A DNA stretch of 64,000 bases from Rheinheimera aquimaris (lineage in GTDB: Bacteria > Pseudomonadota > Gammaproteobacteria > Enterobacterales > Alteromonadaceae): assembly GCF_020531985.1 (NCBI RefSeq), contig NZ_JAJAVQ010000001.1:310001-374000 (forward strand), written 5' to 3'. A program made the translations under genes and the position numbers. A model generated the notes under the pieces. The model was not told the DNA's origin. It did no database searches and was given only the letters and a program-made list of their open reading frames with translations. Below, one piece after another: positions 1-64,000 of the stretch (position 1 is its first letter; the number at the start of each line of letters is the position of its first letter).

Positions 1-1820
1 GGGCTGTGCCGCCTGTCTTTTGTCACCTTGCTGGACGGGCACATCGGCGAGGTTTCTTCGTAGTTAAAGCACAAGCCATTACCATTGCAGTTTAAGCTGC
101 TGTCAAAGCTGTCTTTTACTGCTACGGGTATCTGCCGGTCAAACCAGGCACGTTTTTGATCGTCCACTGACACCAGTTTATCGGCACTGTTATAAGGCGT
201 ACAAATTTTGCCAGGGTTAACCCTGTTACGCGGGTCGAATGCCGCTTTGATTTTACGCAGCTCAGTAAACAGCTCTTCGCCAAAAAATGCCGGGCCATAC
301 TCACTGCGATAACCTTTGCCATGTTCGCCCCACATCAGGCCACCGTATTTGGCCGTAAGTGCTACAACCTGATCTGAAATGGTTCTTAGTAGTTTTTCCT
401 GTTCAGGGTCGCATAAATCCAGCGCAGGCCGTACATGCAAAACACCAGCATCAACATGACCAAACATACCATACTGCAAACCGTGACTGTCCAGCAGAGC
501 GCGAAACTCCAGAATAAAGTCAGCCAGATTTTCCGGCGGTACCGCGGTATCTTCTGCGAAGGCCAAAGGCTTCTGCTTGCCTTGCGTATTGCCCAGTAAA
601 CCTACTGCCTTCTTACGCATTGCATAAATATTATTAATCGCTACCGTATCATAGGTAAGCTGATAGCCGATAATGCCATCCGTTTTATCCGCTATTGCGG
701 TATCCAGCCGTGCAGTAAGCGCGGTTATTTTCTGCTCAATACTGGCTTGCTCTTCAGCATTATACTCAACCATATTGAGCCCCTGCATATCGATACCGGG
801 CACATCGGTTATCAAATCTTTTACCTGATGCCAGATAATATCGCGACGGGCTAAGTTCAGCACTTTGCTATCAACAGTCTCTACAGAGGTTGCGTCTGCC
901 GCCACCAGAAAGGGTGCATTGCGAAGTGCACTTTCAAAGCTGTCATATTTAACATTGACCAGGCACTTGTATTTGGCGATAGGCGTAATATTCAGCTTTG
1001 CTTCAACAACAAATCCAAGCGAGCCCTCTGAACCGGTGATGATGCGGGATAAATCAAACTCAGTCAGATCATCATTAAATACATGCTCCAGATCGTAACC
1101 GGTTAAAAAGCGGTTTAAGCGGGGAAATTTATCCAGGATCTGCGGACGAAAATTACGGCAGCTGTCCAGCACCTGACGGTAGATGCGACCAATACTGTTT
1201 GACTGCTCTGCCCGGTGTTCGGCTTCAAAAGTAGCCATTTTATGCGTCTTTAACACATTACCGTCTATCAGTACTGTTTTTAACGCCAACACATGGTCGC
1301 TGGTTTTACCATAAACCAGTGAACCCTGACCCGATGCATCGGTGTTAATCATGCCACCAATTGTCGCCCGGTTAGACGTCGACAGATCAGGTGAAAAGAA
1401 AAAGCCATAAGGTTTTAAAAAAGCGTTCAGCTGATCTTTAATGACGCCAGCCTGTACCCGCACCCAACGCTGCTCAACATTCAGCTCAAGGATATTGCGC
1501 ATATGGCGTGATAAATCTACCACGACATGTTCCGTCAGAGATTGACCATTGGTGCCGGTACCCCCGCCGCGAGGGCTAAATTTGATATGGGAAAAGCTTG
1601 AAGTCTGCGCCAGAGAGGTCAGGATCACCAGGTCATCTGTCGTTTTTGGCAAAACAACTGCCTGCGGCAAGGTTTGGTAGATGCTGTTATCTGTCGCTAC
1701 TGCTAAACGGCTACCATAGCTGGTTTCAATATCACCGCTAAAACCGGCCGCGACCAGCGCTTTGTTAAATGCAACAATACTGGCATCTAATGCCAACTCA
1801 GGATTAAGCTTTGGGATCAT
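1..1820 (-). CDS. ydiJ: YdiJ-like FAD-linked D-2-hydroxyglutarate dehydrogenase (partial, 3' end cut by window edge)
   Basis: The reading frame opens at an ATG at 1820 and runs leftward off the window, giving about 606 residues of a protein that is usually about 1018 long. The start MIPKLNPEL, the FAD-binding motif RGGGTGTNGQSL, the STSNRATIGGMINTDASGQG block and the GMFGHVDAGVLHVRPALD block match E. coli YdiJ closely. The visible part covers the PCMH-type FAD-binding domain and the FAD-oxidase C domain. At the window edge the ferredoxin-like segment begins (CNGNGLCF, then SPMCPSS), so the iron-sulfur part lies outside. The family oxidises D-2-hydroxyglutarate to 2-oxoglutarate, and that role is inferred from homology. 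No clear Shine-Dalgarno precedes the start; a hairpin sits there instead (see 1823-1852). Confidence 0.93.
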   Translation of the reverse strand, partial: MIPKLNPELALDASIVAFNKALVAAGFSGDIETSYGSRLAVATDNSIYQTLPQAVVLPKTTDDLVILTSLAQTSSFSHIKFSPRGGGTGTNGQSLTEHVVVDLSRHMRNILELNVEQRWVRVQAGVIKDQLNAFLKPYGFFFSPDLSTSNRATIGGMINTDASGQGSLVYGKTSDHVLALKTVLIDGNVLKTHKMATFEAEHRAEQSNSIGRIYRQVLDSCRNFRPQILDKFPRLNRFLTGYDLEHVFNDDLTEFDLSRIITGSEGSLGFVVEAKLNITPIAKYKCLVNVKYDSFESALRNAPFLVAADATSVETVDSKVLNLARRDIIWHQVKDLITDVPGIDMQGLNMVEYNAEEQASIEQKITALTARLDTAIADKTDGIIGYQLTYDTVAINNIYAMRKKAVGLLGNTQGKQKPLAFAEDTAVPPENLADFILEFRALLDSHGLQYGMFGHVDAGVLHVRPALDLCDPEQEKLLRTISDQVVALTAKYGGLMWGEHGKGYRSEYGPAFFGEELFTELRKIKAAFDPRNRVNPGKICTPYNSADKLVSVDDQKRAWFDRQIPVAVKDSFDSSLNCNGNGLCFNYEETSPMCPSSKVTKDRRHS

Positions 1821-1822
1821 AA

Positions 1823-1852
1823 CTGCAGACACTCGGCAATAAGTGCCTGCAG
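1823..1852 (-). other. Hairpin directly upstream of the ydiJ start codon
   Basis: Eleven-base arms CTGCAGACACT (1823-1833) and AGTGCCTGCAG (1842-1852) pair with one mismatch around an 8-base loop. In the minus-strand transcript the hairpin ends two bases before the ydiJ ATG, where the ribosome-binding site should be. It is not followed by a T-tract, so it does not look like an intrinsic terminator for the upstream yehS-like gene. Its role is unknown. Confidence 0.55.
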
Positions 1853-1876
1853 TATAACATTAACTTGATAACAGGG

Positions 1877-2344
1877 TCAGCTGGCTGCCGGACGGAATTT
1901 CTGCTGGATCCCGCGTAAAAAATACCTGAGTACCTGATCCTGACATTCGCGATAATGCCGGTGGTCAGGCCGGCGGAAAAACGCACTCAGTTCAGATTTC
2001 CCCAGACGAAAATCTGCCGTGTTCAGTAGGTTGATAATATCGTCATCTTTTAAATCAAACGCTATTTTAAGCTTTCGCAACATGATGTTGTGATTCAACC
2101 TGGTTTCCGGCGCTGGTATTTCACCATCTCTGGCGCCGCGACGTTGAATAATAAGACCATTTAAAAACCTGGCCATCAATTCATCGCTTACGGCGCTGAA
2201 CCCTTCGTCTTCATCTTTTTTCAGCCAAGACACAACCTGCTCTTTGGTCACGTTTGCCCCACCCAGAGCAAAAATATCAATCATGCCATAGTCATGAACA
2301 TTCAGGCTGTAGCGCAAGCTACGCAATACATCGTTTGGAGTCAA
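1877..2344 (-). CDS. yehS: DUF1456 family protein, YehS-like
   Basis: A 155-residue protein resembling E. coli YehS (DUF1456). The family carries two copies of a helical repeat. Here the first copy is near residues 3-40 (NDVLRSLRYSLNVHD) and the second near 84-150 (NHNIMLRKLKIAFDLKDDDI, then RECQDQVLRYFLRG). The start is TTG at 2344, because the next Met lies inside the conserved first repeat and the family begins with M-x-x-ND. An AGGG lies about ten bases upstream. No biochemical role is established for the family. It follows ribA on the same strand after an 81-base gap. Confidence 0.85.
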   Translation of the reverse strand: MTPNDVLRSLRYSLNVHDYGMIDIFALGGANVTKEQVVSWLKKDEDEGFSAVSDELMARFLNGLIIQRRGARDGEIPAPETRLNHNIMLRKLKIAFDLKDDDIINLLNTADFRLGKSELSAFFRRPDHRHYRECQDQVLRYFLRGIQQKFRPAAS

Positions 2345-2425
2345 AGTTAGGCCCTGTAGCGGATAATTGGGAAGTGGCTATTATAATAACACAGCCAGCC
2401 AGAAATCATCAGACAAGCGGCTTTG

Positions 2426-3010
2426 TCAGGGTAAATGCCCAAGTTTGCTGGCTTTTGTAGCCAGGTAGCGATGGCTATGTGCCGTGGTTTTAACCCTGTG
2501 CTGAACCCTTTCCAGAACATTCACACCGGCGTCAGTCAGCGCCTTTAGTTTGCGCGGATTGTTCGTTAACAGCCGGATTTGTTTAATACCCAGTTGCTCG
2601 AACATCTGCGCAGCAATATCGTATTCGCGCATGTCAGGTAAAAACCCCAAAATTTCATTAGCCTCTACGGTATCAAAGCCTTTATCCTGCTCGGCATAGG
2701 CGCGGATTTTATTAATCAAACCTATACCACGGCCTTCCTGCCTTAAGTAAAGAATACAACCCCGCCCTAAGTCTGCAATTTTTCGCATCGCGGCTTCTAA
2801 CTGCGGGCCACAATCGCAGCGCAGGCTAAACAGCGCATCTCCGGTTAAGCATTCAGAGTGCACCCTCGCCAGCACAGGTTCCTCACCACTAACGTCGCCA
2901 AGCGTCAGTGCTACATGCTCTTTGCCGTTTGGCGCTTCAAAGCCGTGCAAGCGGAACTCTGCAAAAGGTGTAGGTAGTAATGTTGACGTTACAAGTTTTA
3001 ATTTCATCAT
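2426..3010 (-). CDS. ribA: GTP cyclohydrolase II
   Basis: A 194-residue protein colinear with E. coli RibA. It opens the imidazole ring of GTP, releasing formate and pyrophosphate, the first committed step of riboflavin synthesis in the cytoplasm. The zinc ligands C54, C65 and C67 sit in [27 protein letters not shown] and LLTNNPRK are the GTP-binding and catalytic segments. There is no fused RibB domain, so this is the stand-alone form. The ATG at 3010 is followed by a second ATG, and either could start. No FMN riboswitch is seen upstream; a TATAAT box at 3100-3095 and a palindrome at 3128-3142 lie in the leader region. Confidence 0.97.
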
Positions 3011-3127
3011 GACATCTCAGCTAGTGGCTGCAACACAACAGCGCAGGCTTTATTGGGCCACTGCTACAGTAATTCAAGCCAGACAGATACCGTTATTATA
3101 GCCTTTGGCCAGATAGCGGCCGCTTAT

Positions 3128-3142
3128 TGTGATAATATCACA
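3128..3142. promoter_or_regulatory. 15-bp perfect palindrome upstream of ribA
   Basis: TGTGATAATATCACA is a perfect inverted repeat about 47 bases upstream of the likely ribA transcription start, judged from the minus-strand TATAAT at 3100-3095. The half-sites look like those of CRP (TGTGA/TCACA), but the spacing is five bases rather than six. It is probably an operator; the regulator is unknown. Confidence 0.4.
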
Positions 3143-3172
3143 CTTGCGGCACGCTCACTATGGTTGTGTTGC

Positions 3173-5011
3173 TTACAGCTGGGCACTCTTCTGCGGATCT
3201 GTTGGCTGGCTGGTCACTTTTGCCTCCTGCAACGCATGGGCAGAAATTAAACTGACTAGTTCAACATCCCCCGGAATGGCTGCACCGGTGTTGGCTGTAA
3301 TGACATGTAGCTTCTTATCTTTAATATACAACAGCGGCAAAGCGCCATCGCCGTATCGACGCTGAAAATGTTCAAACGTAAAATTCTCAGTTATGTTTGT
3401 AGTTTTAATCACAGCGCCTCTGGCAACCAAGCTCGATAACTTAGCGTAAGAGACCTGTTCGCCAAATAAGCTAAGCTGTTTAACATAGGTTTCCGACATT
3501 TGATGACGGGCGCTGCCGGGTTCTGAGTTATTTAAACCGAATACTTTATTGACGCCATATACGTCCTGAAAGTGAAAATTTACCAGCGGGTTTAACTGAC
3601 GATACGGCGAAATAACAAACACCCGGCCAATACCAGTCAGATCAAGGTAAGTTTCAGCATGTTCTGATGCCGGGTTCCCAAAATAGACCGGTATGTTATC
3701 CATTCTGGCAAGTCGTATATTGTCCCAGTTGGTATCGGCCAGCACCACACGGATTTGTTTGCTTTGTAGCACCTTGGCCAGATCACGGGAAAAACGCGAT
3801 GCACCAAAAATCAACAGCCCTTGATTTGACCCCGCCGATACCCCCAACCATTTCGCCCAGCTGCCTGCGGTAAGGCTTTGCACTACTACTGTTCCGATGA
3901 TGACCAGAAACACCAGTGGCACGATATGTTCAGCACCAGCGTAGCCGAGGCTTTCAAGTTTAATGGCAAATAATGACGACACAGCTGCAGCCACTATACC
4001 CCGCGGGGCTACCCAACTTAAAAACCATTTATCAGCACTTTTTAAAGAAGATCCCAATGCCGAAACCCAAACACTCAGTGGTCTGGCAACAAACATCACC
4101 ACCAGTAATAACCCCAGGCCACCAAAGCCAAGATCCAGTACTGCAGCAGAGTCCAGCCGTGCAGCCAACAGAATAAACAGCGCTGAAATTAGCAGCACGG
4201 TTAAGGTTTCTTTAAATTCCAGAATATCGGCGATATCGACGCCGCGCATATTGGCAAGCCAAATCCCCATTACGGTAACCGTTAATAAACCCGATTCTTC
4301 CTGCAACAAATTTGAGCCGACAAAAACGCCCAGCACGATCGTTAATACAGCAGTATTTTGCAGGTAATGCGGCAGCAAATTTTTTCTAAGTACGATACCT
4401 ACCAGATAACCGGATAATGCACCAAGGCCAAAGCCGATAGACAACATCAGGCCCAGTGCTGTCAGGACGTGATTACCTGATTCTGACGAAAACGCTATAT
4501 ACTCAAACACCAAAACCGCAATAAGCGCGCCTAACGGGTCGATAACAATACCTTCCCAGCGCAAAATACTGGCCAGTTTTGATGTTGGCCTGACACTTCG
4601 GAGCATCGGCACAATAACTGTCGGCCCGGTCACCACCACCAGGGCGCCAAACAACATGGCGATTTCCCAGCTAAACCCTACCAGAACGTATGATGCTAAT
4701 GTGATACACGCCCAGGTTATTGCTGCCCCTATGGTAACCAGGCTCGTTACCATGCGACCATGGCTTTTAATTTCTTTAAAGTTCAGTGTCAGTGAACCTT
4801 CAAACAGAATCACCGCCACACCAAGAGAGATAATCGGAAACAACAAGTCACCGAACAATTCGTCCGGGTCCAGAACGCCCAGAGCCGGCCCAAGCAGTAA
4901 GCCTGCTACCAACAATGGTAAAATAGCCGGCAGTCTGAGCTTCCAGCCCAGCCATTGACAAAATAACGATACGATACCTAAAAGCGCCAGCGTGGCAGAA
5001 ATTTTTTCCAT
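3173..5011 (-). CDS. CPA1-type cation:proton antiporter with C-terminal TrkA-N domain
   Basis: A 612-residue inner-membrane protein. Residues 1 to about 390 form 12 or more hydrophobic helices with typical CPA1 Na+/H+ exchanger features: LPAILPLLVAGLLLGP near the N-terminus, ILFEGSLTLNF, VTGPTVIVPML, and an EGIVIDPLGA stretch with the paired acidic residues. Residues from about 400 carry a Rossmann segment (GLLIFGASRFSRDLAKVLQ, then VVLADTNWDNIRLA), a TrkA-N-like nucleotide-binding domain. A TrkA-C-like tail follows. It exchanges Na+ or K+ for protons; the ion cannot be told from sequence. The start is ATG at 5011. It diverges from the ABC exporter across 193 bases. Confidence 0.9.
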   Translation of the reverse strand: MEKISATLALLGIVSLFCQWLGWKLRLPAILPLLVAGLLLGPALGVLDPDELFGDLLFPIISLGVAVILFEGSLTLNFKEIKSHGRMVTSLVTIGAAITWACITLASYVLVGFSWEIAMLFGALVVVTGPTVIVPMLRSVRPTSKLASILRWEGIVIDPLGALIAVLVFEYIAFSSESGNHVLTALGLMLSIGFGLGALSGYLVGIVLRKNLLPHYLQNTAVLTIVLGVFVGSNLLQEESGLLTVTVMGIWLANMRGVDIADILEFKETLTVLLISALFILLAARLDSAAVLDLGFGGLGLLLVVMFVARPLSVWVSALGSSLKSADKWFLSWVAPRGIVAAAVSSLFAIKLESLGYAGAEHIVPLVFLVIIGTVVVQSLTAGSWAKWLGVSAGSNQGLLIFGASRFSRDLAKVLQSKQIRVVLADTNWDNIRLARMDNIPVYFGNPASEHAETYLDLTGIGRVFVISPYRQLNPLVNFHFQDVYGVNKVFGLNNSEPGSARHQMSETYVKQLSLFGEQVSYAKLSSLVARGAVIKTTNITENFTFEHFQRRYGDGALPLLYIKDKKLHVITANTGAAIPGDVELVSLISAHALQEAKVTSQPTDPQKSAQL

Positions 5012-5064
5012 GAGAACCCTGTAAGACGTTCAGCCCGTATAAAGATGGCTTAAAAACATAGTTT

Positions 5065-5081
5065 TAGCATGAATCATGCTA
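5065..5081. promoter_or_regulatory. 17-bp perfect palindrome between divergent antiporter and ABC exporter genes
   Basis: TAGCATGAATCATGCTA has eight-base arms around a central A. It lies 54 bases from the antiporter start and about 124 bases from the exporter start. The position in a divergent promoter region suggests an operator for a dimeric repressor. I do not recognise the regulator. Confidence 0.4.
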
Positions 5082-5204
5082 CACAGCGAAAAGAATAATC
5101 CCAGTATTATGCCATGTTATTACCGTACGATGATCAGTATCGGGCATGCAATTTAAGATAACTCAGGTACAATACGCGCCTCTATATTGTTATCCGAGTC
5201 TGTT

Positions 5205-7049
5205 ATGCTTAGTTTTTTTGAGCGTATTATCAAGCCCTTTCCTGCCGCTGAACCAACACAACCCCCTAAAGGCATCTGGGCTTTCTGTCGCCACTATACC
5301 AAAGGTATGGAGGCTTCTCTCATTCTTATGTCTATCAGCACTGCTTTACTGGCAATGATGGAAGTATCGTTGTTCAGCTTTATGGGCCAGTTGGTTGACT
5401 GGTTGGTAAAAAATGACCCGCAAAGCCTGTTTACCGAGGAGCGCAGCACACTGATAAAAATGGCTTTATTCACGGTAATACTGCTACCGGCGTTGAGTTT
5501 TTTCCATGCGGCCATTGTTCACCAAACGTTACTCGGTAACTATCCGATGTCTATCCGTTGGCTGGCACACCGTTATTTGCTTCGCCAGAGCATAAGTTTT
5601 TACCAGAACGATTTTGCCGGACGTATAGCAACCAAAGTGATGCAAACATCTCTTGCGGTGCGCGAAACGGTGATGAAACTCCTCGATGTCATGGTCTATG
5701 TGCTGGTGTATTTTGGTTCCATGCTGTTTTTTATCGCCGAAGCAGATATACGCCTGGTGCTACCGATGTTGGTATGGCTAGCCATTTACATTGCCATGCA
5801 ATTTTATTTTGTACCCCGGTTAAAGGCGGCTTCTACCCGTCAGGCTGATGCGCGTTCAGAAATGACTGGTCGTATTGTCGACAGCTATACCAATATCACT
5901 ACCATCAAGCTGTTCTCACACACCAATCGCGAAGAAGCTTACGCAAAAGACAGTATGGAGGTGTTTTTAAAGCCGGTATACCGCCAGATGCGCTTAGCAA
6001 CTGGTTTAAGTGTGTCGGTACAGACACTTAACTACTTACTGGTGTTTAGCATCGCCGCACTATCAATCTATCTTTGGTCAGATAACGCTATCAGTGTTGG
6101 TGCTATCGCTATTGCTGTCAGCCTGGCGCTACGCTTAAACGGCATGGCGCAATGGATCATGTGGGAAGTCAGCAGTTTATTTGAAAATATTGGCACCGTG
6201 GCCGATGGTATTACCACGCTGTCGCAGCCGGCACAGGTTAATAATATCCCCAATGCTAAAGCACTTACCGTCAACCAGGGCGCGATCCGCTTCGAGCAGG
6301 TCGGCTTTAACTACGGTAAAGCAGCAGATAACGGCAAGGCCGCCGTGCTGCAGCAACTTAATTTGGATATAAAGCCGGGCGAAAAAGTTGGATTAGTAGG
6401 CCGCTCAGGGGCCGGAAAATCAACATTGGTTAACCTGCTGCTACGTTTTTACGATGTCGAAAGCGGCAGAATATTGATTGACGGCCAGGATATCAGTCAG
6501 GTGGACCAGGAAAGCTTGCGTCAGCACATCGCCATGGTGACACAGGATACCTCTTTGCTGCACCGCTCCGTCCGTGACAACATCGTGTATGGTAAACCCG
6601 ATGCTTCTGAAGCAGAGTTGCTGCTTGCGGCAGAGCAAGCTGAGGCAACTGATTTTATTGCTGAACTGACAGATCCTAAAGGCAACACCGGTTTTGACGC
6701 TCAGGTTGGCGAGCGAGGGGTTAAATTATCCGGTGGCCAGCGCCAGCGCATTGCTATAGCCCGGGTGCTGCTGAAGAATGCTCCTATCCTGATCCTGGAT
6801 GAAGCAACCTCAGCATTGGATTCTGAAGTTGAAGCCGCAATTCAAAACAGCCTTAATAGCCTGATGGCAGGAAAAACCGTTATTGCCATTGCGCACCGCC
6901 TGTCAACAATTGCACAGATGGACCGGCTTATCGTACTTGACCAGGGTGCTATTGTAGAACAAGGCAGCCACAGTGAGCTTATCGCATCAGGCGGTATTTA
7001 CGCTCAGCTGTGGGCACATCAAACCGGTGGTTTTATTGGCGTAGATTAA
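5205..7049 (+). CDS. ABC exporter, fused membrane and ATPase domains (MsbA/MdlB type)
   Basis: A 614-residue half-transporter that should act as a homodimer in the inner membrane. About six helices occupy residues 35-330. The ATPase domain follows with Walker A GRSGAGKST near 400, signature LSGGQRQR near 508 and Walker B ILILDEATSALD near 528. The D-loop and a switch histidine (AIAHRLST) are also present. I chose the ATG at 5205 over an upstream in-frame TTG at 5187. The substrate is unknown; relatives export lipids, peptides or drugs. The stop codon lies two bases from the stop of the convergent DMT gene. Confidence 0.9.
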   Translation: MLSFFERIIKPFPAAEPTQPPKGIWAFCRHYTKGMEASLILMSISTALLAMMEVSLFSFMGQLVDWLVKNDPQSLFTEERSTLIKMALFTVILLPALSFFHAAIVHQTLLGNYPMSIRWLAHRYLLRQSISFYQNDFAGRIATKVMQTSLAVRETVMKLLDVMVYVLVYFGSMLFFIAEADIRLVLPMLVWLAIYIAMQFYFVPRLKAASTRQADARSEMTGRIVDSYTNITTIKLFSHTNREEAYAKDSMEVFLKPVYRQMRLATGLSVSVQTLNYLLVFSIAALSIYLWSDNAISVGAIAIAVSLALRLNGMAQWIMWEVSSLFENIGTVADGITTLSQPAQVNNIPNAKALTVNQGAIRFEQVGFNYGKAADNGKAAVLQQLNLDIKPGEKVGLVGRSGAGKSTLVNLLLRFYDVESGRILIDGQDISQVDQESLRQHIAMVTQDTSLLHRSVRDNIVYGKPDASEAELLLAAEQAEATDFIAELTDPKGNTGFDAQVGERGVKLSGGQRQRIAIARVLLKNAPILILDEATSALDSEVEAAIQNSLNSLMAGKTVIAIAHRLSTIAQMDRLIVLDQGAIVEQGSHSELIASGGIYAQLWAHQTGGFIGVD

Positions 7050-7051
7050 TA

Positions 7052-8023
7052 TCAGAACACGTCCCGCTGTAATTTCTTAGCTTTACGCGCTGCACGGTAA
7101 TCGGCAAATTGAGGAGCCAGAGCCGTCAGCGCAGATCCCAACACTACCAAAGCTGCACCAATCCACGACCAGATATTAAGCACTTGCGCACTGATAAAAT
7201 CTGGTAGCTGCCATGCAAGTAACTGGGCAAATAAAATAGTAAACAAAGGCGTCACAGCCAGCACTGCGCTAACTTTAGATGCTTCCCAATGATGCAAGGC
7301 TTCAGCAAAAGCGCCATACGCCACAACAGTATTCAGACAGCAGAAAACCAGTAACCCCCAGTGTAAAGCAGTCATCGTTTGCAAAGGCGAAAAGTCTGAT
7401 ACCGGTATAAAAGCAACAGTGCCGGCCACATAAAGCAGATACATAATTTGTTTTGAGCTGTAGTGCATAAGCAGCTGCTTTTGCGCCAGAGCATAGGCCG
7501 CCCATGTCACAGCTGCCGCAATCACCAACAGTACGCCCAGCGTTTCGCTACCGGCATATTGCAGCAGCTGCACTAATCGCTCGTTAAAAAACAGTAGTAA
7601 ACCGGCAACCAAGCTAAAAGCTCCTACTTTTTGCCAAAGCAACAACTGCTCTTTGAATATCACCACACCACCTAACATCATCAGAAATGGCGCTAACTGT
7701 ATAACAACCTGGCCAGTCTCTGCGCTAAGATAGTTAAGCCCACTCAGATACATGATGTAGTTGGATAACAAACCAAGCACAGCAATGATCATCAGGCTGC
7801 CAGCCTTTTTGCTGAGCAGTAAACGCAGTTTTGGCAGTTTTCCGCTTAGCCAAAGCCACAATCCAACCATCACAGCGGCTGCGAAAAAACGCACTGCGGT
7901 GATCGTATTTGCAGTCAATACATCCAGCAGCACCTTAAGTGCAATAGGAAGCATACCCCACAGGATTGCAGTCGTTAATGCCAGTGATAAACCAATCATG
8001 CTTTTACCGGTGATCTGATGCAT
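7052..8023 (-). CDS. EamA/DMT-family transporter
   Basis: A protein of 323 residues with about ten hydrophobic helices in two EamA repeats. The first runs from residue 8 to 140 (ILWGMLPIALKVLLD, FLMMLGGVVIFKE), the second from 160 to 300 (AAVTWAAYALAQKQLL, LTPLFTILFAQLLAW-like). It ends in a basic cytoplasmic tail. Members export metabolites or take them up as drug/metabolite transporters; nothing here gives the substrate. The start is ATG at 8023 with GGAAA upstream; an in-frame TTG at 8038 is less likely. It is divergent from pfkA. Confidence 0.88.
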   Translation of the reverse strand: MHQITGKSMIGLSLALTTAILWGMLPIALKVLLDVLTANTITAVRFFAAAVMVGLWLWLSGKLPKLRLLLSKKAGSLMIIAVLGLLSNYIMYLSGLNYLSAETGQVVIQLAPFLMMLGGVVIFKEQLLLWQKVGAFSLVAGLLLFFNERLVQLLQYAGSETLGVLLVIAAAVTWAAYALAQKQLLMHYSSKQIMYLLYVAGTVAFIPVSDFSPLQTMTALHWGLLVFCCLNTVVAYGAFAEALHHWEASKVSAVLAVTPLFTILFAQLLAWQLPDFISAQVLNIWSWIGAALVVLGSALTALAPQFADYRAARKAKKLQRDVF

Positions 8024-8200
8024 GGAATTTCCAATCAATAAAGCGGAGTGCTGCCAGTGAAGTGCTATTTTACCTATTCACCGGGTGTTGTCTTTAGCTA
8101 ACACCGCTTTCGCGACAAAGTAACCGCAGGTTGCGCTATATCAAAAGATACCAAGTGGTTAACCGCTATAGTTAAAGCGATTATGTATAAAGGAAAAATC

Positions 8201-9190
8201 ATGATTAAACGCATCGGTATACTCACATCAGGCGGAGATGCACCCGGCATGAACGCTGCGATCAGAGCCGCGGTATTGACCGCAGCAGCCAATAACATTG
8301 ATGTTATCGGCTTTCATCATGGCTTCAATGGTTTGCTGGATAATGAGTACCAGACCCTGCTACCGCAACATGTGCAACATATCATTCAGTACGGCGGTAC
8401 TATTTTAAAAAGTGCCCGCTGCAAAGCACTGTACACGTCAGAGGGTGCAGCAAAAGCGGCTAAAGCATTGGAGGCGCTGCAGCTTGACGCTGTTATTATT
8501 ATTGGCGGGGACGGCAGTTTTCGTGGAGCTTTGAGTATTGCCGAGCATTATAACGGACAAATTATCGGCGTTCCGGGCACCATCGACAACGATGTTGACG
8601 GTACAGACTATACCATTGGTTTTGCCACTGCCATTGATACCGCCTTAGACGCCATAGATAAGATACGTGATACCGCCGATGCCTTTGAACGTATTTTTCT
8701 GATTGAACTGATGGGCAGGCATTCGGGGTATATTACGTTGTCTGCAGGCATTGCCGCTGGCGCTGAGCAAATCATCTGTCCGGAGTTCGCCGCCATTAAA
8801 CCCGATAATCTGAAAGATCTGATAATTCCGATACAGCATGCGCAATTGCTCAGGGGGAAAAGCAGTTACATTATCGTTGTGGCAGAAAACAGTTACCCTG
8901 CCGGTACCACGGCCTTAGCAGAAGCGCTAAGTGAAGCCTTAGGTATTGAATGCCGGGCCTGCATACTTGGTCATATTCAGCGTGGAGGTCGGCCCGTCGG
9001 AGCAGACCGAATATTGGCGACGAAGCTTGGTGCTTACGCCGTTGAGCAGCTTATTGCCGGCGCCCACCTTATGATGGCTGGTGAAGTTAACCAGCAACTG
9101 AGCTTATATCCGCTGGCCAAAACCGGAGACAAAACAAAACAGATAGATCCTTATTTAGTCCGCTGGCAACAATACATTGCCAGCGACTAA
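8201..9190 (+). CDS. pfkA: ATP-dependent 6-phosphofructokinase
   Basis: A 329-residue PfkA-type enzyme phosphorylating fructose 6-phosphate to the 1,6-bisphosphate, the committed step of glycolysis. The N-terminal motif ILTSGGDAPGMNAAIR, the ATP-binding GGDGS near residues 102-106, the catalytic PGTIDND with D129, and MGRHSGYI are intact. The Gly after GGD favours ATP over pyrophosphate. The start at 8201 has AAAGGA ten bases upstream; an earlier in-frame ATG at 8183 adds only MYKGKI. It converges on the LytTR gene, with seven bases between the stops and no terminator. Confidence 0.95.
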   Translation: MIKRIGILTSGGDAPGMNAAIRAAVLTAAANNIDVIGFHHGFNGLLDNEYQTLLPQHVQHIIQYGGTILKSARCKALYTSEGAAKAAKALEALQLDAVIIIGGDGSFRGALSIAEHYNGQIIGVPGTIDNDVDGTDYTIGFATAIDTALDAIDKIRDTADAFERIFLIELMGRHSGYITLSAGIAAGAEQIICPEFAAIKPDNLKDLIIPIQHAQLLRGKSSYIIVVAENSYPAGTTALAEALSEALGIECRACILGHIQRGGRPVGADRILATKLGAYAVEQLIAGAHLMMAGEVNQQLSLYPLAKTGDKTKQIDPYLVRWQQYIASD

Positions 9191-9197
9191 TATGCGT

Positions 9198-10016
9198 TTA
9201 TTGGTTGAATACCTGTTTAACGCGATCTTTATAGCTGCGACTGACTTTTACCGCCTGCCCATTTGTCAGCATTAACTGATGTTCGCCATTGGCAAGCATC
9301 TGCAGCTTGGCAATGGTTTGCACATTAACGATGGCAGAGCGATGCACACGGACAAACTGTCTGGGATCAAGCTCCTGTTCCAACTCTTTCATTGTGCGTC
9401 GTAAAATATGCGTCTGGCCATCACGGGTATGGATACACATATAGTCGCCAGCCGCATCGACCCATTCTATCGCCGTTACAGGCACTCGGGTGATCTCGCC
9501 GCTGTCTTTAATGCTGATCGCATCTGGAAACCGGTCATTAACAACCGGTTCGGCATTGTCCAGACGCTGCAAAATGTTACCGGTATCTTCTCCGGTCAGT
9601 TTGGCAACGGCTTCTGCTAACTGGCCTTTGTGCTTCTGTGTATCCTGGGCCTGATAAATCTTCAGTACTTTCTCTACTGCCTGGCGCAGTCTGATCGGCT
9701 CCACCGGCTTTAGCACATAGTCCAGCGCGTTTACTTCAAAAGCGCTGAATGCATAGTGATCATATGCCGTTACAAACACAACATAAGGCAGTGCGATATG
9801 CTTTTCCTGCAACTGTTTTAACACGGTAAAACCGTCCATACCCGGCATTTCAACGTCCAGAAAAACCAAATCCGGCGCTAATTCGCTGATACTGTCGATA
9901 GCCTGCTGCCCATTACTGCACTCTGCGACAACGTCTAGCTCAGGGAACTCCCGTAAACGCACCAACATTCCCTTACGGGCTAAAGGTTCATCATCAACTA
10001 CTATTACCTTAAGCAT
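9198..10016 (-). CDS. LytTR-family response regulator
   Basis: A 272-residue regulator of the AlgR/LytR class. Residues 1-120 are a receiver domain with acidic pair D8/D9, phospho-acceptor D54 in FLDVEMPG, and the conserved K in the YVLKPVEP stretch. A linker of about 45 residues follows. Residues 165-270 are a LytTR DNA-binding domain (IEWVDAAGDYMCIHTRDG, then FVRVHRSAIVNV). It overlaps the 3' end of the upstream kinase gene by eight bases, so the pair is co-translated. The target genes are unknown. Confidence 0.93.
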   Translation of the reverse strand: MLKVIVVDDEPLARKGMLVRLREFPELDVVAECSNGQQAIDSISELAPDLVFLDVEMPGMDGFTVLKQLQEKHIALPYVVFVTAYDHYAFSAFEVNALDYVLKPVEPIRLRQAVEKVLKIYQAQDTQKHKGQLAEAVAKLTGEDTGNILQRLDNAEPVVNDRFPDAISIKDSGEITRVPVTAIEWVDAAGDYMCIHTRDGQTHILRRTMKELEQELDPRQFVRVHRSAIVNVQTIAKLQMLANGEHQLMLTNGQAVKVSRSYKDRVKQVFNQ

Positions 10017-11091
10017 GTTCCTGTTCCGTTTTTTCTAATTCTAGTGGGATTCTAATGTTTACTTTCAGCCCATGAGGCTGGTTATGTGTCAAAACCAACG
10101 CAAAATTATTGTCGTACAATGCCGATAAACGCTCTTTGGTATTAACCAGGCCTACCCCGCTATCACTGCTTTTAGGCAGACCATTTGTAATCGTCATGCC
10201 CGGGCCATTATCAGCAACTTCAAGCAGTAGATCATGGCCGAACTTTTTCGCTGTGATAGCAATTTCACCGCCGTTAATCTGGCTGGCAACCGCGTATTTA
10301 ATGGCATTCTCTATCAACGGTTGCAGTATAAGGCTCGGCACCAGTGCTTTTTCTGTTCCGCTTTCCAGATCAAAAGCAACGGACAAACGCTCGGAAAAAC
10401 GTACCTTCTCTATCTCAAGGTAGAGCCTGGCTGCATAAACTTCCTGTTCGAGCGCAACTTTATTGATAGGGTCTTTGTACAACGAATAGCGTAAAAAGTC
10501 ACTAAGCCTGGTCACCATTTTATTAGCGGTGTCAGTTTCGTTGATTAAAACCAGCGTTGAGATAGCATTTAACGTATTAAACAAAAAATGTGGATTTAAC
10601 TGATAACGCAGCATTTTTAGCTGTGCTTCGTGCGCTTTGTTGGTTGCAGTTAACGATTTCTGTTTTTCCTGCTGCAGCGTCTGATAATACTTAATACCAA
10701 AATACAAACCACTCCAGCTTAGTATCACATAAAACGCTACCGGCGTATCGCGGATATACTTCAGCCAATCATCGGGTCTCGCCCCATGGCGATAGATTTC
10801 CCAATAGTTGAAGTTACGCACTGCTGTCCAAATCGCTGCAACCAGAAATGCCAGCAATAGCACAGTGAGTATCATTCGCCAAGGCGTCCAGTGCCAGACT
10901 CTCTGATAGGCATACCGCAGCGGTATAGTAATCAGCCAGCCTATGTAGGAATCCAGCATGACAACAATCAAATAGGCATCGCGGGTTTCCTGCACCAAAG
11001 AGCCAAGATAGTTGACGATAGCGAAACCCAACCAGCCCAGTGTGTGCAGGATCCAAAACTGACGTGTACGATCTTCAAATAATTTATACAA
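10009..11091 (-). CDS. LytS/YehU-type sensor histidine kinase
   Basis: A 360-residue inner-membrane kinase. Four or so hydrophobic helices span residues 12-140. A short coiled segment leads to the His_kinase domain, with the phospho-acceptor His near 168 in QLNPHFLFNTLNAIS. The HATPase part has LQPLIENAIKYAV and VADNGPGM. There is no separate sensor domain, so the membrane part probably senses. The start appears to be TTG at 11091, since no ATG lies near the conserved N-terminus. This is the first gene of a two-gene operon with the LytTR regulator. Confidence 0.9.
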   Translation of the reverse strand: MYKLFEDRTRQFWILHTLGWLGFAIVNYLGSLVQETRDAYLIVVMLDSYIGWLITIPLRYAYQRVWHWTPWRMILTVLLLAFLVAAIWTAVRNFNYWEIYRHGARPDDWLKYIRDTPVAFYVILSWSGLYFGIKYYQTLQQEKQKSLTATNKAHEAQLKMLRYQLNPHFLFNTLNAISTLVLINETDTANKMVTRLSDFLRYSLYKDPINKVALEQEVYAARLYLEIEKVRFSERLSVAFDLESGTEKALVPSLILQPLIENAIKYAVASQINGGEIAITAKKFGHDLLLEVADNGPGMTITNGLPKSSDSGVGLVNTKERLSALYDNNFALVLTHNQPHGLKVNIRIPLELEKTEQEHA

Positions 11092-11225
11092 AATGACAAT
11101 CCGCAGAGCACCGGAGTAATGGTCCGATTATAACCAAACTGCCATAAAAACCATTGTTAACTGAGCTTATTTGCCTAAGCATTAATCGCATAACATCAGC
11201 CAAAACGGATTGAATAGCTTCAACC

Positions 11226-11624
11226 TTACCCCAGTACCGGTGTTGGTTTACGATCTGGCCCTAATGCCACGAAAGTAAAACTACCTGATATCGCTTTATG
11301 CTGGTCATCATTAAACATATTCTCAACAAAAATATCGACGACAACCCGGATACTGGTGCGCCCGACATGTTCTATCTTTGCGACCAGTTCAATAATACTG
11401 CCGGCCGGAATAGACTCTTTAAAATCTACCCTGTCTGAACAGACTGTCACCAGCGGCTTACGGCAAAAACGGGTCGCAGCGATGAAGGCCGCTTCGTCCA
11501 TCCAGGCCAGTGCTTCACCGCCGAACAAGGTATTGTGATGGTTAGTTCTACCCGGAAATACCGTTTTAGTCACTCTGGTTACGGCATGTTCCATACGCTT
11601 AGCGATCTGGCTTTCATCATTCAT
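11226..11624 (-). CDS. Acyl-CoA thioesterase, hotdog fold (YciA/BACH-like)
   Basis: A protein of 132 residues with a single hotdog domain. The conserved segment HHNTLFGGEALAWMDEAA carries the Asn/Asp/Gly pattern of the YciA and acyl-CoA thioesterase group. SRV/DRVDF and VGRTSIRVVVDIFVEN form the central helix-strand region. It should hydrolyse acyl-CoAs to free acid and CoA; the chain-length preference cannot be read. The ATG is at 11624. It is probably monocistronic, followed 134 bases upstream by the kinase gene and preceded by the HIT gene. Confidence 0.88.
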   Translation of the reverse strand: MNDESQIAKRMEHAVTRVTKTVFPGRTNHHNTLFGGEALAWMDEAAFIAATRFCRKPLVTVCSDRVDFKESIPAGSIIELVAKIEHVGRTSIRVVVDIFVENMFNDDQHKAISGSFTFVALGPDRKPTPVLG

Positions 11625-11714
11625 TACTGTCTGTTCCTATAGTGCTCAGGCCGCGGATTCTATAAGAGCTGACTGTAAATGCAACACTCAGCTGAAAATA
11701 ACTGTCGGTCTTCT

Positions 11715-12065
11715 TTAACGGCAAAGCATCGGGCCCAAAGAACGACCGCCGACCAAATGCAGGTGTATATGATAAACCTCCTGCCCGCCGTGAGCGTTAC
11801 AATTCATAATTAGTCTGTAGCCCTTATCTGCTATACCATGCTCTGCCGCTAGCTTACGGGCAACAGTAAACAACCTGCCAAGTGCCGCCTCATGTTGTGG
11901 CTCTACATCATTTACTGTCGGAATAAGCTGGTTAGGTACCAGTAAAATATGCACAGGTGCTCTGGGTCTGATATCACGAAAGGCAGTTACCAGTTCATCC
12001 TGAAACAGAATATCGGCCTTAGCTTCCCGGCGGATAATTTGACTGAACACCGTTTCAACGGCCAT
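11715..12065 (-). CDS. HIT-family purine nucleoside phosphoramidase (HinT-like)
   Basis: A protein of 116 residues with the histidine triad HIHLHLVGG near the C-terminus and a typical HinT start ([21 protein letters not shown]). HinT hydrolyses AMP-lysine and other nucleoside phosphoramidates in the cytoplasm. I start it at the ATG at 12065, preceded by AAGGAAAA; a longer frame from 12095 adds ten unconserved residues. It diverges from the M61 peptidase gene. Confidence 0.92.
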
Positions 12066-12130
12066 ATCGTTTTCCTTCAGATGATTTAACGGCATAATGG
12101 CCAGCTTAATACGCGTCAGAGAGTATTGCT

Positions 12131-13903
12131 ATGAATTCTGTCAGATATCAGCTGGATATTATCGACATTGCCGCCCACCTTATTTCGGTGACGTTAAGTT
12201 TTGAGCCTACAGACGAGACACATCTGCTTACGTTACCGGCCTGGATACCAGGCAGCTATATGATAAGGGACTTTGCACGCAACATAGTCTCAATTGAAGC
12301 TTCAGACAGTTCTGGCTTATTGAACTTAGTGCAGCAGGATAAACAAAGCTGGCTACTTGGCTGCCAAAACAAACGCGTAACGGTAGTTTATCAGCTTTAC
12401 GCCTATGACCTGTCAGTCAGAGCGGCCTATATTGACGACGAAGTTGCCATACTGAATCCTGCCTGTTTGTGCCTTGCAGTGAGCGGACAGCGTGAGTTAA
12501 CCCACCAGCTGCAGGTGAACAAGCCACAGGCTGAGGCTGCGATAGATTGGCGGCTTGCTACCGGCTTGCATCGCAGTAGTGATACTGAATTTCTCGGTTT
12601 CGGCTGTTATACCGCACAAGGCTATCAGCTACTGATAGATGGCCCGTTATTATTAGGTCGTTTTGGCTGGCGCAGCTTTACTATCGCCGACGTTACGCAT
12701 TATCTGGTTGTCACTGGCGATAATCAGACCGATTTGACTCGTTTTGCTGAAGACTTACAGCGGATCTGTCAGCAGCAGCTGGCTGTGTTCGGCGCTTTGC
12801 CAGACGATCTGAGCAGTTACTGGTTTCTGCTTTGGGTAACAGAAGACGGTTATGGCGGTCTGGAGCACCTGAATTCCACGTTACTGTTATGCAGCCGGTC
12901 TGATTTACCTGTTCCACATCTGCCAACCATTAGCGAAAGCTACCAAAATCTGCTGGCGCTTTGTAGTCACGAATACTTCCATACCTGGTGGGTAAAACGC
13001 TTAAAGCCTGCCGCTTTTCAGCAGTATGCACTATCTAATGAGCAATATACGCGGCAACTTTGGCTCTATGAGGGGTTTACGTCGTACTTTGATGACCTGG
13101 CATTAGTAAAATCTGGCCTGATTGACGACAAAACCTACGTTAAAACGCTGGAAAAGGTTATCTCCAGGGTTACACGTAACCCAAGTGATAATGTTCAAAG
13201 CCTTACAGATAGTAGCTTTAACGCCTGGACCAAGTTTTACAAGCAAGACGAAAACGCCGTCAATGCTATTGCCAGTTACTATGCTAAAGGCGCATTACTG
13301 GCGCTCTGTCTTGACGCGGCTTTGCGACAAAAAGATAGTACGCTGCAGCACGTCGTGTCCGGCTTGTGGCAGCGTTATTTAGCCAGTGGTACGCCTGATA
13401 ATGCACTGATGCAGCTACTAACGGAATTTGGCTTTTCAGATCTTGCCGCCATTTGCCAGAGATGGCTCGACGATGCTGCCCCCTTACCGCTGGCCGAGCA
13501 TTTGCCTGCACTGGGTCTTGAGCTGACGTTAAGACCAATGCAGCACGCCGACGACCTGGGTGGAGAAACAGACAACACCAACCAGCTGTTTATTGGGGCT
13601 CTGACTAAACAGCAACAGGGTTTATTGCAATTAAGCCATGTTTATCACAACGATGCAGCACATCAGGCTGGCTTAATGGTCGGTGATATACTGCTGGCAC
13701 TGGACGGCCGCAGGATAACCAGTGCCAACTTTACACAGCTGCTACAGCGGTACACCAGTAACAGTACGGTGAAAATTGATTTTTTCCGCAAAGACCGTTT
13801 GCTGCAATGTAGTCTGACACTGCAGCGTTCAAAACGTGAAGTGGCAGTGTTGCGTATCAGCGATCCATCCTTATGCAGCAACTGGCTGGCTACTCAGCCA
13901 TAA
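12131..13903 (+). CDS. M61-family metallo-aminopeptidase with C-terminal PDZ domain
   Basis: A protein of 590 residues. An N-terminal beta domain (residues 1 to about 170) precedes the catalytic domain. The zinc motif is H280-E-Y-F-H284 followed by TWWVKR, the M61 signature, with the third ligand E314 in LWLYEGFTSYF. A PDZ domain covers about 490-575 (QAGLMVGDILLALDGR). M61 enzymes (glycyl aminopeptidase type) prefer N-terminal Gly or Ala. No signal peptide is seen, so a cytoplasmic location is likely. The final 14 bases overlap the convergent M23 gene. Confidence 0.93.
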   Translation: MNSVRYQLDIIDIAAHLISVTLSFEPTDETHLLTLPAWIPGSYMIRDFARNIVSIEASDSSGLLNLVQQDKQSWLLGCQNKRVTVVYQLYAYDLSVRAAYIDDEVAILNPACLCLAVSGQRELTHQLQVNKPQAEAAIDWRLATGLHRSSDTEFLGFGCYTAQGYQLLIDGPLLLGRFGWRSFTIADVTHYLVVTGDNQTDLTRFAEDLQRICQQQLAVFGALPDDLSSYWFLLWVTEDGYGGLEHLNSTLLLCSRSDLPVPHLPTISESYQNLLALCSHEYFHTWWVKRLKPAAFQQYALSNEQYTRQLWLYEGFTSYFDDLALVKSGLIDDKTYVKTLEKVISRVTRNPSDNVQSLTDSSFNAWTKFYKQDENAVNAIASYYAKGALLALCLDAALRQKDSTLQHVVSGLWQRYLASGTPDNALMQLLTEFGFSDLAAICQRWLDDAAPLPLAEHLPALGLELTLRPMQHADDLGGETDNTNQLFIGALTKQQQGLLQLSHVYHNDAAHQAGLMVGDILLALDGRRITSANFTQLLQRYTSNSTVKIDFFRKDRLLQCSLTLQRSKREVAVLRISDPSLCSNWLATQP

Positions 13904-14705
13904 CCAGCCCCGGCAGCAATGCCGGGTCAAGCCGCTCCTGATGCCAGTTAATACGCCAGTCCAGATGGGCACCGGTTACCCTGCCGCTGGCACCAACCTC
14001 AGCAATACGTTGTCCTTGCTGCACTGAATCGCCAACCGCAACATTAAACTTACTAAGGTGCATAAAGGTAGAGCTGATACCAAAGCCGTGATCAATAATA
14101 AGTGTGAGGCCTGAGTAATACAGATCTTCCGCCAGCAGCACGGTACCGCTTAATGGCGCGATTACCGGCGCTCCGACAGGCGCAGCGATATCCAAGCCGT
14201 AATGTGGATTACGCGGCTCACCGTTGAATACCCGTTGGCTACCATAGACTCCGGATACCCGTCCCACGGCCGGCATCTTTGGCGTATCGAAAATAAATGG
14301 TAAATCAGACTGTGTTTCTCTTGCCTTTCGCACTCTGGCATTATCCTGCCTGATACGCTCTGTTACCGCATCAGGCGGAGTAACATACTTTTGTGCCACG
14401 CCATTAACATGCTGAATATCATACTGACGCTTTTTGAAATGTAATGTTTTAACCTGCTGCTCAGCCCCAGCCTGCAACGTCAGTTTGTGCTCTTCCGGTG
14501 CATCACGGCCCACGCCAAATACAAACTGACCGTCTGAGCTGACAGGAAGTGGTTGGCCGTTAAAAAATACCTCGGTACCAGGAGCCGTCTGCCCCCGTAT
14601 CAGGCTGCCCTGGCTAAAAGAGCCCTGCAACTGCACATCCGGCTGTGCAAGCAATGGATTACTGATACTAGCTAAAAGCGACAGCGCCTTTACCCACGCC
14701 TTCAT
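13890..14705 (-). CDS. M23-family peptidase (LytM type), secreted
   Basis: A 271-residue protein with a signal peptide (MKAWVKALSLLASISNPLLAQ). An Ig-like segment at about 25-100 (GQTAPGTEVFFNGQPL) precedes the LytM domain at about 160-260. The zinc ligands are visible in HYGLDIA (His and Asp) and in the HLDW motif, so it is likely an active peptidoglycan endopeptidase in the periplasm. The ATG at 14705 has AAGG upstream and lies 38 bases inside the end of the PTPS-like gene, so the two are translationally linked. Confidence 0.92.
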   Translation of the reverse strand: MKAWVKALSLLASISNPLLAQPDVQLQGSFSQGSLIRGQTAPGTEVFFNGQPLPVSSDGQFVFGVGRDAPEEHKLTLQAGAEQQVKTLHFKKRQYDIQHVNGVAQKYVTPPDAVTERIRQDNARVRKARETQSDLPFIFDTPKMPAVGRVSGVYGSQRVFNGEPRNPHYGLDIAAPVGAPVIAPLSGTVLLAEDLYYSGLTLIIDHGFGISSTFMHLSKFNVAVGDSVQQGQRIAEVGASGRVTGAHLDWRINWHQERLDPALLPGLVMAE

Positions 14706-15525
14706 AAGCAACAACCTTATACTGTTTGGTATTATCGAGCTGCTTCAGCTCAGCAGCGATATATTCAGCCAGACATTCAACTGTTGTGTCACAACTGATG
14801 ATTTCACAATGCTTCTTAGGCATAGTAAGCTCAAACCAGCCCTGTGCGGCCTGATAATGAAAGTTATACCCGTCATTATCAGCTGTCAGATGCTGCAGCT
14901 GCTGTGGCTGACATAAATCTTCCGCCGTACCCAAATAAATGTCTTGCCAGCGCTCACACCAGTATTTGTTCAACCTGGGCGATAGCATATTGTCAGTGTA
15001 TATCTGGATGGTAGAACGGTGGCCATGCGCGATACGCTGGCAATTGCCATCGTGTTTTTTCAGACCATGGCTGTAATGATAATAAAAACCAGAGCTTTGC
15101 TCAGCTCTTAGCGACAAAACCAGCTTCTCAACATTTGCCGGCAGTAAGGGCTTAATGCACTGCTGTAGATAGTCACTAACACTGTGCTCATCTATTTTTG
15201 CCGCAGGAATGGCTACCACAGCCTGCTCTGGTGCGGCCATCTGGATAACACCGCGCTGACTTTCGAAACGCAACACATGGGTCGAAGCTGAGATACCGGA
15301 TTGCAAGGCTGCAGACTGTGCGGGTAGCGCTAACTTATGATCAACCAGTTGATCTATCGCCTTCTTGATGACCTTTTTAACGTTGCTAAAATCCAGCACC
15401 ATAGAGACATCATCGAGATCTCCGTGTAACTCAACGTCAACGATATAACTTTCACCGAGCATGCCACGCTTTTCGCACAGGTAAGAAAAATCGATAACGG
15501 TTAAATCCCGAACAAACAAAATCAT
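14668..15525 (-). CDS. Two-lobed 6-carboxytetrahydropterin synthase-like (PTPS family) protein
   Basis: A 285-residue protein built of two PTPS-like lobes; QueD is normally about 120 residues. The N-lobe (1-165) has the fold markers VLDFSNVKKVIKKAI and LVDHKL but lacks the HxH zinc site, having GESY instead. The C-lobe (from about 165) has SHGL, a Cys in DGNCQRIAHGHRS and the HGH zinc ligands, plus a late YEGVGKGAVA like the QueD C-terminus. The catalytic Asp-His pair is clear only in the N-lobe. It may make a pterin or a queuosine precursor, or have another role; the family call is firmer than the function. It precedes the M23 gene with overlap. Confidence 0.75.
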   Translation of the reverse strand: MILFVRDLTVIDFSYLCEKRGMLGESYIVDVELHGDLDDVSMVLDFSNVKKVIKKAIDQLVDHKLALPAQSAALQSGISASTHVLRFESQRGVIQMAAPEQAVVAIPAAKIDEHSVSDYLQQCIKPLLPANVEKLVLSLRAEQSSGFYYHYSHGLKKHDGNCQRIAHGHRSTIQIYTDNMLSPRLNKYWCERWQDIYLGTAEDLCQPQQLQHLTADNDGYNFHYQAAQGWFELTMPKKHCEIISCDTTVECLAEYIAAELKQLDNTKQYKVVAYEGVGKGAVAFS

Positions 15526-15601
15526 CAGCTGAACTCTTTTACCAAAACTGCCCGTATTATACCGTTGATTGGCGCATCACAACAGTAAACCGCAGCGGGA
15601 T

Positions 15602-15859
15602 TCACCGTTTATGCTCGGTCAACCAACTGTTTAAAATACCCACCTGACCACATTTATGTGCGGCATACATCAGCCGAATAGCATTACTCAGTAAAGTGCT
15701 GTCGTTCCAGTCTGTTTTCTGCTGGATCTCTTCATAGCAGCTAAGCGCTTCGGGCGTCAGATACCCTCTTAGTTCCTTTTTACCGGATTGCTTTTGTTTG
15801 TCTCGATAACGCTGCTGTTTCTCTGCATTTGTCAGGGCTTTTCCAGTTGAATTCGTCAT
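15602..15859 (-). CDS. Small basic protein, possible ribbon-helix-helix
   Basis: An 85-residue protein of unknown function. A basic N-terminus (EKQQRYRDKQKQSGKKE) leads into a strand-like stretch, RGYLTPEA, then two probable helices (LSCYEEIQQKTDW and DSTLLSNAIRLMYAAHK). That order fits a ribbon-helix-helix DNA-binding fold, but this is inference. The ATG at 15859 has AAAGAG upstream; a longer frame from 15889 is less likely. It is divergent from fabA. Confidence 0.65.
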   Translation of the reverse strand: MTNSTGKALTNAEKQQRYRDKQKQSGKKELRGYLTPEALSCYEEIQQKTDWNDSTLLSNAIRLMYAAHKCGQVGILNSWLTEHKR

Positions 15860-15933
15860 GCTGTCACTCTTTAGCAATAACCTTGTCATACCCTTCAGCC
15901 TGAAACAGGCTAGAAAGTAATTTGATGCTTCTC

Positions 15934-15950
15934 ACAAATCGGACTTGTTT
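15934..15950 (+). promoter_or_regulatory. Putative FadR site upstream of fabA
   Basis: ACAAATCGGACTTGTTT shares the ATCGGACTTGTT core with the FadR site of the E. coli fabB promoter. It sits directly next to a FabR-like palindrome. In E. coli FadR activates fabA and fabB in this arrangement. Assignment is by pattern only. Confidence 0.65.
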
Positions 15951-15973
15951 AGCGTACAAGTGTTCGCTAAAGT
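15945..15973 (+). promoter_or_regulatory. fabA promoter, -35 TTGTTT and -10 TAAAGT
   Basis: TTGTTT (15945-15950) and TAAAGT (15968-15973) are 17 bases apart and read toward fabA. The spacer is filled by the FabR-like site, so repressor binding would block polymerase. The -35 overlaps the end of the FadR-like site. Confidence 0.6.
15951..15968 (+). promoter_or_regulatory. FabR operator upstream of fabA
   Basis: AGCGTACAAGTGTTCGCT is an imperfect palindrome matching the known FabR-binding sequence (AGCGTACA-n-TGTTCGCT type). It lies between the -35 and -10 of the fabA promoter. FabR represses unsaturated fatty acid synthesis. Confidence 0.8.
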
Positions 15974-16003
15974 GGCCCGGCATTTTCACTGGATTAAACA
16001 TAC

Positions 16004-16516
16004 ATGACTAAGAATAGCTTTACAAAAGAAGATTTGATTGCCTGCGGTGAAGGTAAACTGTTCGGCGAAGGAAATAGCCAGTTACCTTCTGATAATATGC
16101 TGATGATGGATCGCGTTATTCATATTTCTGAAGAAGGCGGTTTGTATGGCAAAGGGCAAATTATTGCTGAGCTGGATATTACACCGGATTTATGGTTTTT
16201 CGCCTGCCACTTCAAAGGCGATCCTGTGATGCCTGGCTGTCTTGGTTTAGATGCCATGTGGCAGCTTGTTGGTTTTTTCTTAGGTTGGTCTGGTGGTCCT
16301 GGCAAAGGCCGTGCTCTAGGCGTTGGTGAAGTCAAATTTACCGGGCAAATCCTACCGACCGCCAAAAAAGTTACTTATACCATCAATATGAAAAGAGTGA
16401 TTAAGCGCAAGCTGTTCATGGGTATCGCAGATGGTGTGGTCAGTGTGGATGGCCGGGATATTTATGCAGCAACTGATTTGAAAGTTGGCCTGTTTCAGGA
16501 TACATCCAGTTTCTAA
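16004..16516 (+). CDS. fabA: 3-hydroxydecanoyl-ACP dehydratase/isomerase
   Basis: A protein of 170 residues, almost colinear with E. coli FabA. It dehydrates 3-hydroxydecanoyl-ACP and isomerises trans-2- to cis-3-decenoyl-ACP, the branch point to unsaturated fatty acids. The catalytic pair is H69 (WFFACHF) and D83 (PGCLGLDA). The start is ATG at 16004. It carries its own FadR/FabR-controlled promoter and a strong terminator. The convergent neighbour is rmf, as in E. coli. Confidence 0.98.
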
Positions 16517-16543
16517 ATTCATAATACTGTTTTACAGAATGAC

Positions 16544-16579
16544 AAAAGCCCCGTTGATTTATGATGCCGGGGCTTTTTT
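16544..16579. terminator. Bidirectional terminator between fabA and rmf
   Basis: AAAAGCCCCG (16544-16553) and CCGGGGCTTTTTT (16567-16579) form a GC-rich stem ending in a T-tract on the fabA strand. The A-tract on the other side lets it serve rmf as well. Confidence 0.9.
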
Positions 16580-16603
16580 CATTCCTATTCAAAATAACGT
16601 TGA

Positions 16604-16786
16604 TTACTGGCCTTTATTAAACAAACCTACACTGCGATCTTCAATCGCCTCGCGCCACCCTCCAAGCCATTGCGAGCGCGTATCTAAACTTTGATATGGG
16701 CAGATTTCTTTTGACCGTCCGGTTACACCGGCACGATAACCTTGAGCATGAGCACGTTCCAGACGATCACGTTTTTGTCTTTTCAT
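16604..16786 (-). CDS. rmf: Ribosome modulation factor
   Basis: A 60-residue basic protein. MKRQKRDRLERAHAQGYRAG and GRSKEICPYQ, RSQWLGGWREA match E. coli RMF nearly residue for residue. RMF binds 30S subunits and drives 70S dimerisation into inactive 100S particles in stationary phase. The start is ATG at 16786 with AGGAAG upstream; a longer frame from 16828 is not conserved. The rmf/fabA convergent pair is conserved with E. coli. Confidence 0.97.
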   Translation of the reverse strand: MKRQKRDRLERAHAQGYRAGVTGRSKEICPYQSLDTRSQWLGGWREAIEDRSVGLFNKGQ

Positions 16787-16820
16787 ACGGCAGTCTTCCT
16801 CAACTTTATGTGATAAAAAT

Positions 16821-16842
16821 AACCGCAATATCGTTCGCGGTT
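16821..16842 (-). other. Hairpin in the rmf 5' leader
   Basis: AACCGC and GCGGTT arms (16821-16826 and 16837-16842) pair in the leader, about 35 bases upstream of the rmf ATG, and are flanked by T-rich DNA on both sides. It could stabilise the mRNA or act as an attenuator. The rest of 16787-17020 is AT-rich promoter DNA in which I see no gene. Confidence 0.35.
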
Positions 16843-17020
16843 ACCTTTTTATTGATAGCTGACAGAGGATAAAGGTTCAATCTAAAACGAGTAGATTAAT
16901 CGCTTGACAAAGCCTAACGATCTGAAGTTGTTTAAGATTTGATGACAAATTTATTTATATCTAATTACACTATAAAACTGGCTTCTTATAGCTCGCTAAT
17001 GCAATAAGCTGATATGTAAA

Positions 17021-17046
17021 AATAAAGCTGCCGAAGCAGCTTTATT
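17021..17046 (-). terminator. Terminator after the DUF3466 gene
   Basis: AATAAAGCTGC and GCAGCTTTATT flank CGAA. In the minus-strand transcript this makes a stem closed by a stable UUCG tetraloop followed by U-rich RNA. It sits eight bases past the stop codon. Confidence 0.8.
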
Positions 17047-17053
17047 TCTATCT

Positions 17054-18829
17054 TTACAGACTTGCTGAACGTCGTCTACGCCACCAAAGTAGCGCAGCGC
17101 CCATCATCAAACTGCCGAGGCCTGTACTACCGCCGTTACGCTCATACTCTTGATCATTAGCTGCACAGTCTTCAGGTTCTCCGTTAGCAACAGGCTGCAG
17201 CTTTACAGTCGTAGTCACTTCTTCCATAACAGGATTGCCTTGCGTGTCGACTACGACATCACCCATAACATCCCGCGCTTCTCTGCTTACTATGGCGGTA
17301 GCAAGAACAACACCGTTATTATTAATGTCATTAGCTTCAACCACCGTGTACGGTGAATCACAGGCTATCAGCGTATTCAGATCTCTGAAATTATCGCTTT
17401 CGATATCATAGATAAAGCCATGCCGCCGCCGTGTGGTGGTACCGGCAATAATAACCTCTGCACTACCAACGACCTGATTACTATCGTTAATGGCATGCGG
17501 AACTGTTGTAGAACTTGAGAAAAACCCGGTAACAAAAGTTACCTTATCTGCCGGATAATCGTAATAAAATAATTTACTGCGATTAGCACTGTTAATCGTT
17601 TTAATAGCATAACCTACAGCAATATCATTATTGTTAATTGCCACAGCTCTGCTGTTTTGCCACTCGGTTGCGTCGACCATTGGCAATGCTTCCCCCTCAA
17701 CAAACAAGGTCGCATGTTCTGTACGATAAATCTGGTCCGTCGTCACAGCCGCTCTGTCTGAGTCGCTGTATAAAGACACACCTACTGCCACACCCGAATT
17801 GTTTACATCAAATGCCTGACTAGAGTAGTTGATCGGTCTGATCCCCTCTTTATTGTGTGCAGCCTGGCTATTTTTATCACCCAAAAAGCCCAAAACCGTA
17901 GGCGCAGAGACTGAACTGCCATTTAGCTGCCACAATAACCCACGTTGGGTATAACCAAATGAATCCAGTTGTTGGTTATATGCGCCGGGAGACGTACTGC
18001 TACTCGTATGGTAATTGTAATAGCAGGTGTTTATCGGTTGATTAGCACCATCGCAGTTTTCTTCAATTGTTTCAATGGCTTCCTCGACTAAACCAATACT
18101 ACCAAAGCCGGCGACTATACCATTGTCACTGATATTATTTGCTGCGCTTACGCCGCCACCATACTCGGTGTATGGCGGTGGCAGTGGAATGGCACTACCG
18201 GCTACAACCGCTGCAGCGCTTTGATAAGGCAAATCAGCCACCCAACGTTCTACCGTTTCAGGGTCTGGCGTATCTTCTGTCGCTTCAGGTGTAAAACTTT
18301 GGCGGGTAAAAGGGCTGGTCGCAGTACCAACGACTACTCCCGATATATTTATACCGTAAAAATACTCGCTATTGCCGCGAGTCAGCGAGCTATCAACCAT
18401 CACCAGATTCTCAGGCTCAGCATTACCTGCCCGTAAATAACCAATTGAGTTGCCTATAGGCTGGTTGGTTGGGTTAATCCGCAGCAGAATATTCTGAATA
18501 TCAGCGTCTATATTACCGTTTGAAATGTCTGCCAATTGCTCGTCAGTAAAAAATGCCTGCACATCTTCATTTTCAAAGTCTATTTCTTCCAGCCGGATCG
18601 GAAAATTGTAATACTCAAATACCGTTACCTGTGTACCTGTACCAATCGGTGTTTCCGTCACCTTAATCGCGCCGTTAAAAACAACATCGCCTGCATCATT
18701 TATTGCCGACGCATAAGTCGATTTCAACTCAGCTACTTCGCCAACTTCCACGACGTTATAAACAGCCGCTTGCACAGAACACAGACTTAACAGCGGCAGT
18801 ATCGCCAGGCTGATGCGAGATAACTTCAT
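17054..18829 (-). CDS. DUF3466 family secreted protein with GlyGly-CTERM tail
   Basis: A 591-residue protein with a signal peptide (MKLSRISLAILPLLSLCSVQA). The body holds about seven degenerate repeats of the form IN-(N/D)-x-x-x-VVG (for example INDAGDVVFNG, VNNSGVAVGVSLY, INNNDIAVGYAI, INDSNQVVGSA), a beta-propeller-like pattern seen in DUF3466. The last 25 residues are GG-STGLGSLMMGAALLWW followed by RRRR: a Gly-Gly motif, one hydrophobic helix and a basic end. This is the GlyGly-CTERM sorting signal handled by rhombosortase and a type II secretion route in related bacteria. The function is unknown. It lies between rmf and uup. Confidence 0.85.
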   Translation of the reverse strand: MKLSRISLAILPLLSLCSVQAAVYNVVEVGEVAELKSTYASAINDAGDVVFNGAIKVTETPIGTGTQVTVFEYYNFPIRLEEIDFENEDVQAFFTDEQLADISNGNIDADIQNILLRINPTNQPIGNSIGYLRAGNAEPENLVMVDSSLTRGNSEYFYGINISGVVVGTATSPFTRQSFTPEATEDTPDPETVERWVADLPYQSAAAVVAGSAIPLPPPYTEYGGGVSAANNISDNGIVAGFGSIGLVEEAIETIEENCDGANQPINTCYYNYHTSSSTSPGAYNQQLDSFGYTQRGLLWQLNGSSVSAPTVLGFLGDKNSQAAHNKEGIRPINYSSQAFDVNNSGVAVGVSLYSDSDRAAVTTDQIYRTEHATLFVEGEALPMVDATEWQNSRAVAINNNDIAVGYAIKTINSANRSKLFYYDYPADKVTFVTGFFSSSTTVPHAINDSNQVVGSAEVIIAGTTTRRRHGFIYDIESDNFRDLNTLIACDSPYTVVEANDINNNGVVLATAIVSREARDVMGDVVVDTQGNPVMEEVTTTVKLQPVANGEPEDCAANDQEYERNGGSTGLGSLMMGAALLWWRRRRSASL

Positions 18830-18852
18830 TCGGGGCCCCTAAATTTTACTTC

Positions 18853-20754
18853 TTATGCGTCTAATTCTTCCCAGCGCGCGTACGCTTGCGCCAGCTTCGA
18901 CTCGGTCTGTTGTAATTGGTTCAACGTAGCCTGGGTATACTCGGCATTTTGTTTAAAAAACTCTGCATTATTCACAGTTGTCTGCAAAGCTTCAAGCTCT
19001 GTTTCCAACTGCTCAATAAGCGCTGGCAGTTGTTCCAGTTCACGTTGTTCTTTGTATGATAACTTTTTGCTGCTATTGGCAACAGTTGCAGCGGGTGTTC
19101 GTTCTGTAATAGTTTGTTCGCTCTTTGTCACCTTTTGTGAAGGCGCAGCAATGGTTTGCTGGCGTTGCTGATACGCAATTACGTCATCATAACCGCCTGC
19201 AATTTCCACTATACGCCCCGCTCCGGCGAACAGCAGTGAACTGGTCACAGTATTATTAACAAACTCGCGGTCGTGGCTGACCAGCAGCACTGTGCCTTGA
19301 TATTGCTGAAGAATATCTTCCAGCAGCTCCAGTGTTTCAACGTCCAAATCATTGGTTGGTTCATCGAGGATCAGTAAGTTACTGGGTCTGGCAAACAACT
19401 TTGCCAGTAATAAACGGTTTTTTTCGCCGCCTGACAACGCTTTTACCGGGGTGCGGGCACGTGCCGGTGGAAATAAAAAGTCCTGCAGATAGCTAAGCAC
19501 ATGCCGTGTTTTGCCGTTCTGGGTAATTTCCTGCTTACCTTCAGCAACGTTGTCTTGCACGGTAGACTCTAAATCCAGTGCCATCCTGTGCTGATCAAAA
19601 TATGCCACGTCCAGATTAGTACCGCGCTTAATGTCACCACTCTGTTGCTTGTAATCGCCGAGTAACAGCTTAATCAACGTTGATTTACCGACACCGTTAG
19701 GGCCTACCAGCGCAACTCTGTCACCACGCATCACCAGTAAATCCAGCTTGTCGATAATAGTTTTACCATCAAAACTGCAACTGACAGCCTTAGTTTCAAA
19801 CACCAGCTTACCGGAACGATCGGACTGTTCGATATTAAAATCAACCTTACCTAAGGTCTCAACACGCTCGGCACGTTCACGCCTTAGCGCCTTTAGCGCT
19901 CTTACTCTACCTTCATTGCGGGTACGCCGGGCTTTAATGCCCTGCCGGATCCAGACTTCTTCTTCTGCCAGCTTTTTATCAAACAGTGCATTATGCTGCT
20001 GCTCGTCTTCAAGCATTTTTTGTTTACGGTCAAGATATTCCTGATAGTTACCGGGGTGTGATGTTAGCTGACCGCGGTCTAAATCAATAATACGGCTGGC
20101 CAGTGCACGGATAAACGCCCTGTCGTGCGAGATAAAAATAATGGCGCCAGAAAAATTCAGTAAAAACTGCTCCAGCCACTGAATAGCCGCAACATCCAGG
20201 TGGTTAGTCGGTTCATCCAGCAACAGAATGTCGGGTTTCGCTATCAAGGCCCTTGCCAGCGCCGCTTTACGCAGCCACCCGCCTGACAATGTCGCTAAAC
20301 TGGCATCCGGGTTCATCTCAAATTGTTGGCACAAATCGATAACACGGGCTTCCAACCCCCAACCGTCGCGGGTATCCATCTCGGCTTGCAGTTGTTCAAA
20401 TAATCGGTAGTCTGCATCACTGGCACCGTCTAAATTCTCTGATAACGTATAAAACTGCTGCAACTTGTCAGCTAAATCACCAGCGCCTTCACGAATAAAA
20501 TCTGCAATTTTCACGTCCATTTTTGCCGGAGGGTCTTGCTCTAAACGACTGATTATCACACCGGTATTGACGACAATTTGGCCGTCATCCAGATTCTGCT
20601 GACCAGTCAGCAATTTTAAAAATGAAGACTTGCCCGCACCGTTTCGGCCGACCAAACACACTCTCTCGCCACTAAATAAACTGAAATCAACATGATCTAA
20701 AATGGGATGAGTGCCGAATGCCAGACAGGCCTGTTGAAAACGTAATAATTCCAC
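18853..20754 (-). CDS. uup: ABC-F ATPase Uup
   Basis: A 633-residue soluble protein with two ATPase domains. The first has GRNGAGKSS, LSGGWLRK and ILLLDEPTNHLD; the second has GPNGVGKST, LSGGEKNR and ILDEPTNDLD. The linker and a C-terminal coiled coil (about 560-633) are those of Uup, an ABC-F factor linked to ribosome function and branched DNA binding. The start is GTG at 20754, which shares one base with the stop of the preceding glutaredoxin-like gene. The rlmL-uup order is as in E. coli. Confidence 0.95.
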   Translation of the reverse strand: MELLRFQQACLAFGTHPILDHVDFSLFSGERVCLVGRNGAGKSSFLKLLTGQQNLDDGQIVVNTGVIISRLEQDPPAKMDVKIADFIREGAGDLADKLQQFYTLSENLDGASDADYRLFEQLQAEMDTRDGWGLEARVIDLCQQFEMNPDASLATLSGGWLRKAALARALIAKPDILLLDEPTNHLDVAAIQWLEQFLLNFSGAIIFISHDRAFIRALASRIIDLDRGQLTSHPGNYQEYLDRKQKMLEDEQQHNALFDKKLAEEEVWIRQGIKARRTRNEGRVRALKALRRERAERVETLGKVDFNIEQSDRSGKLVFETKAVSCSFDGKTIIDKLDLLVMRGDRVALVGPNGVGKSTLIKLLLGDYKQQSGDIKRGTNLDVAYFDQHRMALDLESTVQDNVAEGKQEITQNGKTRHVLSYLQDFLFPPARARTPVKALSGGEKNRLLLAKLFARPSNLLILDEPTNDLDVETLELLEDILQQYQGTVLLVSHDREFVNNTVTSSLLFAGAGRIVEIAGGYDDVIAYQQRQQTIAAPSQKVTKSEQTITERTPAATVANSSKKLSYKEQRELEQLPALIEQLETELEALQTTVNNAEFFKQNAEYTQATLNQLQQTESKLAQAYARWEELDA

Positions 20755-20990
20755 TACCTAATATCCTTTAACCAGGTTGTAAGCTGTGCCGCATCAAACG
20801 GCCAGCACAATTCTTTCTCGCCAAAGCTCAGCACAGGTATCGACACACGGAAGCGGGTAAATGCCTGCTCATCATCAACGATGTCCACTACCCTGTACTT
20901 CTGAATTGTTGTCACGTGCTTTAATAGCTGTTCCGCTTCGTCGCATAAATGACAGCCCCAAGTACTATATAAAATCAGCTCTGGCTGCAT
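20754..20990 (-). CDS. Glutaredoxin-family protein
   Basis: A 78-residue thioredoxin-fold protein with an active-site CHLC (residues 13-16 in STWGCHLCDEAE) and the cis-Pro segment RVSIPVLSF. It belongs to the short glutaredoxin-like group (DUF836). Its stop and the uup start share a base, and its start is one base past the rlmL stop, so the three form a tight operon. The redox partner is unknown. Confidence 0.85.
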   Translation of the reverse strand: MQPELILYSTWGCHLCDEAEQLLKHVTTIQKYRVVDIVDDEQAFTRFRVSIPVLSFGEKELCWPFDAAQLTTWLKDIR

Positions 20991-20991
20991 A

Positions 20992-23106
20992 CTAGCGCGT
21001 CAGCTCAAAACAGACATGAATATGCACGTTGCGCTTAAAATCTTCCGGCAGAGTCGCTGCCGAGATATCTTTTACCTGCCAGCCAGCATCATTAAGTGCT
21101 TGCATATCAATTTTAAACCGACGTTTATTATTGGAGAATATTACCTTGCCACCCGGTGCCAGGCGTGGCGTTAGTAAGTTAAGCAATTTCACATGATCGC
21201 GCTGCACATCCCAACTGTCCTGCATCCGTTTCGAGTTTGAAAACGTCGGCGGGTCGACAAAAATCAAATCAAACTGATTGCGACAACGGCTTAGCCACTG
21301 CAAACAGTCGGCCTGTTCAAACTGATATTGTTTGCCTTGCAAGCCATTCACTGTGAAATTACGCTTCGCCCAATCAAGGTAGGTATTGGACATATCAACC
21401 GTCGTCACACTACTTGCACCACCAATAGCAGCGTGTACAGACGCACTGCCGGTATAGGCAAACAGGTTTAAAACGCTTTTGCCGCTGGCTTGCTGCTGGA
21501 TCAGACGGCGGGTGATGCGATGATCTAAAAACAAACCGGTATCTAAATAGTCGCGCAGGTTTACCAGAAACTTAGCACCGTACTCACTGACTTCTTTATA
21601 CTGACCAGCCTTATTCAGCGCCTGATACTGCGATGTGCCTTTTTGTTTCTCTCGCACCTTAAGTATCATCTTGTCCGAACTGATACCAAGCACTTGCGGT
21701 ACCTGATTTACCACATCAAATAAGCGTTTTTGCGATACCTGTTCATCCACCGTACCTGGCGCCGCATATTCGTGTACCACTACTTCGCCATCGTACCAGT
21801 CTACCGCGACGTTATATTCCGGAATATCCGCATCATATAGCCGATAGCAGCTTAAACCTTCTTTATTGGCCCACTTTTGCAGTTGTTTCAGGTTTTTCGC
21901 TAAACGGTTACCAAAGGAGCTACTTTCGCTGAAAAACAGCGCTGGCGCATCTGAACTTACGGCGACTTGCTTGTCAGTCAGATCAAACAATGTAAAGTCG
22001 CAATCTAGCGGACCGTTAGTGAATTTATAGCTTTTGGTTTTTGATAAGCGTAGAGCCCTGAGCAGGTCGGTATTAGAGGTAATAATAGCTAAACGCCAGC
22101 CAGCATAGTGTCGCTTAAGTGCCAGTGAAAACTTGCTGTAAAGCGGAATTAACGAGGGCAAATCGCCCAAACGCTCACCATATGGCGGATTGGTGACGAT
22201 CACACCAGGCTGTGCCGATACTGCCATGCTCAAAGCTGTCGCATCCTGATGGCTAAACTGCACCATCGCTGAAATACCTGCTTGCTGAGCATTGTGCCGC
22301 GCTTTGGTCAGGCTGCGCTCATCAGTATCCGAACCCCAGAATTTAACCTCTTTTGCCACGGGCTTAGCTGCCGCTTTAGCTTCGGTGCGAAGTTGCTGCC
22401 ATATAGCTTCGCGGTGACCAGGCCAGCCTTCAAAGGCAAATTTCTCACGGCTGAGCCCCGGAGCCCGGTTCAGCGCTATCAATGCAGCTTCGATCACTAA
22501 GGTGCCACTGCCACAAAACGGGTCAAAAAACGGCTGCTCTGGCTGCCAGCCTGAGCGTTTGATTAACGCCGCTGCCAAATGCTCTTTCAACGGCGCATCG
22601 CCCTGGCCAGCGCGATAACCACGCTGATGCAGCGACGGGCCAGAGAAATCCTGTAAAAAATGAAAATGTGCTTTATCTAACCGCACCTGAAAGCGCACAT
22701 CCGGGTTCATGCGGTCAACATCTGGGCGATTGCCGGTTTCTTCGCGGAATTGATCGACTATCGCATCTTTTAAACGAATGGCGCCAAACTGGGTATTATC
22801 AATTTTCGGATGCTTGCCAACGCACTCTACCGCCAGCGTATTACGCAGGGCCATATGCTGTAACCAGTCAATTTTACCTGCCACCTGATACAAGTCGCTA
22901 TCAGCCGTAACCGGCTCAGACTGAATAAGGCGCAAGACACGGGTAGCCAGACGCGACCATAAACACAGCATATAGGCGCTGCGTAAATCGGCACTAAACC
23001 GCACCACGCCCATCGTCACTTTAATGACGTCTCCACCATGCTGACGAATTTCATCCGCCAGCAACTCTTCTACCCCTTTAGACGTTAACGCCCAGAATTG
23101 CAGCAT
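20992..23106 (-). CDS. rlmL: Bifunctional 23S rRNA (G2445-N2)/(G2069-N7) methyltransferase
   Basis: A 704-residue protein matching RlmL/RlmKL (702 in E. coli). A THUMP domain (about 45-155) precedes the N-terminal methyltransferase with FDPFCGSGTLVIEAAL and NPPYGERLG. The C-terminal methyltransferase has LFAYTGSASVHAA and DPPTFSNSKRM. Each half methylates a guanine in the 50S subunit. I start at the ATG at 23106, which fits the E. coli length; an upstream frame to 23136 adds ten residues. It heads the rlmL-grx-uup operon. Confidence 0.96.
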   Translation of the reverse strand: MLQFWALTSKGVEELLADEIRQHGGDVIKVTMGVVRFSADLRSAYMLCLWSRLATRVLRLIQSEPVTADSDLYQVAGKIDWLQHMALRNTLAVECVGKHPKIDNTQFGAIRLKDAIVDQFREETGNRPDVDRMNPDVRFQVRLDKAHFHFLQDFSGPSLHQRGYRAGQGDAPLKEHLAAALIKRSGWQPEQPFFDPFCGSGTLVIEAALIALNRAPGLSREKFAFEGWPGHREAIWQQLRTEAKAAAKPVAKEVKFWGSDTDERSLTKARHNAQQAGISAMVQFSHQDATALSMAVSAQPGVIVTNPPYGERLGDLPSLIPLYSKFSLALKRHYAGWRLAIITSNTDLLRALRLSKTKSYKFTNGPLDCDFTLFDLTDKQVAVSSDAPALFFSESSSFGNRLAKNLKQLQKWANKEGLSCYRLYDADIPEYNVAVDWYDGEVVVHEYAAPGTVDEQVSQKRLFDVVNQVPQVLGISSDKMILKVREKQKGTSQYQALNKAGQYKEVSEYGAKFLVNLRDYLDTGLFLDHRITRRLIQQQASGKSVLNLFAYTGSASVHAAIGGASSVTTVDMSNTYLDWAKRNFTVNGLQGKQYQFEQADCLQWLSRCRNQFDLIFVDPPTFSNSKRMQDSWDVQRDHVKLLNLLTPRLAPGGKVIFSNNKRRFKIDMQALNDAGWQVKDISAATLPEDFKRNVHIHVCFELTR

Positions 23107-23262
23107 TGCATTACACCCGAAACAAAAATGGCGCACAGTATAGCAGAACCACTGCTTTATCAGGTGTGCTTTTTTCTTGCCACCATAATGCCGCTTAAAA
23201 CCGCACTTTGCTTAAGAAAGCGGCAGTTAACTGCTTTAAGTAAAATAAAACTGAGTAAGGGC

Positions 23263-23291
23263 TTGCATGGCTAAAGTAAAAACACTAAGAT
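23263..23291 (+). promoter_or_regulatory. tRNA promoter with GC-rich discriminator
   Basis: TTGCAT (23263-23268) and TAAGAT (23286-23291) are 17 bases apart and are followed directly by GCGCCCCGC. Such a GC-rich discriminator is typical of stringently controlled stable-RNA promoters. It precedes the first initiator tRNA by 18 bases. Confidence 0.75.
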
Positions 23292-23309
23292 GCGCCCCGC
23301 AATGACGGA

Positions 23310-23386
<77 letters not shown>

Positions 23387-23451
23387 ACTTTTAGTTGAAC
23401 GGCATTGCAAATCAACATATTACAACCACTGCTCAGTTGTAATATCACGGA

Positions 23452-23528
<77 letters not shown>

Positions 23529-23537
23529 ACATCTAAG

Positions 23538-23558
23538 CCAGCATTAAGCTGGTTTTTT
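23538..23558 (+). terminator. Terminator after the initiator tRNAs
   Basis: CCAGC and GCTGG arms around ATTAA, followed by TTTTTTT. It ends the tRNA transcript. Confidence 0.85.
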
Positions 23559-23576
23559 TGTGCCTGAAATTCAACT

Positions 23577-23627
23577 ACCCGAAGGTCGTCGGTTCACTCT
23601 TCATAAAGATCAGGGCTCCCGTAACCA
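23577..23627 (+). pseudogene. tRNA-fMet 3' remnant 1
   Basis: ACCCGAAGGTCGTCGGTTC (23577-23595) is identical to the intact gene, and GGCTCCCGTAACCA (23614-23627) is its 3' end with one change. The T-loop is replaced by unrelated sequence, and no D-arm or 5' acceptor strand exists, so it cannot fold as a tRNA. Confidence 0.8.
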
Positions 23628-23636
23628 GCATCTAAG

Positions 23637-23657
23637 CCAGCATTAAGCTGGTTTTTT
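23637..23657 (+). terminator. Second copy of the tRNA terminator
   Basis: An identical hairpin and T-tract, 99 bases after the first, duplicated as part of the tandem repeat. Confidence 0.75.
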
Positions 23658-23675
23658 TGTGCCTGAAATTCAACT

Positions 23676-23726
23676 ACCCGAAGGTCGTCGGTTCGCTCTT
23701 CATAAAGATCAGGGCTCCCGTAACCA
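23676..23726 (+). pseudogene. tRNA-fMet 3' remnant 2
   Basis: The same two blocks as remnant 1 (23676-23694 and 23713-23726), offset by exactly 99 bases. The insert differs by one base. A weaker T-rich hairpin follows near 23733-23758. Confidence 0.8.
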
Positions 23727-23817
23727 ACTTAAAGGCCGGCTTAAAAGGCAGTTTTTTTGTATCTGAAATACTCCCCCTGTACACTGACAGTCTTTTGTAC
23801 CGTAGCAGTGAAACAGC

Positions 23818-25287
23818 ATGCCCAAGTTTAATCCTAAGCACAGCCTCGCCCAACTTGGCGAACCTTATTCATTAAGTTGCTCACCAACCAGGGTTTCTGC
23901 ACCGCAATGGCTGGCATTTAACCCTGAACTTGCCGCACAACTACAGATTCCAGAAGTGTTCTGGGGCACTGATACCGGTCTGGGCTTGTTTAGCGGTAAC
24001 CAGCTACCGGATTGGGCCAAGCCAGTAGCACATGCTTATGCCGGCCATCAGTTTGGCAACTTTGTACCGCAATTAGGCGATGGTCGCGCCTTGCTGCTGG
24101 CAGAGCTTGAAGATGTTAATGGGCAGTTGTTTGACCTTCAGCTAAAAGGTGCCGGCCAAACGCCGTTCTCACGCAGGGGTGATGGTCGTGCGCCGCTTGG
24201 CCCTGTGCTACGGGAATATCTGGTGAGTGAAGCTATGCATGCGCTGGGGGTACCAACCACACGCGCTTTAGCTGCCGTGTTAACCGGCGACTGGGTGCAG
24301 CGCGAAACGGCAGAACCCGGCGCCATTATCACCCGCGTGGCCAAAAGCCACATTCGTATTGGCAGCTTTCAGTATTTGGCAGCACGGGGCGATACGGTGA
24401 AACTTAAAACCTTTGCAGATTATGTGATTGCAAGGCATTACCCTGCCTGTGCTGATTCAGATACACCCTATCTGGCGTTACTGGAGGCAATAGTCGCTGC
24501 GCAGGCTGCGTTAATAGCACAATGGATGAGCTTAGGCTTTATTCACGGTGTAATGAATACCGACAATATGAGCATCACCGGTGAAACGATTGATTATGGT
24601 CCCTGTGCCTTTATGGACAGCTTTAATCCGGCGCAAGTGTATAGTTTTATTGATACTCAGGGGCGTTATGCCTGGGGTAATCAGCCCAAAATAGGCAGTT
24701 GGAATTTAGCCCGCTTTGCCGAAACCTTACTGCCACTTGTCAGTGAAAATGCTGAGCGGGCTGTCGAGTTGGCAACACAGGCACTACAGCAGTTCAACAT
24801 GCTAAATGAAACAGAGTTTCGCCGTCTGATGGGTATTAAGTTGGGAATTACAGAGCCCGTCGCCACTGATGAACCACTGATCCGCGATTATCTGACATTA
24901 ATGGTAAAAAACAATGCAGACTTTACGCTGGCGTTCCGGTTGTTAAGCCAGTCCGTTACTGATAGCAGTGCCGGTGCCGCTGGCTTGTTTGCCGATAACA
25001 ACGGCTGGCAAGACTGGGCGATACGCTGGCATAAACGATTGGCTGAGCAAGGTGTGAGCACAGCGGATATTGCGCTGCAAATGAATAAGGTTAACCCGGC
25101 ACTGATCCCGCGTAATCACCAGATAGCCAAAGCGCTGGAACATGCAGCTAATGATGGGGATTTATCACTGTTTAACCGCTTGCATAAAGCCCTCAAAACA
25201 CCATTTGAACTCAGTGCTGAAACTGCAGATCTGGCGCAGCCACCAACAGCTGAGCAGTGTATAAGTAATACTTTTTGTGGCACCTGA
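23818..25287 (+). CDS. selO: Protein adenylyltransferase SelO
   Basis: A 489-residue pseudokinase-fold enzyme (YdiU family). SelO transfers AMP from ATP to Ser, Thr or Tyr of target proteins. Visible signatures are YAGHQFGNFVPQLGDGRA, LQLKGAGQTPFSRRGDGRA, HIRIGSFQYLAARGD, and the metal-binding HGVMNTDNMSITGETIDYGP with its Asn and Asp residues. The C-terminus ends in FCGT, with Cys rather than selenocysteine. The ATG at 23818 has only a weak Shine-Dalgarno. It starts 91 bases after the tRNA remnants and ends at a bidirectional terminator shared with the TonB receptor gene. Confidence 0.95.
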   Translation: MPKFNPKHSLAQLGEPYSLSCSPTRVSAPQWLAFNPELAAQLQIPEVFWGTDTGLGLFSGNQLPDWAKPVAHAYAGHQFGNFVPQLGDGRALLLAELEDVNGQLFDLQLKGAGQTPFSRRGDGRAPLGPVLREYLVSEAMHALGVPTTRALAAVLTGDWVQRETAEPGAIITRVAKSHIRIGSFQYLAARGDTVKLKTFADYVIARHYPACADSDTPYLALLEAIVAAQAALIAQWMSLGFIHGVMNTDNMSITGETIDYGPCAFMDSFNPAQVYSFIDTQGRYAWGNQPKIGSWNLARFAETLLPLVSENAERAVELATQALQQFNMLNETEFRRLMGIKLGITEPVATDEPLIRDYLTLMVKNNADFTLAFRLLSQSVTDSSAGAAGLFADNNGWQDWAIRWHKRLAEQGVSTADIALQMNKVNPALIPRNHQIAKALEHAANDGDLSLFNRLHKALKTPFELSAETADLAQPPTAEQCISNTFCGT

Positions 25288-25293
25288 CAACAA

Positions 25294-25313
25294 AACCCCG
25301 CTTATGCGGGGTT
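25294..25313. terminator. Bidirectional terminator between selO and the TonB receptor gene
   Basis: AACCCCGC and GCGGGGTT arms around TTAT make a perfect stem between the two convergent genes. Confidence 0.8.
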
Positions 25314-25337
25314 GTATTTGTAAGACAGACAATCCTG

Positions 25338-27782
25338 TTAGAACTGATAACGTAAACCCACTGAAGCGGTGCGACCATTGATAGTGCGGGCGCGGATAAT
25401 ACCATTTGCCGGAACCGAACCCTCTTCCGCTTCTGTTATACCAACCTCATCAAACAGGTTGTTGATGTTAGCTGATAACTGTAAGTTTTCGGCTAGCTCG
25501 TAACTGGCGAAGACATTCACCTGAGCATAACCGCTGAATTTTAGATCGTTATTATCCTGCGCATAAGCATCACTGGTACCAATAACACTGAAGCCCAGCT
25601 GCGCTTTATCCAGATAGTAACGTGCCATTAAACTGTACAACATATCAGCCTGACGACGAGGCGTATTGCCTTCCAGCTCTGGGCTTAGCGCGTCTTTGCT
25701 GATCTCAGCGTCGGTTAATGTAACAGCACCACGCAATTCCAGATCGCCCAAACGATAGCTGCTTTCAAGTTCAACACCTTGCGCTTTGTATACGCGGTCA
25801 AAGAAACGCTGGCTGGTAGCTTCAAAGTTCTGCTCTTCTGTTTCGGCAAAAAATGCAGTAGCGAACACATTTAAGTTGCCATGACGGCTTTTACTACCAA
25901 ATTCGTATTGTGTGACTTCATCTACTGCATCTTGTTTTGCCACGCTACCATCGGCGTTAACTTTACCAAACAGCAAGCGATCGGCATTGGCGCGTCCACC
26001 TTTACTAATGCGGGCAAATACCGCCCAATCATTATCGAACTGGTAATTGGCACCGACGGAATACGAGTTGTAACCCCAGCTGTAATTGACCAGGCTAGGG
26101 TTGGCAAGGTCGATACCGGATACACTTTGTTCAACCTGACTTATCACGCCATCGTTGTTCATATCTCGCGATGCTTGTGCTGCGCCTGCGTATGTGCCGT
26201 CTGCTGAACCGATATCACGGCGAATGCTGGCATCAAGTGACAGTTTGTCTTTCGCCCAGCTAACACCAGCATAAGGTGCTTTGATACTGTAGCTAGTGTC
26301 GTAGTTGCGCTGGCAGCAGTTGCCCCAAAAAGGCACACCGTACGCCAATAAGCCCTGCTCTGAAAACGCTGTACCATCCTGTGCGTTAACGTTTAACAGT
26401 TCAGCATTATCGCCTTTCAACGCCATAAAGTAACTGTTCCATAACCAGGACATGCTGATGTTCTGATCGGCAACGTAGTAACCGACATTAACATCAACAT
26501 CACCAAAGCGGCGGGATAACTTGAGATCATTGACGATGGAGCCAAAATCATTGATTTCAACATCGAAGGTATGAATACGCATTGCATTAGCACCGTTATA
26601 AACGCTACCTGCATTTGGCCCAACAGCATAACTTACCGTTGCACCGCTGCCAGCAATACTGTCGGCAATTTGCTGAGTGTTACCGACCTCTGCCGGAAAC
26701 AGAGTATTAAAGTTACCGCTGACATCACTGATACGAAAACGGTTTTCCAGTGTCCAGCCTTCCGATAAATCAAATACTGCCTCAACGCCAACGCTATTTA
26801 TTTCAGGGTTCATGCCATCACGCACATCACCACGTGATATCTGGTTATCACCATTTAACCGTACAGTCTGGGTTAAATAAGCTGACTGCAAGGTATCCCG
26901 CTGCGCATCAAAGCCCTCAACGGAGCTGCCATCTGCCAACATAGGCATCGGCATATAGCTGGCGGCTTTATCATTTAAGTGCTTAACATACAAACGAACA
27001 TAACCGCTGTTAAATTCACGGGTCAGGTTGGCTTTTAACTGATAGCCGGTCTCGCCCTGGTAACCAGGATCACGCACACCCTCGCCCTGGCGGACGAAAC
27101 CGCCAACATGAAACCGGGTATCGCTATTTAAGTCACCACCATATTCAAAATCAGTACGAAAACTGTCGTAATTTAAACCTGAGGTAATGGCAAGGCTACC
27201 ACCACCCGCTTCACCGGTTTTACTGACAAAATTAATAATACCGCCGGGAGAATTACTGGCCGCGGTGCTGGCTGAACCGCCGCGTATCACGTCTAAGCGC
27301 GATAAGGTAGCATCAGCGCGCAAAAAGATATCGGCATTACCAAAGGCAATGTCGCCAAACTGCAGCACAGGTAAGCCATCTTCTTGTAAGGCTAAAAACT
27401 TTGCCCCGCCTGATGCGACAGGTAAACCGCGTACCGCAATATTGGCATTACCCTCACCGCCGGTCGACTCGCTGCGCACCCCTGGTAACATGCGAAAAAT
27501 CTCAGCTGTGCTGCGCGGCGTAGCAATTTCAATATCAGCAGGCGTTAAGCTACTGACAGACACACTGGATTGCATCACGGTTTGATTACGTGATACTGCA
27601 CCGGTGACTACGATACGCTCAAAACCTAAACCAGAAGCGCTTTCACCTGCTTGCGACTGTGCTTCTGTGCTTGTCGTGTTTTGCGTATCAGTTGATGCCA
27701 TTTGCTGTTCTTGCGCATAAGCAGTATTAAGCGCCAGGCTAACGGCTAATGCCAGATACGCAAGTTTAATATGTTGTTTCAT
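25338..27782 (-). CDS. TonB-dependent outer-membrane receptor, probable sucrose uptake
   Basis: An 814-residue precursor with a signal peptide (MKQHIKLAYLALAVSLALNTAYA). The plug domain starts near residue 57 (RIVVTGAVSRNQ) and includes EIFRMLPGVR, NIAVRGLP and SPGGIINFVSKTGE. The rest is a beta barrel ending in the classic terminal strand TASVGLRYQF with C-terminal Phe. The substrate is inferred from context: it lies in a locus with a sucrose phosphorylase, a permease, a LacI regulator and a fructokinase, and a shared operator sits 58 bases upstream of its start. The ATG at 27782 has GGGAG upstream. Confidence 0.9.
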   Translation of the reverse strand: MKQHIKLAYLALAVSLALNTAYAQEQQMASTDTQNTTSTEAQSQAGESASGLGFERIVVTGAVSRNQTVMQSSVSVSSLTPADIEIATPRSTAEIFRMLPGVRSESTGGEGNANIAVRGLPVASGGAKFLALQEDGLPVLQFGDIAFGNADIFLRADATLSRLDVIRGGSASTAASNSPGGIINFVSKTGEAGGGSLAITSGLNYDSFRTDFEYGGDLNSDTRFHVGGFVRQGEGVRDPGYQGETGYQLKANLTREFNSGYVRLYVKHLNDKAASYMPMPMLADGSSVEGFDAQRDTLQSAYLTQTVRLNGDNQISRGDVRDGMNPEINSVGVEAVFDLSEGWTLENRFRISDVSGNFNTLFPAEVGNTQQIADSIAGSGATVSYAVGPNAGSVYNGANAMRIHTFDVEINDFGSIVNDLKLSRRFGDVDVNVGYYVADQNISMSWLWNSYFMALKGDNAELLNVNAQDGTAFSEQGLLAYGVPFWGNCCQRNYDTSYSIKAPYAGVSWAKDKLSLDASIRRDIGSADGTYAGAAQASRDMNNDGVISQVEQSVSGIDLANPSLVNYSWGYNSYSVGANYQFDNDWAVFARISKGGRANADRLLFGKVNADGSVAKQDAVDEVTQYEFGSKSRHGNLNVFATAFFAETEEQNFEATSQRFFDRVYKAQGVELESSYRLGDLELRGAVTLTDAEISKDALSPELEGNTPRRQADMLYSLMARYYLDKAQLGFSVIGTSDAYAQDNNDLKFSGYAQVNVFASYELAENLQLSANINNLFDEVGITEAEEGSVPANGIIRARTINGRTASVGLRYQF

Positions 27783-27839
27783 CGTCTAGCTCCCGTGTTG
27801 ATTTTGCTATCTCTTTTGTTGGATAGCTAATTTAACTAC

Positions 27840-27857
27840 AACTTAATCGTTTAAGTT
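27840..27857. promoter_or_regulatory. ScrR-type operator 1 (TonB receptor promoter)
   Basis: AACTTAATCGTTTAAGTT is an almost perfect 18-bp palindrome of the LacI-family type with a central CG. It shares the core CTTAATCGTTTAAG with operator 2 and lies 58 bases upstream of the TonB receptor start. Confidence 0.75.
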
Positions 27858-27909
27858 TTGAGGCGATAATTTTCATTTAAAACTTAAAGACTTATCACTT
27901 ATATAAAAT

Positions 27910-29163
27910 TTAATCGGTTTGTTGCTGTGCTAATTTTTGTTTTGCTGGTTGCGCCAGCCAGTTATAAATCATCGCCGCTGCCAGCAGCGCTGAAAATGCG
28001 GTGGCAAGATAAAAACCGACACTTACATTTGCTGCCATATCGCCAATTATCGCCATCAGAGCCGGTGCCAACGCAGCTGATAGTGCAGTAAACGCCAGAA
28101 TAAGCCCGGCTACCGCACCATGTTGCTGGCGTGGAAAGCAGCTAATGCCTTTAGAATTTAACGTTGGATATATCATGGACATAAAGAGGCCGGAAAGCGG
28201 CATTAACCATAGCGCAACTTCTTTTCCGCCTAGCATGCTAAGCATAAAGCAAATAAAAATGGCCAACGTAAACACCGCCATTACACTGCTCCAGCAAAAC
28301 CGCTGTAAAATGATACCGGCCAGAAACCTGCCAGCTGCACGCAGAATAAAAAATATCGTAATCGCATGCATGGCCACAAAGCCGAAACTACCGTCGTAGC
28401 CTGCCAGTAACGTTGGCAACCAGACAAAAATTGCCACTTCACATGCAACGTATAGCGCTATCGCCAGCGAAAAACCCAGCGCATAACGATCTTTGAGTAA
28501 ACCCAGTGACTGACGAAGCGTGCTCTGTGTGATGGAGGCTTTGTAGGGAGGATAAGGCAAACGTGTAGCCATAATCACTAATACAGTGCACAGCAGCCCT
28601 GCCACCAAATACAGTTGTTTCCAGTGTATCGATGCAGCAATCATTAGCGTGACAAGCGCCGGGCCGGCTATCGCACCCAGGGCAAAGAAACCCTCAACTT
28701 TGTTCATGGTGCGGGTATGGCTAGCACTGTCTTCGCTAATATCGCCTATCAGCGCCAGCGCCGCCGTTTTAAATATGCCTATTGCCAGGCCACAAATCCC
28801 CATCAGCAGGATAAAAAACACTGCACTATCGCCGGCGATAAAACTATAACAGGCTGCCGCATACAGGCTCAGTCCGATAATGATAAGTGTCTTGCGACCC
28901 AATTTATCGGCCAGGCGGCCAAGCAATAGGCCGGCGAAACCAATCGCCACCATCGGCACATAGTGAAATGCACTGGCCTGAAACATCGTCAGCTGATACT
29001 GCGCCATCACTTCAGGAATAATCACGCCAACGGCGTCTGTCGTCATAGCGAAGACAAAAAACATCAGATAAGTCATCCAGCGCACCTGACGCTGTAACCG
29101 TACCGCCGTATCGTTTGTTTCAGCTGCCCCGACAGCTAAAACGCTACTTTTGCTAGTCAGCAT
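27910..29163 (-). CDS. MFS transporter, probable sucrose permease
   Basis: A protein of 417 residues with about 12 hydrophobic helices. The loop motif GRLADKLGRKTLIIIGL (between helices 2 and 3) is the MFS signature. It starts at the ATG at 29163, preceded by GGGGA; the longer frame to 29271 would run into the promoter region and lacks conservation-like features. In related Alteromonadales a permease in this position carries sucrose across the inner membrane, and context supports that here. It is divergent from the phosphorylase gene. Confidence 0.85.
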   Translation of the reverse strand: MLTSKSSVLAVGAAETNDTAVRLQRQVRWMTYLMFFVFAMTTDAVGVIIPEVMAQYQLTMFQASAFHYVPMVAIGFAGLLLGRLADKLGRKTLIIIGLSLYAAACYSFIAGDSAVFFILLMGICGLAIGIFKTAALALIGDISEDSASHTRTMNKVEGFFALGAIAGPALVTLMIAASIHWKQLYLVAGLLCTVLVIMATRLPYPPYKASITQSTLRQSLGLLKDRYALGFSLAIALYVACEVAIFVWLPTLLAGYDGSFGFVAMHAITIFFILRAAGRFLAGIILQRFCWSSVMAVFTLAIFICFMLSMLGGKEVALWLMPLSGLFMSMIYPTLNSKGISCFPRQQHGAVAGLILAFTALSAALAPALMAIIGDMAANVSVGFYLATAFSALLAAAMIYNWLAQPAKQKLAQQQTD

Positions 29164-29264
29164 TTTGTTCCCCGTTTGCGGCAGACCGGTGTAAGCGCAC
29201 CGGCCAGTTAACACCCGTTGTGGCACGGCTCTGATAATTTGCCCTGTTATTGTTATCGCGGGGC

Positions 29265-29270
29265 TTGACA
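29265..29270 (+). promoter_or_regulatory. Candidate -35 box of the sucrose phosphorylase promoter
   Basis: A perfect TTGACA lies 26 bases upstream of operator 2. The matching -10 is uncertain: TAAAGC at 29287 has a 16-base spacer, while the better TATATC at 29293 is 22 bases away and abuts the operator. Either way the operator would overlap or closely follow the promoter. Confidence 0.4.
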
Positions 29271-29295
29271 AAGTTGTGCGTTGGCTTAAAGCTAT

Positions 29296-29313
29296 ATCTT
29301 AATCGTTTAAGAT
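29296..29313. promoter_or_regulatory. ScrR-type operator 2 (permease/phosphorylase divergent promoter)
   Basis: ATCTTAATCGTTTAAGAT, an 18-bp near-palindrome sharing its core with operator 1. It lies 28 bases before the phosphorylase ATG and between the two divergent genes, so it can control both. Confidence 0.78.
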
Positions 29314-29340
29314 GCAAATATTTTTTTCAGGAAGCCGACA

Positions 29341-30828
29341 ATGACTAACGCAGTACACACCAACCAGATCCAGTTAATCACTTATGTTGACAGGCTAAGT
29401 GGCGGAAAAATATCAGATTTACATAAGTTGCTTAATGGTCAGCTGTCCGGCTTATTTGACGGGGTACATTTATTGCCGTTTTATCCGCCAATCGATGGTG
29501 AAGATGCCGGCTTCGACCCATCTGACCATACGGCGGTCGATAGTCGTTTGGGAACCTGGCAAGATATTGAGCATCTGGCAAAAGATTATCCAATCATGGC
29601 GGATATGATTGTTAACCATATATCAGCACAATCGCCGCAATTTCTCGACGTTCTGCAACATGGTGCCGCTTCCAAATACTGGCCACTGTTTTTAACACGC
29701 GATAAAGTCTTTGGTACCAAGCCGGATGCTACGCAGCTAAGCGCCATTTACCGGCCCCGCCCTACGCCATGCTTTACTGGTATCAGATTGGCAAACGGCC
29801 AAATTGTGCCATTTTGGACCACTTTTACCGCAAACCAGATTGATATCGACGTTGACTCTGAACCGGGTAAGGCCTATCTGCAGGCGATATTGCAACGCTT
29901 TACCGATCATGGTGTGAAATATATCCGCTTGGATGCGGCGGGTTATGCCATTAAAAAAGCTGGCACCAACTGCTTTATGTTGCCTGAAACGTTTGACTTC
30001 ATCGCTCAATTGTCAGAGCAGGCCAGAGCGCTCGGTATGACGTGCTTAGTCGAGATCCATGGTTATCACAAAACACAAATTGAAATCGCCAAACGTTGTG
30101 ACATGGTATACGACTTTGCCTTACCACCTTTGGTGCTACATACACTCTTTACCCGCAATGCAAAGGCGTTAAAAACCTGGTTAGATATAGCACCGCGTAA
30201 CTGTATCACGGTATTGGATACTCATGATGGCATAGGCATTGTTGATGCGGCTGATCACAATGGTGAACCCGGGCTATTAACTGATCCAGAGCTGGATGCG
30301 TTAGTGGAAAAAATCCACCAGAACAGCAAAGGCAGTTCCAAACTTGCCACCGGCAATGCTGCTAACAATGTTGACTTATATCAGGTTAACTGCAGCTTTT
30401 ACGATGCGCTGGGCCAAAACGACGGCGATTATTTACTGGCACGGGCAATTCAGCTTTTTTGCCCGGGTATCAGCCAAATTTACTACGCTGGCTTGTTGGC
30501 GGCCGAGAATGACGTAGCGTTATTACAACGTACCGGCGTGGGGCGTGACATTAACCGCCCCTATTTCAATCAAGACACCATTAACCAGGCTTTGCAAAAG
30601 CCAGTGGTAAAAGCCCTGCTTAAACTGATTAAGTTGCGCCATAACATGCAGGCCTTTAATGGCAGCTTTAGCCACACGCTATCAGATAACACTTATCAGT
30701 TAAGCTGGCAGCATTTGGGTCATACAGCAAGCTTAACATTGACACTTGACAGTCTGACAGCGGCCTTAGCCTGGCAGAATGAAGGTGAAGCTGCAGAGCT
30801 GTTGCAACTTCACAGCTTGCTGGCGTAA
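29341..30828 (+). CDS. scrP: Sucrose phosphorylase (GH13 subfamily 18)
   Basis: A 495-residue cytoplasmic enzyme converting sucrose and phosphate into glucose 1-phosphate and fructose. The TIM-barrel motifs are clear: HLLPFYPP, the nucleophile D198 in IRLDAAGY, the acid/base E238 in LVEIHGY and the transition-state stabiliser in VLDTHDGIG. Length and spacing fit bifidobacterial sucrose phosphorylases. The neighbouring fructokinase would use the fructose. It ends 18 bases from the convergent LacI-type gene. Related phosphorylases use sucrose 6-phosphate or glucosylglycerol; sequence alone cannot fully exclude these. Confidence 0.88.
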   Translation: MTNAVHTNQIQLITYVDRLSGGKISDLHKLLNGQLSGLFDGVHLLPFYPPIDGEDAGFDPSDHTAVDSRLGTWQDIEHLAKDYPIMADMIVNHISAQSPQFLDVLQHGAASKYWPLFLTRDKVFGTKPDATQLSAIYRPRPTPCFTGIRLANGQIVPFWTTFTANQIDIDVDSEPGKAYLQAILQRFTDHGVKYIRLDAAGYAIKKAGTNCFMLPETFDFIAQLSEQARALGMTCLVEIHGYHKTQIEIAKRCDMVYDFALPPLVLHTLFTRNAKALKTWLDIAPRNCITVLDTHDGIGIVDAADHNGEPGLLTDPELDALVEKIHQNSKGSSKLATGNAANNVDLYQVNCSFYDALGQNDGDYLLARAIQLFCPGISQIYYAGLLAAENDVALLQRTGVGRDINRPYFNQDTINQALQKPVVKALLKLIKLRHNMQAFNGSFSHTLSDNTYQLSWQHLGHTASLTLTLDSLTAALAWQNEGEAAELLQLHSLLA

Positions 30829-30846
30829 GCCCGGCACCAGATATAT

Positions 30847-31866
30847 TTAACTACTCTCCCCCAGCTTAAGCTGATATGGCAATAGCTGGGGGCTGTTATC
30901 TGCTGATAAAAACGCCCTAACCGCAGCCTCGCCTTTGACGTCACTAAACTGCCATACGCTGCTTAATGTCGGGTGATAACGTAATGTCTCGTCAATGCCA
31001 TCAAAACCTACCACTTTAAGCTGCTCTGGAATGGCAATGCCGAGCTGAAGCGCTTCGCGCATCGCACTTAGCGCGATTAAATCACTCATACATAACAGCA
31101 CTGTAGGCCTGGGGTTTAGGGCTAACACAGATCTGGCAGCGTACTGTGCGAATTGCTGGTTACTCTCTGGAATATGCCATAGATAATCAGGCCGCAGAAT
31201 GAGATCATACTCTGCCATCGCGCGCTGGTATCCGTCGAGCCGCCGGTGAGCAATAGAGCTTTGATTATCCCACAGCGGTGCATCCAATACCGGTCGGGTA
31301 TCGCTGGCGTCAATCAACCTCAAACCGAGTATCGCAACGGTATCATCTTTATTGATGACCGCTTTTGCGCTTTGATACGCTGCTTGCTCGTTATCTATGT
31401 TTACTGAAGGGCGACCGGGTAGATCGAAGTCGACCGTCAACACGCGTTTCGGGCTTTGTGCCAGCTGTTTTATTAATGCCAGATTTCGCGGTGCACCGTA
31501 GCAGATAAAGCCATCAACAAAATCGCTGATCGCATCCAGGTTGGCACTACTGCCGGAGAACAATAACAAATGCAGTTTATGCCGCTCTAACTCGCGGGTG
31601 ACACCTTGCAAAAACTGACTGGCCACCGGATCGCTGACCATATATTCCAGCGAGTCAGACAAAATAACTGCAACAATGCCAGAGCTACCGGTACGTAACG
31701 ATTGCGCCGCTTTATTCGGACCAAAATAGCCCAATTCAGCACAGGCACTAAGTATCTTTTCCCGCAGGGCAACCGACAGTTGATCCGGCCGGTTAAACGC
31801 ATTGGAAATGGTCGCAGTTGATACGCCAAGGGTTTTAGCAACACTTTTCAGCGTTAATTTACTCAT
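30847..31866 (-). CDS. scrR: LacI-family repressor of the sucrose locus
   Basis: A 339-residue regulator. The N-terminal helix-turn-helix (LTLKSVAKTLGVSTATISNAFNRPDQLS) is of LacI type, and residues 60-335 form a periplasmic-binding-protein-like sensor (VVGFDGIDETLRYHP). Three 18-bp operators of one consensus in this locus are its likely targets, and one lies upstream of its own gene. The effector is probably a sucrose-derived sugar; that is inference. The ATG at 31866 is preferred to an in-frame GTG at 31878. Confidence 0.85.
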   Translation of the reverse strand: MSKLTLKSVAKTLGVSTATISNAFNRPDQLSVALREKILSACAELGYFGPNKAAQSLRTGSSGIVAVILSDSLEYMVSDPVASQFLQGVTRELERHKLHLLLFSGSSANLDAISDFVDGFICYGAPRNLALIKQLAQSPKRVLTVDFDLPGRPSVNIDNEQAAYQSAKAVINKDDTVAILGLRLIDASDTRPVLDAPLWDNQSSIAHRRLDGYQRAMAEYDLILRPDYLWHIPESNQQFAQYAARSVLALNPRPTVLLCMSDLIALSAMREALQLGIAIPEQLKVVGFDGIDETLRYHPTLSSVWQFSDVKGEAAVRAFLSADNSPQLLPYQLKLGESS

Positions 31867-31889
31867 CGTTCCAGTCACTTCAGGCTTTC

Positions 31890-31907
31890 TTCTTAATTGA
31901 TTAAGTT
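31890..31907. promoter_or_regulatory. ScrR-type operator 3 (regulator/fructokinase divergent promoter)
   Basis: TTCTTAATTGATTAAGTT has the same flanks as the other two operators (CTTAAT and TTAAG) but TTGA in the centre instead of TCGT. It lies 23 bases upstream of the regulator ATG and 63 bases before the fructokinase ATG. Confidence 0.65.
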
Positions 31908-31970
31908 ATATGATTTTTAACTTATTGCCAAATGCTATCTTTGCACAGCTCATTGCGACAGGAAACTACT

Positions 31971-32906
31971 ATGCTTGCGGTTATTGGAGAGAACGTTGTT
32001 GATATGCTGCCAGAGCACAATGGCTTGTATCGCCCCTGCCTGGGCGGCTCGCCCTTTAACGTTGCTATCGCCGCAGCAAGGCAACGGCTTAACGTAAGCT
32101 ATATATCACCATTATCACAAGATGCGTTTGGCCAGCAGTTTGCTGCTTATCTTCAACAAAATGGTGCTAGCTACGGTTTACAGTACTTTAGCCGCCGTCC
32201 CAGTTCGCTGGCGATGGTATCGATGGATGCGCAGTTACAACCGCAATACAGTTTATATCGCACCGGTATTGCCGATAGAGATATCAGCGCTGAAACACAA
32301 ATTGCCGCCTTGCCATCCGATTGCACAGTATTACATTTGGGTTCGCTGGCATTAGAAAGTGAAGACGCGCCACGTATTGCTCAGGTAGTCAGTGCGGCAA
32401 AAGCCACAGGTATACGTATTGCGCTGGATATCAACGTAAGACTCAATGCTGTAACTAATGTCGCGGCTTATCGCGATTTTGTGCAGCAAATGATTAAGCA
32501 AAGCGATTATATAAAAGCCAGTGATGAAGACCTCGCGCTGCTATTTGAAGGTGAAGACCTCTCTGACGCTGTTTCTTTAGTGCGACACAGCGCACCCAGT
32601 GCAATGCTGGCGTTAACTGAGGGCGACAAAGGCGCCACATTGTATTGGCAGCAACATCACATAACATTACCGGTTATTGCAGCAACGCCCTTTGTTGATA
32701 CCGTCGGTGCCGGCGATACGTTCTGGGCAAACTTACTGGTATCGCTAATTAAACAGGGATTACCTAAAGCCGATGACGTCTCGTTGGATATCTTGAGGCA
32801 TTGTTTGCAGCGAGCCATGTTGGCGGCAAGCTTAAATATCGCCACTAAAGGCTGCAACCCGCCAACACGTGAAGAACTCGACCTCGCTTTGGCAAAACTG
32901 AGTTAA
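31971..32906 (+). CDS. scrK: Fructokinase, PfkB family
   Basis: A protein of 311 residues with the ribokinase-family motifs GGSPFNVAIAAARQ near the N-terminus and DTVGAGDTFWANLL with the catalytic Asp near the C-terminus. It phosphorylates fructose to fructose 6-phosphate, the expected next step after sucrose phosphorylase. The ATG at 31971 has GGAAA upstream; a longer frame from 31932 overlaps the promoter and is unlikely. It is divergent from the repressor and followed by a strong terminator. Confidence 0.9.
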   Translation: MLAVIGENVVDMLPEHNGLYRPCLGGSPFNVAIAAARQRLNVSYISPLSQDAFGQQFAAYLQQNGASYGLQYFSRRPSSLAMVSMDAQLQPQYSLYRTGIADRDISAETQIAALPSDCTVLHLGSLALESEDAPRIAQVVSAAKATGIRIALDINVRLNAVTNVAAYRDFVQQMIKQSDYIKASDEDLALLFEGEDLSDAVSLVRHSAPSAMLALTEGDKGATLYWQQHHITLPVIAATPFVDTVGAGDTFWANLLVSLIKQGLPKADDVSLDILRHCLQRAMLAASLNIATKGCNPPTREELDLALAKLS

Positions 32907-32911
32907 GACAA

Positions 32912-32941
32912 AAAAACACCCCGCCTAAGCGGGGTGTTTTT
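32912..32941. terminator. Bidirectional terminator between scrK and ppsA
   Basis: AAAAACACCCCGC and GCGGGGTGTTTTT arms around CTAA make a long perfect stem flanked by A- and T-tracts. It serves both convergent genes. Confidence 0.92.
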
Positions 32942-32947
32942 AAGCTG

Positions 32948-35326
32948 TTAGTTTTTGCCGTATTTCTCGGCCAGGTACAGCCAGGTTTCCAGTACCGTAT
33001 CCGGGTTTAACGATACGCTGTCAATGCCCTGCTGCATTAACCAGGCGGCAAAGTCTTCATGATCTGAAGGGCCCTGGCCACAAATACCAATGTATTTACC
33101 TTTGGCTTTACAGGTCTTAATCGCCATTTCCAGCAGTTTGTAAATCGCCGGATTACGCTCATCAAATAAATGCGCAATTAAGCCGCTATCGCGATCCAGG
33201 CCCAGCGTTAACTGAGTTAAATCGTTAGAGCCTATTGAGAAGCCATCAAAGTATTCCAGGAACTCTCCTGCCAGTAACGCATTAGATGGCAGTTCACACA
33301 TCATAATAACGCGCAGGCCATTCTCGCCGCGTTTTAAACCATGTTCTGCCAGTAAGTTGATCACCGCGCTTGCCTCTTCCAACGTGCGCACAAACGGGAT
33401 CATCACTTCAACATTGGTAAAGCCCATAACATTGCGAACACGCTTTAACGCTTCTACTTCCAGCGCGAAGCAATCTCGGAAGTCTTCAGAGATATAACGT
33501 GAAGCGCCCCGGAAACCGATCATCGGGTTTTCTTCATGCGGCTCATACTGACGACCACCGACCAGGTTGGCATACTCATTCGATTTGAAATCTGACATCC
33601 GCACGATGACTTTTTGCGGCGCAAAAGCACAGGCTAAGGTGGCAATGCCTTCGGTCAGTTTGGCGATGTAAAACTCAACCGGATTGTCGTAACCGGCGAT
33701 CATCTCGCTTATTGTTGCCTTTAACTCCGGTGTTTGCGCATCAAAATTCAGCAATGCTTTAGGGTGCACACCAATCATACGATTGATTATGAATTCCAAG
33801 CGAGCTAAACCAATACCAGCGTGCGGTAATTTAGCAAACGAAAAAGCGCGCTCCGGGTTGCCGACGTTCATCATGATTTTTAAATCAAGCTTCGGCATCT
33901 GATCAACGCGGCTGCTTACGACCTTATAATCCAGTTTACCATCGTAGATAAAACCGGTATCGCCTTCTGCGCACGACACGGTAACTTGCTGACCGGTCTT
34001 AATTTTACTGGTGGCATCACCGCAGCCTACCACCGCAGGAATACCCAGCTCTCGGGCAATAATGGCAGCATGACAGGTACGGCCGCCACGGTTAGTCACG
34101 ATAGCAGAAGCACGCTTCATAATCGGCTCCCAATCCGGATCGGTCATATCGGTCACCAGTACATCGCCGGGCTGGATCTGATCCATTTGCTCAATGCCTT
34201 TAAGCACCTTAGCCGTACCACTGCCAATGCGCTGACCAATGGCGCGGCCTTCCACTAACACAGCTGCCTTACCCTGCAATTGAAAACGTTCCATGCTGTT
34301 GCTGTCTTCACGGCTTTTTACCGTTTCCGGCCGTGCCTGCACTATGTACAGCTTGCCGTCATTGCCGTCTTTAGCCCATTCGATATCCATTGGCCGGCCG
34401 TAATGCTTGGCAATGATCACGGCTTGCTTGGCTAACTCTTCAACTTCAGCATCGGTCAAAGAAAATTGGCGGCTGCGCTCTGCAGCAATGTCGACAACTT
34501 TTACCTGCTTGCCGTGGCCTTGCTCACCTGAGTAGACCATCTCAACTTTTTTGCTGCCCAGGTTACGTTTTACCACCGCCGGACGACCAGCGGCCAGCGT
34601 CGGTTTATGCACGTAAAACTCGTCCGGGTTTACTGCGCCCTGCACCACCATTTCGCCTAAGCCGTACGAAGAGGTAATAAACACCACATCTTCGAAGCCC
34701 GATTCAGTATCGATACTGAACATCACGCCTGAAGAGGCTAAATCTGAACGCACCATTTTCTGCACACCAGCAGACAGCGCTACACCGCGGTGGTCATAGC
34801 CCTGGTGTACCCGGTAAGAAATAGCGCGGTCGTTAAATAATGAAGCAAACACATGCTTAATGGCGACGATAACTGCATCATAGCCACGTACGTTCAGGAA
34901 GGTTTCCTGCTGACCGGCAAAAGACGCATCCGGCATATCTTCTGCTGTCGCTGATGAGCGCACGGCAAAAGACACATCCTGTTTAGCGTCAGGATGCAGC
35001 TGCTGATAGGCCTCACGAATGGCTTGCTCTAATTCGGGTTGAAACGGCGTGTCGATAACCCATTGCCGGATTTGCGTACCAGCTTTGGCCAGTTCTGTCA
35101 CGTTATCTACATCTAAGCCATCCAATAACTGATAAATCCGCTCGTTGACACCGCTTTGTTCAAGAAATTGATTAAAGGCATAGGCTGTGGTGGCAAATCC
35201 ACCCGGTACCTGTACACCGGCATTAGCCAGATTACTGATCATTTCACCCAACGATGCATTTTTACCGCCAACGCGGTTAACATCATGCATTCCCAGGTTT
35301 TCATACCAAATAACAAATTCCTGCAC
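32948..35326 (-). CDS. ppsA: Phosphoenolpyruvate synthase
   Basis: A protein of 792 residues, the same length as E. coli PpsA. It makes PEP from pyruvate and ATP, releasing AMP and phosphate, for gluconeogenesis. The N-terminal ATP-grasp part has [11 protein letters not shown] and [19 protein letters not shown]. The phosphohistidine is H419 in [15 protein letters not shown]. The C-terminal PEP-binding barrel has GFRGASRYI and the late ICGQGPSDH with the catalytic Cys. The start is GTG at 35326 with GGAG upstream. Its regulator ppsR diverges from it. Confidence 0.97.
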
Positions 35327-35378
35327 AGTTCGTCTCCAATTTTTGTCGTATGGCGTGTAAGCTTACGGTCAGCATTAC

Positions 35379-35405
35379 AGTGCCAGATGATTTTACACTG
35401 GCACT
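35379..35405. promoter_or_regulatory. Inverted repeat between divergent ppsA and ppsR
   Basis: AGTGCCAG (35379-35386) and CTGGCACT (35398-35405) are perfect eight-base arms with an 11-base AT-rich spacer. It could be an operator shared by both genes or a leader hairpin of ppsA. It does not match the Cra/FruR consensus. Confidence 0.4.
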
Positions 35406-35463
35406 TGTGTTAATTAAAACCTTAATTTTCAATGTAATTTTATAACAACAAAACGGAGTTAAC

Positions 35464-36273
35464 GTGCGTACAGCCTTTTATATTTCTGATGGCACAGCGA
35501 TTACTGCCGAAGTGTTTGGTCATGCCTTACTTACTCTTTTTCCAGCACAATTTGAGCATGTAACCATCCCATTTGTCGAAACTGAAGATATGGCAGAACA
35601 AGTCAGGCAACGAATAAACGATCGTTATAAAACCACAGGGCAAAAGCCTTTAGTGTTTCAAACCTTTGTTGACGACAACTTACGCAAGATCATCAATAGC
35701 AGTAACGGTGTCTGTTATGACTTCCTGAACAACTTTGTTGACCCTGTACAACGAGAGCTTGGCGTCGCGCCCGTACCCAAAACCCACCGCACCCACAGTA
35801 TTCATGAGCAAACCTACGATTTTCGTATCGACGCTGTCAATTTTGCGCTGGCTAACGATGATGGTTCCAACCTGAAAAACTTCGATCAGGCCGATATTAT
35901 TCTGGTGGGTGTCAGCCGCTCGGGTAAAACGCCTACCAGCCTGTATCTGGCACTACAGTATGGTATTAAGGCGGCAAATTATCCGTTTGTAGAAGAAGAC
36001 ATGGAACGACTGAGTTTGCCTGAAGTGTTAAAGCGGAATAAAAGTAAACTGTTTGGCTTAACCATCACTGCAGAGCGCTTAAGCCAGATCCGGGAACAGC
36101 GACGAGCGAATAGCCGATATGCATCTTTACGCCAATGCCAGCTGGAACTGGCAGAAGTGGAAAAACTGTATCAGCGCGAGCTGATCCCTTTTTTAAACTC
36201 TACTCATCTGTCCATAGAGGAAATTTCGGCAAAAATAATCGCAAAAACAGGGCTTAAAAGACGTAAGTACTGA
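35464..36273 (+). CDS. ppsR: PEP synthase regulatory kinase/pyrophosphorylase
   Basis: A 269-residue DUF299 protein colinear with E. coli PpsR (YdiA). It inactivates PEP synthase by ADP-dependent phosphorylation and reactivates it by phosphate-dependent removal. FYISDGTAITAEVFGHA at the start, the P-loop GVSRSGKTPTSLYL near 150 and NSRYASLRQC near 215 are conserved. The start is GTG at 35464, with GGAG six bases upstream. It faces away from its target gene ppsA. Confidence 0.96.
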   Translation: MRTAFYISDGTAITAEVFGHALLTLFPAQFEHVTIPFVETEDMAEQVRQRINDRYKTTGQKPLVFQTFVDDNLRKIINSSNGVCYDFLNNFVDPVQRELGVAPVPKTHRTHSIHEQTYDFRIDAVNFALANDDGSNLKNFDQADIILVGVSRSGKTPTSLYLALQYGIKAANYPFVEEDMERLSLPEVLKRNKSKLFGLTITAERLSQIREQRRANSRYASLRQCQLELAEVEKLYQRELIPFLNSTHLSIEEISAKIIAKTGLKRRKY

Positions 36274-36286
36274 GCTCTAGGGCGAT

Positions 36287-37345
36287 TTAAGCCAGTTGGC
36301 GTAGTAATTCTTTCGCCGTCAACGGCCTGTTATCGCCGCTTTCAAGCCGCTTGATCTGCTCTACCAGTAAGGTATTGACCGGTGTGGGAATATGGTACAA
36401 CTGGCCCAGGCGAACCACAGCGCCGTTTAAAAACATAATTTCAGTGCGTTTTTTTGCCTGAATGTCGTCCCACATTGATGATCTCGCCTGTGTGTCCATT
36501 GTCAGCATGCTTTTTGCCAGCACAGTAAATAACGGTGTGGGTAAGCGTAACAACCAGGGCAACAACGCATTGGGCAAGCGAGTATAAGCTGCAGGTTTTA
36601 TACCGATGCGCTCACATATCGCCAGCCACTCCAGCATCGCATAAGACAACAAACAGCGAAAATTCCTATCAAGCAATTGTTGTTGTAACGGCAAGCCGCT
36701 AATCGCATTTAAAGCGTTATTCAGATTAAGCAGTAACTTGCCATATTCGGCGCTGGTGATATCGTCACATAGCTCGACCTTTAATTGCAGTCGGTTAAAG
36801 ACACTAACAACATAGTTAACCACGTCAAACTGATTGCGCTGCAGAATAATGTCGCCGGATGTAGCCCGGTGAAACTGGCCGGCGTTGTTTTTAACCACAT
36901 TAAACGGCACTATTGCCCTTAACACTGGGTTGGCTAAATCCTGTGCCAGCATTTCACCGATACCAATACCGTTTTGCATGGCAACAAGAGGCACTTCGGG
37001 ACGCAGAAAGCGTTGCAGCTGTGCAAGCATCGGCACCAATGCCGTTGCTTTAACCGTTAATAACACGATATCGCATTCAATCAGGCTGTTAAGCGAACTG
37101 AAAAACGCCACTGGCTGGGCATAATAAGTCTGATGATTAAACGACGTTACGCTGAGGCCATGCGCGGCAAGTTCAAGCGCCATGGTTTCCCTGCCAAAAA
37201 ATTTGACGTCCAACGCCGCATCCTGGCAAAGATGCGCGCCCAGATAGCAGCCTATACTGCCTGCACCGACTATTCCTACACAATAACGCTGGCCAGCTGT
37301 TGCCAGCTGGCCATTATCATTTTGAGTCCGTTGCTCTGGTTGCAC
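36287..37345 (-). CDS. 2-dehydropantoate 2-reductase family protein (PanE/ApbA-like)
   Basis: A 352-residue protein with an N-terminal NADPH-binding Rossmann domain (VGIVGAGSIGCYLGAHL, residues 22-38) and a C-terminal helical ketopantoate-reductase domain. SAEYGKLLLNLNNALNAISG carries the family Lys and Asn. It would reduce 2-dehydropantoate to pantoate, but at 352 residues it is longer than E. coli PanE (303), and paralogues of this family reduce other 2-oxoacids. The start is GTG at 37345 with AGGAG six bases upstream. It lies just downstream of the DAHP synthase gene on the same strand. Confidence 0.85.
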   Translation of the reverse strand: MQPEQRTQNDNGQLATAGQRYCVGIVGAGSIGCYLGAHLCQDAALDVKFFGRETMALELAAHGLSVTSFNHQTYYAQPVAFFSSLNSLIECDIVLLTVKATALVPMLAQLQRFLRPEVPLVAMQNGIGIGEMLAQDLANPVLRAIVPFNVVKNNAGQFHRATSGDIILQRNQFDVVNYVVSVFNRLQLKVELCDDITSAEYGKLLLNLNNALNAISGLPLQQQLLDRNFRCLLSYAMLEWLAICERIGIKPAAYTRLPNALLPWLLRLPTPLFTVLAKSMLTMDTQARSSMWDDIQAKKRTEIMFLNGAVVRLGQLYHIPTPVNTLLVEQIKRLESGDNRPLTAKELLRQLA

Positions 37346-37367
37346 TTACGCTCCTGTGAGCGCGTGG

Positions 37368-38717
37368 CTATTTACGCGCTGTGCGTAAAGTATCGGCAAT
37401 CAGGAACGCTAATTCCAGTACCTGATCGGCATTTAACCTTGGGTCACATTGCGTGAAGTAGCGCTTACCAAGATCATGCTCGCTTAAACCATAGGCTCCG
37501 CCGGTACATTCAGTCACGTGTTCACCGGTCATTTCCAGATGGATACCCCCCGCGTGGGTTCCTTCGGCTTTATGTACTGCAAAGAAATTACGAATTTCGC
37601 GTAAAATCGCTTCAAAATCCCGCGTTTTATAGTCATTGCTGGCTTTAACAGTGTTGCCGTGCATCGGATCTGAGCTCCAGACTACTTTGCGCCCTTCCTG
37701 CTGTACCCGGCGCACTAATGCCGGTAATTTATCAGCCAGTTTATCTGCGCCCATACGGGTTATCAGGGTTAACCGCCCTGCGACATTGTTCGGGTTGAGG
37801 GCATCAATTAACCTGATCAATTCATCTGGCTGCATGCCCGGACCAACTTTCACACCGACCGGGTTATGAATACCACGGAAGAACTCGATATGTGCATGAT
37901 CCAACTGCCGTGTACGTTCACCAATCCATACCATATGGGCAGAGCAATCATACCAGTCACCGGTCAATGAATCCCGCCGCGTCAACGCCTCTTCATAATT
38001 GAGCAACAACGCTTCATGTGAGGTAAACAACTGCGTCTCACGGATAGAAGGAGAATTTTGACCGGTAATACCGCAAATTTCCATAAAGCGCAGCGCTTCC
38101 TGAACTCTCTGCGCGACGTCCTGATAGCGGTCTTTAAGTGGATTTGACTCGACAAAGCCCATATTCCACTTACTGACCTGATGTAAATCGGCCAGACCAC
38201 CCTGAGCAAACGCCCGCAGCAGGTTCAGTGTTGCTGCAGAGTGGTGATAAGCTGTAGTTAACCGGTTAGGGTCAGGCTGACGGGCCGTTTCGGTAAATTC
38301 AAAACTGTTTACAATATCGCCGCGGTAACTTGGTAAAGACACACCATTAATTGTTTCGAGGTCGCTCGAGCGCGGCTTAGCATATTGCCCGGCCATACGG
38401 GCAACTTTAACCACCGGTAAACCGCCGGCAAACGTCAGCACCACCGCCATTTGCAGTAATACTTTGAACGTATCGCGGATCTTAGGCGCATTAAAATCGT
38501 TGAAGCTCTCGGCGCAATCACCACCTTGCAGTAAAAATCCCTGACCGTTGGCGACCTGACCGAGCTGACTAAACAAATCACGCGTTTCCTGTGCAAAAAC
38601 AAGTGGCGGATATTTGTGTAGTTGCTGTTCAACACTGTGCAGCAGTTCCCTGTCCTGATAATTAGGTTGCTGCTGGATCGGTAGGTTGCGCCAGCTTTGA
38701 GGCGTCCAGGTGGTCAC
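37368..38717 (-). CDS. Class II 3-deoxy-7-phosphoheptulonate (DAHP) synthase
   Basis: A 449-residue plant/Pseudomonas-type DAHP synthase. It condenses PEP and erythrose 4-phosphate in the first step of the shikimate pathway. Motifs are [13 protein letters not shown] with the metal-binding Cys, [22 protein letters not shown] and [15 protein letters not shown]. It is unrelated in sequence to the AroF/G/H class I enzymes. The start is GTG at 38717 with AGGAAAA upstream. E. coli has aroH in the same neighbourhood, next to ppsR. Confidence 0.95.
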
Positions 38718-38860
38718 GATGATTTTCCTATGGTTAATGAACTGCCAAGCAAGTTATAGACTTCTGGACGTAAATTCAATGCTGCTTTTAGCATAATTTA
38801 TGACATTTACCGCAGCAGCACCTTAACTGGTTAAGATTTATGCAAATTAGCCTGCATAAC

Positions 38861-39334
38861 TTAGCTATCTTGCTGCTTAAGATGCCTGAGCAGTCCATCA
38901 CATCCCTGCTCTATCATCTGAAACACCAGAGCAAATCCGCGGCTGCCGCCATAATACGGGTCTGGTACTTCCTGTAACTCGGGATATTGCGGATGATACT
39001 GCAAAAACAATTGTATTTTATGCTGCCATTGCGCCGGGCAACGCGATTGCAGCTGTTTTAGATTGTCGTTATCCATCGCCAGGATCAGATCGTAGTAGCT
39101 GAAATCAGCATCCTGCACCGGTCTGGATACGATATCGCTGAATTGATAACCAAGCTGCATGCCTTCCCGTACAGCCCGCGGATCGGGTTTTTCCCCTCTG
39201 TGCGATGCACTGGTACCGGCAGATTCTATTTCTATAAAACCTGGCATTGCAGCAGTTTTATGCCGCATGACGGCATGAGCTGTAGGTGAACGGCAGATAT
39301 TCCCTAAGCAGACAAACAGTACTTTTTTTGTCAT
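38861..39334 (-). CDS. Low-molecular-weight protein-tyrosine phosphatase
   Basis: A protein of 157 residues with the P-loop CLGNICRS (nucleophile C9, R15) at the N-terminus and the general-acid Asp in VPDPYYGG near 125. Members remove phosphate from tyrosine, often in exopolysaccharide regulation; here there is no capsule gene nearby. It lies upstream of csgD in divergent orientation. Confidence 0.92.
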   Translation of the reverse strand: MTKKVLFVCLGNICRSPTAHAVMRHKTAAMPGFIEIESAGTSASHRGEKPDPRAVREGMQLGYQFSDIVSRPVQDADFSYYDLILAMDNDNLKQLQSRCPAQWQHKIQLFLQYHPQYPELQEVPDPYYGGSRGFALVFQMIEQGCDGLLRHLKQQDS

Positions 39335-39471
39335 AACAGATTTCCCTATTATTATCTGAGGTCATGCTAGCATGGGTCGAACATCAGGTTAAGACTTGCA
39401 TTCGCCACATTCGGGGTACAGTATACGTCTGAATGGATTAACAATATAAGCAGTACGCAGGAGTATATCTG

Positions 39472-40149
39472 ATGGATAAGTTTACCAAACTTATCGTACT
39501 CACAGAGCAAGAAAACCAAAGCAGCATCAGCTTACTGGCGCAGTCTGTCGGTATCACTGTTGAGCAGCGTAGCAAGCTTACCATCTTGTATGGTGGCACA
39601 CTGAAGACCGGCACCTTGCTGGCTTGCCCTTTTCACCATGTTGACTGGAACAAAAAAAACCTCTCCACTGAACTGCAGTACCTGCAGACAAAAGCACCTT
39701 TGTTTTTATTTCAGGCGGAGCGCACTTTAGTTGACCCAATCCAGGCGCTGTACAATGGCATAAGGGGTGTTATCTACCGGGACGAACAACTAGACCGCGT
39801 CCTTACTGCGCTAAAATCGATGATGGATGGCCAGTTATATTATGCCCGCTCAGTGATGTCTGATTTGGTAGATCAGTTACTGTTGCAAAAGTCCGCGGCG
39901 TCAACTGAACAGCTAGTCCTACCCGATAATAACTTACTGACAAAACAGGAGAAACGCATCATTCAGCTGGTGGCTGAAGGTGCCCGGAATAAGGAAATAG
40001 CTCTGACACTGAACATCAGCGCACATACAGTCAAAGCGCACATGTCAGCGATTTTCCGTAAAACCCAATCCCGGAACCGGGTTGAATTACTGCGCTGGGC
40101 ACAACAGCCTGCTCGTCATGAGCCTTCAGCTTCAACAAGGTTGAGCTGA
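39472..40149 (+). CDS. csgD: CsgD-like LuxR-type regulator of curli
   Basis: A 225-residue protein. Residues 1-140 form a receiver-like domain without a recognisable phospho-acceptor Asp triad, as in CsgD. Residues 150-210 are a LuxR helix-turn-helix (LTKQEKRIIQLVAEGARNKE, then NISAHTVKAHMSAIFRK). CsgD activates curli genes, and the adjoining csgBAEFG genes make that the likely role. Unlike E. coli, it is not at the head of an efg operon: it is convergent with csgG and overlaps its end by 34 bases. Confidence 0.85.
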   Translation: MDKFTKLIVLTEQENQSSISLLAQSVGITVEQRSKLTILYGGTLKTGTLLACPFHHVDWNKKNLSTELQYLQTKAPLFLFQAERTLVDPIQALYNGIRGVIYRDEQLDRVLTALKSMMDGQLYYARSVMSDLVDQLLLQKSAASTEQLVLPDNNLLTKQEKRIIQLVAEGARNKEIALTLNISAHTVKAHMSAIFRKTQSRNRVELLRWAQQPARHEPSASTRLS

Positions 40150-40910
40150 TCTTCTGCACGCCAGAAGCCGCGGAGCTGCCCCTGGGTAATAAGTTCAACC
40201 ACCGCCGTTTCCATAGCTTGTTTAACACAATATTGTACCGGCTCATTTGTTGAATACCCGGCCTCGGCTTCTGCCAGACGGTTAAGTGATACGTAGCGGA
40301 ATAAGCCGGCACGAAGCTCCTGGGAAAACACTTTCTTATTGCTCGACACAGACATTAGAACCTGGCCGGTATGCACATCAATCACCCGCAGGTAGACCGT
40401 AACCTGATCCTCCCGGTACAGCTCAGAGGCCCCTATGCCAAAATATTCAGCCCCAATACCCCCTGTACTCAGATTTGTTTCATAGCCAATAATCCCGCCT
40501 TCAAACAGCAAGCGTGCCTCTTTTAACGCTGGCAGCTCAACTGATTTTTTGTTTGAGCCATAAATTTTGCGTTCAGTCAGTAAATTTTGCAGCCCTTCAC
40601 GCTCCATTGGCGCGAACCAGCCTGTTTCAAGCAAGATTTGCGTCAGCATTGAGGTTGCCCCCTGCGTAACGGCAGTAGAAAAACTGGACACGTTGGCCTG
40701 TGGCTTATATTGACCGGTTTGATCCCGAAATGCGTACACTGATACCGGTATAGCGCTGCGCGGCTTTCCTTGCTCACGTAAAGCTTGCATGACAGTGCTG
40801 GGAGCATCAATGCTGGCGGGTGTAATGTTGATATCTAGCTTAGGTATTAATGAGCAACTACCGAGCAGCAACACCATGCAAAGTAAAACTTGTTTTTTAA
40901 TCAGCACCAT
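40116..40910 (-). CDS. csgG: Curli secretion channel lipoprotein CsgG
   Basis: A 264-residue lipoprotein. The lipobox LLGSC places the lipidated Cys at 19, with Ser at +2 favouring the outer membrane. The mature part is CsgG-like (PVSVYAFRDQTGQYKP, LLTERKIY, FEGGIIGYETNLSTGG, VTVYLRVIDVHTGQVL). It forms the nonameric pore that exports curlin subunits. The ATG at 40910 has AGGAGG just upstream, and that ribosome site overlaps the csgF stop codon. The last gene of the operon, it overlaps csgD by 34 bases. Confidence 0.95.
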   Translation of the reverse strand: MVLIKKQVLLCMVLLLGSCSLIPKLDINITPASIDAPSTVMQALREQGKPRSAIPVSVYAFRDQTGQYKPQANVSSFSTAVTQGATSMLTQILLETGWFAPMEREGLQNLLTERKIYGSNKKSVELPALKEARLLFEGGIIGYETNLSTGGIGAEYFGIGASELYREDQVTVYLRVIDVHTGQVLMSVSSNKKVFSQELRAGLFRYVSLNRLAEAEAGYSTNEPVQYCVKQAMETAVVELITQGQLRGFWRAEDQLNLVEAEGS

Positions 40911-40912
40911 TA

Positions 40913-41296
40913 TCAACCTCCTATTGACGGAATAGTGATAACGGTTACTTCACCGGTCTCAATATTGGTTATGTTTACGATGACACTGCCATCTGTGCCA
41001 GAATTCACCTCCACCAGAAACTCACCGGTGTTATACACTCCTTCAACCAGTTCTCCGTCAGCAATCCTGCGCGTCAAAGAGTTGATAATATTGCGCTCAA
41101 GCGCATCCTGAAATTTTTCAACAAAAGATAAGCCGGGAGAGTCGGCTTTATGGGCATTCTGGCTTTGGGCCTTTTGCAGTAAAAAGTTGCCGTTTAGCGG
41201 ATTACCGCCGAAGCTTGGATTAACCGGGGTATAAACAATTTCTGTAGCATGAGCAACACCACAGCTAAGGGTTAGAATCAGCGCGACTAGCTTCAT
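40913..41296 (-). CDS. csgF: Curli assembly factor CsgF
   Basis: A 127-residue secreted protein with a signal peptide (MKLVALILTLSCGVAHA). The N-terminal NPSFGGNPLNG and the LLQKAQSQN block are the CsgG-plugging region of CsgF. The C-terminal VNITNIETGEVTVITIP strand pair fits the family. It couples secretion to surface nucleation by CsgB. The ATG has AAGGAA upstream. Its stop codon lies inside the csgG Shine-Dalgarno region. Confidence 0.93.
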   Translation of the reverse strand: MKLVALILTLSCGVAHATEIVYTPVNPSFGGNPLNGNFLLQKAQSQNAHKADSPGLSFVEKFQDALERNIINSLTRRIADGELVEGVYNTGEFLVEVNSGTDGSVIVNITNIETGEVTVITIPSIGG

Positions 41297-41310
41297 TGTT
41301 ATTATTCCTT

Positions 41311-41706
41311 TTACAACGGGTCAATTGTTGTGTCGCCAAGCATTTTACCAGCCTGAATATTGGCTAACTCGTTAATGCTTAACAGAATTGCTTGTTCAGC
41401 CATTTGTTTGACATCGTTATAACGGCGACCAAAATAGGTTTGGTATACCCGGGTCTGGTTCATTTCCACCCACAGAAAAGTGCCAGACTGCGGATAAACC
41501 TGCTCGTAAATAACGACTGTGACGCCCTCGGTAGCAGGCATATCGCGCCAGTACCCCGAGTAATAAAAAGCGAAATCTTTACCAAAGCGGGAAATAGAAC
41601 GATCGAGCACCATTCCGCTAAGCTCGATATCATCAGCGTATGACGGTGCCGAATGAAGTTGCACTAGCGGTAACAGGCAACTGAAGAATATTGACAGATA
41701 CTTCAT
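41311..41706 (-). CDS. csgE: Curli secretion specificity factor CsgE
   Basis: A 131-residue periplasmic protein with a signal peptide (MKYLSIFFSCLLPLVQLHSA). ELSGMVLDRSISRFGKDFAFYY and TRVYQTYFGRR are CsgE features. It caps CsgG from the periplasm and selects cargo. The ATG at 41706 fits the signal peptide; a longer frame to 41748 starts at the csgA stop and is less likely. It lies 41 bases after csgA. Confidence 0.9.
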   Translation of the reverse strand: MKYLSIFFSCLLPLVQLHSAPSYADDIELSGMVLDRSISRFGKDFAFYYSGYWRDMPATEGVTVVIYEQVYPQSGTFLWVEMNQTRVYQTYFGRRYNDVKQMAEQAILLSINELANIQAGKMLGDTTIDPL

Positions 41707-41747
41707 AATTAACAGGCGAAGGCAGCACAGCCACCTTCGCCTTAACA

Positions 41748-43226
41748 CTAGTTTTGTACGACAATAGCGGTATTAAAATCACCTACCTGGGTGACAGTTA
41801 TCATATTCCCCTCGCCAGACTGACCGCCCAATACCAGGTTGTCATTACCTTGTTGGGTAATGCTGAGCAACCCGCTGTTGCCTGAAAGAGCGAAGTAACC
41901 GTCATCGCCCGCTATCCAGTTACCTGAACCATTTTGCAGAATGTCCAGCGTATTGCCATTTCCTGAGATTAGCAGATCAACCAGGTTAATATCGCCGTTC
42001 TGCTCAATCGTTACAGTGTTAGCCGTCACTACCGTATCGCTGGTCAGCAACAAGGCGTTAGCGCTACCCGACTGATCAATCATGATGTCGTTGTCATCAC
42101 CGATGATATCGACCTCTGCAGTATTATCATCACCGAGTTGTTGAATGCGCCCCTGGTTTGATGCACCGGACAAGCCCAATGCGGCGGTATTGTTATCACC
42201 CCGGCTGTAAATGATACCCTCGTTAGCGGCACCCGAGAGCAACATTTCGCTGCTGTTACCATCGCCCGTTTGGCGGATCTCGACGTTATGGCCATCGCCT
42301 TCTGTCGCAAAAACAGCATTGTTTACATTGCCATCCTGCCAGACATCAATCTGGTTATCATTGCCAACCATACCAGTTGGGGCATTGACCACATTTCCAT
42401 CACCACGCTGATCAACCAGTAGTAAGTTCTGTTCTCCGGCAAGCGGTTGCAGCAAAAACTCATTCGCATTGCCCGTTTGCATCACGTCGATCAGGTTATC
42501 ATTGCCCGCTACATCTGTGCCGATGAAAACGTTGCCGTCTCCCTGCTGTGATACAAAGAAGCTGTTATTGTCTCCGGTCAGGCCAACAATACCGCCCACA
42601 TTGGCATTGCCAAACTGCTCGGATTCAAAAGTGTTGCGGTTTCCGCTGAGGTTAAACATGCCGGCTTCATTGTTATCTCCGGATTGTAAGCTATACAGCT
42701 GATTGTCATCACCGCTAAAACCCGCATTACTCCAGTTAGCATTACCTTGCTGCTCTATTTCAACAACATTGTTCATGCCTGCAAGATTGACAAAAGCCTC
42801 ACTCGTTTCCCCTACCTGGGTAACGGCTGCGTCATTCATATCACCGGTTATTACCAGCTCAGCTGTATTATAAAAACCGTCCTGAGTCACCGTTGCCGTG
42901 TTTTCATTACCGGCGATATCAACATACGCGATATGCCAGTCAGCCAGTTGCTCAGTTCTGACCTGGTTATCATTACCCGCAACAAAGTTATAGGCTTCTA
43001 ACCAAACCCCATCCTGTTGAACAGAGCTGCTGTTAATGCCTCCGGCCTGGTCCACTGCCGCCAGGTTAATATCGCCACTCTGATGCACCTCTGCCAGGTT
43101 GCCTTCCGCTGCCGCAGTCGAATTCTGATTGATAATAACTTCATTATTTGCCGCAGACAGCGGCGCACTTAACACCAGCGTAATAGCCATTCCCAACATA
43201 TGCTTACGTGGATTTGTCAGCTTCAT
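41748..43226 (-). CDS. csgA: Long curlin-repeat amyloid protein, CsgA-like
   Basis: A 492-residue precursor with a signal peptide (ending SAPLSA near residue 25). The mature part is one curlin-repeat array: about 20 units of roughly 22 residues. Each unit has a strand turning on Q-x-G-x-x-N and a second turning on x-x-G-x-x-N without the Gln. Examples are IDVMQTGNANEF and LLLVDQRGDGNVV. E. coli CsgA (151 residues) has five repeats. The mature protein has no Lys and no Cys, and Asp and Glu far exceed Arg. It ends AIVVQN. The ATG at 43226 has AGGGAGA upstream. Position after csgB and before csgE marks it as the major fibre subunit. Confidence 0.88.
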   Translation of the reverse strand: MKLTNPRKHMLGMAITLVLSAPLSAANNEVIINQNSTAAAEGNLAEVHQSGDINLAAVDQAGGINSSSVQQDGVWLEAYNFVAGNDNQVRTEQLADWHIAYVDIAGNENTATVTQDGFYNTAELVITGDMNDAAVTQVGETSEAFVNLAGMNNVVEIEQQGNANWSNAGFSGDDNQLYSLQSGDNNEAGMFNLSGNRNTFESEQFGNANVGGIVGLTGDNNSFFVSQQGDGNVFIGTDVAGNDNLIDVMQTGNANEFLLQPLAGEQNLLLVDQRGDGNVVNAPTGMVGNDNQIDVWQDGNVNNAVFATEGDGHNVEIRQTGDGNSSEMLLSGAANEGIIYSRGDNNTAALGLSGASNQGRIQQLGDDNTAEVDIIGDDNDIMIDQSGSANALLLTSDTVVTANTVTIEQNGDINLVDLLISGNGNTLDILQNGSGNWIAGDDGYFALSGNSGLLSITQQGNDNLVLGGQSGEGNMITVTQVGDFNTAIVVQN

Positions 43227-43247
43227 CGTATTCTCCCTAACTTATTA

Positions 43248-43649
43248 TTAGTATTGAATAATAGAAATTTCAGCACCAACGCCGGTTTGCTCTACGGAGA
43301 AGTGCCGGTTGCCTCTTTGCTCAATCTGAACCAGGTTGTTGTCACCGCGTTGGATAATCACAGCAGTGTTACTATTGCCCGACTGCAAAGCCTGAACATG
43401 GTTACCAAGTCCGGCCTGGCGCAACTGAATATGGTTCAACACACCTTGCTGCAACAAAATGGCATATTGCCCCTGCCCTGATTGCATTACATCGGCCACA
43501 TTAAGGTTACCCAACTGAGTAATATCAACTCCGTTCGCCAATGCCTGACGCTCCAGCAATGAGGTCAGCTGCAACGACACATCAGCTTGTACAGCTGAAG
43601 CCAATAACATAGCGCTAGCTATCATTCCCCGGCGGGCTAAGTTAACCAT
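43248..43649 (-). CDS. csgB: Curlin nucleator CsgB-like
   Basis: A 133-residue precursor with a signal peptide (MVNLARRGMIASAMLLASAVQA). About eight strands of 11 residues follow, nearly all with the Q-x-G-x-x-N turn (QSGQGQYAILL, QAGLGNHVQAL, QSGNSNTAVII, QRGDNNLVQIE), i.e. about four curlin repeats. CsgB nucleates CsgA polymerisation on the cell surface. Arginine is commoner here than in the long subunit. It is the first gene of the operon, with AAGGAA upstream of the ATG. Confidence 0.85.
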   Translation of the reverse strand: MVNLARRGMIASAMLLASAVQADVSLQLTSLLERQALANGVDITQLGNLNVADVMQSGQGQYAILLQQGVLNHIQLRQAGLGNHVQALQSGNSNTAVIIQRGDNNLVQIEQRGNRHFSVEQTGVGAEISIIQY

Positions 43650-43740
43650 GCTAATTCCTTGTAAACTTCGTGACCAAACTAGGCTAAAGCACAGTAAAAA
43701 TGCTGCAATAGGACGTAATAACTATTTTATTTAACTTTTA

Positions 43741-43755
43741 TTAACCTATGGTTAA
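43741..43755. promoter_or_regulatory. Inverted repeat in the csgB/subtilase intergenic region
   Basis: TTAACC-TAT-GGTTAA is a perfect 15-bp inverted repeat, 92 bases upstream of the csgB ATG. The whole interval 43735-43921 is strongly AT-rich with repeated TTAAC and GTTAAC words. This suits control by H-NS, IHF or CsgD, but no specific factor can be named. A second imperfect inverted repeat has arms at 43822-43831 and 43866-43875. Confidence 0.4.
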
Positions 43756-43933
43756 TTTAATTTATCTAATAATTTTAGTTATTTGCAGATTTAAATTAAC
43801 ATTAACTAACCATTATAAACTAGTACTTATGCCCTATTTTGCATGATTTGTATATTTTTAGTTAACATAAGTGCTATTCATAAAGGTGCTAAAAATAAGC
43901 ATATTATTAACAATTAATTGAATGGGAACTTGT

Positions 43934-46423
43934 ATGACGAAGAAATCACTTTTGGCTGGCGCCATTGCAACAGCGCTATTTTCAGCGACAGCACTGGCTA
44001 GCCCGCCTTCTGATCCAGACAATGCCATTTTAGTCATGTTTAAACCTGGCGTATCAAAACAGGAACGACAGAACCTGATACATAAGCAGGGAGCAAGCCT
44101 GCGCCAGCTGGATGAACAAGGCCGTGACATGAAAATGCGCTATGTCGCTGATGGTCGTATTGTCAAAGTGCTGGTTCCCAAAGGAACGGATAAAGACACC
44201 TTGATCAAACGTTTATCTGTTCACCCTGCCGTAGCAGTTGCAGAGCCGGACTATCCTTTGCACGCACTGGCGACACCGGACGACCCTGACTTCGGGCAAC
44301 TATGGGGCCTGCTCAATACCGGGCAGAACAGCGGCACCGCCGGTGCTGATATCAAAGCGACGGATGCCTGGGATATTTCTACCGGCAGTCACGAGGTCGT
44401 TATTGGCGTTATCGACTCTGGTATGGACTACAACCATCCTGACTTGCTCGATAACCGCTGGGTCAACCCAGGCGATTTACCGGGCAGTACTTATGGCTAT
44501 TCAACATTAAATGCTGAGTTAGATCCGATGGACAGCGACAGCCACGGCACCCACGTTGCCGGTACTATTGGCGCGTCAGGCAACAATGGTATTGGCGTTG
44601 CAGGCGTTAACTGGAGCGTCACGCTATTACCTTGCCAGTTTCTGGGACCAACCGGCGGCAGCACCGCCGGTGCGATCGAATGCATCAACTACTTTACCGA
44701 TTTAAAACTGAACCATGGCGTTAATGTAAAAGCGACAAATAACTCCTGGGGCGGTGGCTCCTACTCCGACACGTTAAGAGCAGCAATTGAATCGGGTGGT
44801 GATGCCGGTATTCTGTTTATCGCTGCAGCGGGTAATAGTGGTGTTGATGCTGACAGCACACCTATGTATCCGGCGGCCTATGACCTTGACACTATCGTCT
44901 CTGTCGCCTCGACAGATCGTAATGACCAGCTGTCAATTTTTACCAGCGGCGCCTCTAACTATGGTGCCGTATCGGTCGATCTGGGCGCACCGGGGTCAGC
45001 AATTCTATCTACAGTCCCAGGTGGCGGCTACGCCAGTTACTCGGGCACTTCTATGGCCTCTCCGCACGTTGCAGGTGCAGCAGCGCTACTGTGGTCGGTT
45101 AATCCTGATATTACGGCTTTGGAAATGAAGAGCATACTAATGGACTCAGGCGACAGCCTGTCTGCTCTGGAAGGTAAAACCGTATCAGGCAAACGACTAA
45201 ACCTGGCAAATGCTATGGTAGATGCAGACCCGACACCTTCATTCAGGTTAAGCATCACACCGAGAAATCAGCAGATCACCGCCGGTGAAAATGCGCAGTA
45301 TACTGTCGATATTGGCAATATCGCTGACTGGATGGGTGAAGTTGCCTTAACTGTTGATGTTGATCCGGCACTTGAAGGCGTAAGCTTATCAGCAGACACG
45401 GCAGAGCCTGGTCAAGCTGTCATGCTTAACATAAACACAACCGCCGAAACCGGCTGGGGCACATATCAGTTCACCGTTACCGGCACCGACACGGCAACCG
45501 GTGAACTGGTGAAGTCAGTTAATGCCAGCCTGGAGATTTTGCCGCAAGGGTTACAGGACTACCCATACAGTAACGACAATGCATCGCCAATTCCGGATAA
45601 CACACCTGAAGGCATCAGCAGCATTATCTCGGTCCCACAATCAGGCAGCCTGTTCGGCGTGAACGTCAGTGTTGACATCACCCATACCTGGCGTGGTGAT
45701 TTAATTGTTGTGCTGCGCTCGCCTGAGGGGACAGAGCACACATTACATAACCGTACCGGTGGCAGTGAAGACAACCTGGTGCAAAGCTGGCAACTTGACA
45801 GCTTTAATGGGGAAGAGATGCAAGGTGACTGGACACTGACGGTATCAGACAATGCTAATCTCGACACCGGGACGTTGAATAACTGGCAGTTAACGCTAAC
45901 AGCATTATCAGACGATACGCCACCGGAACCAGTAGCGCCTGTAGCGGCCTTCAGCTATGCCGCCTCCGGCCTGACAGTAAGCTTTACCGATATGTCGACC
46001 GACGCCAACAACAATATCAGCAGCTACAGCTGGGATTTTGGTGATGGTAATACCTCGCAGGATGCCAACCCACAGCATAGCTATGCTGAGCCCGGCAGTT
46101 ATCAGGTGAGTCTGACAGTCACCGACAGCACCAGCCTTACAGACACCAGCAGCCAAATGATTACGGTATCGGTCGACGATACTGAGCTTGAATTAACACT
46201 GCAACGCAAAGTCCGCACCCGCACCGGTTCAACAATTGTTGACCTGCGCTGGACAGGCACCGCCGAAGCTGTTGACGTGTACCGTGATGGTCAGCTGGTC
46301 GACACCACTGAGGATAATGGACGTTACCGCGACCGCTTTAACTCTATGGCAGAGACCGTAACCTATAAGATCTGTGTTGCAGGCACTGATACCTGTTCTG
46401 CCGAGCTGGACGTTAATTTCTAA
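43934..46423 (+). CDS. Secreted S8 subtilisin-like protease with P domain and PKD domain
   Basis: An 829-residue precursor. A signal peptide (to about residue 23) and a propeptide (to about 115, IKVLVPKGTDK-like core) precede the catalytic domain. The triad is D161 (VIDSGMD), H204 (SHGTHVAGT) and S373 (GTSMASPHVAGA). A proprotein-convertase P domain covers about 541-657 (VSVDITHTWRGDLIVVL), a PKD domain about 667-745 (YSWDFGDGNTS), and a final domain of about 80 residues (RKVRTRTGSTIVDLRW, VDVYRDG, YKICVAG) is a putative adhesion module. The ATG at 43934 follows GGGA. It is divergent from the curli operon and has its own terminator. Confidence 0.93.
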   Translation: MTKKSLLAGAIATALFSATALASPPSDPDNAILVMFKPGVSKQERQNLIHKQGASLRQLDEQGRDMKMRYVADGRIVKVLVPKGTDKDTLIKRLSVHPAVAVAEPDYPLHALATPDDPDFGQLWGLLNTGQNSGTAGADIKATDAWDISTGSHEVVIGVIDSGMDYNHPDLLDNRWVNPGDLPGSTYGYSTLNAELDPMDSDSHGTHVAGTIGASGNNGIGVAGVNWSVTLLPCQFLGPTGGSTAGAIECINYFTDLKLNHGVNVKATNNSWGGGSYSDTLRAAIESGGDAGILFIAAAGNSGVDADSTPMYPAAYDLDTIVSVASTDRNDQLSIFTSGASNYGAVSVDLGAPGSAILSTVPGGGYASYSGTSMASPHVAGAAALLWSVNPDITALEMKSILMDSGDSLSALEGKTVSGKRLNLANAMVDADPTPSFRLSITPRNQQITAGENAQYTVDIGNIADWMGEVALTVDVDPALEGVSLSADTAEPGQAVMLNINTTAETGWGTYQFTVTGTDTATGELVKSVNASLEILPQGLQDYPYSNDNASPIPDNTPEGISSIISVPQSGSLFGVNVSVDITHTWRGDLIVVLRSPEGTEHTLHNRTGGSEDNLVQSWQLDSFNGEEMQGDWTLTVSDNANLDTGTLNNWQLTLTALSDDTPPEPVAPVAAFSYAASGLTVSFTDMSTDANNNISSYSWDFGDGNTSQDANPQHSYAEPGSYQVSLTVTDSTSLTDTSSQMITVSVDDTELELTLQRKVRTRTGSTIVDLRWTGTAEAVDVYRDGQLVDTTEDNGRYRDRFNSMAETVTYKICVAGTDTCSAELDVNF

Positions 46424-46447
46424 GCTATACAGCTATCCTTTTGCTTT

Positions 46448-46471
46448 AAAGCGGCTTAGGCCGCTTTTTTT
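46448..46471 (+). terminator. Terminator after the subtilase gene
   Basis: AAAGCGGC and GCCGCTTT arms around TTAG, followed by a T-tract. Confidence 0.9.
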
Positions 46472-46578
46472 CTGGTTGCAGTTCTGTGTTACAGCGGTAC
46501 TATTAAGCCAATAGCCATCAGCAGTGGTACCGCAGCTTTTAGTACGGTAACCGTTGGCCAAAACACAAAGGAGTCATA

Positions 46579-47487
46579 GTGTTAGCACAGTTGCACCGCG
46601 TTGAGCAAAGCCTGAACCAGGTTATTCTGGGTAAACCTGAGCAGGTACGTCTGGCCCTATGCTGTTTGTTAGCTGAAGGCCACTTGCTGTTAGAAGACTT
46701 GCCCGGAATGGGCAAAACGACGCTGGCACATGCATTGGCAAACAGTCTTGGACTAAGCTACCGGCGTGTACAGTTTACCAATGACTTGTTGCCCGGTGAT
46801 CTTATCGGTATGAACATCTACGATACCCGGTCACAACAATTTCATTTTCAGGCCGGGCCGGTGTTCAGTCAGGTCTTGCTTGCCGATGAGATTAACCGCG
46901 CCAGCCCCAAAACCCAGAGCGCCCTGCTGGAAGCTATGGAGGAGAAGCAGGTGTCGGTTGATGGTGAAACCCGTAGTCTGCCCAAACCATTCTTTGTTAT
47001 TGCCACTCAGAATCCGTTATTTCATGCCGGTACCTCTGCCCTGCCAGAGTCACAACTTGACCGCTTTATGTTTCGCCTGTCGCTGGGTTTTCCAGACAAA
47101 CAAGCCGAACATCTGTTGTTGCAGTGCGATAGCAGCTCTTCTCGCCTGGAGCTACTGACTGAACAGTTAAGCTCTGAGCAGTTAAAACAATTGCAGGCAC
47201 AGGTGCCCAAAATTACCGCCTCAGATGCCCTGCTCGATTACCTGTTGTCGCTGGTGCATGCCAGCCGCCACCGCAGCGATATGCTGCCGTTATCCCCCAG
47301 AGCCTCTAAGGCGATACTACGCGCAGCAAAAGCCTTTGCACTGATTAATCAGCGTGAATTTGTCAGTGCATCAGATGTACAGCAGGTATTTCCTTATGTG
47401 GCCGAGCACCGCCTGGATCCTTCCTCAGCAGCGCAGGAAAGCAGATTAAGCCAGTTGTTACTGCAACAAACACCATGCCCAATCTGA
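46579..47487 (+). CDS. MoxR-family AAA+ ATPase
   Basis: A 302-residue ATPase. Walker A is GMGKTTLA near 50, Walker B LLADEINRASPKTQSALLEAMEE near 105, and sensor 1 is in FFVIATQNP. MoxR proteins act as chaperones, usually with a DUF58 partner and other cell-envelope proteins. The start is GTG at 46579, with AAAGGAG eight bases upstream. It overlaps the DUF58 gene by 13 bases, so the two are translationally coupled. Confidence 0.93.
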   Translation: MLAQLHRVEQSLNQVILGKPEQVRLALCCLLAEGHLLLEDLPGMGKTTLAHALANSLGLSYRRVQFTNDLLPGDLIGMNIYDTRSQQFHFQAGPVFSQVLLADEINRASPKTQSALLEAMEEKQVSVDGETRSLPKPFFVIATQNPLFHAGTSALPESQLDRFMFRLSLGFPDKQAEHLLLQCDSSSSRLELLTEQLSSEQLKQLQAQVPKITASDALLDYLLSLVHASRHRSDMLPLSPRASKAILRAAKAFALINQREFVSASDVQQVFPYVAEHRLDPSSAAQESRLSQLLLQQTPCPI

Positions 47488-48422
47488 ACTTAAAGTCGCG
47501 CTTGTATCCACATTACTGGCAGTTTATCGAGCGTTATCTTAATAAGCGCCAAAGCCCGGCTGACAAAGTTACGCTGGTACAAAAACTGATTTTCATTCTG
47601 CCAACGCGTTATGGCTGGTGGTTTCTGTTTCTAATCGGCTTGTTGTATTTGCTTGGCACCAACTATCAGAACAACCTGATCCTGCTGGTCAGTTATTTAC
47701 TGCTAAGTGTGTTTTTACTCAGCATAGTGTTGACCTACCAGAATCTTAGCGGTCTGACGGTGCAATGCCCAAGCAGCGCCGAGGGTTTTGCCACCGACAA
47801 AGTGCACCCAGTTATCAGCTTTAGCTCAGCCAAGATGCACTATATGCTGCAGCTAAACCTGATGCCGCATTATGACACCGTACAACTTACAGACACCTCA
47901 CAAAGCGCTACCCTAAGCCTGACAGTCGCAAAACGCGGTCGCTACCTGTTGCCTCGGTTGAAAATTACCAGCCAGTATCCACTGGGGTTATGGCGTGCCT
48001 GGAGCTATATCGCACTGCGTCAGCATTACTGGGTGTATCCGGTGCCCGATAGCAAAACCGCTTTACATCCGGCAGCGGATGAGCCTGCTGTTCCAGCAGG
48101 CAACAATATTGGCGATACGCTGACCAGCTACCGTAGTGGAGAAAGTATGCGACATATTGTCTGGAAGCGACTGCCGCAAAACCCGACCAACCCGGTGGTG
48201 CGTGAACACCATCAGCACAACATCACAGAGCCTGAGTGGGTCATCGTACAGCCGTTGTCTGGTGATGCACTCGAGCACGCTTTGTGCCGGGCTTGCCAGC
48301 AGTTGCTTACGCTGGAGAACGGTGGCAAGCACTACGGCCTGAAGCTGCCAACGGTGACAGTACCTCAGGCTCAGGGCGCATTACATCTACAGCGCTGCTT
48401 GCAGGAACTTGCTTTATGCTAG
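47475..48422 (+). CDS. DUF58 domain membrane protein
   Basis: A 315-residue protein. Two hydrophobic helices near residues 45-95 are followed by a DUF58 domain ending in YRSGESMRHIVWKRLPQ, the typical R-x-Y-x-x-G-(D/E)-x-x-R-x-I-x-W motif. DUF58 proteins have a von Willebrand-like fold and partner with MoxR. The exact role is unknown. It overlaps the transglutaminase gene by seven bases. Confidence 0.9.
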   Translation: MPNLNLKSRLYPHYWQFIERYLNKRQSPADKVTLVQKLIFILPTRYGWWFLFLIGLLYLLGTNYQNNLILLVSYLLLSVFLLSIVLTYQNLSGLTVQCPSSAEGFATDKVHPVISFSSAKMHYMLQLNLMPHYDTVQLTDTSQSATLSLTVAKRGRYLLPRLKITSQYPLGLWRAWSYIALRQHYWVYPVPDSKTALHPAADEPAVPAGNNIGDTLTSYRSGESMRHIVWKRLPQNPTNPVVREHHQHNITEPEWVIVQPLSGDALEHALCRACQQLLTLENGGKHYGLKLPTVTVPQAQGALHLQRCLQELALC

Positions 48423-50365
48423 AGCGCAAACCCTTACTACTCCTGTGGTCCGGTATTCAACTCAGCTTGCTGTTGCTGCTTAATCAGGCCTTTGCCTTAT
48501 GGGTCAGCGCCGTTTTCGCCGTGTTAATGCTGTACCGGCTGCTGACAGTATTTAAAGCCAGACGAGCGGTAAGCCTGGGGCTGGTTAATATCCTCGCCGG
48601 TGTTATTGCGCTGGCATTTTTTCTGCAGATAAAGCAATCCGGTGTACTGCATTTCATGTTGCAGATCCTATTGCTTGCCGCCACAGCGCGCTTGCTGGCA
48701 CTGCAACATTTATATGAAGCCCGCCAACTGGTGTGGGTGCATTATTTTCTTATCGCCAGCTGCTTTATTTTACATCAGGATATGTTCGTAGCCGTTATCG
48801 TTCTTAGCGTGTTGTTTGCAAATTTATACAGTCATTACCGGCTATTTTCGGTTGCGACGGCAAAAATTAACTGGCTCCAAACCGGCCGCGCCGCGCTGAT
48901 TATTCTGCCGCTGTGGCTTGGCATGTTTTTATTGTTTCCGCGCCTGCCACCGTTTTGGCAAATACCGAATACAAAAGCTGCCACGACAGGCTTAAGTGAC
49001 AGCCTGGATCCTGGCAGTATCGAACAGCTGGTGCAGGATGACAGCCCGGCGTTTAGGGTTGAGTTTACCAGTGCTTTACCCGCCCGCGAACAACTATACT
49101 GGCGCGCCAGATTGTACGAAGATTTTGACGGCAGAAGCTGGCAGGTTAACACATCGCGTCAGTATCAGCGGGGTAATCAGATCACGGCCAGCAATGAACT
49201 GAGCGTCAGTGCTAACTTAACAGACTACAGCATTATCGCCGAAGCCAGCCATCAACGGGGCTTATTCGCACTGGCCACGCCGGTATCAAGCAGCGACAAC
49301 GTATTTATCGCGCCGGGCGGCATGTTAAGCAGTCATAAGCCTGTCAGCCAGCGTGTCAGTTATCAGGTAAGCAGTGTGCTGGCCCCCGTTGTCGCTACAT
49401 CAGCCGAAGAGCAGTTAAATTTACGCCTGGCACCAGGCAACCCACAAACCAAGGCGTTTGCGACCAGGTTAAAACAACAGTATCCGGATACTGATAAGCT
49501 GGTTCAGGCCCTGGCAAGCTATTACAGCCAACAACCGTTTTTTTATAGCCTGACACCACCGCGCCTTGGCAGCAACAGCATAGATGCATTTTTGTTTGAC
49601 AGCCGAACCGGTTTTTGCAGCCACTACGCCTCGGCAACGGCAGTTATCCTGCGCCAGGCTGGTATTGCCGCACGGGTTGTCGGTGGTTATCAGGGCGGCA
49701 TTTGGTACCCCGAACAAGGCTATCTCGCTGTGCGCCAGCGCGAAGCACATGCCTGGGTCGAATATCTGCATCAGGGTGCCTGGCACAGGTTCGATCCGAC
49801 AGCTTTTGTCGCTCCTGAGCGCATTTTAAATAATTTGGACAGTATGCTACCGGAGCAGGAACGCGCACTGCTAAACAGTGGCTGGCGACAATTTAAACTG
49901 TTGCAGACGCTAAGACAGCAGTTTATGCATCTGGATTACTACTGGTCGGTTTGGGTGCTGGGGTTTAACGATAACGAACAGCGTGAATTATGGCGCAGTA
50001 TCCGCCGGCATTTGCATTTGCTGGGCTATACCCTGCTGCTGATATCCGTAATAGCAGTTGCTGCTTTGGCGCTATATCTTGCCCGGGCACGGCATGATAA
50101 AACTTTGCCGGCAGCTGCTAAGTTGCTGTACCAACATCTGGCTCCGCTACTCAGCACCAAACAGCCGCAGCAACCGGTTTCAGTGTTTTTGCAGGGCTGC
50201 ATGGCAAAGTACCCGCAATACAGCCCGCTGCTTAGTGATATTAAATCTTTATATGATAAAGCGTTATATCAAAATGATGCCTCAGCTTTGGCACAGCTTA
50301 AGGTTGAATTGAAACAGCATCGACGCCAATTACGACGGCTGCACCGGGCCATTAAGAATGCGTAG
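48416..50365 (+). CDS. TgpA-like transglutaminase, membrane-bound
   Basis: A 649-residue protein. Five or six helices fill residues 1 to about 185 (DUF3488), then a periplasmic transglutaminase-like domain, and a further helix near 545-565 leads to a C-terminal segment. The catalytic triad is C401 (GFCSHYA), H445 (AHAW) and D460 (FDPTAF). Related Pseudomonas TgpA is needed for viability. I start it at the ATG at 48416, which overlaps the DUF58 stop; a longer frame to 48284 runs through the DUF58 gene. It closes the MoxR-DUF58-TgpA operon. Confidence 0.92.
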   Translation: MLERKPLLLLWSGIQLSLLLLLNQAFALWVSAVFAVLMLYRLLTVFKARRAVSLGLVNILAGVIALAFFLQIKQSGVLHFMLQILLLAATARLLALQHLYEARQLVWVHYFLIASCFILHQDMFVAVIVLSVLFANLYSHYRLFSVATAKINWLQTGRAALIILPLWLGMFLLFPRLPPFWQIPNTKAATTGLSDSLDPGSIEQLVQDDSPAFRVEFTSALPAREQLYWRARLYEDFDGRSWQVNTSRQYQRGNQITASNELSVSANLTDYSIIAEASHQRGLFALATPVSSSDNVFIAPGGMLSSHKPVSQRVSYQVSSVLAPVVATSAEEQLNLRLAPGNPQTKAFATRLKQQYPDTDKLVQALASYYSQQPFFYSLTPPRLGSNSIDAFLFDSRTGFCSHYASATAVILRQAGIAARVVGGYQGGIWYPEQGYLAVRQREAHAWVEYLHQGAWHRFDPTAFVAPERILNNLDSMLPEQERALLNSGWRQFKLLQTLRQQFMHLDYYWSVWVLGFNDNEQRELWRSIRRHLHLLGYTLLLISVIAVAALALYLARARHDKTLPAAAKLLYQHLAPLLSTKQPQQPVSVFLQGCMAKYPQYSPLLSDIKSLYDKALYQNDASALAQLKVELKQHRRQLRRLHRAIKNA

Positions 50366-50578
50366 CGCGGTTTGCAGATGCTCCGCGCAGTGGATCCCAA
50401 GATCGGTCAGATAACCGCCGTCTTGCTGTGTCAGCAAGCCTTTTTCGTATAAACGCTGTATTGCACCTAACGTATCAGCATCCGCCGACTTATGTACTTT
50501 TATCCCTTCCATAGCGCTATCAAGATTAAACAGTGTTAACACCCGGATTTCTGCGTTCAGTTGTGGTGATATTGGCAT
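50330..50578 (-). CDS. TIGR02647 family protein
   Basis: An 82-residue protein with the family hallmarks FNLDSAMEGIKVH, IQRLYEKGLLTQ and GGYLTDLG. The family is conserved in gammaproteobacteria; it looks like a winged-helix-like DNA-binding fold, but the function is unknown. Its final 36 bases overlap the 3' end of the tgpA-like gene on the other strand. Confidence 0.85.
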   Translation of the reverse strand: MPISPQLNAEIRVLTLFNLDSAMEGIKVHKSADADTLGAIQRLYEKGLLTQQDGGYLTDLGIHCAEHLQTALRILNGPVQPS

Positions 50579-50658
50579 ATGACACTCCTGTTTTGTGTTA
50601 ATAACAACATAGCTGGCAGCTGGCTAAAAGCAACGTTATCTGCAAAATGCACAAATAA

Positions 50659-50686
50659 AAAAGCCCGGTATTGCGCCCGGGCTTTA
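50659..50686 (-). terminator. Terminator after the tricorn-like protease gene
   Basis: AAAGCCCGG and CCGGGCTTT arms enclose a short loop. The minus-strand transcript ends in a T-rich run (TTTTTTATTTG). Confidence 0.85.
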
Positions 50687-50705
50687 CACAGTTTCAGCGT
50701 GATAA

Positions 50706-53700
50706 TCAGTGACGAATATCCGCAGCAAAAGGCGTCGTTAAAGGCGCTGCCTTCAGCTCTGGCACCGGCTGCGCTTTTAGCTTCTGTTTAAGGTAAGCAA
50801 TGGCTTGCTCAAGTTGTGCATCTTTACCGTTAAAGCGCTCGAACGGCAGGTTGTCTACCTCGATATCCGGCGCTACGCCCACACCTTCAATAATCCAGCG
50901 GCCATCGATGGAAAATTGCGCAGTTTCCGCTACCCGCGCCATACCGTTGTCAGCCAGCCTGTTGCGTCCGGACAACCAGACGCCGGCACCGGCGGTGCGC
51001 TTGCCAATCAGGGGCCCAAGCCCTAACGCTTTAACACCGGCGGAGAAAGTTTCGCCATCTGAGTAGGTCAGCTGATCTGATAGCACCACTAAGTGCCCCC
51101 GAAAAGCCTGCTGCATATTGGTGTAAGCCCCACCCTGCGTTGGCTGCCAGAATGCCCAGGCACGACGCAGCAGCTTCTCTATAATCCAGCTGTCAATATT
51201 ACCGCCACGGTTACGCCTTACGTCGATAATCAGTCCCGGTTTGTCAAAATTGGCATAAAACTCACGGGCGAAACTGGCAATATCATTGGAACCCATCGCA
51301 TATAAATGCAGATAACCAAACTGACTGTCGCTGGCATCCGCGACCTTTTGCTGGTTTGCTGCGACCCAATCCTGGTAGCGTAGCTGATTATCCTGAGCTG
51401 TGCTTACCGGCTCGGCTACGGTTTGCCATTGTTTTTTACCACGTTTTAGCGTTAGCAAAACTTGTTTGCCTGCCTGATTACGCAGCGCCTGGGTAAGCGA
51501 AGGTACGTCGTTAACCGTTATGCCATTCACAGTAATCAGGGTATCACCTTCAGTTGCATTAACGCCCGGTCTGGCCAGAGGTGCTGCTTGTAGCGGAAGA
51601 TCGGTATCCGTGCGGTAGATATGGCGGATCACCAAGCCAGCGTTATCACTGTCAAACTCAGCGCCCAAACTGGCCGCCCGTGATGCAGTGCTATCGGTAC
51701 GATACTCGCCACCGCGTACCTGCGAATGCAAGGCATTCAGCTCGCCCATCATTTGGGCAAATACATCATCCAGCTCGTATCTGTCTGTCACCCGCTTTAG
51801 CAGTGGCTGGTATTTGGTTTTACTGGCGCTCCAGTCCAAGCCTCGCATACCTTTATCAAACAGAAAATCACGGTGCATACGCCAGGCGTCAGCAAACATC
51901 TGTTGCCACTCCTGTGCAGGGTCAATACTTAGCTGCCAGCTGCTGATATTCAGCTTAGCCTTCGCCAGCTCTTGCGGAGCCTTGGCGCCCGCCTCAACCA
52001 CGAACATATCTCCGGCACCATTCTCACTGTGCTTGCGCAGAAACAGTTTTTTACCGTTGGCTGCGAGCTGATAATCACTGACATCTTTCGCAAATACCTC
52101 TGCTTTCGCATCTGTCTGACTGAGTTCAATCTGCTTTAACACCGGTTTACTGCCTGCAGAGCTTGAGCTGTCCAGTACAAACAGTCGCTTGTCATTCAGC
52201 GCCAATTGCCGGTAGTTAGCCGCCTCTACCGGCACCTGCCACAACCGGCCAGCCAGCCCCTGCCAATCTACCAGCGTGCTCTTTTTGCTATTGCGGCTAT
52301 CTTTAGCTGCACTGTCATCGCAGCCATCGACTTCCTGCTTTGGCCGAAACGCAAAGCAAGCCTGTTGCTTCAGACTAACGGCAAAAATCTGGCTACGCCG
52401 GTCAAATAACGGCCCCAGATTGCGATCACCCCACGGATGCCCGGGCGTGGCACTAAACTGGCGGTTAGACAGAAAATATAACCAAAGGCCGTCCGGGCTG
52501 AATGCGGCAGAGTAAGCGTCATATTTATCTGAAGTGACCACAGCACTGTCGCCGGTACTTAGCTGATACAGCACCACTTTAGAACGGCTTTGATCCAACG
52601 GATTTAGGGTAAAAGACAGCAGCTTACTATCAGCAGACCAGCTGATGTCATCATAACCTGACAGCCCTACGCCACCGCTGTAAATCCTGGTATTGCGCCC
52701 GCTTGGCAGATGCAGTAGCCACATATCGCCATTTTTATCATCATGGGCCAGATAGTCACCGTCAGGCGATAACCTCAGTTGCCAGCGGTGCACGCTGCCA
52801 TCTTTCGTCAGCTGCCGGGCATTGTCAGAACCATCTGCTGCAAAACGCCAGATCTCGTTTTCACCACTGTGATCATTGATGGCATAGACCCATTTGCCAT
52901 CCTTTGATAGCACCGCCTCTCGCGACCGGCTGCCTTCAGGCGTGTTGATTTGCACCAAACGCTGCTTGCCCGGCATGGTCAGTACTATCTGGCTGCGGGC
53001 GGTGACCAACACTTTATCACTGTCATCCTGCTGGGCCTGATAATGCGCGGAGGTAAAGTACTGCAGTGGCTTGCTAATAATGCGTTCTCGCCGCTGTACT
53101 AAGTCTGACTGGATCTGCAGCGGCAGCGTACGGCTGTCACCGCTCTTAAGATTCAGCAGCTGTAAGTCTGCGCCCAGCTGGTACAATACCTGATCATTGG
53201 CAACACTGATGCGGCCAATACGCCAGTCTTTGTGAAAACTGTGCTGGGTAAAATCTTCACCGCCGGCAGCAACGGACCAGATGTTGCTGTTGCCATCGGC
53301 GTCACTGACAAAATACACCCGGCCCTGATAGTATACGGGCTGGCTGATACTGCCTTTGTGCCCTGCACTTAACAGCTTAGCTTCCTGTTTACTGCCAAGC
53401 TGCCAGCTCCACAACTCGCCCATAGCGCCGCCGCGGTAAACTTTAGTGTTATCCCCTGTCAGTTGCAGGCCAAAACGGCTGAAATACACAGTGCCGCTTT
53501 GCCCGTCAATACTGCCCGCTGACGCATCAGCCAGAGGCAAGGTTTCTGTTGCCAGGCTGTCAGGCTCAACAACTTTAAGCAGCCAGTAATTCGCCGGGCC
53601 AGCCGCACTGTCGGTAGCATACAAAATGCGCCCGTCAGCTAACCATTGCTGAATACGAACCCGGCTGTTTTCATAACTGATACGTTTGGCAACACCACCG

Positions 53701-53984
53701 GCGACTGGCATCAGGTAAATCTCACTGGCGCCATCATAGTCGGCAACAAAAGCCAGTTGTTTGCCGTCAGGTGACAACACCGGCTGGCTTTCCTCTGCCA
53801 GATGGCTGCTAAGGCGGCGCGCGGTCATATTATCCAGCGACGCCTGCCACAAATCACCTTCAGCAGTAAAAACGATTTGATCCTGTTGCAATACCGGTGA
53901 GCGGTAATAGCCCTGAACGGCATGCAAAGGTAATGCGAAAATGCCTAGTAAGGCAGTACTTAACAGGGAGTGATGCAGTTTCAT
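50706..53984 (-). CDS. Tricorn-type S41 protease with beta-propellers and PDZ domain
   Basis: A 1092-residue secreted or periplasmic protein with a signal peptide (MKLHHSLLSTALLGIFALPLHA). Residues about 25-330 and 340-690 form repeated TolB/WD40-like propeller blades (LSPDGKQLAFVADYDGASEIYLM and similar). A helical segment and a PDZ domain (GDTLITVNGITVNDV) precede the S41 core. The probable nucleophile is S975 in TYSDGETFSAG. Tricorn proteases degrade peptides entering through the propellers. I start it at the ATG at 53984 with GAGG upstream; an upstream frame to 54050 adds 22 residues and no signal. Confidence 0.9.
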   Translation of the reverse strand: MKLHHSLLSTALLGIFALPLHAVQGYYRSPVLQQDQIVFTAEGDLWQASLDNMTARRLSSHLAEESQPVLSPDGKQLAFVADYDGASEIYLMPVAGGVAKRISYENSRVRIQQWLADGRILYATDSAAGPANYWLLKVVEPDSLATETLPLADASAGSIDGQSGTVYFSRFGLQLTGDNTKVYRGGAMGELWSWQLGSKQEAKLLSAGHKGSISQPVYYQGRVYFVSDADGNSNIWSVAAGGEDFTQHSFHKDWRIGRISVANDQVLYQLGADLQLLNLKSGDSRTLPLQIQSDLVQRRERIISKPLQYFTSAHYQAQQDDSDKVLVTARSQIVLTMPGKQRLVQINTPEGSRSREAVLSKDGKWVYAINDHSGENEIWRFAADGSDNARQLTKDGSVHRWQLRLSPDGDYLAHDDKNGDMWLLHLPSGRNTRIYSGGVGLSGYDDISWSADSKLLSFTLNPLDQSRSKVVLYQLSTGDSAVVTSDKYDAYSAAFSPDGLWLYFLSNRQFSATPGHPWGDRNLGPLFDRRSQIFAVSLKQQACFAFRPKQEVDGCDDSAAKDSRNSKKSTLVDWQGLAGRLWQVPVEAANYRQLALNDKRLFVLDSSSSAGSKPVLKQIELSQTDAKAEVFAKDVSDYQLAANGKKLFLRKHSENGAGDMFVVEAGAKAPQELAKAKLNISSWQLSIDPAQEWQQMFADAWRMHRDFLFDKGMRGLDWSASKTKYQPLLKRVTDRYELDDVFAQMMGELNALHSQVRGGEYRTDSTASRAASLGAEFDSDNAGLVIRHIYRTDTDLPLQAAPLARPGVNATEGDTLITVNGITVNDVPSLTQALRNQAGKQVLLTLKRGKKQWQTVAEPVSTAQDNQLRYQDWVAANQQKVADASDSQFGYLHLYAMGSNDIASFAREFYANFDKPGLIIDVRRNRGGNIDSWIIEKLLRRAWAFWQPTQGGAYTNMQQAFRGHLVVLSDQLTYSDGETFSAGVKALGLGPLIGKRTAGAGVWLSGRNRLADNGMARVAETAQFSIDGRWIIEGVGVAPDIEVDNLPFERFNGKDAQLEQAIAYLKQKLKAQPVPELKAAPLTTPFAADIRH

Positions 53985-54081
53985 TCCGGCCTCGTTATTG
54001 TTGTTTATCAGCTGCCGCTTCAACTTAGCAGAAGCGGCAGACTGCACCAAACAAAAACGGCCAGCGGCAGGTATTTAGTGA

Positions 54082-55209
54082 TTAAGCTAAAACTTCTTCC
54101 AACGCCTTGATACAAAGCGCAATATTTTCACGTCTGGCACCATAACCCATCAAGCCAATACGCCAGGCTTTACCGGCTAAATCGCCCAGGCCTGCTCCAA
54201 TTTCCAGATTGTATTGTCGCAGTAACTGCTGACGAACAGTGGCGTCATCAACACCGGAAGGAATATAAATACTGTTCAGCTGCGGCAAACGATACGGCTC
54301 TGCTACCACAAATTGCAAGCCCAATGCCTGCAGCCCTTGCTTTAACAGCTGGTGCATTTCCTGATGACGCTGCCAGCTTTGTTCCAGCCCTTCCTGTGCC
54401 AACACCCTTAACGACTCATGCAATGCGTAAAGTGCATTAACCGGCGCGGTGTGGTGATAACTGCGCTTAGCGCCACCGCCCCAGTAAGCCATCACCAGAC
54501 TTTGATCTAAAAACCAGCTTTGTACCGGCCTGGTTCGCTGTTTAATCCGCTCAACTGCCGCTGGCGAAAACGACACCGGCGATAAGCCCGGCACACAGGA
54601 CAAACACTTCTGACTGCCGGAGTAAATGGCATCTATGCCCCATTCATCTACTTTAAGCTCGACGCCGCCAAGAGAAGTCACCGCATCAACAATTGACAAA
54701 CAGCCATATTTTCGTGCCAGCGCACACAACGTCGCGGCATCAGACAAGGCGCCGGTTGAGGTTTCAGCATGCACAAATGCCAGAAAACGCGCTTGTGGAT
54801 TAGTCTTTAATGTTTCTTCCACTTTTTGCGGGTCAACGGGTTCTCCCCAGGCGTTATCAACCAAAACCGCCTGGCCGCCACAACGCTCAACGTTCTGGCG
54901 CATGCGCTCACCGAACACACCGTTGCGGCAAACCACTACGGTATCACCGGGCTGCAGCAAGTTAACGAAACAGGTTTCCATGCCGGCACTGCCCGGTGCT
55001 GACACAGCCAGTGTCATTTCATTGCGGGTTTGAAAGGCATATTGCAGCAGTTGCTTCAGCTCGTCCATCATACCGATAAACAGTGGATCTAAATGCCCAA
55101 CGGTAGGCTTAGCCTGCGCAGACAGTACTTGGGGGTAAACATCTGACGGCCCCGGGCCCATCAGGATACGCCGTGGCGGTTCAAAGGCGGAAATTACAGG
55201 TGGTTTCAT
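54082..55209 (-). CDS. Class V aminotransferase, alanine-glyoxylate/serine-pyruvate type
   Basis: A 375-residue PLP enzyme. MGPGPSDVYPQVL at the start and the PLP lysine K201 in SGSQKCLS place it with AGXT and serine-pyruvate aminotransferases. HLDPLFIGMMDE and GLMGYGA are also family segments. It transfers the amino group from Ala or Ser to glyoxylate or pyruvate; which is used cannot be told. The ATG is at 55209. It follows the tricorn protease gene on the same strand. Confidence 0.9.
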   Translation of the reverse strand: MKPPVISAFEPPRRILMGPGPSDVYPQVLSAQAKPTVGHLDPLFIGMMDELKQLLQYAFQTRNEMTLAVSAPGSAGMETCFVNLLQPGDTVVVCRNGVFGERMRQNVERCGGQAVLVDNAWGEPVDPQKVEETLKTNPQARFLAFVHAETSTGALSDAATLCALARKYGCLSIVDAVTSLGGVELKVDEWGIDAIYSGSQKCLSCVPGLSPVSFSPAAVERIKQRTRPVQSWFLDQSLVMAYWGGGAKRSYHHTAPVNALYALHESLRVLAQEGLEQSWQRHQEMHQLLKQGLQALGLQFVVAEPYRLPQLNSIYIPSGVDDATVRQQLLRQYNLEIGAGLGDLAGKAWRIGLMGYGARRENIALCIKALEEVLA

Positions 55210-55347
55210 CGACTAGACTCCTGAGTATTAACCGCCATACCATAACAAATTGCTGGTATCTTAAGGTTAATTCTGCGATTAATAGTCGTTATTCAACAGA
55301 CAAATGCCGCACCACTCTGTGACCGCAACGCCAGGAATACTGACATA

Positions 55348-56571
55348 ATGCCCGCTATTTTGCGCCTGCCAATAACCAATGTGTACGCCAAAGGTGATTT
55401 TACTGTCAGGGTTTTGATTGGCAGTGAAGCCAACGAATTACAACTGATTATTGACACTGGCAGCAGCACGCTGGCACTGCACAGCAGCCGGTACCAACCA
55501 GAACAGGATAACCATTTACAACGAACGACACTGGTGCAGGAAGTGATTTATGGCATTGGTGGCTGGGCCGGGCCGGTAACAAAAACCTCAATGCAACTGC
55601 ATGGTGATGTGTCGCTGACATTGCCGCAGAATTTTGTTGCGCTGGCTACGCGCGGCGAGCCACCATTGGCCAAAGCAGATGGTATTCTGGGCCTGGCCTA
55701 TAACCGGCTTAATCAGGCAACTGATATCAGCGAGTTCCTTGCACAACAGCACCCCCCTCTGAGTACGAGCCTGCCGTGGCCATTTAGCCAGTGTGGTGTT
55801 GATGCATTACAGCAGATAGCAGGCATTCTGCACGTTTACCCAAAACAAAACTTAACCCCCTGGTTTAGCAACATTGAACAGCATGGTGTTGTTGCCAACA
55901 TCTTTGCGTTTTATTGCCAGCGCTCATCTATTCATCACAGAGCACAAAAAGCACAGACGGCGCAGGATCCACTGAATCAGGGCTGGTTTATTCTGGGTGG
56001 CGGTGTCGAACAACACGATTTATACAACGGCGACTTTCAAAATATCCGCGTATGGCACGACGTTTACTATAACGTGCAGGTAACCGCGATCCAGGTCGGC
56101 GATTTAGCGCCTATCCCCTGTCCGCCCGGCAATGGTGCAGATAGCGCCAATGGCTTTTTTGATACCGGCTCGTCAGTCATTTTACTACCCGATACAACAT
56201 ACCAGAGCCTGCTACAGCACTTGGTGCAATTTAACCCGCTACTACAAACAGTGTTGCAACAACTACCGGCTTTTACCGGGGTTGAGCAAGGTCTCGATGC
56301 AAAGCTGATTAAGCTGTCTGAATGGCCTGAGTTGTATTTTTACTTTGTTGCAGATAACGGCGACCTGGTAAAGCTCGCCTGCCCGCCGCACGACTATTGG
56401 CAAATGAATGCTCCGGCTTTTGGGCTATGCAGCTTTAAAATTATTGCGCAGTTACCGCATTTTTCTAACCAGAGCATTATCGGCCTGCCACTGCTGTGCA
56501 ACTATTTTACGGTGTTTGACCGCGCGGTGCATCAAACCGGTGTGATACGCTGTGCCACCGCCAGACGCTAA
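55348..56571 (+). CDS. Pepsin-like aspartic protease (family A1), bacterial shewasin type
   Basis: A 407-residue two-lobed pepsin homologue. The catalytic aspartates are D36 in IIDTGSS and D272 in FFDTGSS, each in the DTG-S motif. The flap Tyr is in the YGIGG stretch, ADGILGLAY is the A1 core, and VFDRAVHQTG the late strand. The two lobes of about 200 residues each fit the eukaryotic family, not the retroviral half-size. No signal peptide or propeptide is visible, as reported for shewasin A, so it may be cytoplasmic and active without zymogen cleavage. Bacterial pepsins are rare; the substrate is unknown. Confidence 0.9.
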   Translation: MPAILRLPITNVYAKGDFTVRVLIGSEANELQLIIDTGSSTLALHSSRYQPEQDNHLQRTTLVQEVIYGIGGWAGPVTKTSMQLHGDVSLTLPQNFVALATRGEPPLAKADGILGLAYNRLNQATDISEFLAQQHPPLSTSLPWPFSQCGVDALQQIAGILHVYPKQNLTPWFSNIEQHGVVANIFAFYCQRSSIHHRAQKAQTAQDPLNQGWFILGGGVEQHDLYNGDFQNIRVWHDVYYNVQVTAIQVGDLAPIPCPPGNGADSANGFFDTGSSVILLPDTTYQSLLQHLVQFNPLLQTVLQQLPAFTGVEQGLDAKLIKLSEWPELYFYFVADNGDLVKLACPPHDYWQMNAPAFGLCSFKIIAQLPHFSNQSIIGLPLLCNYFTVFDRAVHQTGVIRCATARR

Positions 56572-56659
56572 TTTTATCTGCTGAGTAACCGGCTGTTCCG
56601 TTATAATGCTTTTTTTATCCGGTTATGCTTCGTCATTAACCATCAAAAGAGAGTATGTT

Positions 56660-57001
56660 ATGTCAGCTTTACCTGCCTGCCCACTATGCCAGTCTGCCTA
56701 CACTTATGACGATGGTAATTTATTAAACTGCCCGGAGTGCGGTCATGCCTGGTCAGCCGCACAATCAGAGCAGGACAACACACAGCAGATCCGCGACAGC
56801 GCCGGTAATGTGCTGCAGGATGGTGATACCGTAACGGTGATTAAAGATCTGAAAGTGAAAGGCTCTTCATCCGTGGTTAAAATAGGCACAAAAGTAAAAA
56901 ATATCAGACTGGTGGACGGCGATCATGATATCGACTGTAAAATTGATGGTTTTGGCGCGATGAGCCTCAAATCGGAGTTTGTGCGAAAAGTACAAGATTA
57001 A
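56660..57001 (+). CDS. yjdM: PhnA/YjdM family zinc-ribbon protein
   Basis: A protein of 113 residues. An N-terminal zinc ribbon has CPLC and CPEC pairs (residues 6-27). The rest is the PhnA-like beta domain ([25 protein letters not shown], then [12 protein letters not shown]). The family was once named for phosphonate use, but E. coli YjdM is not a phosphonoacetate hydrolase, and its role is unclear. I start it at the ATG at 56660 with AGAGAG upstream. The terminator is shared with htpX. Confidence 0.9.
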
Positions 57002-57007
57002 CACCAG

Positions 57008-57035
57008 AAAAAACGGGGCATAAGCCCCGTTTTCT
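57008..57035. terminator. Bidirectional terminator between phnA-like gene and htpX
   Basis: AAAAAACGGGGC and GCCCCGTTTTCTTT arms around ATAA, between the convergent genes. Confidence 0.88.
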
Positions 57036-57048
57036 TTACCACTGACTA

Positions 57049-57915
57049 TCAGAACTGGCTACGTAACGCCGCGATGCGTTTCTCCAGCGGGGGGTGGCTT
57101 AAAAACAGCTCAGATTTGTTAGCGCCACCGGCAATACCAAACGCCATCATACTGCCTTCCAGTCGGCTTTCGTGGTTATGCTTTAACCGCTCAAGCGCCG
57201 CAATCATCTTATTCGGCCCGCCTTCAAGCCTTGCTGCCCCCGCATCTGCGCGGTACTCACGCTGACGCGAGAACCACATCACAATAATACTGGCTAATAC
57301 GCCAAACACGATCTCCAGAATCATCACAGTGGCAAAATACGCCAACCCACCACCCTGGTTGTTATTATTACCATTATTATTCAGCATGCCCGCTATCAGG
57401 CGCGCAAGGAAAATAACAAAGGTATTTACCACGCCCTGGATAAGCGTCAGGGTAACCATGTCACCATTGGCAATGTGCGACACCTCATGCGCCAACACGG
57501 CTTCAACTTCATCCTCACGCATGTTACGCAATAAGCCGGTGCTGACGGCAACCAAAGCATCGTTGCGGTTCATACCGGTGGCAAAAGCGTTCATTTCCGG
57601 TGAATCGTATATCGCCACTTCCGGCATACCAATACCGGCCGCTTTCGCCTGACGCGCAACAGTATTCATTAACCATTGTTCCGTCGCATTGCGCGGCTGT
57701 TCAATCACCACAGCGCCGGTTGAACGTTTCGCCATCCATTTAGACATCGCCAGCGAAATAAAAGATCCACCAAAACCAAAAATAGCAGCAAACACCAGTA
57801 ACCCACCGATACTGCTGCGGTCAATGCCAAGAAAGCTGAAGACAACGTTCAGCACAATACTCAACACCAGAATAACCGCCAGGTTGGTGGCTAAAAACAA
57901 CATCACTCTTTTCAT
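57049..57915 (-). CDS. htpX: Membrane zinc metalloprotease HtpX
   Basis: A 288-residue inner-membrane protease. Two helices near the N-terminus and two more near 155-215 flank the zinc motif [10 protein letters not shown] near 140. The third ligand is the Glu in [12 protein letters not shown]. HtpX degrades damaged membrane proteins together with FtsH. The ATG is at 57915. It is usually induced by envelope stress; no Cpx-type site could be confirmed by eye. Confidence 0.95.
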
Positions 57916-58069
57916 ACTGCATACCTCAATTGGCTAACTGCACTGTACTATATGGGCTTAGAGCGCATTTTCAATCAAAGCTCCGCGTAAACCGTCATGA
58001 AAATTTGTAAGTAAAGATGTCGCCAGCGCCTGTTTTCGCTAGAATAGCGACGTCGTAAAGGAGTTGATT

Positions 58070-58771
58070 ATGCAATTACTACTATTAAGCAGTTCACGCG
58101 CCCAAAACAGCGATTATCTGGCACCTTACATGAACTGGATCACCGATCATCTGAACGGCGTTACTGAGCTATTATTTATTCCTTACGCCGGTCTCAGTGT
58201 CAGTTACGACGATTATCTGCTAAAAGTGCAGCAAGCTTTGGCGCCCCATGGTATTCAGGTACGCAGTATCCACCAATACCCAGACGCACGTCAGGCAATA
58301 CTCGACGCCCAGGCGATTGCTGTAGGTGGCGGCAACACTTTTCACCTACTTTATCAGTTATATCAACATGATATCGTAAGACTCATTAAGGAACGCGTAA
58401 CCTCAGGTGTGCCTTACATCGGCTGGAGCGCGGGCTCAAATATTGCCGGCGCGACCATCTGCACCACTAACGATATGCCGGTTATTCAGCCAGCATCTTT
58501 TAATGCACTTAATTTGTTGCCGCTGCAGCTGAACCCGCATTATACCGATTACAAACCGGAAGGTTTTCATGGTGAAACCCGTGATATGCGCTTAGCAGAA
58601 TTTATGCAGCTGCACCCGGCCACTCCGGTCATTGCACTGCCGGAAGGAACTGCGCTTAAACGCAGTGGCAATAGCCTGACCTTGCTTGGCGTTGCAGGGG
58701 GTTATGTATTTCTCGGCGGAAATAAAACACCGCTGGCACAAAACAGTGATTTAGCTGAGTTTTTGCAGTAA
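58070..58771 (+). CDS. pepE: Dipeptidase E (alpha-aspartyl dipeptidase)
   Basis: A protein of 233 residues of peptidase family S51. GGGNTFHLLYQL and the nucleophile Ser in GWSAGSNIAGATI, near residue 120, match E. coli PepE. It cleaves N-terminal Asp-X dipeptides. The ATG at 58070 has AAAGGAG upstream; an in-frame TTG at 58064 is inside the ribosome site. It overlaps bioD by 21 bases at the 3' end. Confidence 0.95.
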   Translation: MQLLLLSSSRAQNSDYLAPYMNWITDHLNGVTELLFIPYAGLSVSYDDYLLKVQQALAPHGIQVRSIHQYPDARQAILDAQAIAVGGGNTFHLLYQLYQHDIVRLIKERVTSGVPYIGWSAGSNIAGATICTTNDMPVIQPASFNALNLLPLQLNPHYTDYKPEGFHGETRDMRLAEFMQLHPATPVIALPEGTALKRSGNSLTLLGVAGGYVFLGGNKTPLAQNSDLAEFLQ

Positions 58772-59437
58772 CAATGCCGCCATCTGTTGTGCCAGCTGCT
58801 GGTGCTGCGCCTTTGCGGGCGCATGGGGCACCACTGCCAAACAAGGCGCGTTAATGCGTTGTTGTAAATCGGCAATATTCTGCTCAAGCAATGCCATATC
58901 CGGGTCAATGCAATTTGCTACCCAGCCCAGCAGCTGGCAGCCGCTACGCTCTATCTCGCGCACGGTCAGCATGGCATGGTTTAAACAGCCCAGTTTCATG
59001 CCAACCACCAGCACCACAGGCAGTTGTTGCTCAGCCACCCAATCCGCCAGATAACGGTGGGCATTTAATGGCAATAACCAGCCTCCGGCGCCTTCTATCA
59101 ACAGTTGCCGTACCGGTAATTGCTGCCAGGCGGCCAGAGCCTGGTTTAGTCGAGTTTCGTCTATTGGTTGTTGCTCATTAACTGCGGCCAGATGCGGTGC
59201 CACCGGCGCCTGATAACAGATTGGATTGACCATCTCGTAAGGTAACGCGATACCAGAGCACCGCTGCAACAGTAACGCGTCACCGTTAAAACCCTCAGCG
59301 TCAGCCCCCGCCGCTATTGGCTTTACGCCCATAGCTGGGATATCTAGCGCGCTAAAGCCCTGTAACAGCATACTGCTGATATAGGTTTTGCCTGCATCAG
59401 TGTCGGTCGCTGCAACAAAACAGGTTTTAATTGCCAT
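58751..59437 (-). CDS. bioD: Dethiobiotin synthetase
   Basis: A 228-residue ATPase with the P-loop TDTDAGKTY at the start. It closes the ureido ring of dethiobiotin from DAPA, CO2 and ATP. VEGAGGWLLPL is the family signature. The bioC stop lies 11 bases inside its start. It is the last gene of bioBFCD and overlaps pepE at the 3' end. Confidence 0.95.
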   Translation of the reverse strand: MAIKTCFVAATDTDAGKTYISSMLLQGFSALDIPAMGVKPIAAGADAEGFNGDALLLQRCSGIALPYEMVNPICYQAPVAPHLAAVNEQQPIDETRLNQALAAWQQLPVRQLLIEGAGGWLLPLNAHRYLADWVAEQQLPVVLVVGMKLGCLNHAMLTVREIERSGCQLLGWVANCIDPDMALLEQNIADLQQRINAPCLAVVPHAPAKAQHQQLAQQMAALLLQKLS

Positions 59438-60236
59438 GTTTTACCCCGCTTATCACGACCACCTGATAGCTTGCCGGCAAGCCCAGCATTGTGCGGTGCT
59501 TCTCATAAGCCTGAGCCAATTGCTGCCAGTAGCCTTTCCCGGTCAGGCCGCCTGCCTGTCGCCCGGCAACCTGATTCGCGCCTAATATTTTAAGTTCTCG
59601 TGCTATCGCCTGCACATTGGGGTAATACAGCGGGTAGCGCCGCTGCTCGAACTGCCACTGCATACCTCTTACTGCACTGGCGGCTTGCTTCAGTGCGTCC
59701 AGCGGTAAAAACTGGTTAACATGCGGCTGGTTATCCAGCTCAGCGAAGGCCTGTTTAAGCTCGCTAAGAGTGCCATCCACTAATGTAGTCATTACCACAG
59801 TACCGTCAGGTGTCAGAATGCGTGCCATCTCATTAAATACCGCTGCCGGGTCTTTACACCACTGCAGCATCAGGCTGGAAAATACCTTGTCAACGCTGGC
59901 ATCAGGCAACGGCAGTTGCTGCGCATCAGCTTGCAGATACTGGCTGGCGATGTTTGCCTGTGCCGCTCTTGCTAACATACCGGTGCTTAAATCAATGGCG
60001 GTAAGCTTTTGGCAATACCGGATCAGTCTAGGATGTAACCACCCTGGGCCACAGCCCAAATCAAGCAGATGGCCATGCGGTTGTTTTGGTAGCAAGGCCA
60101 GTGCATCCAGCGCCACCTGCTGCTGCAAACGGGCGCCCTGTATATAACTGTCACTGGCGGCGCCAAAGCTTTTGGCGACCTTATTTAAAAATGGTTCAGA
60201 CGGTGTTTTCACTGAACTTTGCATTACAGCACTCAT
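59427..60236 (-). CDS. bioC: Malonyl-ACP O-methyltransferase
   Basis: A 269-residue SAM-dependent methyltransferase with motif I LDLGCGPGW near 55 and the later motif VFSSLMLQWC. It methylates malonyl-ACP so that pimeloyl-ACP can be built by the fatty-acid enzymes. The start overlaps the bioF stop by four bases (ATGA). No bioH is in the window, so the demethylation partner must lie elsewhere. Confidence 0.95.
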   Translation of the reverse strand: MSAVMQSSVKTPSEPFLNKVAKSFGAASDSYIQGARLQQQVALDALALLPKQPHGHLLDLGCGPGWLHPRLIRYCQKLTAIDLSTGMLARAAQANIASQYLQADAQQLPLPDASVDKVFSSLMLQWCKDPAAVFNEMARILTPDGTVVMTTLVDGTLSELKQAFAELDNQPHVNQFLPLDALKQAASAVRGMQWQFEQRRYPLYYPNVQAIARELKILGANQVAGRQAGGLTGKGYWQQLAQAYEKHRTMLGLPASYQVVVISGVKHGN

Positions 60237-61384
60237 ATTAACTGCCTTAACTGCTGTACTAGTTGCTTAATATCATATTCGGTATGCTGAGCACTCAGGG
60301 TAATACGCAGCCTCTCGCTGCCTTTAGGTACCGTAGGTGAACGAATAGCACTTAGCCAGAACCCTGCGGCCTTTAACTGCTGACTGACCGCAAGCGCCCG
60401 TTCACTGCTGCCCAGCACTACACCCTGAATGGCGCTTTCTGATTTTAACAAGGCTAAATCTTCTGCCAGATGGCGAAACAACGCGATATTGCTTTGCAGT
60501 TTGTCACGGCGCCATTGCTGGCTGCGACACAGTTCAATACTTTTTATCACCGCGGCACAAAGCGCCGGTGACAAAGCGGTACTGTACACATAATGGCGGC
60601 CAAACTGGGTCAAGTAATCAATCACCGTTTTACTGCCGCCAATAAAGGCGCCGCCTACACCCAGCGCTTTGCCAAAATTCGCCATCAGACAAAACAGCTC
60701 TGTTGCGGCAATACCTTGTGCAGCAGCAGAGCCTTTGCCATCCGGCCCGGTTACGCCCAGGCCATGGGCATCATCCAGCAGCAAAGGCGCGTTAAACTGC
60801 TGACAAAGTGCCTGCATCGTGCGTAAGTTGGGGCTGTCGCCGTCCATACTGAATATGCCTTCGGTCACGACCAGCGGTTGTGCCGTTTGCTGCAGTATCA
60901 TTTCAAGCTGTGCAATATCATTATGCGCAAAGCGCTTTAACACGGCATCACTGTGTAAAGCGCCGTCGATAAGCGAAGCGTGGCTTAGTTTATCCAGTAC
61001 TAAGGTATCGGCTTTTTGCGCCAGGGTTTGCAGCATGGTCTGGTTTGCCGCAAAACCGGACGAAAACAGCATCACCTGCTCAGTCCCCAGCCAGTCACAT
61101 AAGGTATCGCACAACCTGGCATGTACCTGATGCTGGCCCGTTACCAGCGGCGAACCGGTGCTGCCGGCGCCAAAATCTCTGGCGCCATCAGCATAGGCTT
61201 GCAGCACTTCAGGCTCGGTCGCTAAGCCCAGATAGTCGTTGCCACTGAAATTAAGATAAGGTGTGCCGGCGACACTTAGCAACCTGCCGTTATAGTGCTG
61301 CAAGGTTACCGGTGTACGCAGCAGTTGCTCTGCACTGCGCTTATCAATCGCTTGCTGTAACTGTGCCAGTCTGTCGGCGGACAT
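60233..61384 (-). CDS. bioF: 8-amino-7-oxononanoate synthase
   Basis: A 383-residue PLP enzyme joining pimeloyl-ACP and L-alanine. The PLP lysine is K239 in ANFGKALGVGG, with LLLDDAHGLGVTG and YLNFSGNDYLGLA as further family motifs. The ATG is at 61384. It follows bioB by six bases and shares four bases with bioC. Confidence 0.96.
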   Translation of the reverse strand: MSADRLAQLQQAIDKRSAEQLLRTPVTLQHYNGRLLSVAGTPYLNFSGNDYLGLATEPEVLQAYADGARDFGAGSTGSPLVTGQHQVHARLCDTLCDWLGTEQVMLFSSGFAANQTMLQTLAQKADTLVLDKLSHASLIDGALHSDAVLKRFAHNDIAQLEMILQQTAQPLVVTEGIFSMDGDSPNLRTMQALCQQFNAPLLLDDAHGLGVTGPDGKGSAAAQGIAATELFCLMANFGKALGVGGAFIGGSKTVIDYLTQFGRHYVYSTALSPALCAAVIKSIELCRSQQWRRDKLQSNIALFRHLAEDLALLKSESAIQGVVLGSSERALAVSQQLKAAGFWLSAIRSPTVPKGSERLRITLSAQHTEYDIKQLVQQLRQLI

Positions 61385-61390
61385 CTTTTT

Positions 61391-62431
61391 TTACTGCGCC
61401 GCGTGAAACAGTGGCGGGTTGGCCTGCTCTTTTATCGCATCGGCTAATGCCAGTTCATGCGCTTCATCCGACACATCGTGGCGCTGCTCTGGCTTAATGC
61501 CCAGCTTGGCGAAAAGCAGCATGTCGGCATCGGCTTCCGGGTTATCTGTTGTCAGCAGCTTATCGCCGTAGAAAATAGAGTTGGCACCGGCAAAGAAACA
61601 CAGCGCCTGCATTTGTTCATTCATGCGCGAGCGGCCGGCCGATAAACGCACATGGCTTTGCGGCAGCATAATGCGTGCTACCGCTATGGTGCGGATAAAC
61701 TCAAAAGCGTCCAGATCGTCAACGTTCTCAAGCGGCGTACCGGCCACTTTAACCAGCATATTAATCGGTACACTTTCCGGATGTTCTGGTAAGTTAGCCA
61801 GTTGCATCAGCAGTGCTGAGCGGTCGTTAGCACTTTCGCCCATACCTAAAATACCGCCACAGCAAACTTTCATGCCGGCATCACGCACGTGGCTTAGGGT
61901 ATCCAGCCGGTCCTGATAAGTGCGGGTAGTGATAATTTCGCCGTAAAACTCCGGTGAGGTATCCAGATTGTGGTTATAGTAGTCCAGGCCGGCATCAGCC
62001 AGCGTTTTAGCCTGTTCGCCGGTTAACATACCCAGTGTCATACAGGTTTCCAGCCCCATATTTTTTACGCCCTGCACCATTTCAATAATGTAAGGCATGT
62101 CGCGCTGTTTCGGATTGGTCCAGGCGGCACCCATACAAAACCGGGTTGCGCCTTTATCCTTTGCCGCTTTGGCTTGTGTCAGCACCTTTTCCACTTCTAA
62201 TAAACGCTCGCGCTCAAGGCCGGTATTGTAGTGGCCACTTTGCGGGCAATATTTGCAATCTTCGGCACAGGCGCCGGTTTTAATCGACAGCAAGGTGCTT
62301 ACCTGTACTTCATTCGGCGTAAAGTGTGCCCGGTGTACTGTTTGCGCCTGAAACAGTAAGTCGTTAAAGGGTAAAGCATATAAAGCGTTAACTTCGGCAA
62401 GTGTCCAGTTGTGGCGCACGACAGAATGCAT
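61391..62431 (-). CDS. bioB: Biotin synthase
   Basis: A 346-residue radical-SAM enzyme inserting sulfur into dethiobiotin. The cluster motif CAEDCKYC (C-x3-C-x2-C) is intact. Further conserved stretches are [22 protein letters not shown] and the Arg that holds the auxiliary cluster. It is the first gene of bioBFCD, transcribed from the bio promoter shared with bioA. Confidence 0.97.
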
Positions 62432-62472
62432 AATATTCCCTGCGTTGTTTGAGGTTATAGTGATTTTCGGCT

Positions 62473-62500
62473 AGTCTAACCGCCGCCTTAGCGTTGTCAA
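62473..62500 (-). promoter_or_regulatory. bioB promoter
   Basis: On the minus strand a perfect TTGACA (62500-62495) and TAGACT (62478-62473) are 16 bases apart and read toward bioB. The -35 lies inside a 15-bp palindrome that also holds a plus-strand TTGTCA facing bioA. Confidence 0.6.
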
Positions 62501-62504
62501 CGCT
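62490..62504. promoter_or_regulatory. 15-bp palindrome in the divergent bio promoter
   Basis: AGCGTTGTCAACGCT is a perfect inverted repeat overlapping the bioB -35. It could be the operator of the bio locus. It does not match the BirA consensus TTGTAAACC-N15-GGTTTACA, so another regulator may act. Confidence 0.45.
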
Positions 62505-62537
62505 GACCAGAGTTAAAACTTTACTACAGGTTAATAA

Positions 62538-63809
62538 ATGAGCATTGATTTAGCATTTGATCGCGACCATATCTGGCACCCCTACACGTCTATGCTAAAG
62601 CCGCTACCAGTCTACCCGGTAGTTGCAGCTGACGGCTGTGAGCTGGTACTGGAAAATGGTCAGCGTTTAATCGATGGCACCGCATCCTGGTGGTCGGCGG
62701 TACACGGTTATAATCACCCCGAATTAAATGCTGCCGTTAGCAACCAGCTTGGTAAAATGGCGCATGTAATGTTTGGTGGTATCACGCACCAGCCAGCCGT
62801 TACGCTGTGTCAGCAGTTGCTGGCTATGGTACCGGCGAATCTGACTAAGGTATTTCTCGCCGACAGCGGCTCTATTGCTGTAGAGGTGGCGATAAAGATG
62901 GCACTGCAGTATTGGCTGGCCAGCAACATGCCGCAAAAACAAAAACTGATCAGCCTGCGTAAGGGTTACCATGGCGATACGTTTGCGGCGATGGCGGTAT
63001 GCGATCCGGTGGATGGCATGCATGATATGTTTGCTAATTTACTGCCACAGCACTTTTTTTTGCCGGCGCCACAAAGCCGGTTTGATGGCGATTTTCAACC
63101 AGAAGATATCGAAGCGCTGCAAAACCTGCTGGCAGAGCAGCACCATGAAATTGCCGCCCTTATTTTAGAGCCCATAGTGCAAGGCTATGGTGGCATGCGC
63201 TTTTATCACCCTGAGTATTTACGCCGCGCCCGCGCCTTGTGTGACCAGTATCAGGTATTGTTGATAGCCGACGAAATAGCCACCGGCTTTGGCCGCAGTG
63301 GTAAGTTGTTTGCCTGTGAGCATGCCGGTATACAACCGGATATTATGTGTATCGGCAAGGCATTAAGCGGCGGTTACATTACGCTGGCGGCCACACTGTG
63401 CACCGATGATGTCGCCCGCGGCATCAGCTTAAGCGCAGCCGGTGGCTTAATGCACGGCCCTACTTTTATGGCAAACCCACTGGCCTGTGCGGTAGCCAGT
63501 GCCAGCCTTAACTTAATCAGCCAGGGTCACTGGCAACAGCAGGTAGCACAAATTGAAGCCCAGCTACAACAGGAGTTAGCACCGTGCCGGGCCTCTGCGC
63601 TGGTAAAGGATGTGCGGGTACTGGGCGCCATTGGCGTACTGGAGATGCACAGCAAAGTGGATGTTGCCGCACTGCAACAGCAATTTGTCGAGCTGGGTGT
63701 GTGGATCCGCCCGTTTAATAACCTGATTTATATTATGCCGCCTTTTATTATCACCCCGGCGCAACTTAGCAAGCTGACTGGCGCTATGCGCACTGTGGTT
63801 AAGGTTTAG
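62538..63809 (+). CDS. bioA: Adenosylmethionine-8-amino-7-oxononanoate aminotransferase
   Basis: A 423-residue class III aminotransferase making DAPA from KAPA, with SAM as amino donor. The PLP lysine is K274 in [19 protein letters not shown] at the start and [16 protein letters not shown] are the BioA signatures. The ATG at 62538 follows GGTTAATAA. It is divergent from bioB. Confidence 0.97.
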
Positions 63810-64000
63810 GTGTGCCAGAACAGATACAGCAATAAGCTCAAACAACTTATCAGCAGCAACACAATATTAAAATGCAGGTGATCTGAACGCCGGCGCAGCC
63901 TTAGCCGGTTCAGCGCCAGGCTAAGGCCACTTAGTAGCGCTGCGAAGGTTAAAAAATACTGCAACAAGTCTGTCAGCATCGGGTGCCACTCGTCGCGGAT
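63806..64000 (-). CDS. Small membrane protein, possibly partial
   Basis: A minus-strand frame that stops at 63806 and stays open to the window edge. From the ATG at 63979 it gives 57 residues with two hydrophobic helices ([16 protein letters not shown] and [17 protein letters not shown]) around a basic loop (RLRLRRRSD). Seven codons upstream are also open, so the gene may be larger. It overlaps the last four bases of bioA. No family recognised. Confidence 0.45.

Follow-up and report, generated by a model that had tools for sequence, protein, structure and literature searches.

A long acidic curlin of Rheinheimera aquimaris with sheet-wise glutamine asymmetry and glutamine-bearing ends

The window, i.e. 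the whole stretch of 64,000 nucleotides of Rheinheimera aquimaris DNA analysed here, carries a curli gene cluster in the order csgB-A-E-F-G, with a csgD-like gene downstream (Table 1). The initial annotation had placed a curlin of 492 residues and about 20 repeats at 41748-43226, and both coordinates and length proved exact. The product scores 161.4 bits against the Pfam profile Curlin_rpt (PF07012, cut-off 20.7) over nine stretches, and csgB, csgE, csgF and csgG all exceed their Pfam cut-offs as well; the profile score and the company of these four genes place the protein among the CsgA curlins. With the NCBIfam equivalog of E. coli-type CsgA (NF007470), it reaches 93.8 against a cut-off of 160. 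The CsgE profile was scored on the listed open reading frame (ORF), which starts at a GTG at 41748, and the ATG start behind the csgE coordinates was picked by eye. The best NCBIfam match of the LuxR-type regulator is CsgD, at 70.6 bits and under the cut-off of 250. No further curlin repeats (E ≤ 0.01) were found in the rest of the genome, and a genome search found no CsgC. Thus 41748-43226 is csgA of a curli system with a single gene cluster, and GTDB unites Rheinheimera, Arsukibacterium and Alishewanella in the genus concerned. Divergent from csgB over an AT-rich gap lies a large ORF (43922-46423, + strand), whose product is presumably a secreted protease of the subtilase type. According to the accessible text of Dueholm (2012, PMC3521004), Alteromonas and Pseudoalteromonas likewise carry csgBAEFG with csgD downstream on the opposite strand; their CsgA resembles that of the window in being long (up to 529 aa and up to 22 repeats) and encoded in a single csgBAEFG operon.

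Table 1. Curli genes and curlin sequence features, in positions of the window.
Feature	Positions	Strand	Basis
LuxR-type regulator, csgD-like, convergent with csgG	39472..40149	+	GerE 60.2 bits
csgG, secretion channel	40116..40916	-	Pfam CsgG 264.4 bits
csgF	40913..41296	-	Pfam CsgF 109 bits
csgE	41311..41706	-	Pfam CsgE 113.7 bits
Intercistronic stem-loop csgA/csgE, 13-pair stem	41714..41742	-	Folding of the spacer
csgA, major curlin, 492 aa	41748..43226	-	ORF call; Pfam Curlin_rpt; strand segmentation
Strand 41, putative C-terminal cap, minor sheet, Gln, final strand	41754..41774	-	Q 40/40
Strand 39, putative C-terminal cap, minor sheet, Gln	41820..41840	-	Q 40/40
Array strands 4-38	41841..43034	-	Major sheet Gln; minor sheet (odd strands 5-37) mostly Leu/Val/Ile
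Strand 28, lone conserved break of the Gln ladder	42204..42224	-	S 36, T 3 of 39
Strand 3, putative N-terminal cap, minor sheet, Gln	43047..43067	-	Q 40/40
Strand 1, putative N-terminal cap, minor sheet, Gln	43125..43145	-	Q 36/36
csgB-like nucleator, 133 aa	43248..43649	-	Pfam profile; Gln in all 8 segmented repeat strands

The first 26 residues of CsgA are probably a signal peptide (cut site chosen by eye), which gives a mature chain of 466 aa. By segmentation with the Gln position left unscored, the mature array comprises 41 strands, or 20.5 repeats; the procedure tends to place spurious strands in signal peptides and breaks up certain insertions, e.g. in the first strand of L194. The 11-residue period of the initial annotation is mostly regular, being kept in 32 of 40 spacings, with 12, 13, 15 or 16 residues in the remainder. 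At strand position 7, every second strand carries Gln. We call the sheet of the Gln strands major and the other minor; in the latter, position 7 is mostly hydrophobic (Leu, Val or Ile). Strand order, together with the published model of R15.5, served to assign sheets and inward positions. The alternation is real, since shuffling the strand string of the window's CsgA 2000 times never produced as much alternation, but it is not strict as had been claimed: Ser replaces Gln in strand 28 of the major sheet (residues 335-345), and adjacent strands all carry Gln at both ends of the protein (strands 1-4 and 38-41). Because the strand count is odd, the first and last strands share the minor sheet by strand order, which is the half-repeat arrangement of Sleutel (2023, PMC10192328, accessible text). 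The Gln closing both motifs a and b, by which the CS class is defined there, is found only in the terminal strands.

The mature chain contains 63 Asp and Glu, six Arg, and neither Lys nor Cys, with a calculated charge of about -57 at pH 7, and the Gln-rich character ascribed to the CsgB-like neighbour was also borne out (Table 1). At outward positions the acidic fraction in the window's CsgA is 0.31 on Gln strands and 0.24 on non-Gln strands, a modest effect. Among 85 related and hence not independent sequences, with the strands sorted by Gln, the Gln strands have the more acidic outward face in 82 and the non-Gln strands the more hydrophobic one in 84. A more acidic Gln face and a more hydrophobic opposite face would give a fibre with two unlike sides.

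The AlphaFold2 monomer model of CsgA is a beta-solenoid with strands where expected (pLDDT 94.3, pTM 0.87), and a further monomer model is a likewise confident solenoid (pLDDT 91.5). A Foldseek search against the PDB gave nothing at E ≤ 0.001; a second look with VIA-align returned mostly beta-helix proteins with Z up to 16.5, which is informative as to the solenoid only. By sequence, the nearest solved relative is the R15.5 CsgA (PDB 8c50, profile E 2.7e-64). The one-sided Gln ladder and acidic surface previously proposed for the fibre follow from the sequence and fit the predicted solenoid; at both ends, however, the ladder would be two-sided.

The rarity implied by the initial annotation does not hold, and the many similar CsgA proteins that it had regarded as counter-evidence do exist. 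Within the genus, csgF was found in 24 of 31 genomes, the window's own included, and the CsgA of all 24 share the position-specific pattern. A recent repeat expansion is ruled out: repeats pair with their orthologues by position, and L079 (Alishewanella-type), alone among the 24 members, lacks one 22-residue repeat. In the family sample csgF occurs in 38 of 147 genomes, and a long alternating CsgA is encoded at 29 of the 34 family csgF loci outside the genus; as to the other five, L088 has a shorter and weaker CsgA, L102 is truncated at a contig end, and L109, L118 and L119 gave none. Genera with the form are Idiomarina, Alkalimonas, Alteromonas, Pseudoalteromonas and, in part, Shewanella. A long CsgA was found at 60 of the 80 named loci and a fragment at L155, and at 19 Shewanella loci (L158-L169, L173, L175, L181, L185, L186, L188 and L189) the locus DNA searched contained no curlin, also after a loose rescan of three of them. 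No curlin was found at 9 of 40 order-level loci, and in the class-level sample csgF occurs in just 7 of 369 genomes. These samples, which focus on relatives of the window's CsgA, yielded 115 distinct long-curlin ORFs with at least 24 strands and a score of at least 80; of these, 85 reach both 36 strands and an alternation of 0.75, and they are the sequences whose outward faces were compared above. No significant alternation was seen in the Shewanella type of L230, L233 and L242, where about 74% of strands carry Gln, or at the extra-family loci L120-L123, where 56-77% do.

The form of about 20 repeats is common in the family, so the length of the window's protein is not exceptional; the accessible part of a 2025 review gives a range of 3 to 52 with a differing distribution (PMC12822426). 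Nor is its Lys content or its acidity exceptional. Among the 40 sequences of the alignment A2 described below, Lys is absent from 18 and occurs once in 14 (counted with part of the signal peptide in some rows), and Asp and Glu make up 11.5-19.8%. Since the same form is widespread across the samples, and long or acidic CsgA proteins have been published (PMC3521004 and PMC10192328, accessible text), the long, acidic, alternating curlin is ordinary in kind and shared by most of the bacterial relatives. Several loci encode more than one curlin. For example, two long curlins are found in L153 (Aliidiomarina maris) and in L150 (an Idiomarina metagenome-assembled genome), of which one is mostly alternating, and in the other the alternation lies chiefly in the second half. 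Genomes G604 and G745 each have one csgF locus with curlins and another without (L229 with L230, and L232 with L233).

The distribution of Gln along the array was followed in two alignments: A2, with the window's CsgA and 39 relatives, and A3, with 27 sequences of the Alteromonas/Pseudoalteromonas type. Together they comprise the window's CsgA and 66 of 84 listed relatives, pre-screened for an alternation above 0.7 and 36-48 strands. In the major sheet of A2, 758 of 798 cells are Gln, and 39 of the 40 exceptions fall in one Ser/Thr strand. In the 17 interior strands of the minor sheet, only 7 of 678 cells are Gln, and 560 are Ala, Val, Ile, Leu, Met or Phe. The first two and last two strands of the same sheet are Gln in 156 of 156 cells, position by position; in the case of strand 1, the remaining four of the 40 rows start past it owing to where the rows were cut. 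In A3 both terminal strands show an invariant Gln column, the first strand being read off this column of the alignment, and a single cell of the interior minor strands is Gln. By strand order both lineages begin and finish on the minor sheet with an odd strand number, and the Gln-bearing minor strands per end number two in A2 and one in A3. Meanwhile, the genus set of 24 had been chosen by csgF alone, with no screen for alternation. In its own numbering, even strands 6-38 lack Gln and strands 4, 40 and 42 have it in 24/24; strand 2 has it in 15/24, a figure attributed to a gap shift, the A2 counterpart being Gln wherever reached.

A contrast is provided by the family f201, for which 39 loci were fetched, 38 analysed and 34 found to have CsgA-like ORFs, 42 in all. 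Here the C-terminal strand belongs to the major sheet. Adjacent terminal Gln strands are absent in 40 of the 42, the exceptions being L260 and one of the two L268 ORFs. Clear alternation (at least 0.8) near the C-terminus is limited to 25 of the 42, and the terminal pair is missing from 23 of these 25. Because the automatic classifier was noisy, N-termini were read by hand; all 34 readable cases start with a non-Gln strand, 8 of 42 being unclear. In L266, L269 and L271, Gln lies one residue further on. Together, f201 against A2 and A3 amounts to one contrast between lineages. L245, L246, L250, L259 and L278 of f201 have two or three csgA-like genes per locus. The final strand carries Gln in all 109 curlins compared, f201 among them, which leaves room for a different cause of the C-terminal cap. 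In the family f183 (L240 and L243) the start is ambiguous, and the Ferrimonas-type L172, L184 and L191 have C-terminal runs of Gln strands.

Previous work suggests how such ends might function. In the scheme established for curli, which by analogy probably holds here, CsgA would be secreted unfolded, nucleated by CsgB and stacked as a two-sheet beta-solenoid fibre. In the accessible text of Sleutel (2023, PMC10192328), half-repeat subunits, including R15.5, are described as stacking head to tail through a 180-degree screw, seamlessly because of their centrosymmetric core, and this argument is repeated in the accessible part of PMC12345197. As the strand number of the window's CsgA is odd, head-to-tail stacking would need the same screw, which would set the major sheet of one subunit upon the minor sheet of the next. 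With the asymmetric interior, each joint would then pair a hydrophobic column with a Gln column. Gln in the end minor strands would instead place Gln on Gln in both sheets at the joint, and would also match the Gln-rich CsgB, with ladders continuous towards it; even-strand subunits would have no need for end Gln. It is thus conceivable, and a reading that we take seriously while holding it short of probable, that the end glutamines keep both Gln ladders unbroken across joints with a 180-degree turn. More generally, and tentatively, curlins with a one-sided ladder might keep Gln at the minor-sheet ends if their strand number is odd and not if it is even; the sequence would then predict whether subunits stack by translation or by a 180-degree screw, and in the latter case the ladder would switch face at every joint. 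Cryo-EM of R15.5 could not place the subunit register because the repeats look alike (PMC10192328, accessible text). If the end Gln do mark the joint, the sequence would allow curli subunit stacking to be predicted, point changes would offer a test of it, and mixed or two-faced curli materials could be designed accordingly; if not, the long, acidic, Lys-poor alternating curlin is still the normal form in these bacteria.

It is also possible, although here too we hesitate, that the terminal Gln strands serve docking to CsgB or binding to the CsgG/CsgF/CsgE secretion machinery rather than the joints between subunits. At the listed loci nearly every CsgB strand carries Gln (exceptions include L088, L109, L117, L120 and L121), and Gln in the last strand of every curlin compared would agree with such a role. 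The segment that targets CsgG in E. coli is N-terminal (PMC10192328, accessible text), and the N-terminal strand of the window's protein could be an export signal of this kind. However, the number of Gln-bearing minor strands per end varies by lineage, as seen between A2 and A3, and f201 mostly lacks minor-sheet caps despite having Gln-rich CsgB-like proteins. Alternatively, the pattern may have no special function, the array being inherited from one ancestor and the terminal repeats keeping an older all-Gln form. Between the window's CsgA and seven distant A2 members, repeats are orthologous by position, with an identity of 0.30 against 0.13 for non-orthologous pairs and the best match at the same index in 86 of 133 cases; shared ancestry therefore explains much. 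As a full account it is nevertheless unlikely, for the Gln or non-Gln state is near-invariant at identities to the window's CsgA of only 37-75%, suggesting selection at each position. Lastly, that the alternation is the ordinary two-motif repeat of E. coli with nothing lost is highly improbable: curlin repeats normally span 22 residues and comprise motifs a and b, but the published consensus has Gln in both (PMC10192328, accessible text), and strand counts contradict the idea, all segmented repeat strands at five short CsgA loci (L204-L208) carrying Gln. Overall, we are fairly confident of the main explanation, which combines the csgA identity, the sheet-wise asymmetry of Gln, the conserved Gln ends and a possible role of these ends at subunit joints.

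Compared with known systems, the window's CsgA shares the curlin repeat and the operon function with that of E. coli, which differs in having five full repeats and Gln in both motifs (PMC10192328, accessible text). R15.5 from Pontibacter korlensis is similar in being long, very acidic and a beta-solenoid with a half-repeat end; in contrast to the window's protein, where Gln occurs in both sheets only at the ends, it is centrosymmetric with Gln in both motifs, as far as the accessible text goes (Sleutel 2023, PMC10192328). In the degenerate class D of Sleutel, as accessible, the Gln of motif b may be absent as in the window's CsgA; that class is marked by incomplete motifs and/or long insertions and variable core residues, whereas the loss seen here is regular and conserved by position. 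Dueholm (2012, PMC3521004) described two minimal motifs per repeat as common in CsgB and not in CsgA, and its accessible text, figures excepted, holds no statement on sheet-wise Gln loss or on a return at the ends. Sheet-wise loss with retention at the ends was likewise not described in the literature searched, which covered text alone and few subscription papers. Therefore, the one fresh detail appears to be the position-exact Gln asymmetry that stops at the subunit ends.

A separate feature is the stem-loop between csgA and csgE. Stems of at least 7 pairs were found in 65 of 72 distinct csgA-csgE spacers, with a mean z of -3.03 and z below -2 in 53, and the stem sequences vary widely among spacers. 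A search with Rfam yielded no match within the cluster. The spacer of L079 has no strong stem in its first 75 bases, and a GC-rich inverted repeat was seen by eye beyond. Control segments after csgB (25/66 stems, z +0.52), in the csgA 3' end (35/71, z -0.92) and after csgE (31/62, z -0.37) lack a similar excess, but they are mostly coding sequence and thus an impure test of intergenic DNA. Among the matches listed in a literature search for hairpins in curli operons there was no curli report. The accessible text of Dueholm (PMC3521004) infers that individual proteins of an operon like this one can be regulated only at translation or later; the hairpin would act earlier, on the transcript. It is plausible that the stem-loop serves as a leaky terminator or a 3' stabiliser and so lifts csgBA above the export genes, which makes it a candidate control of the subunit-to-machinery ratio.
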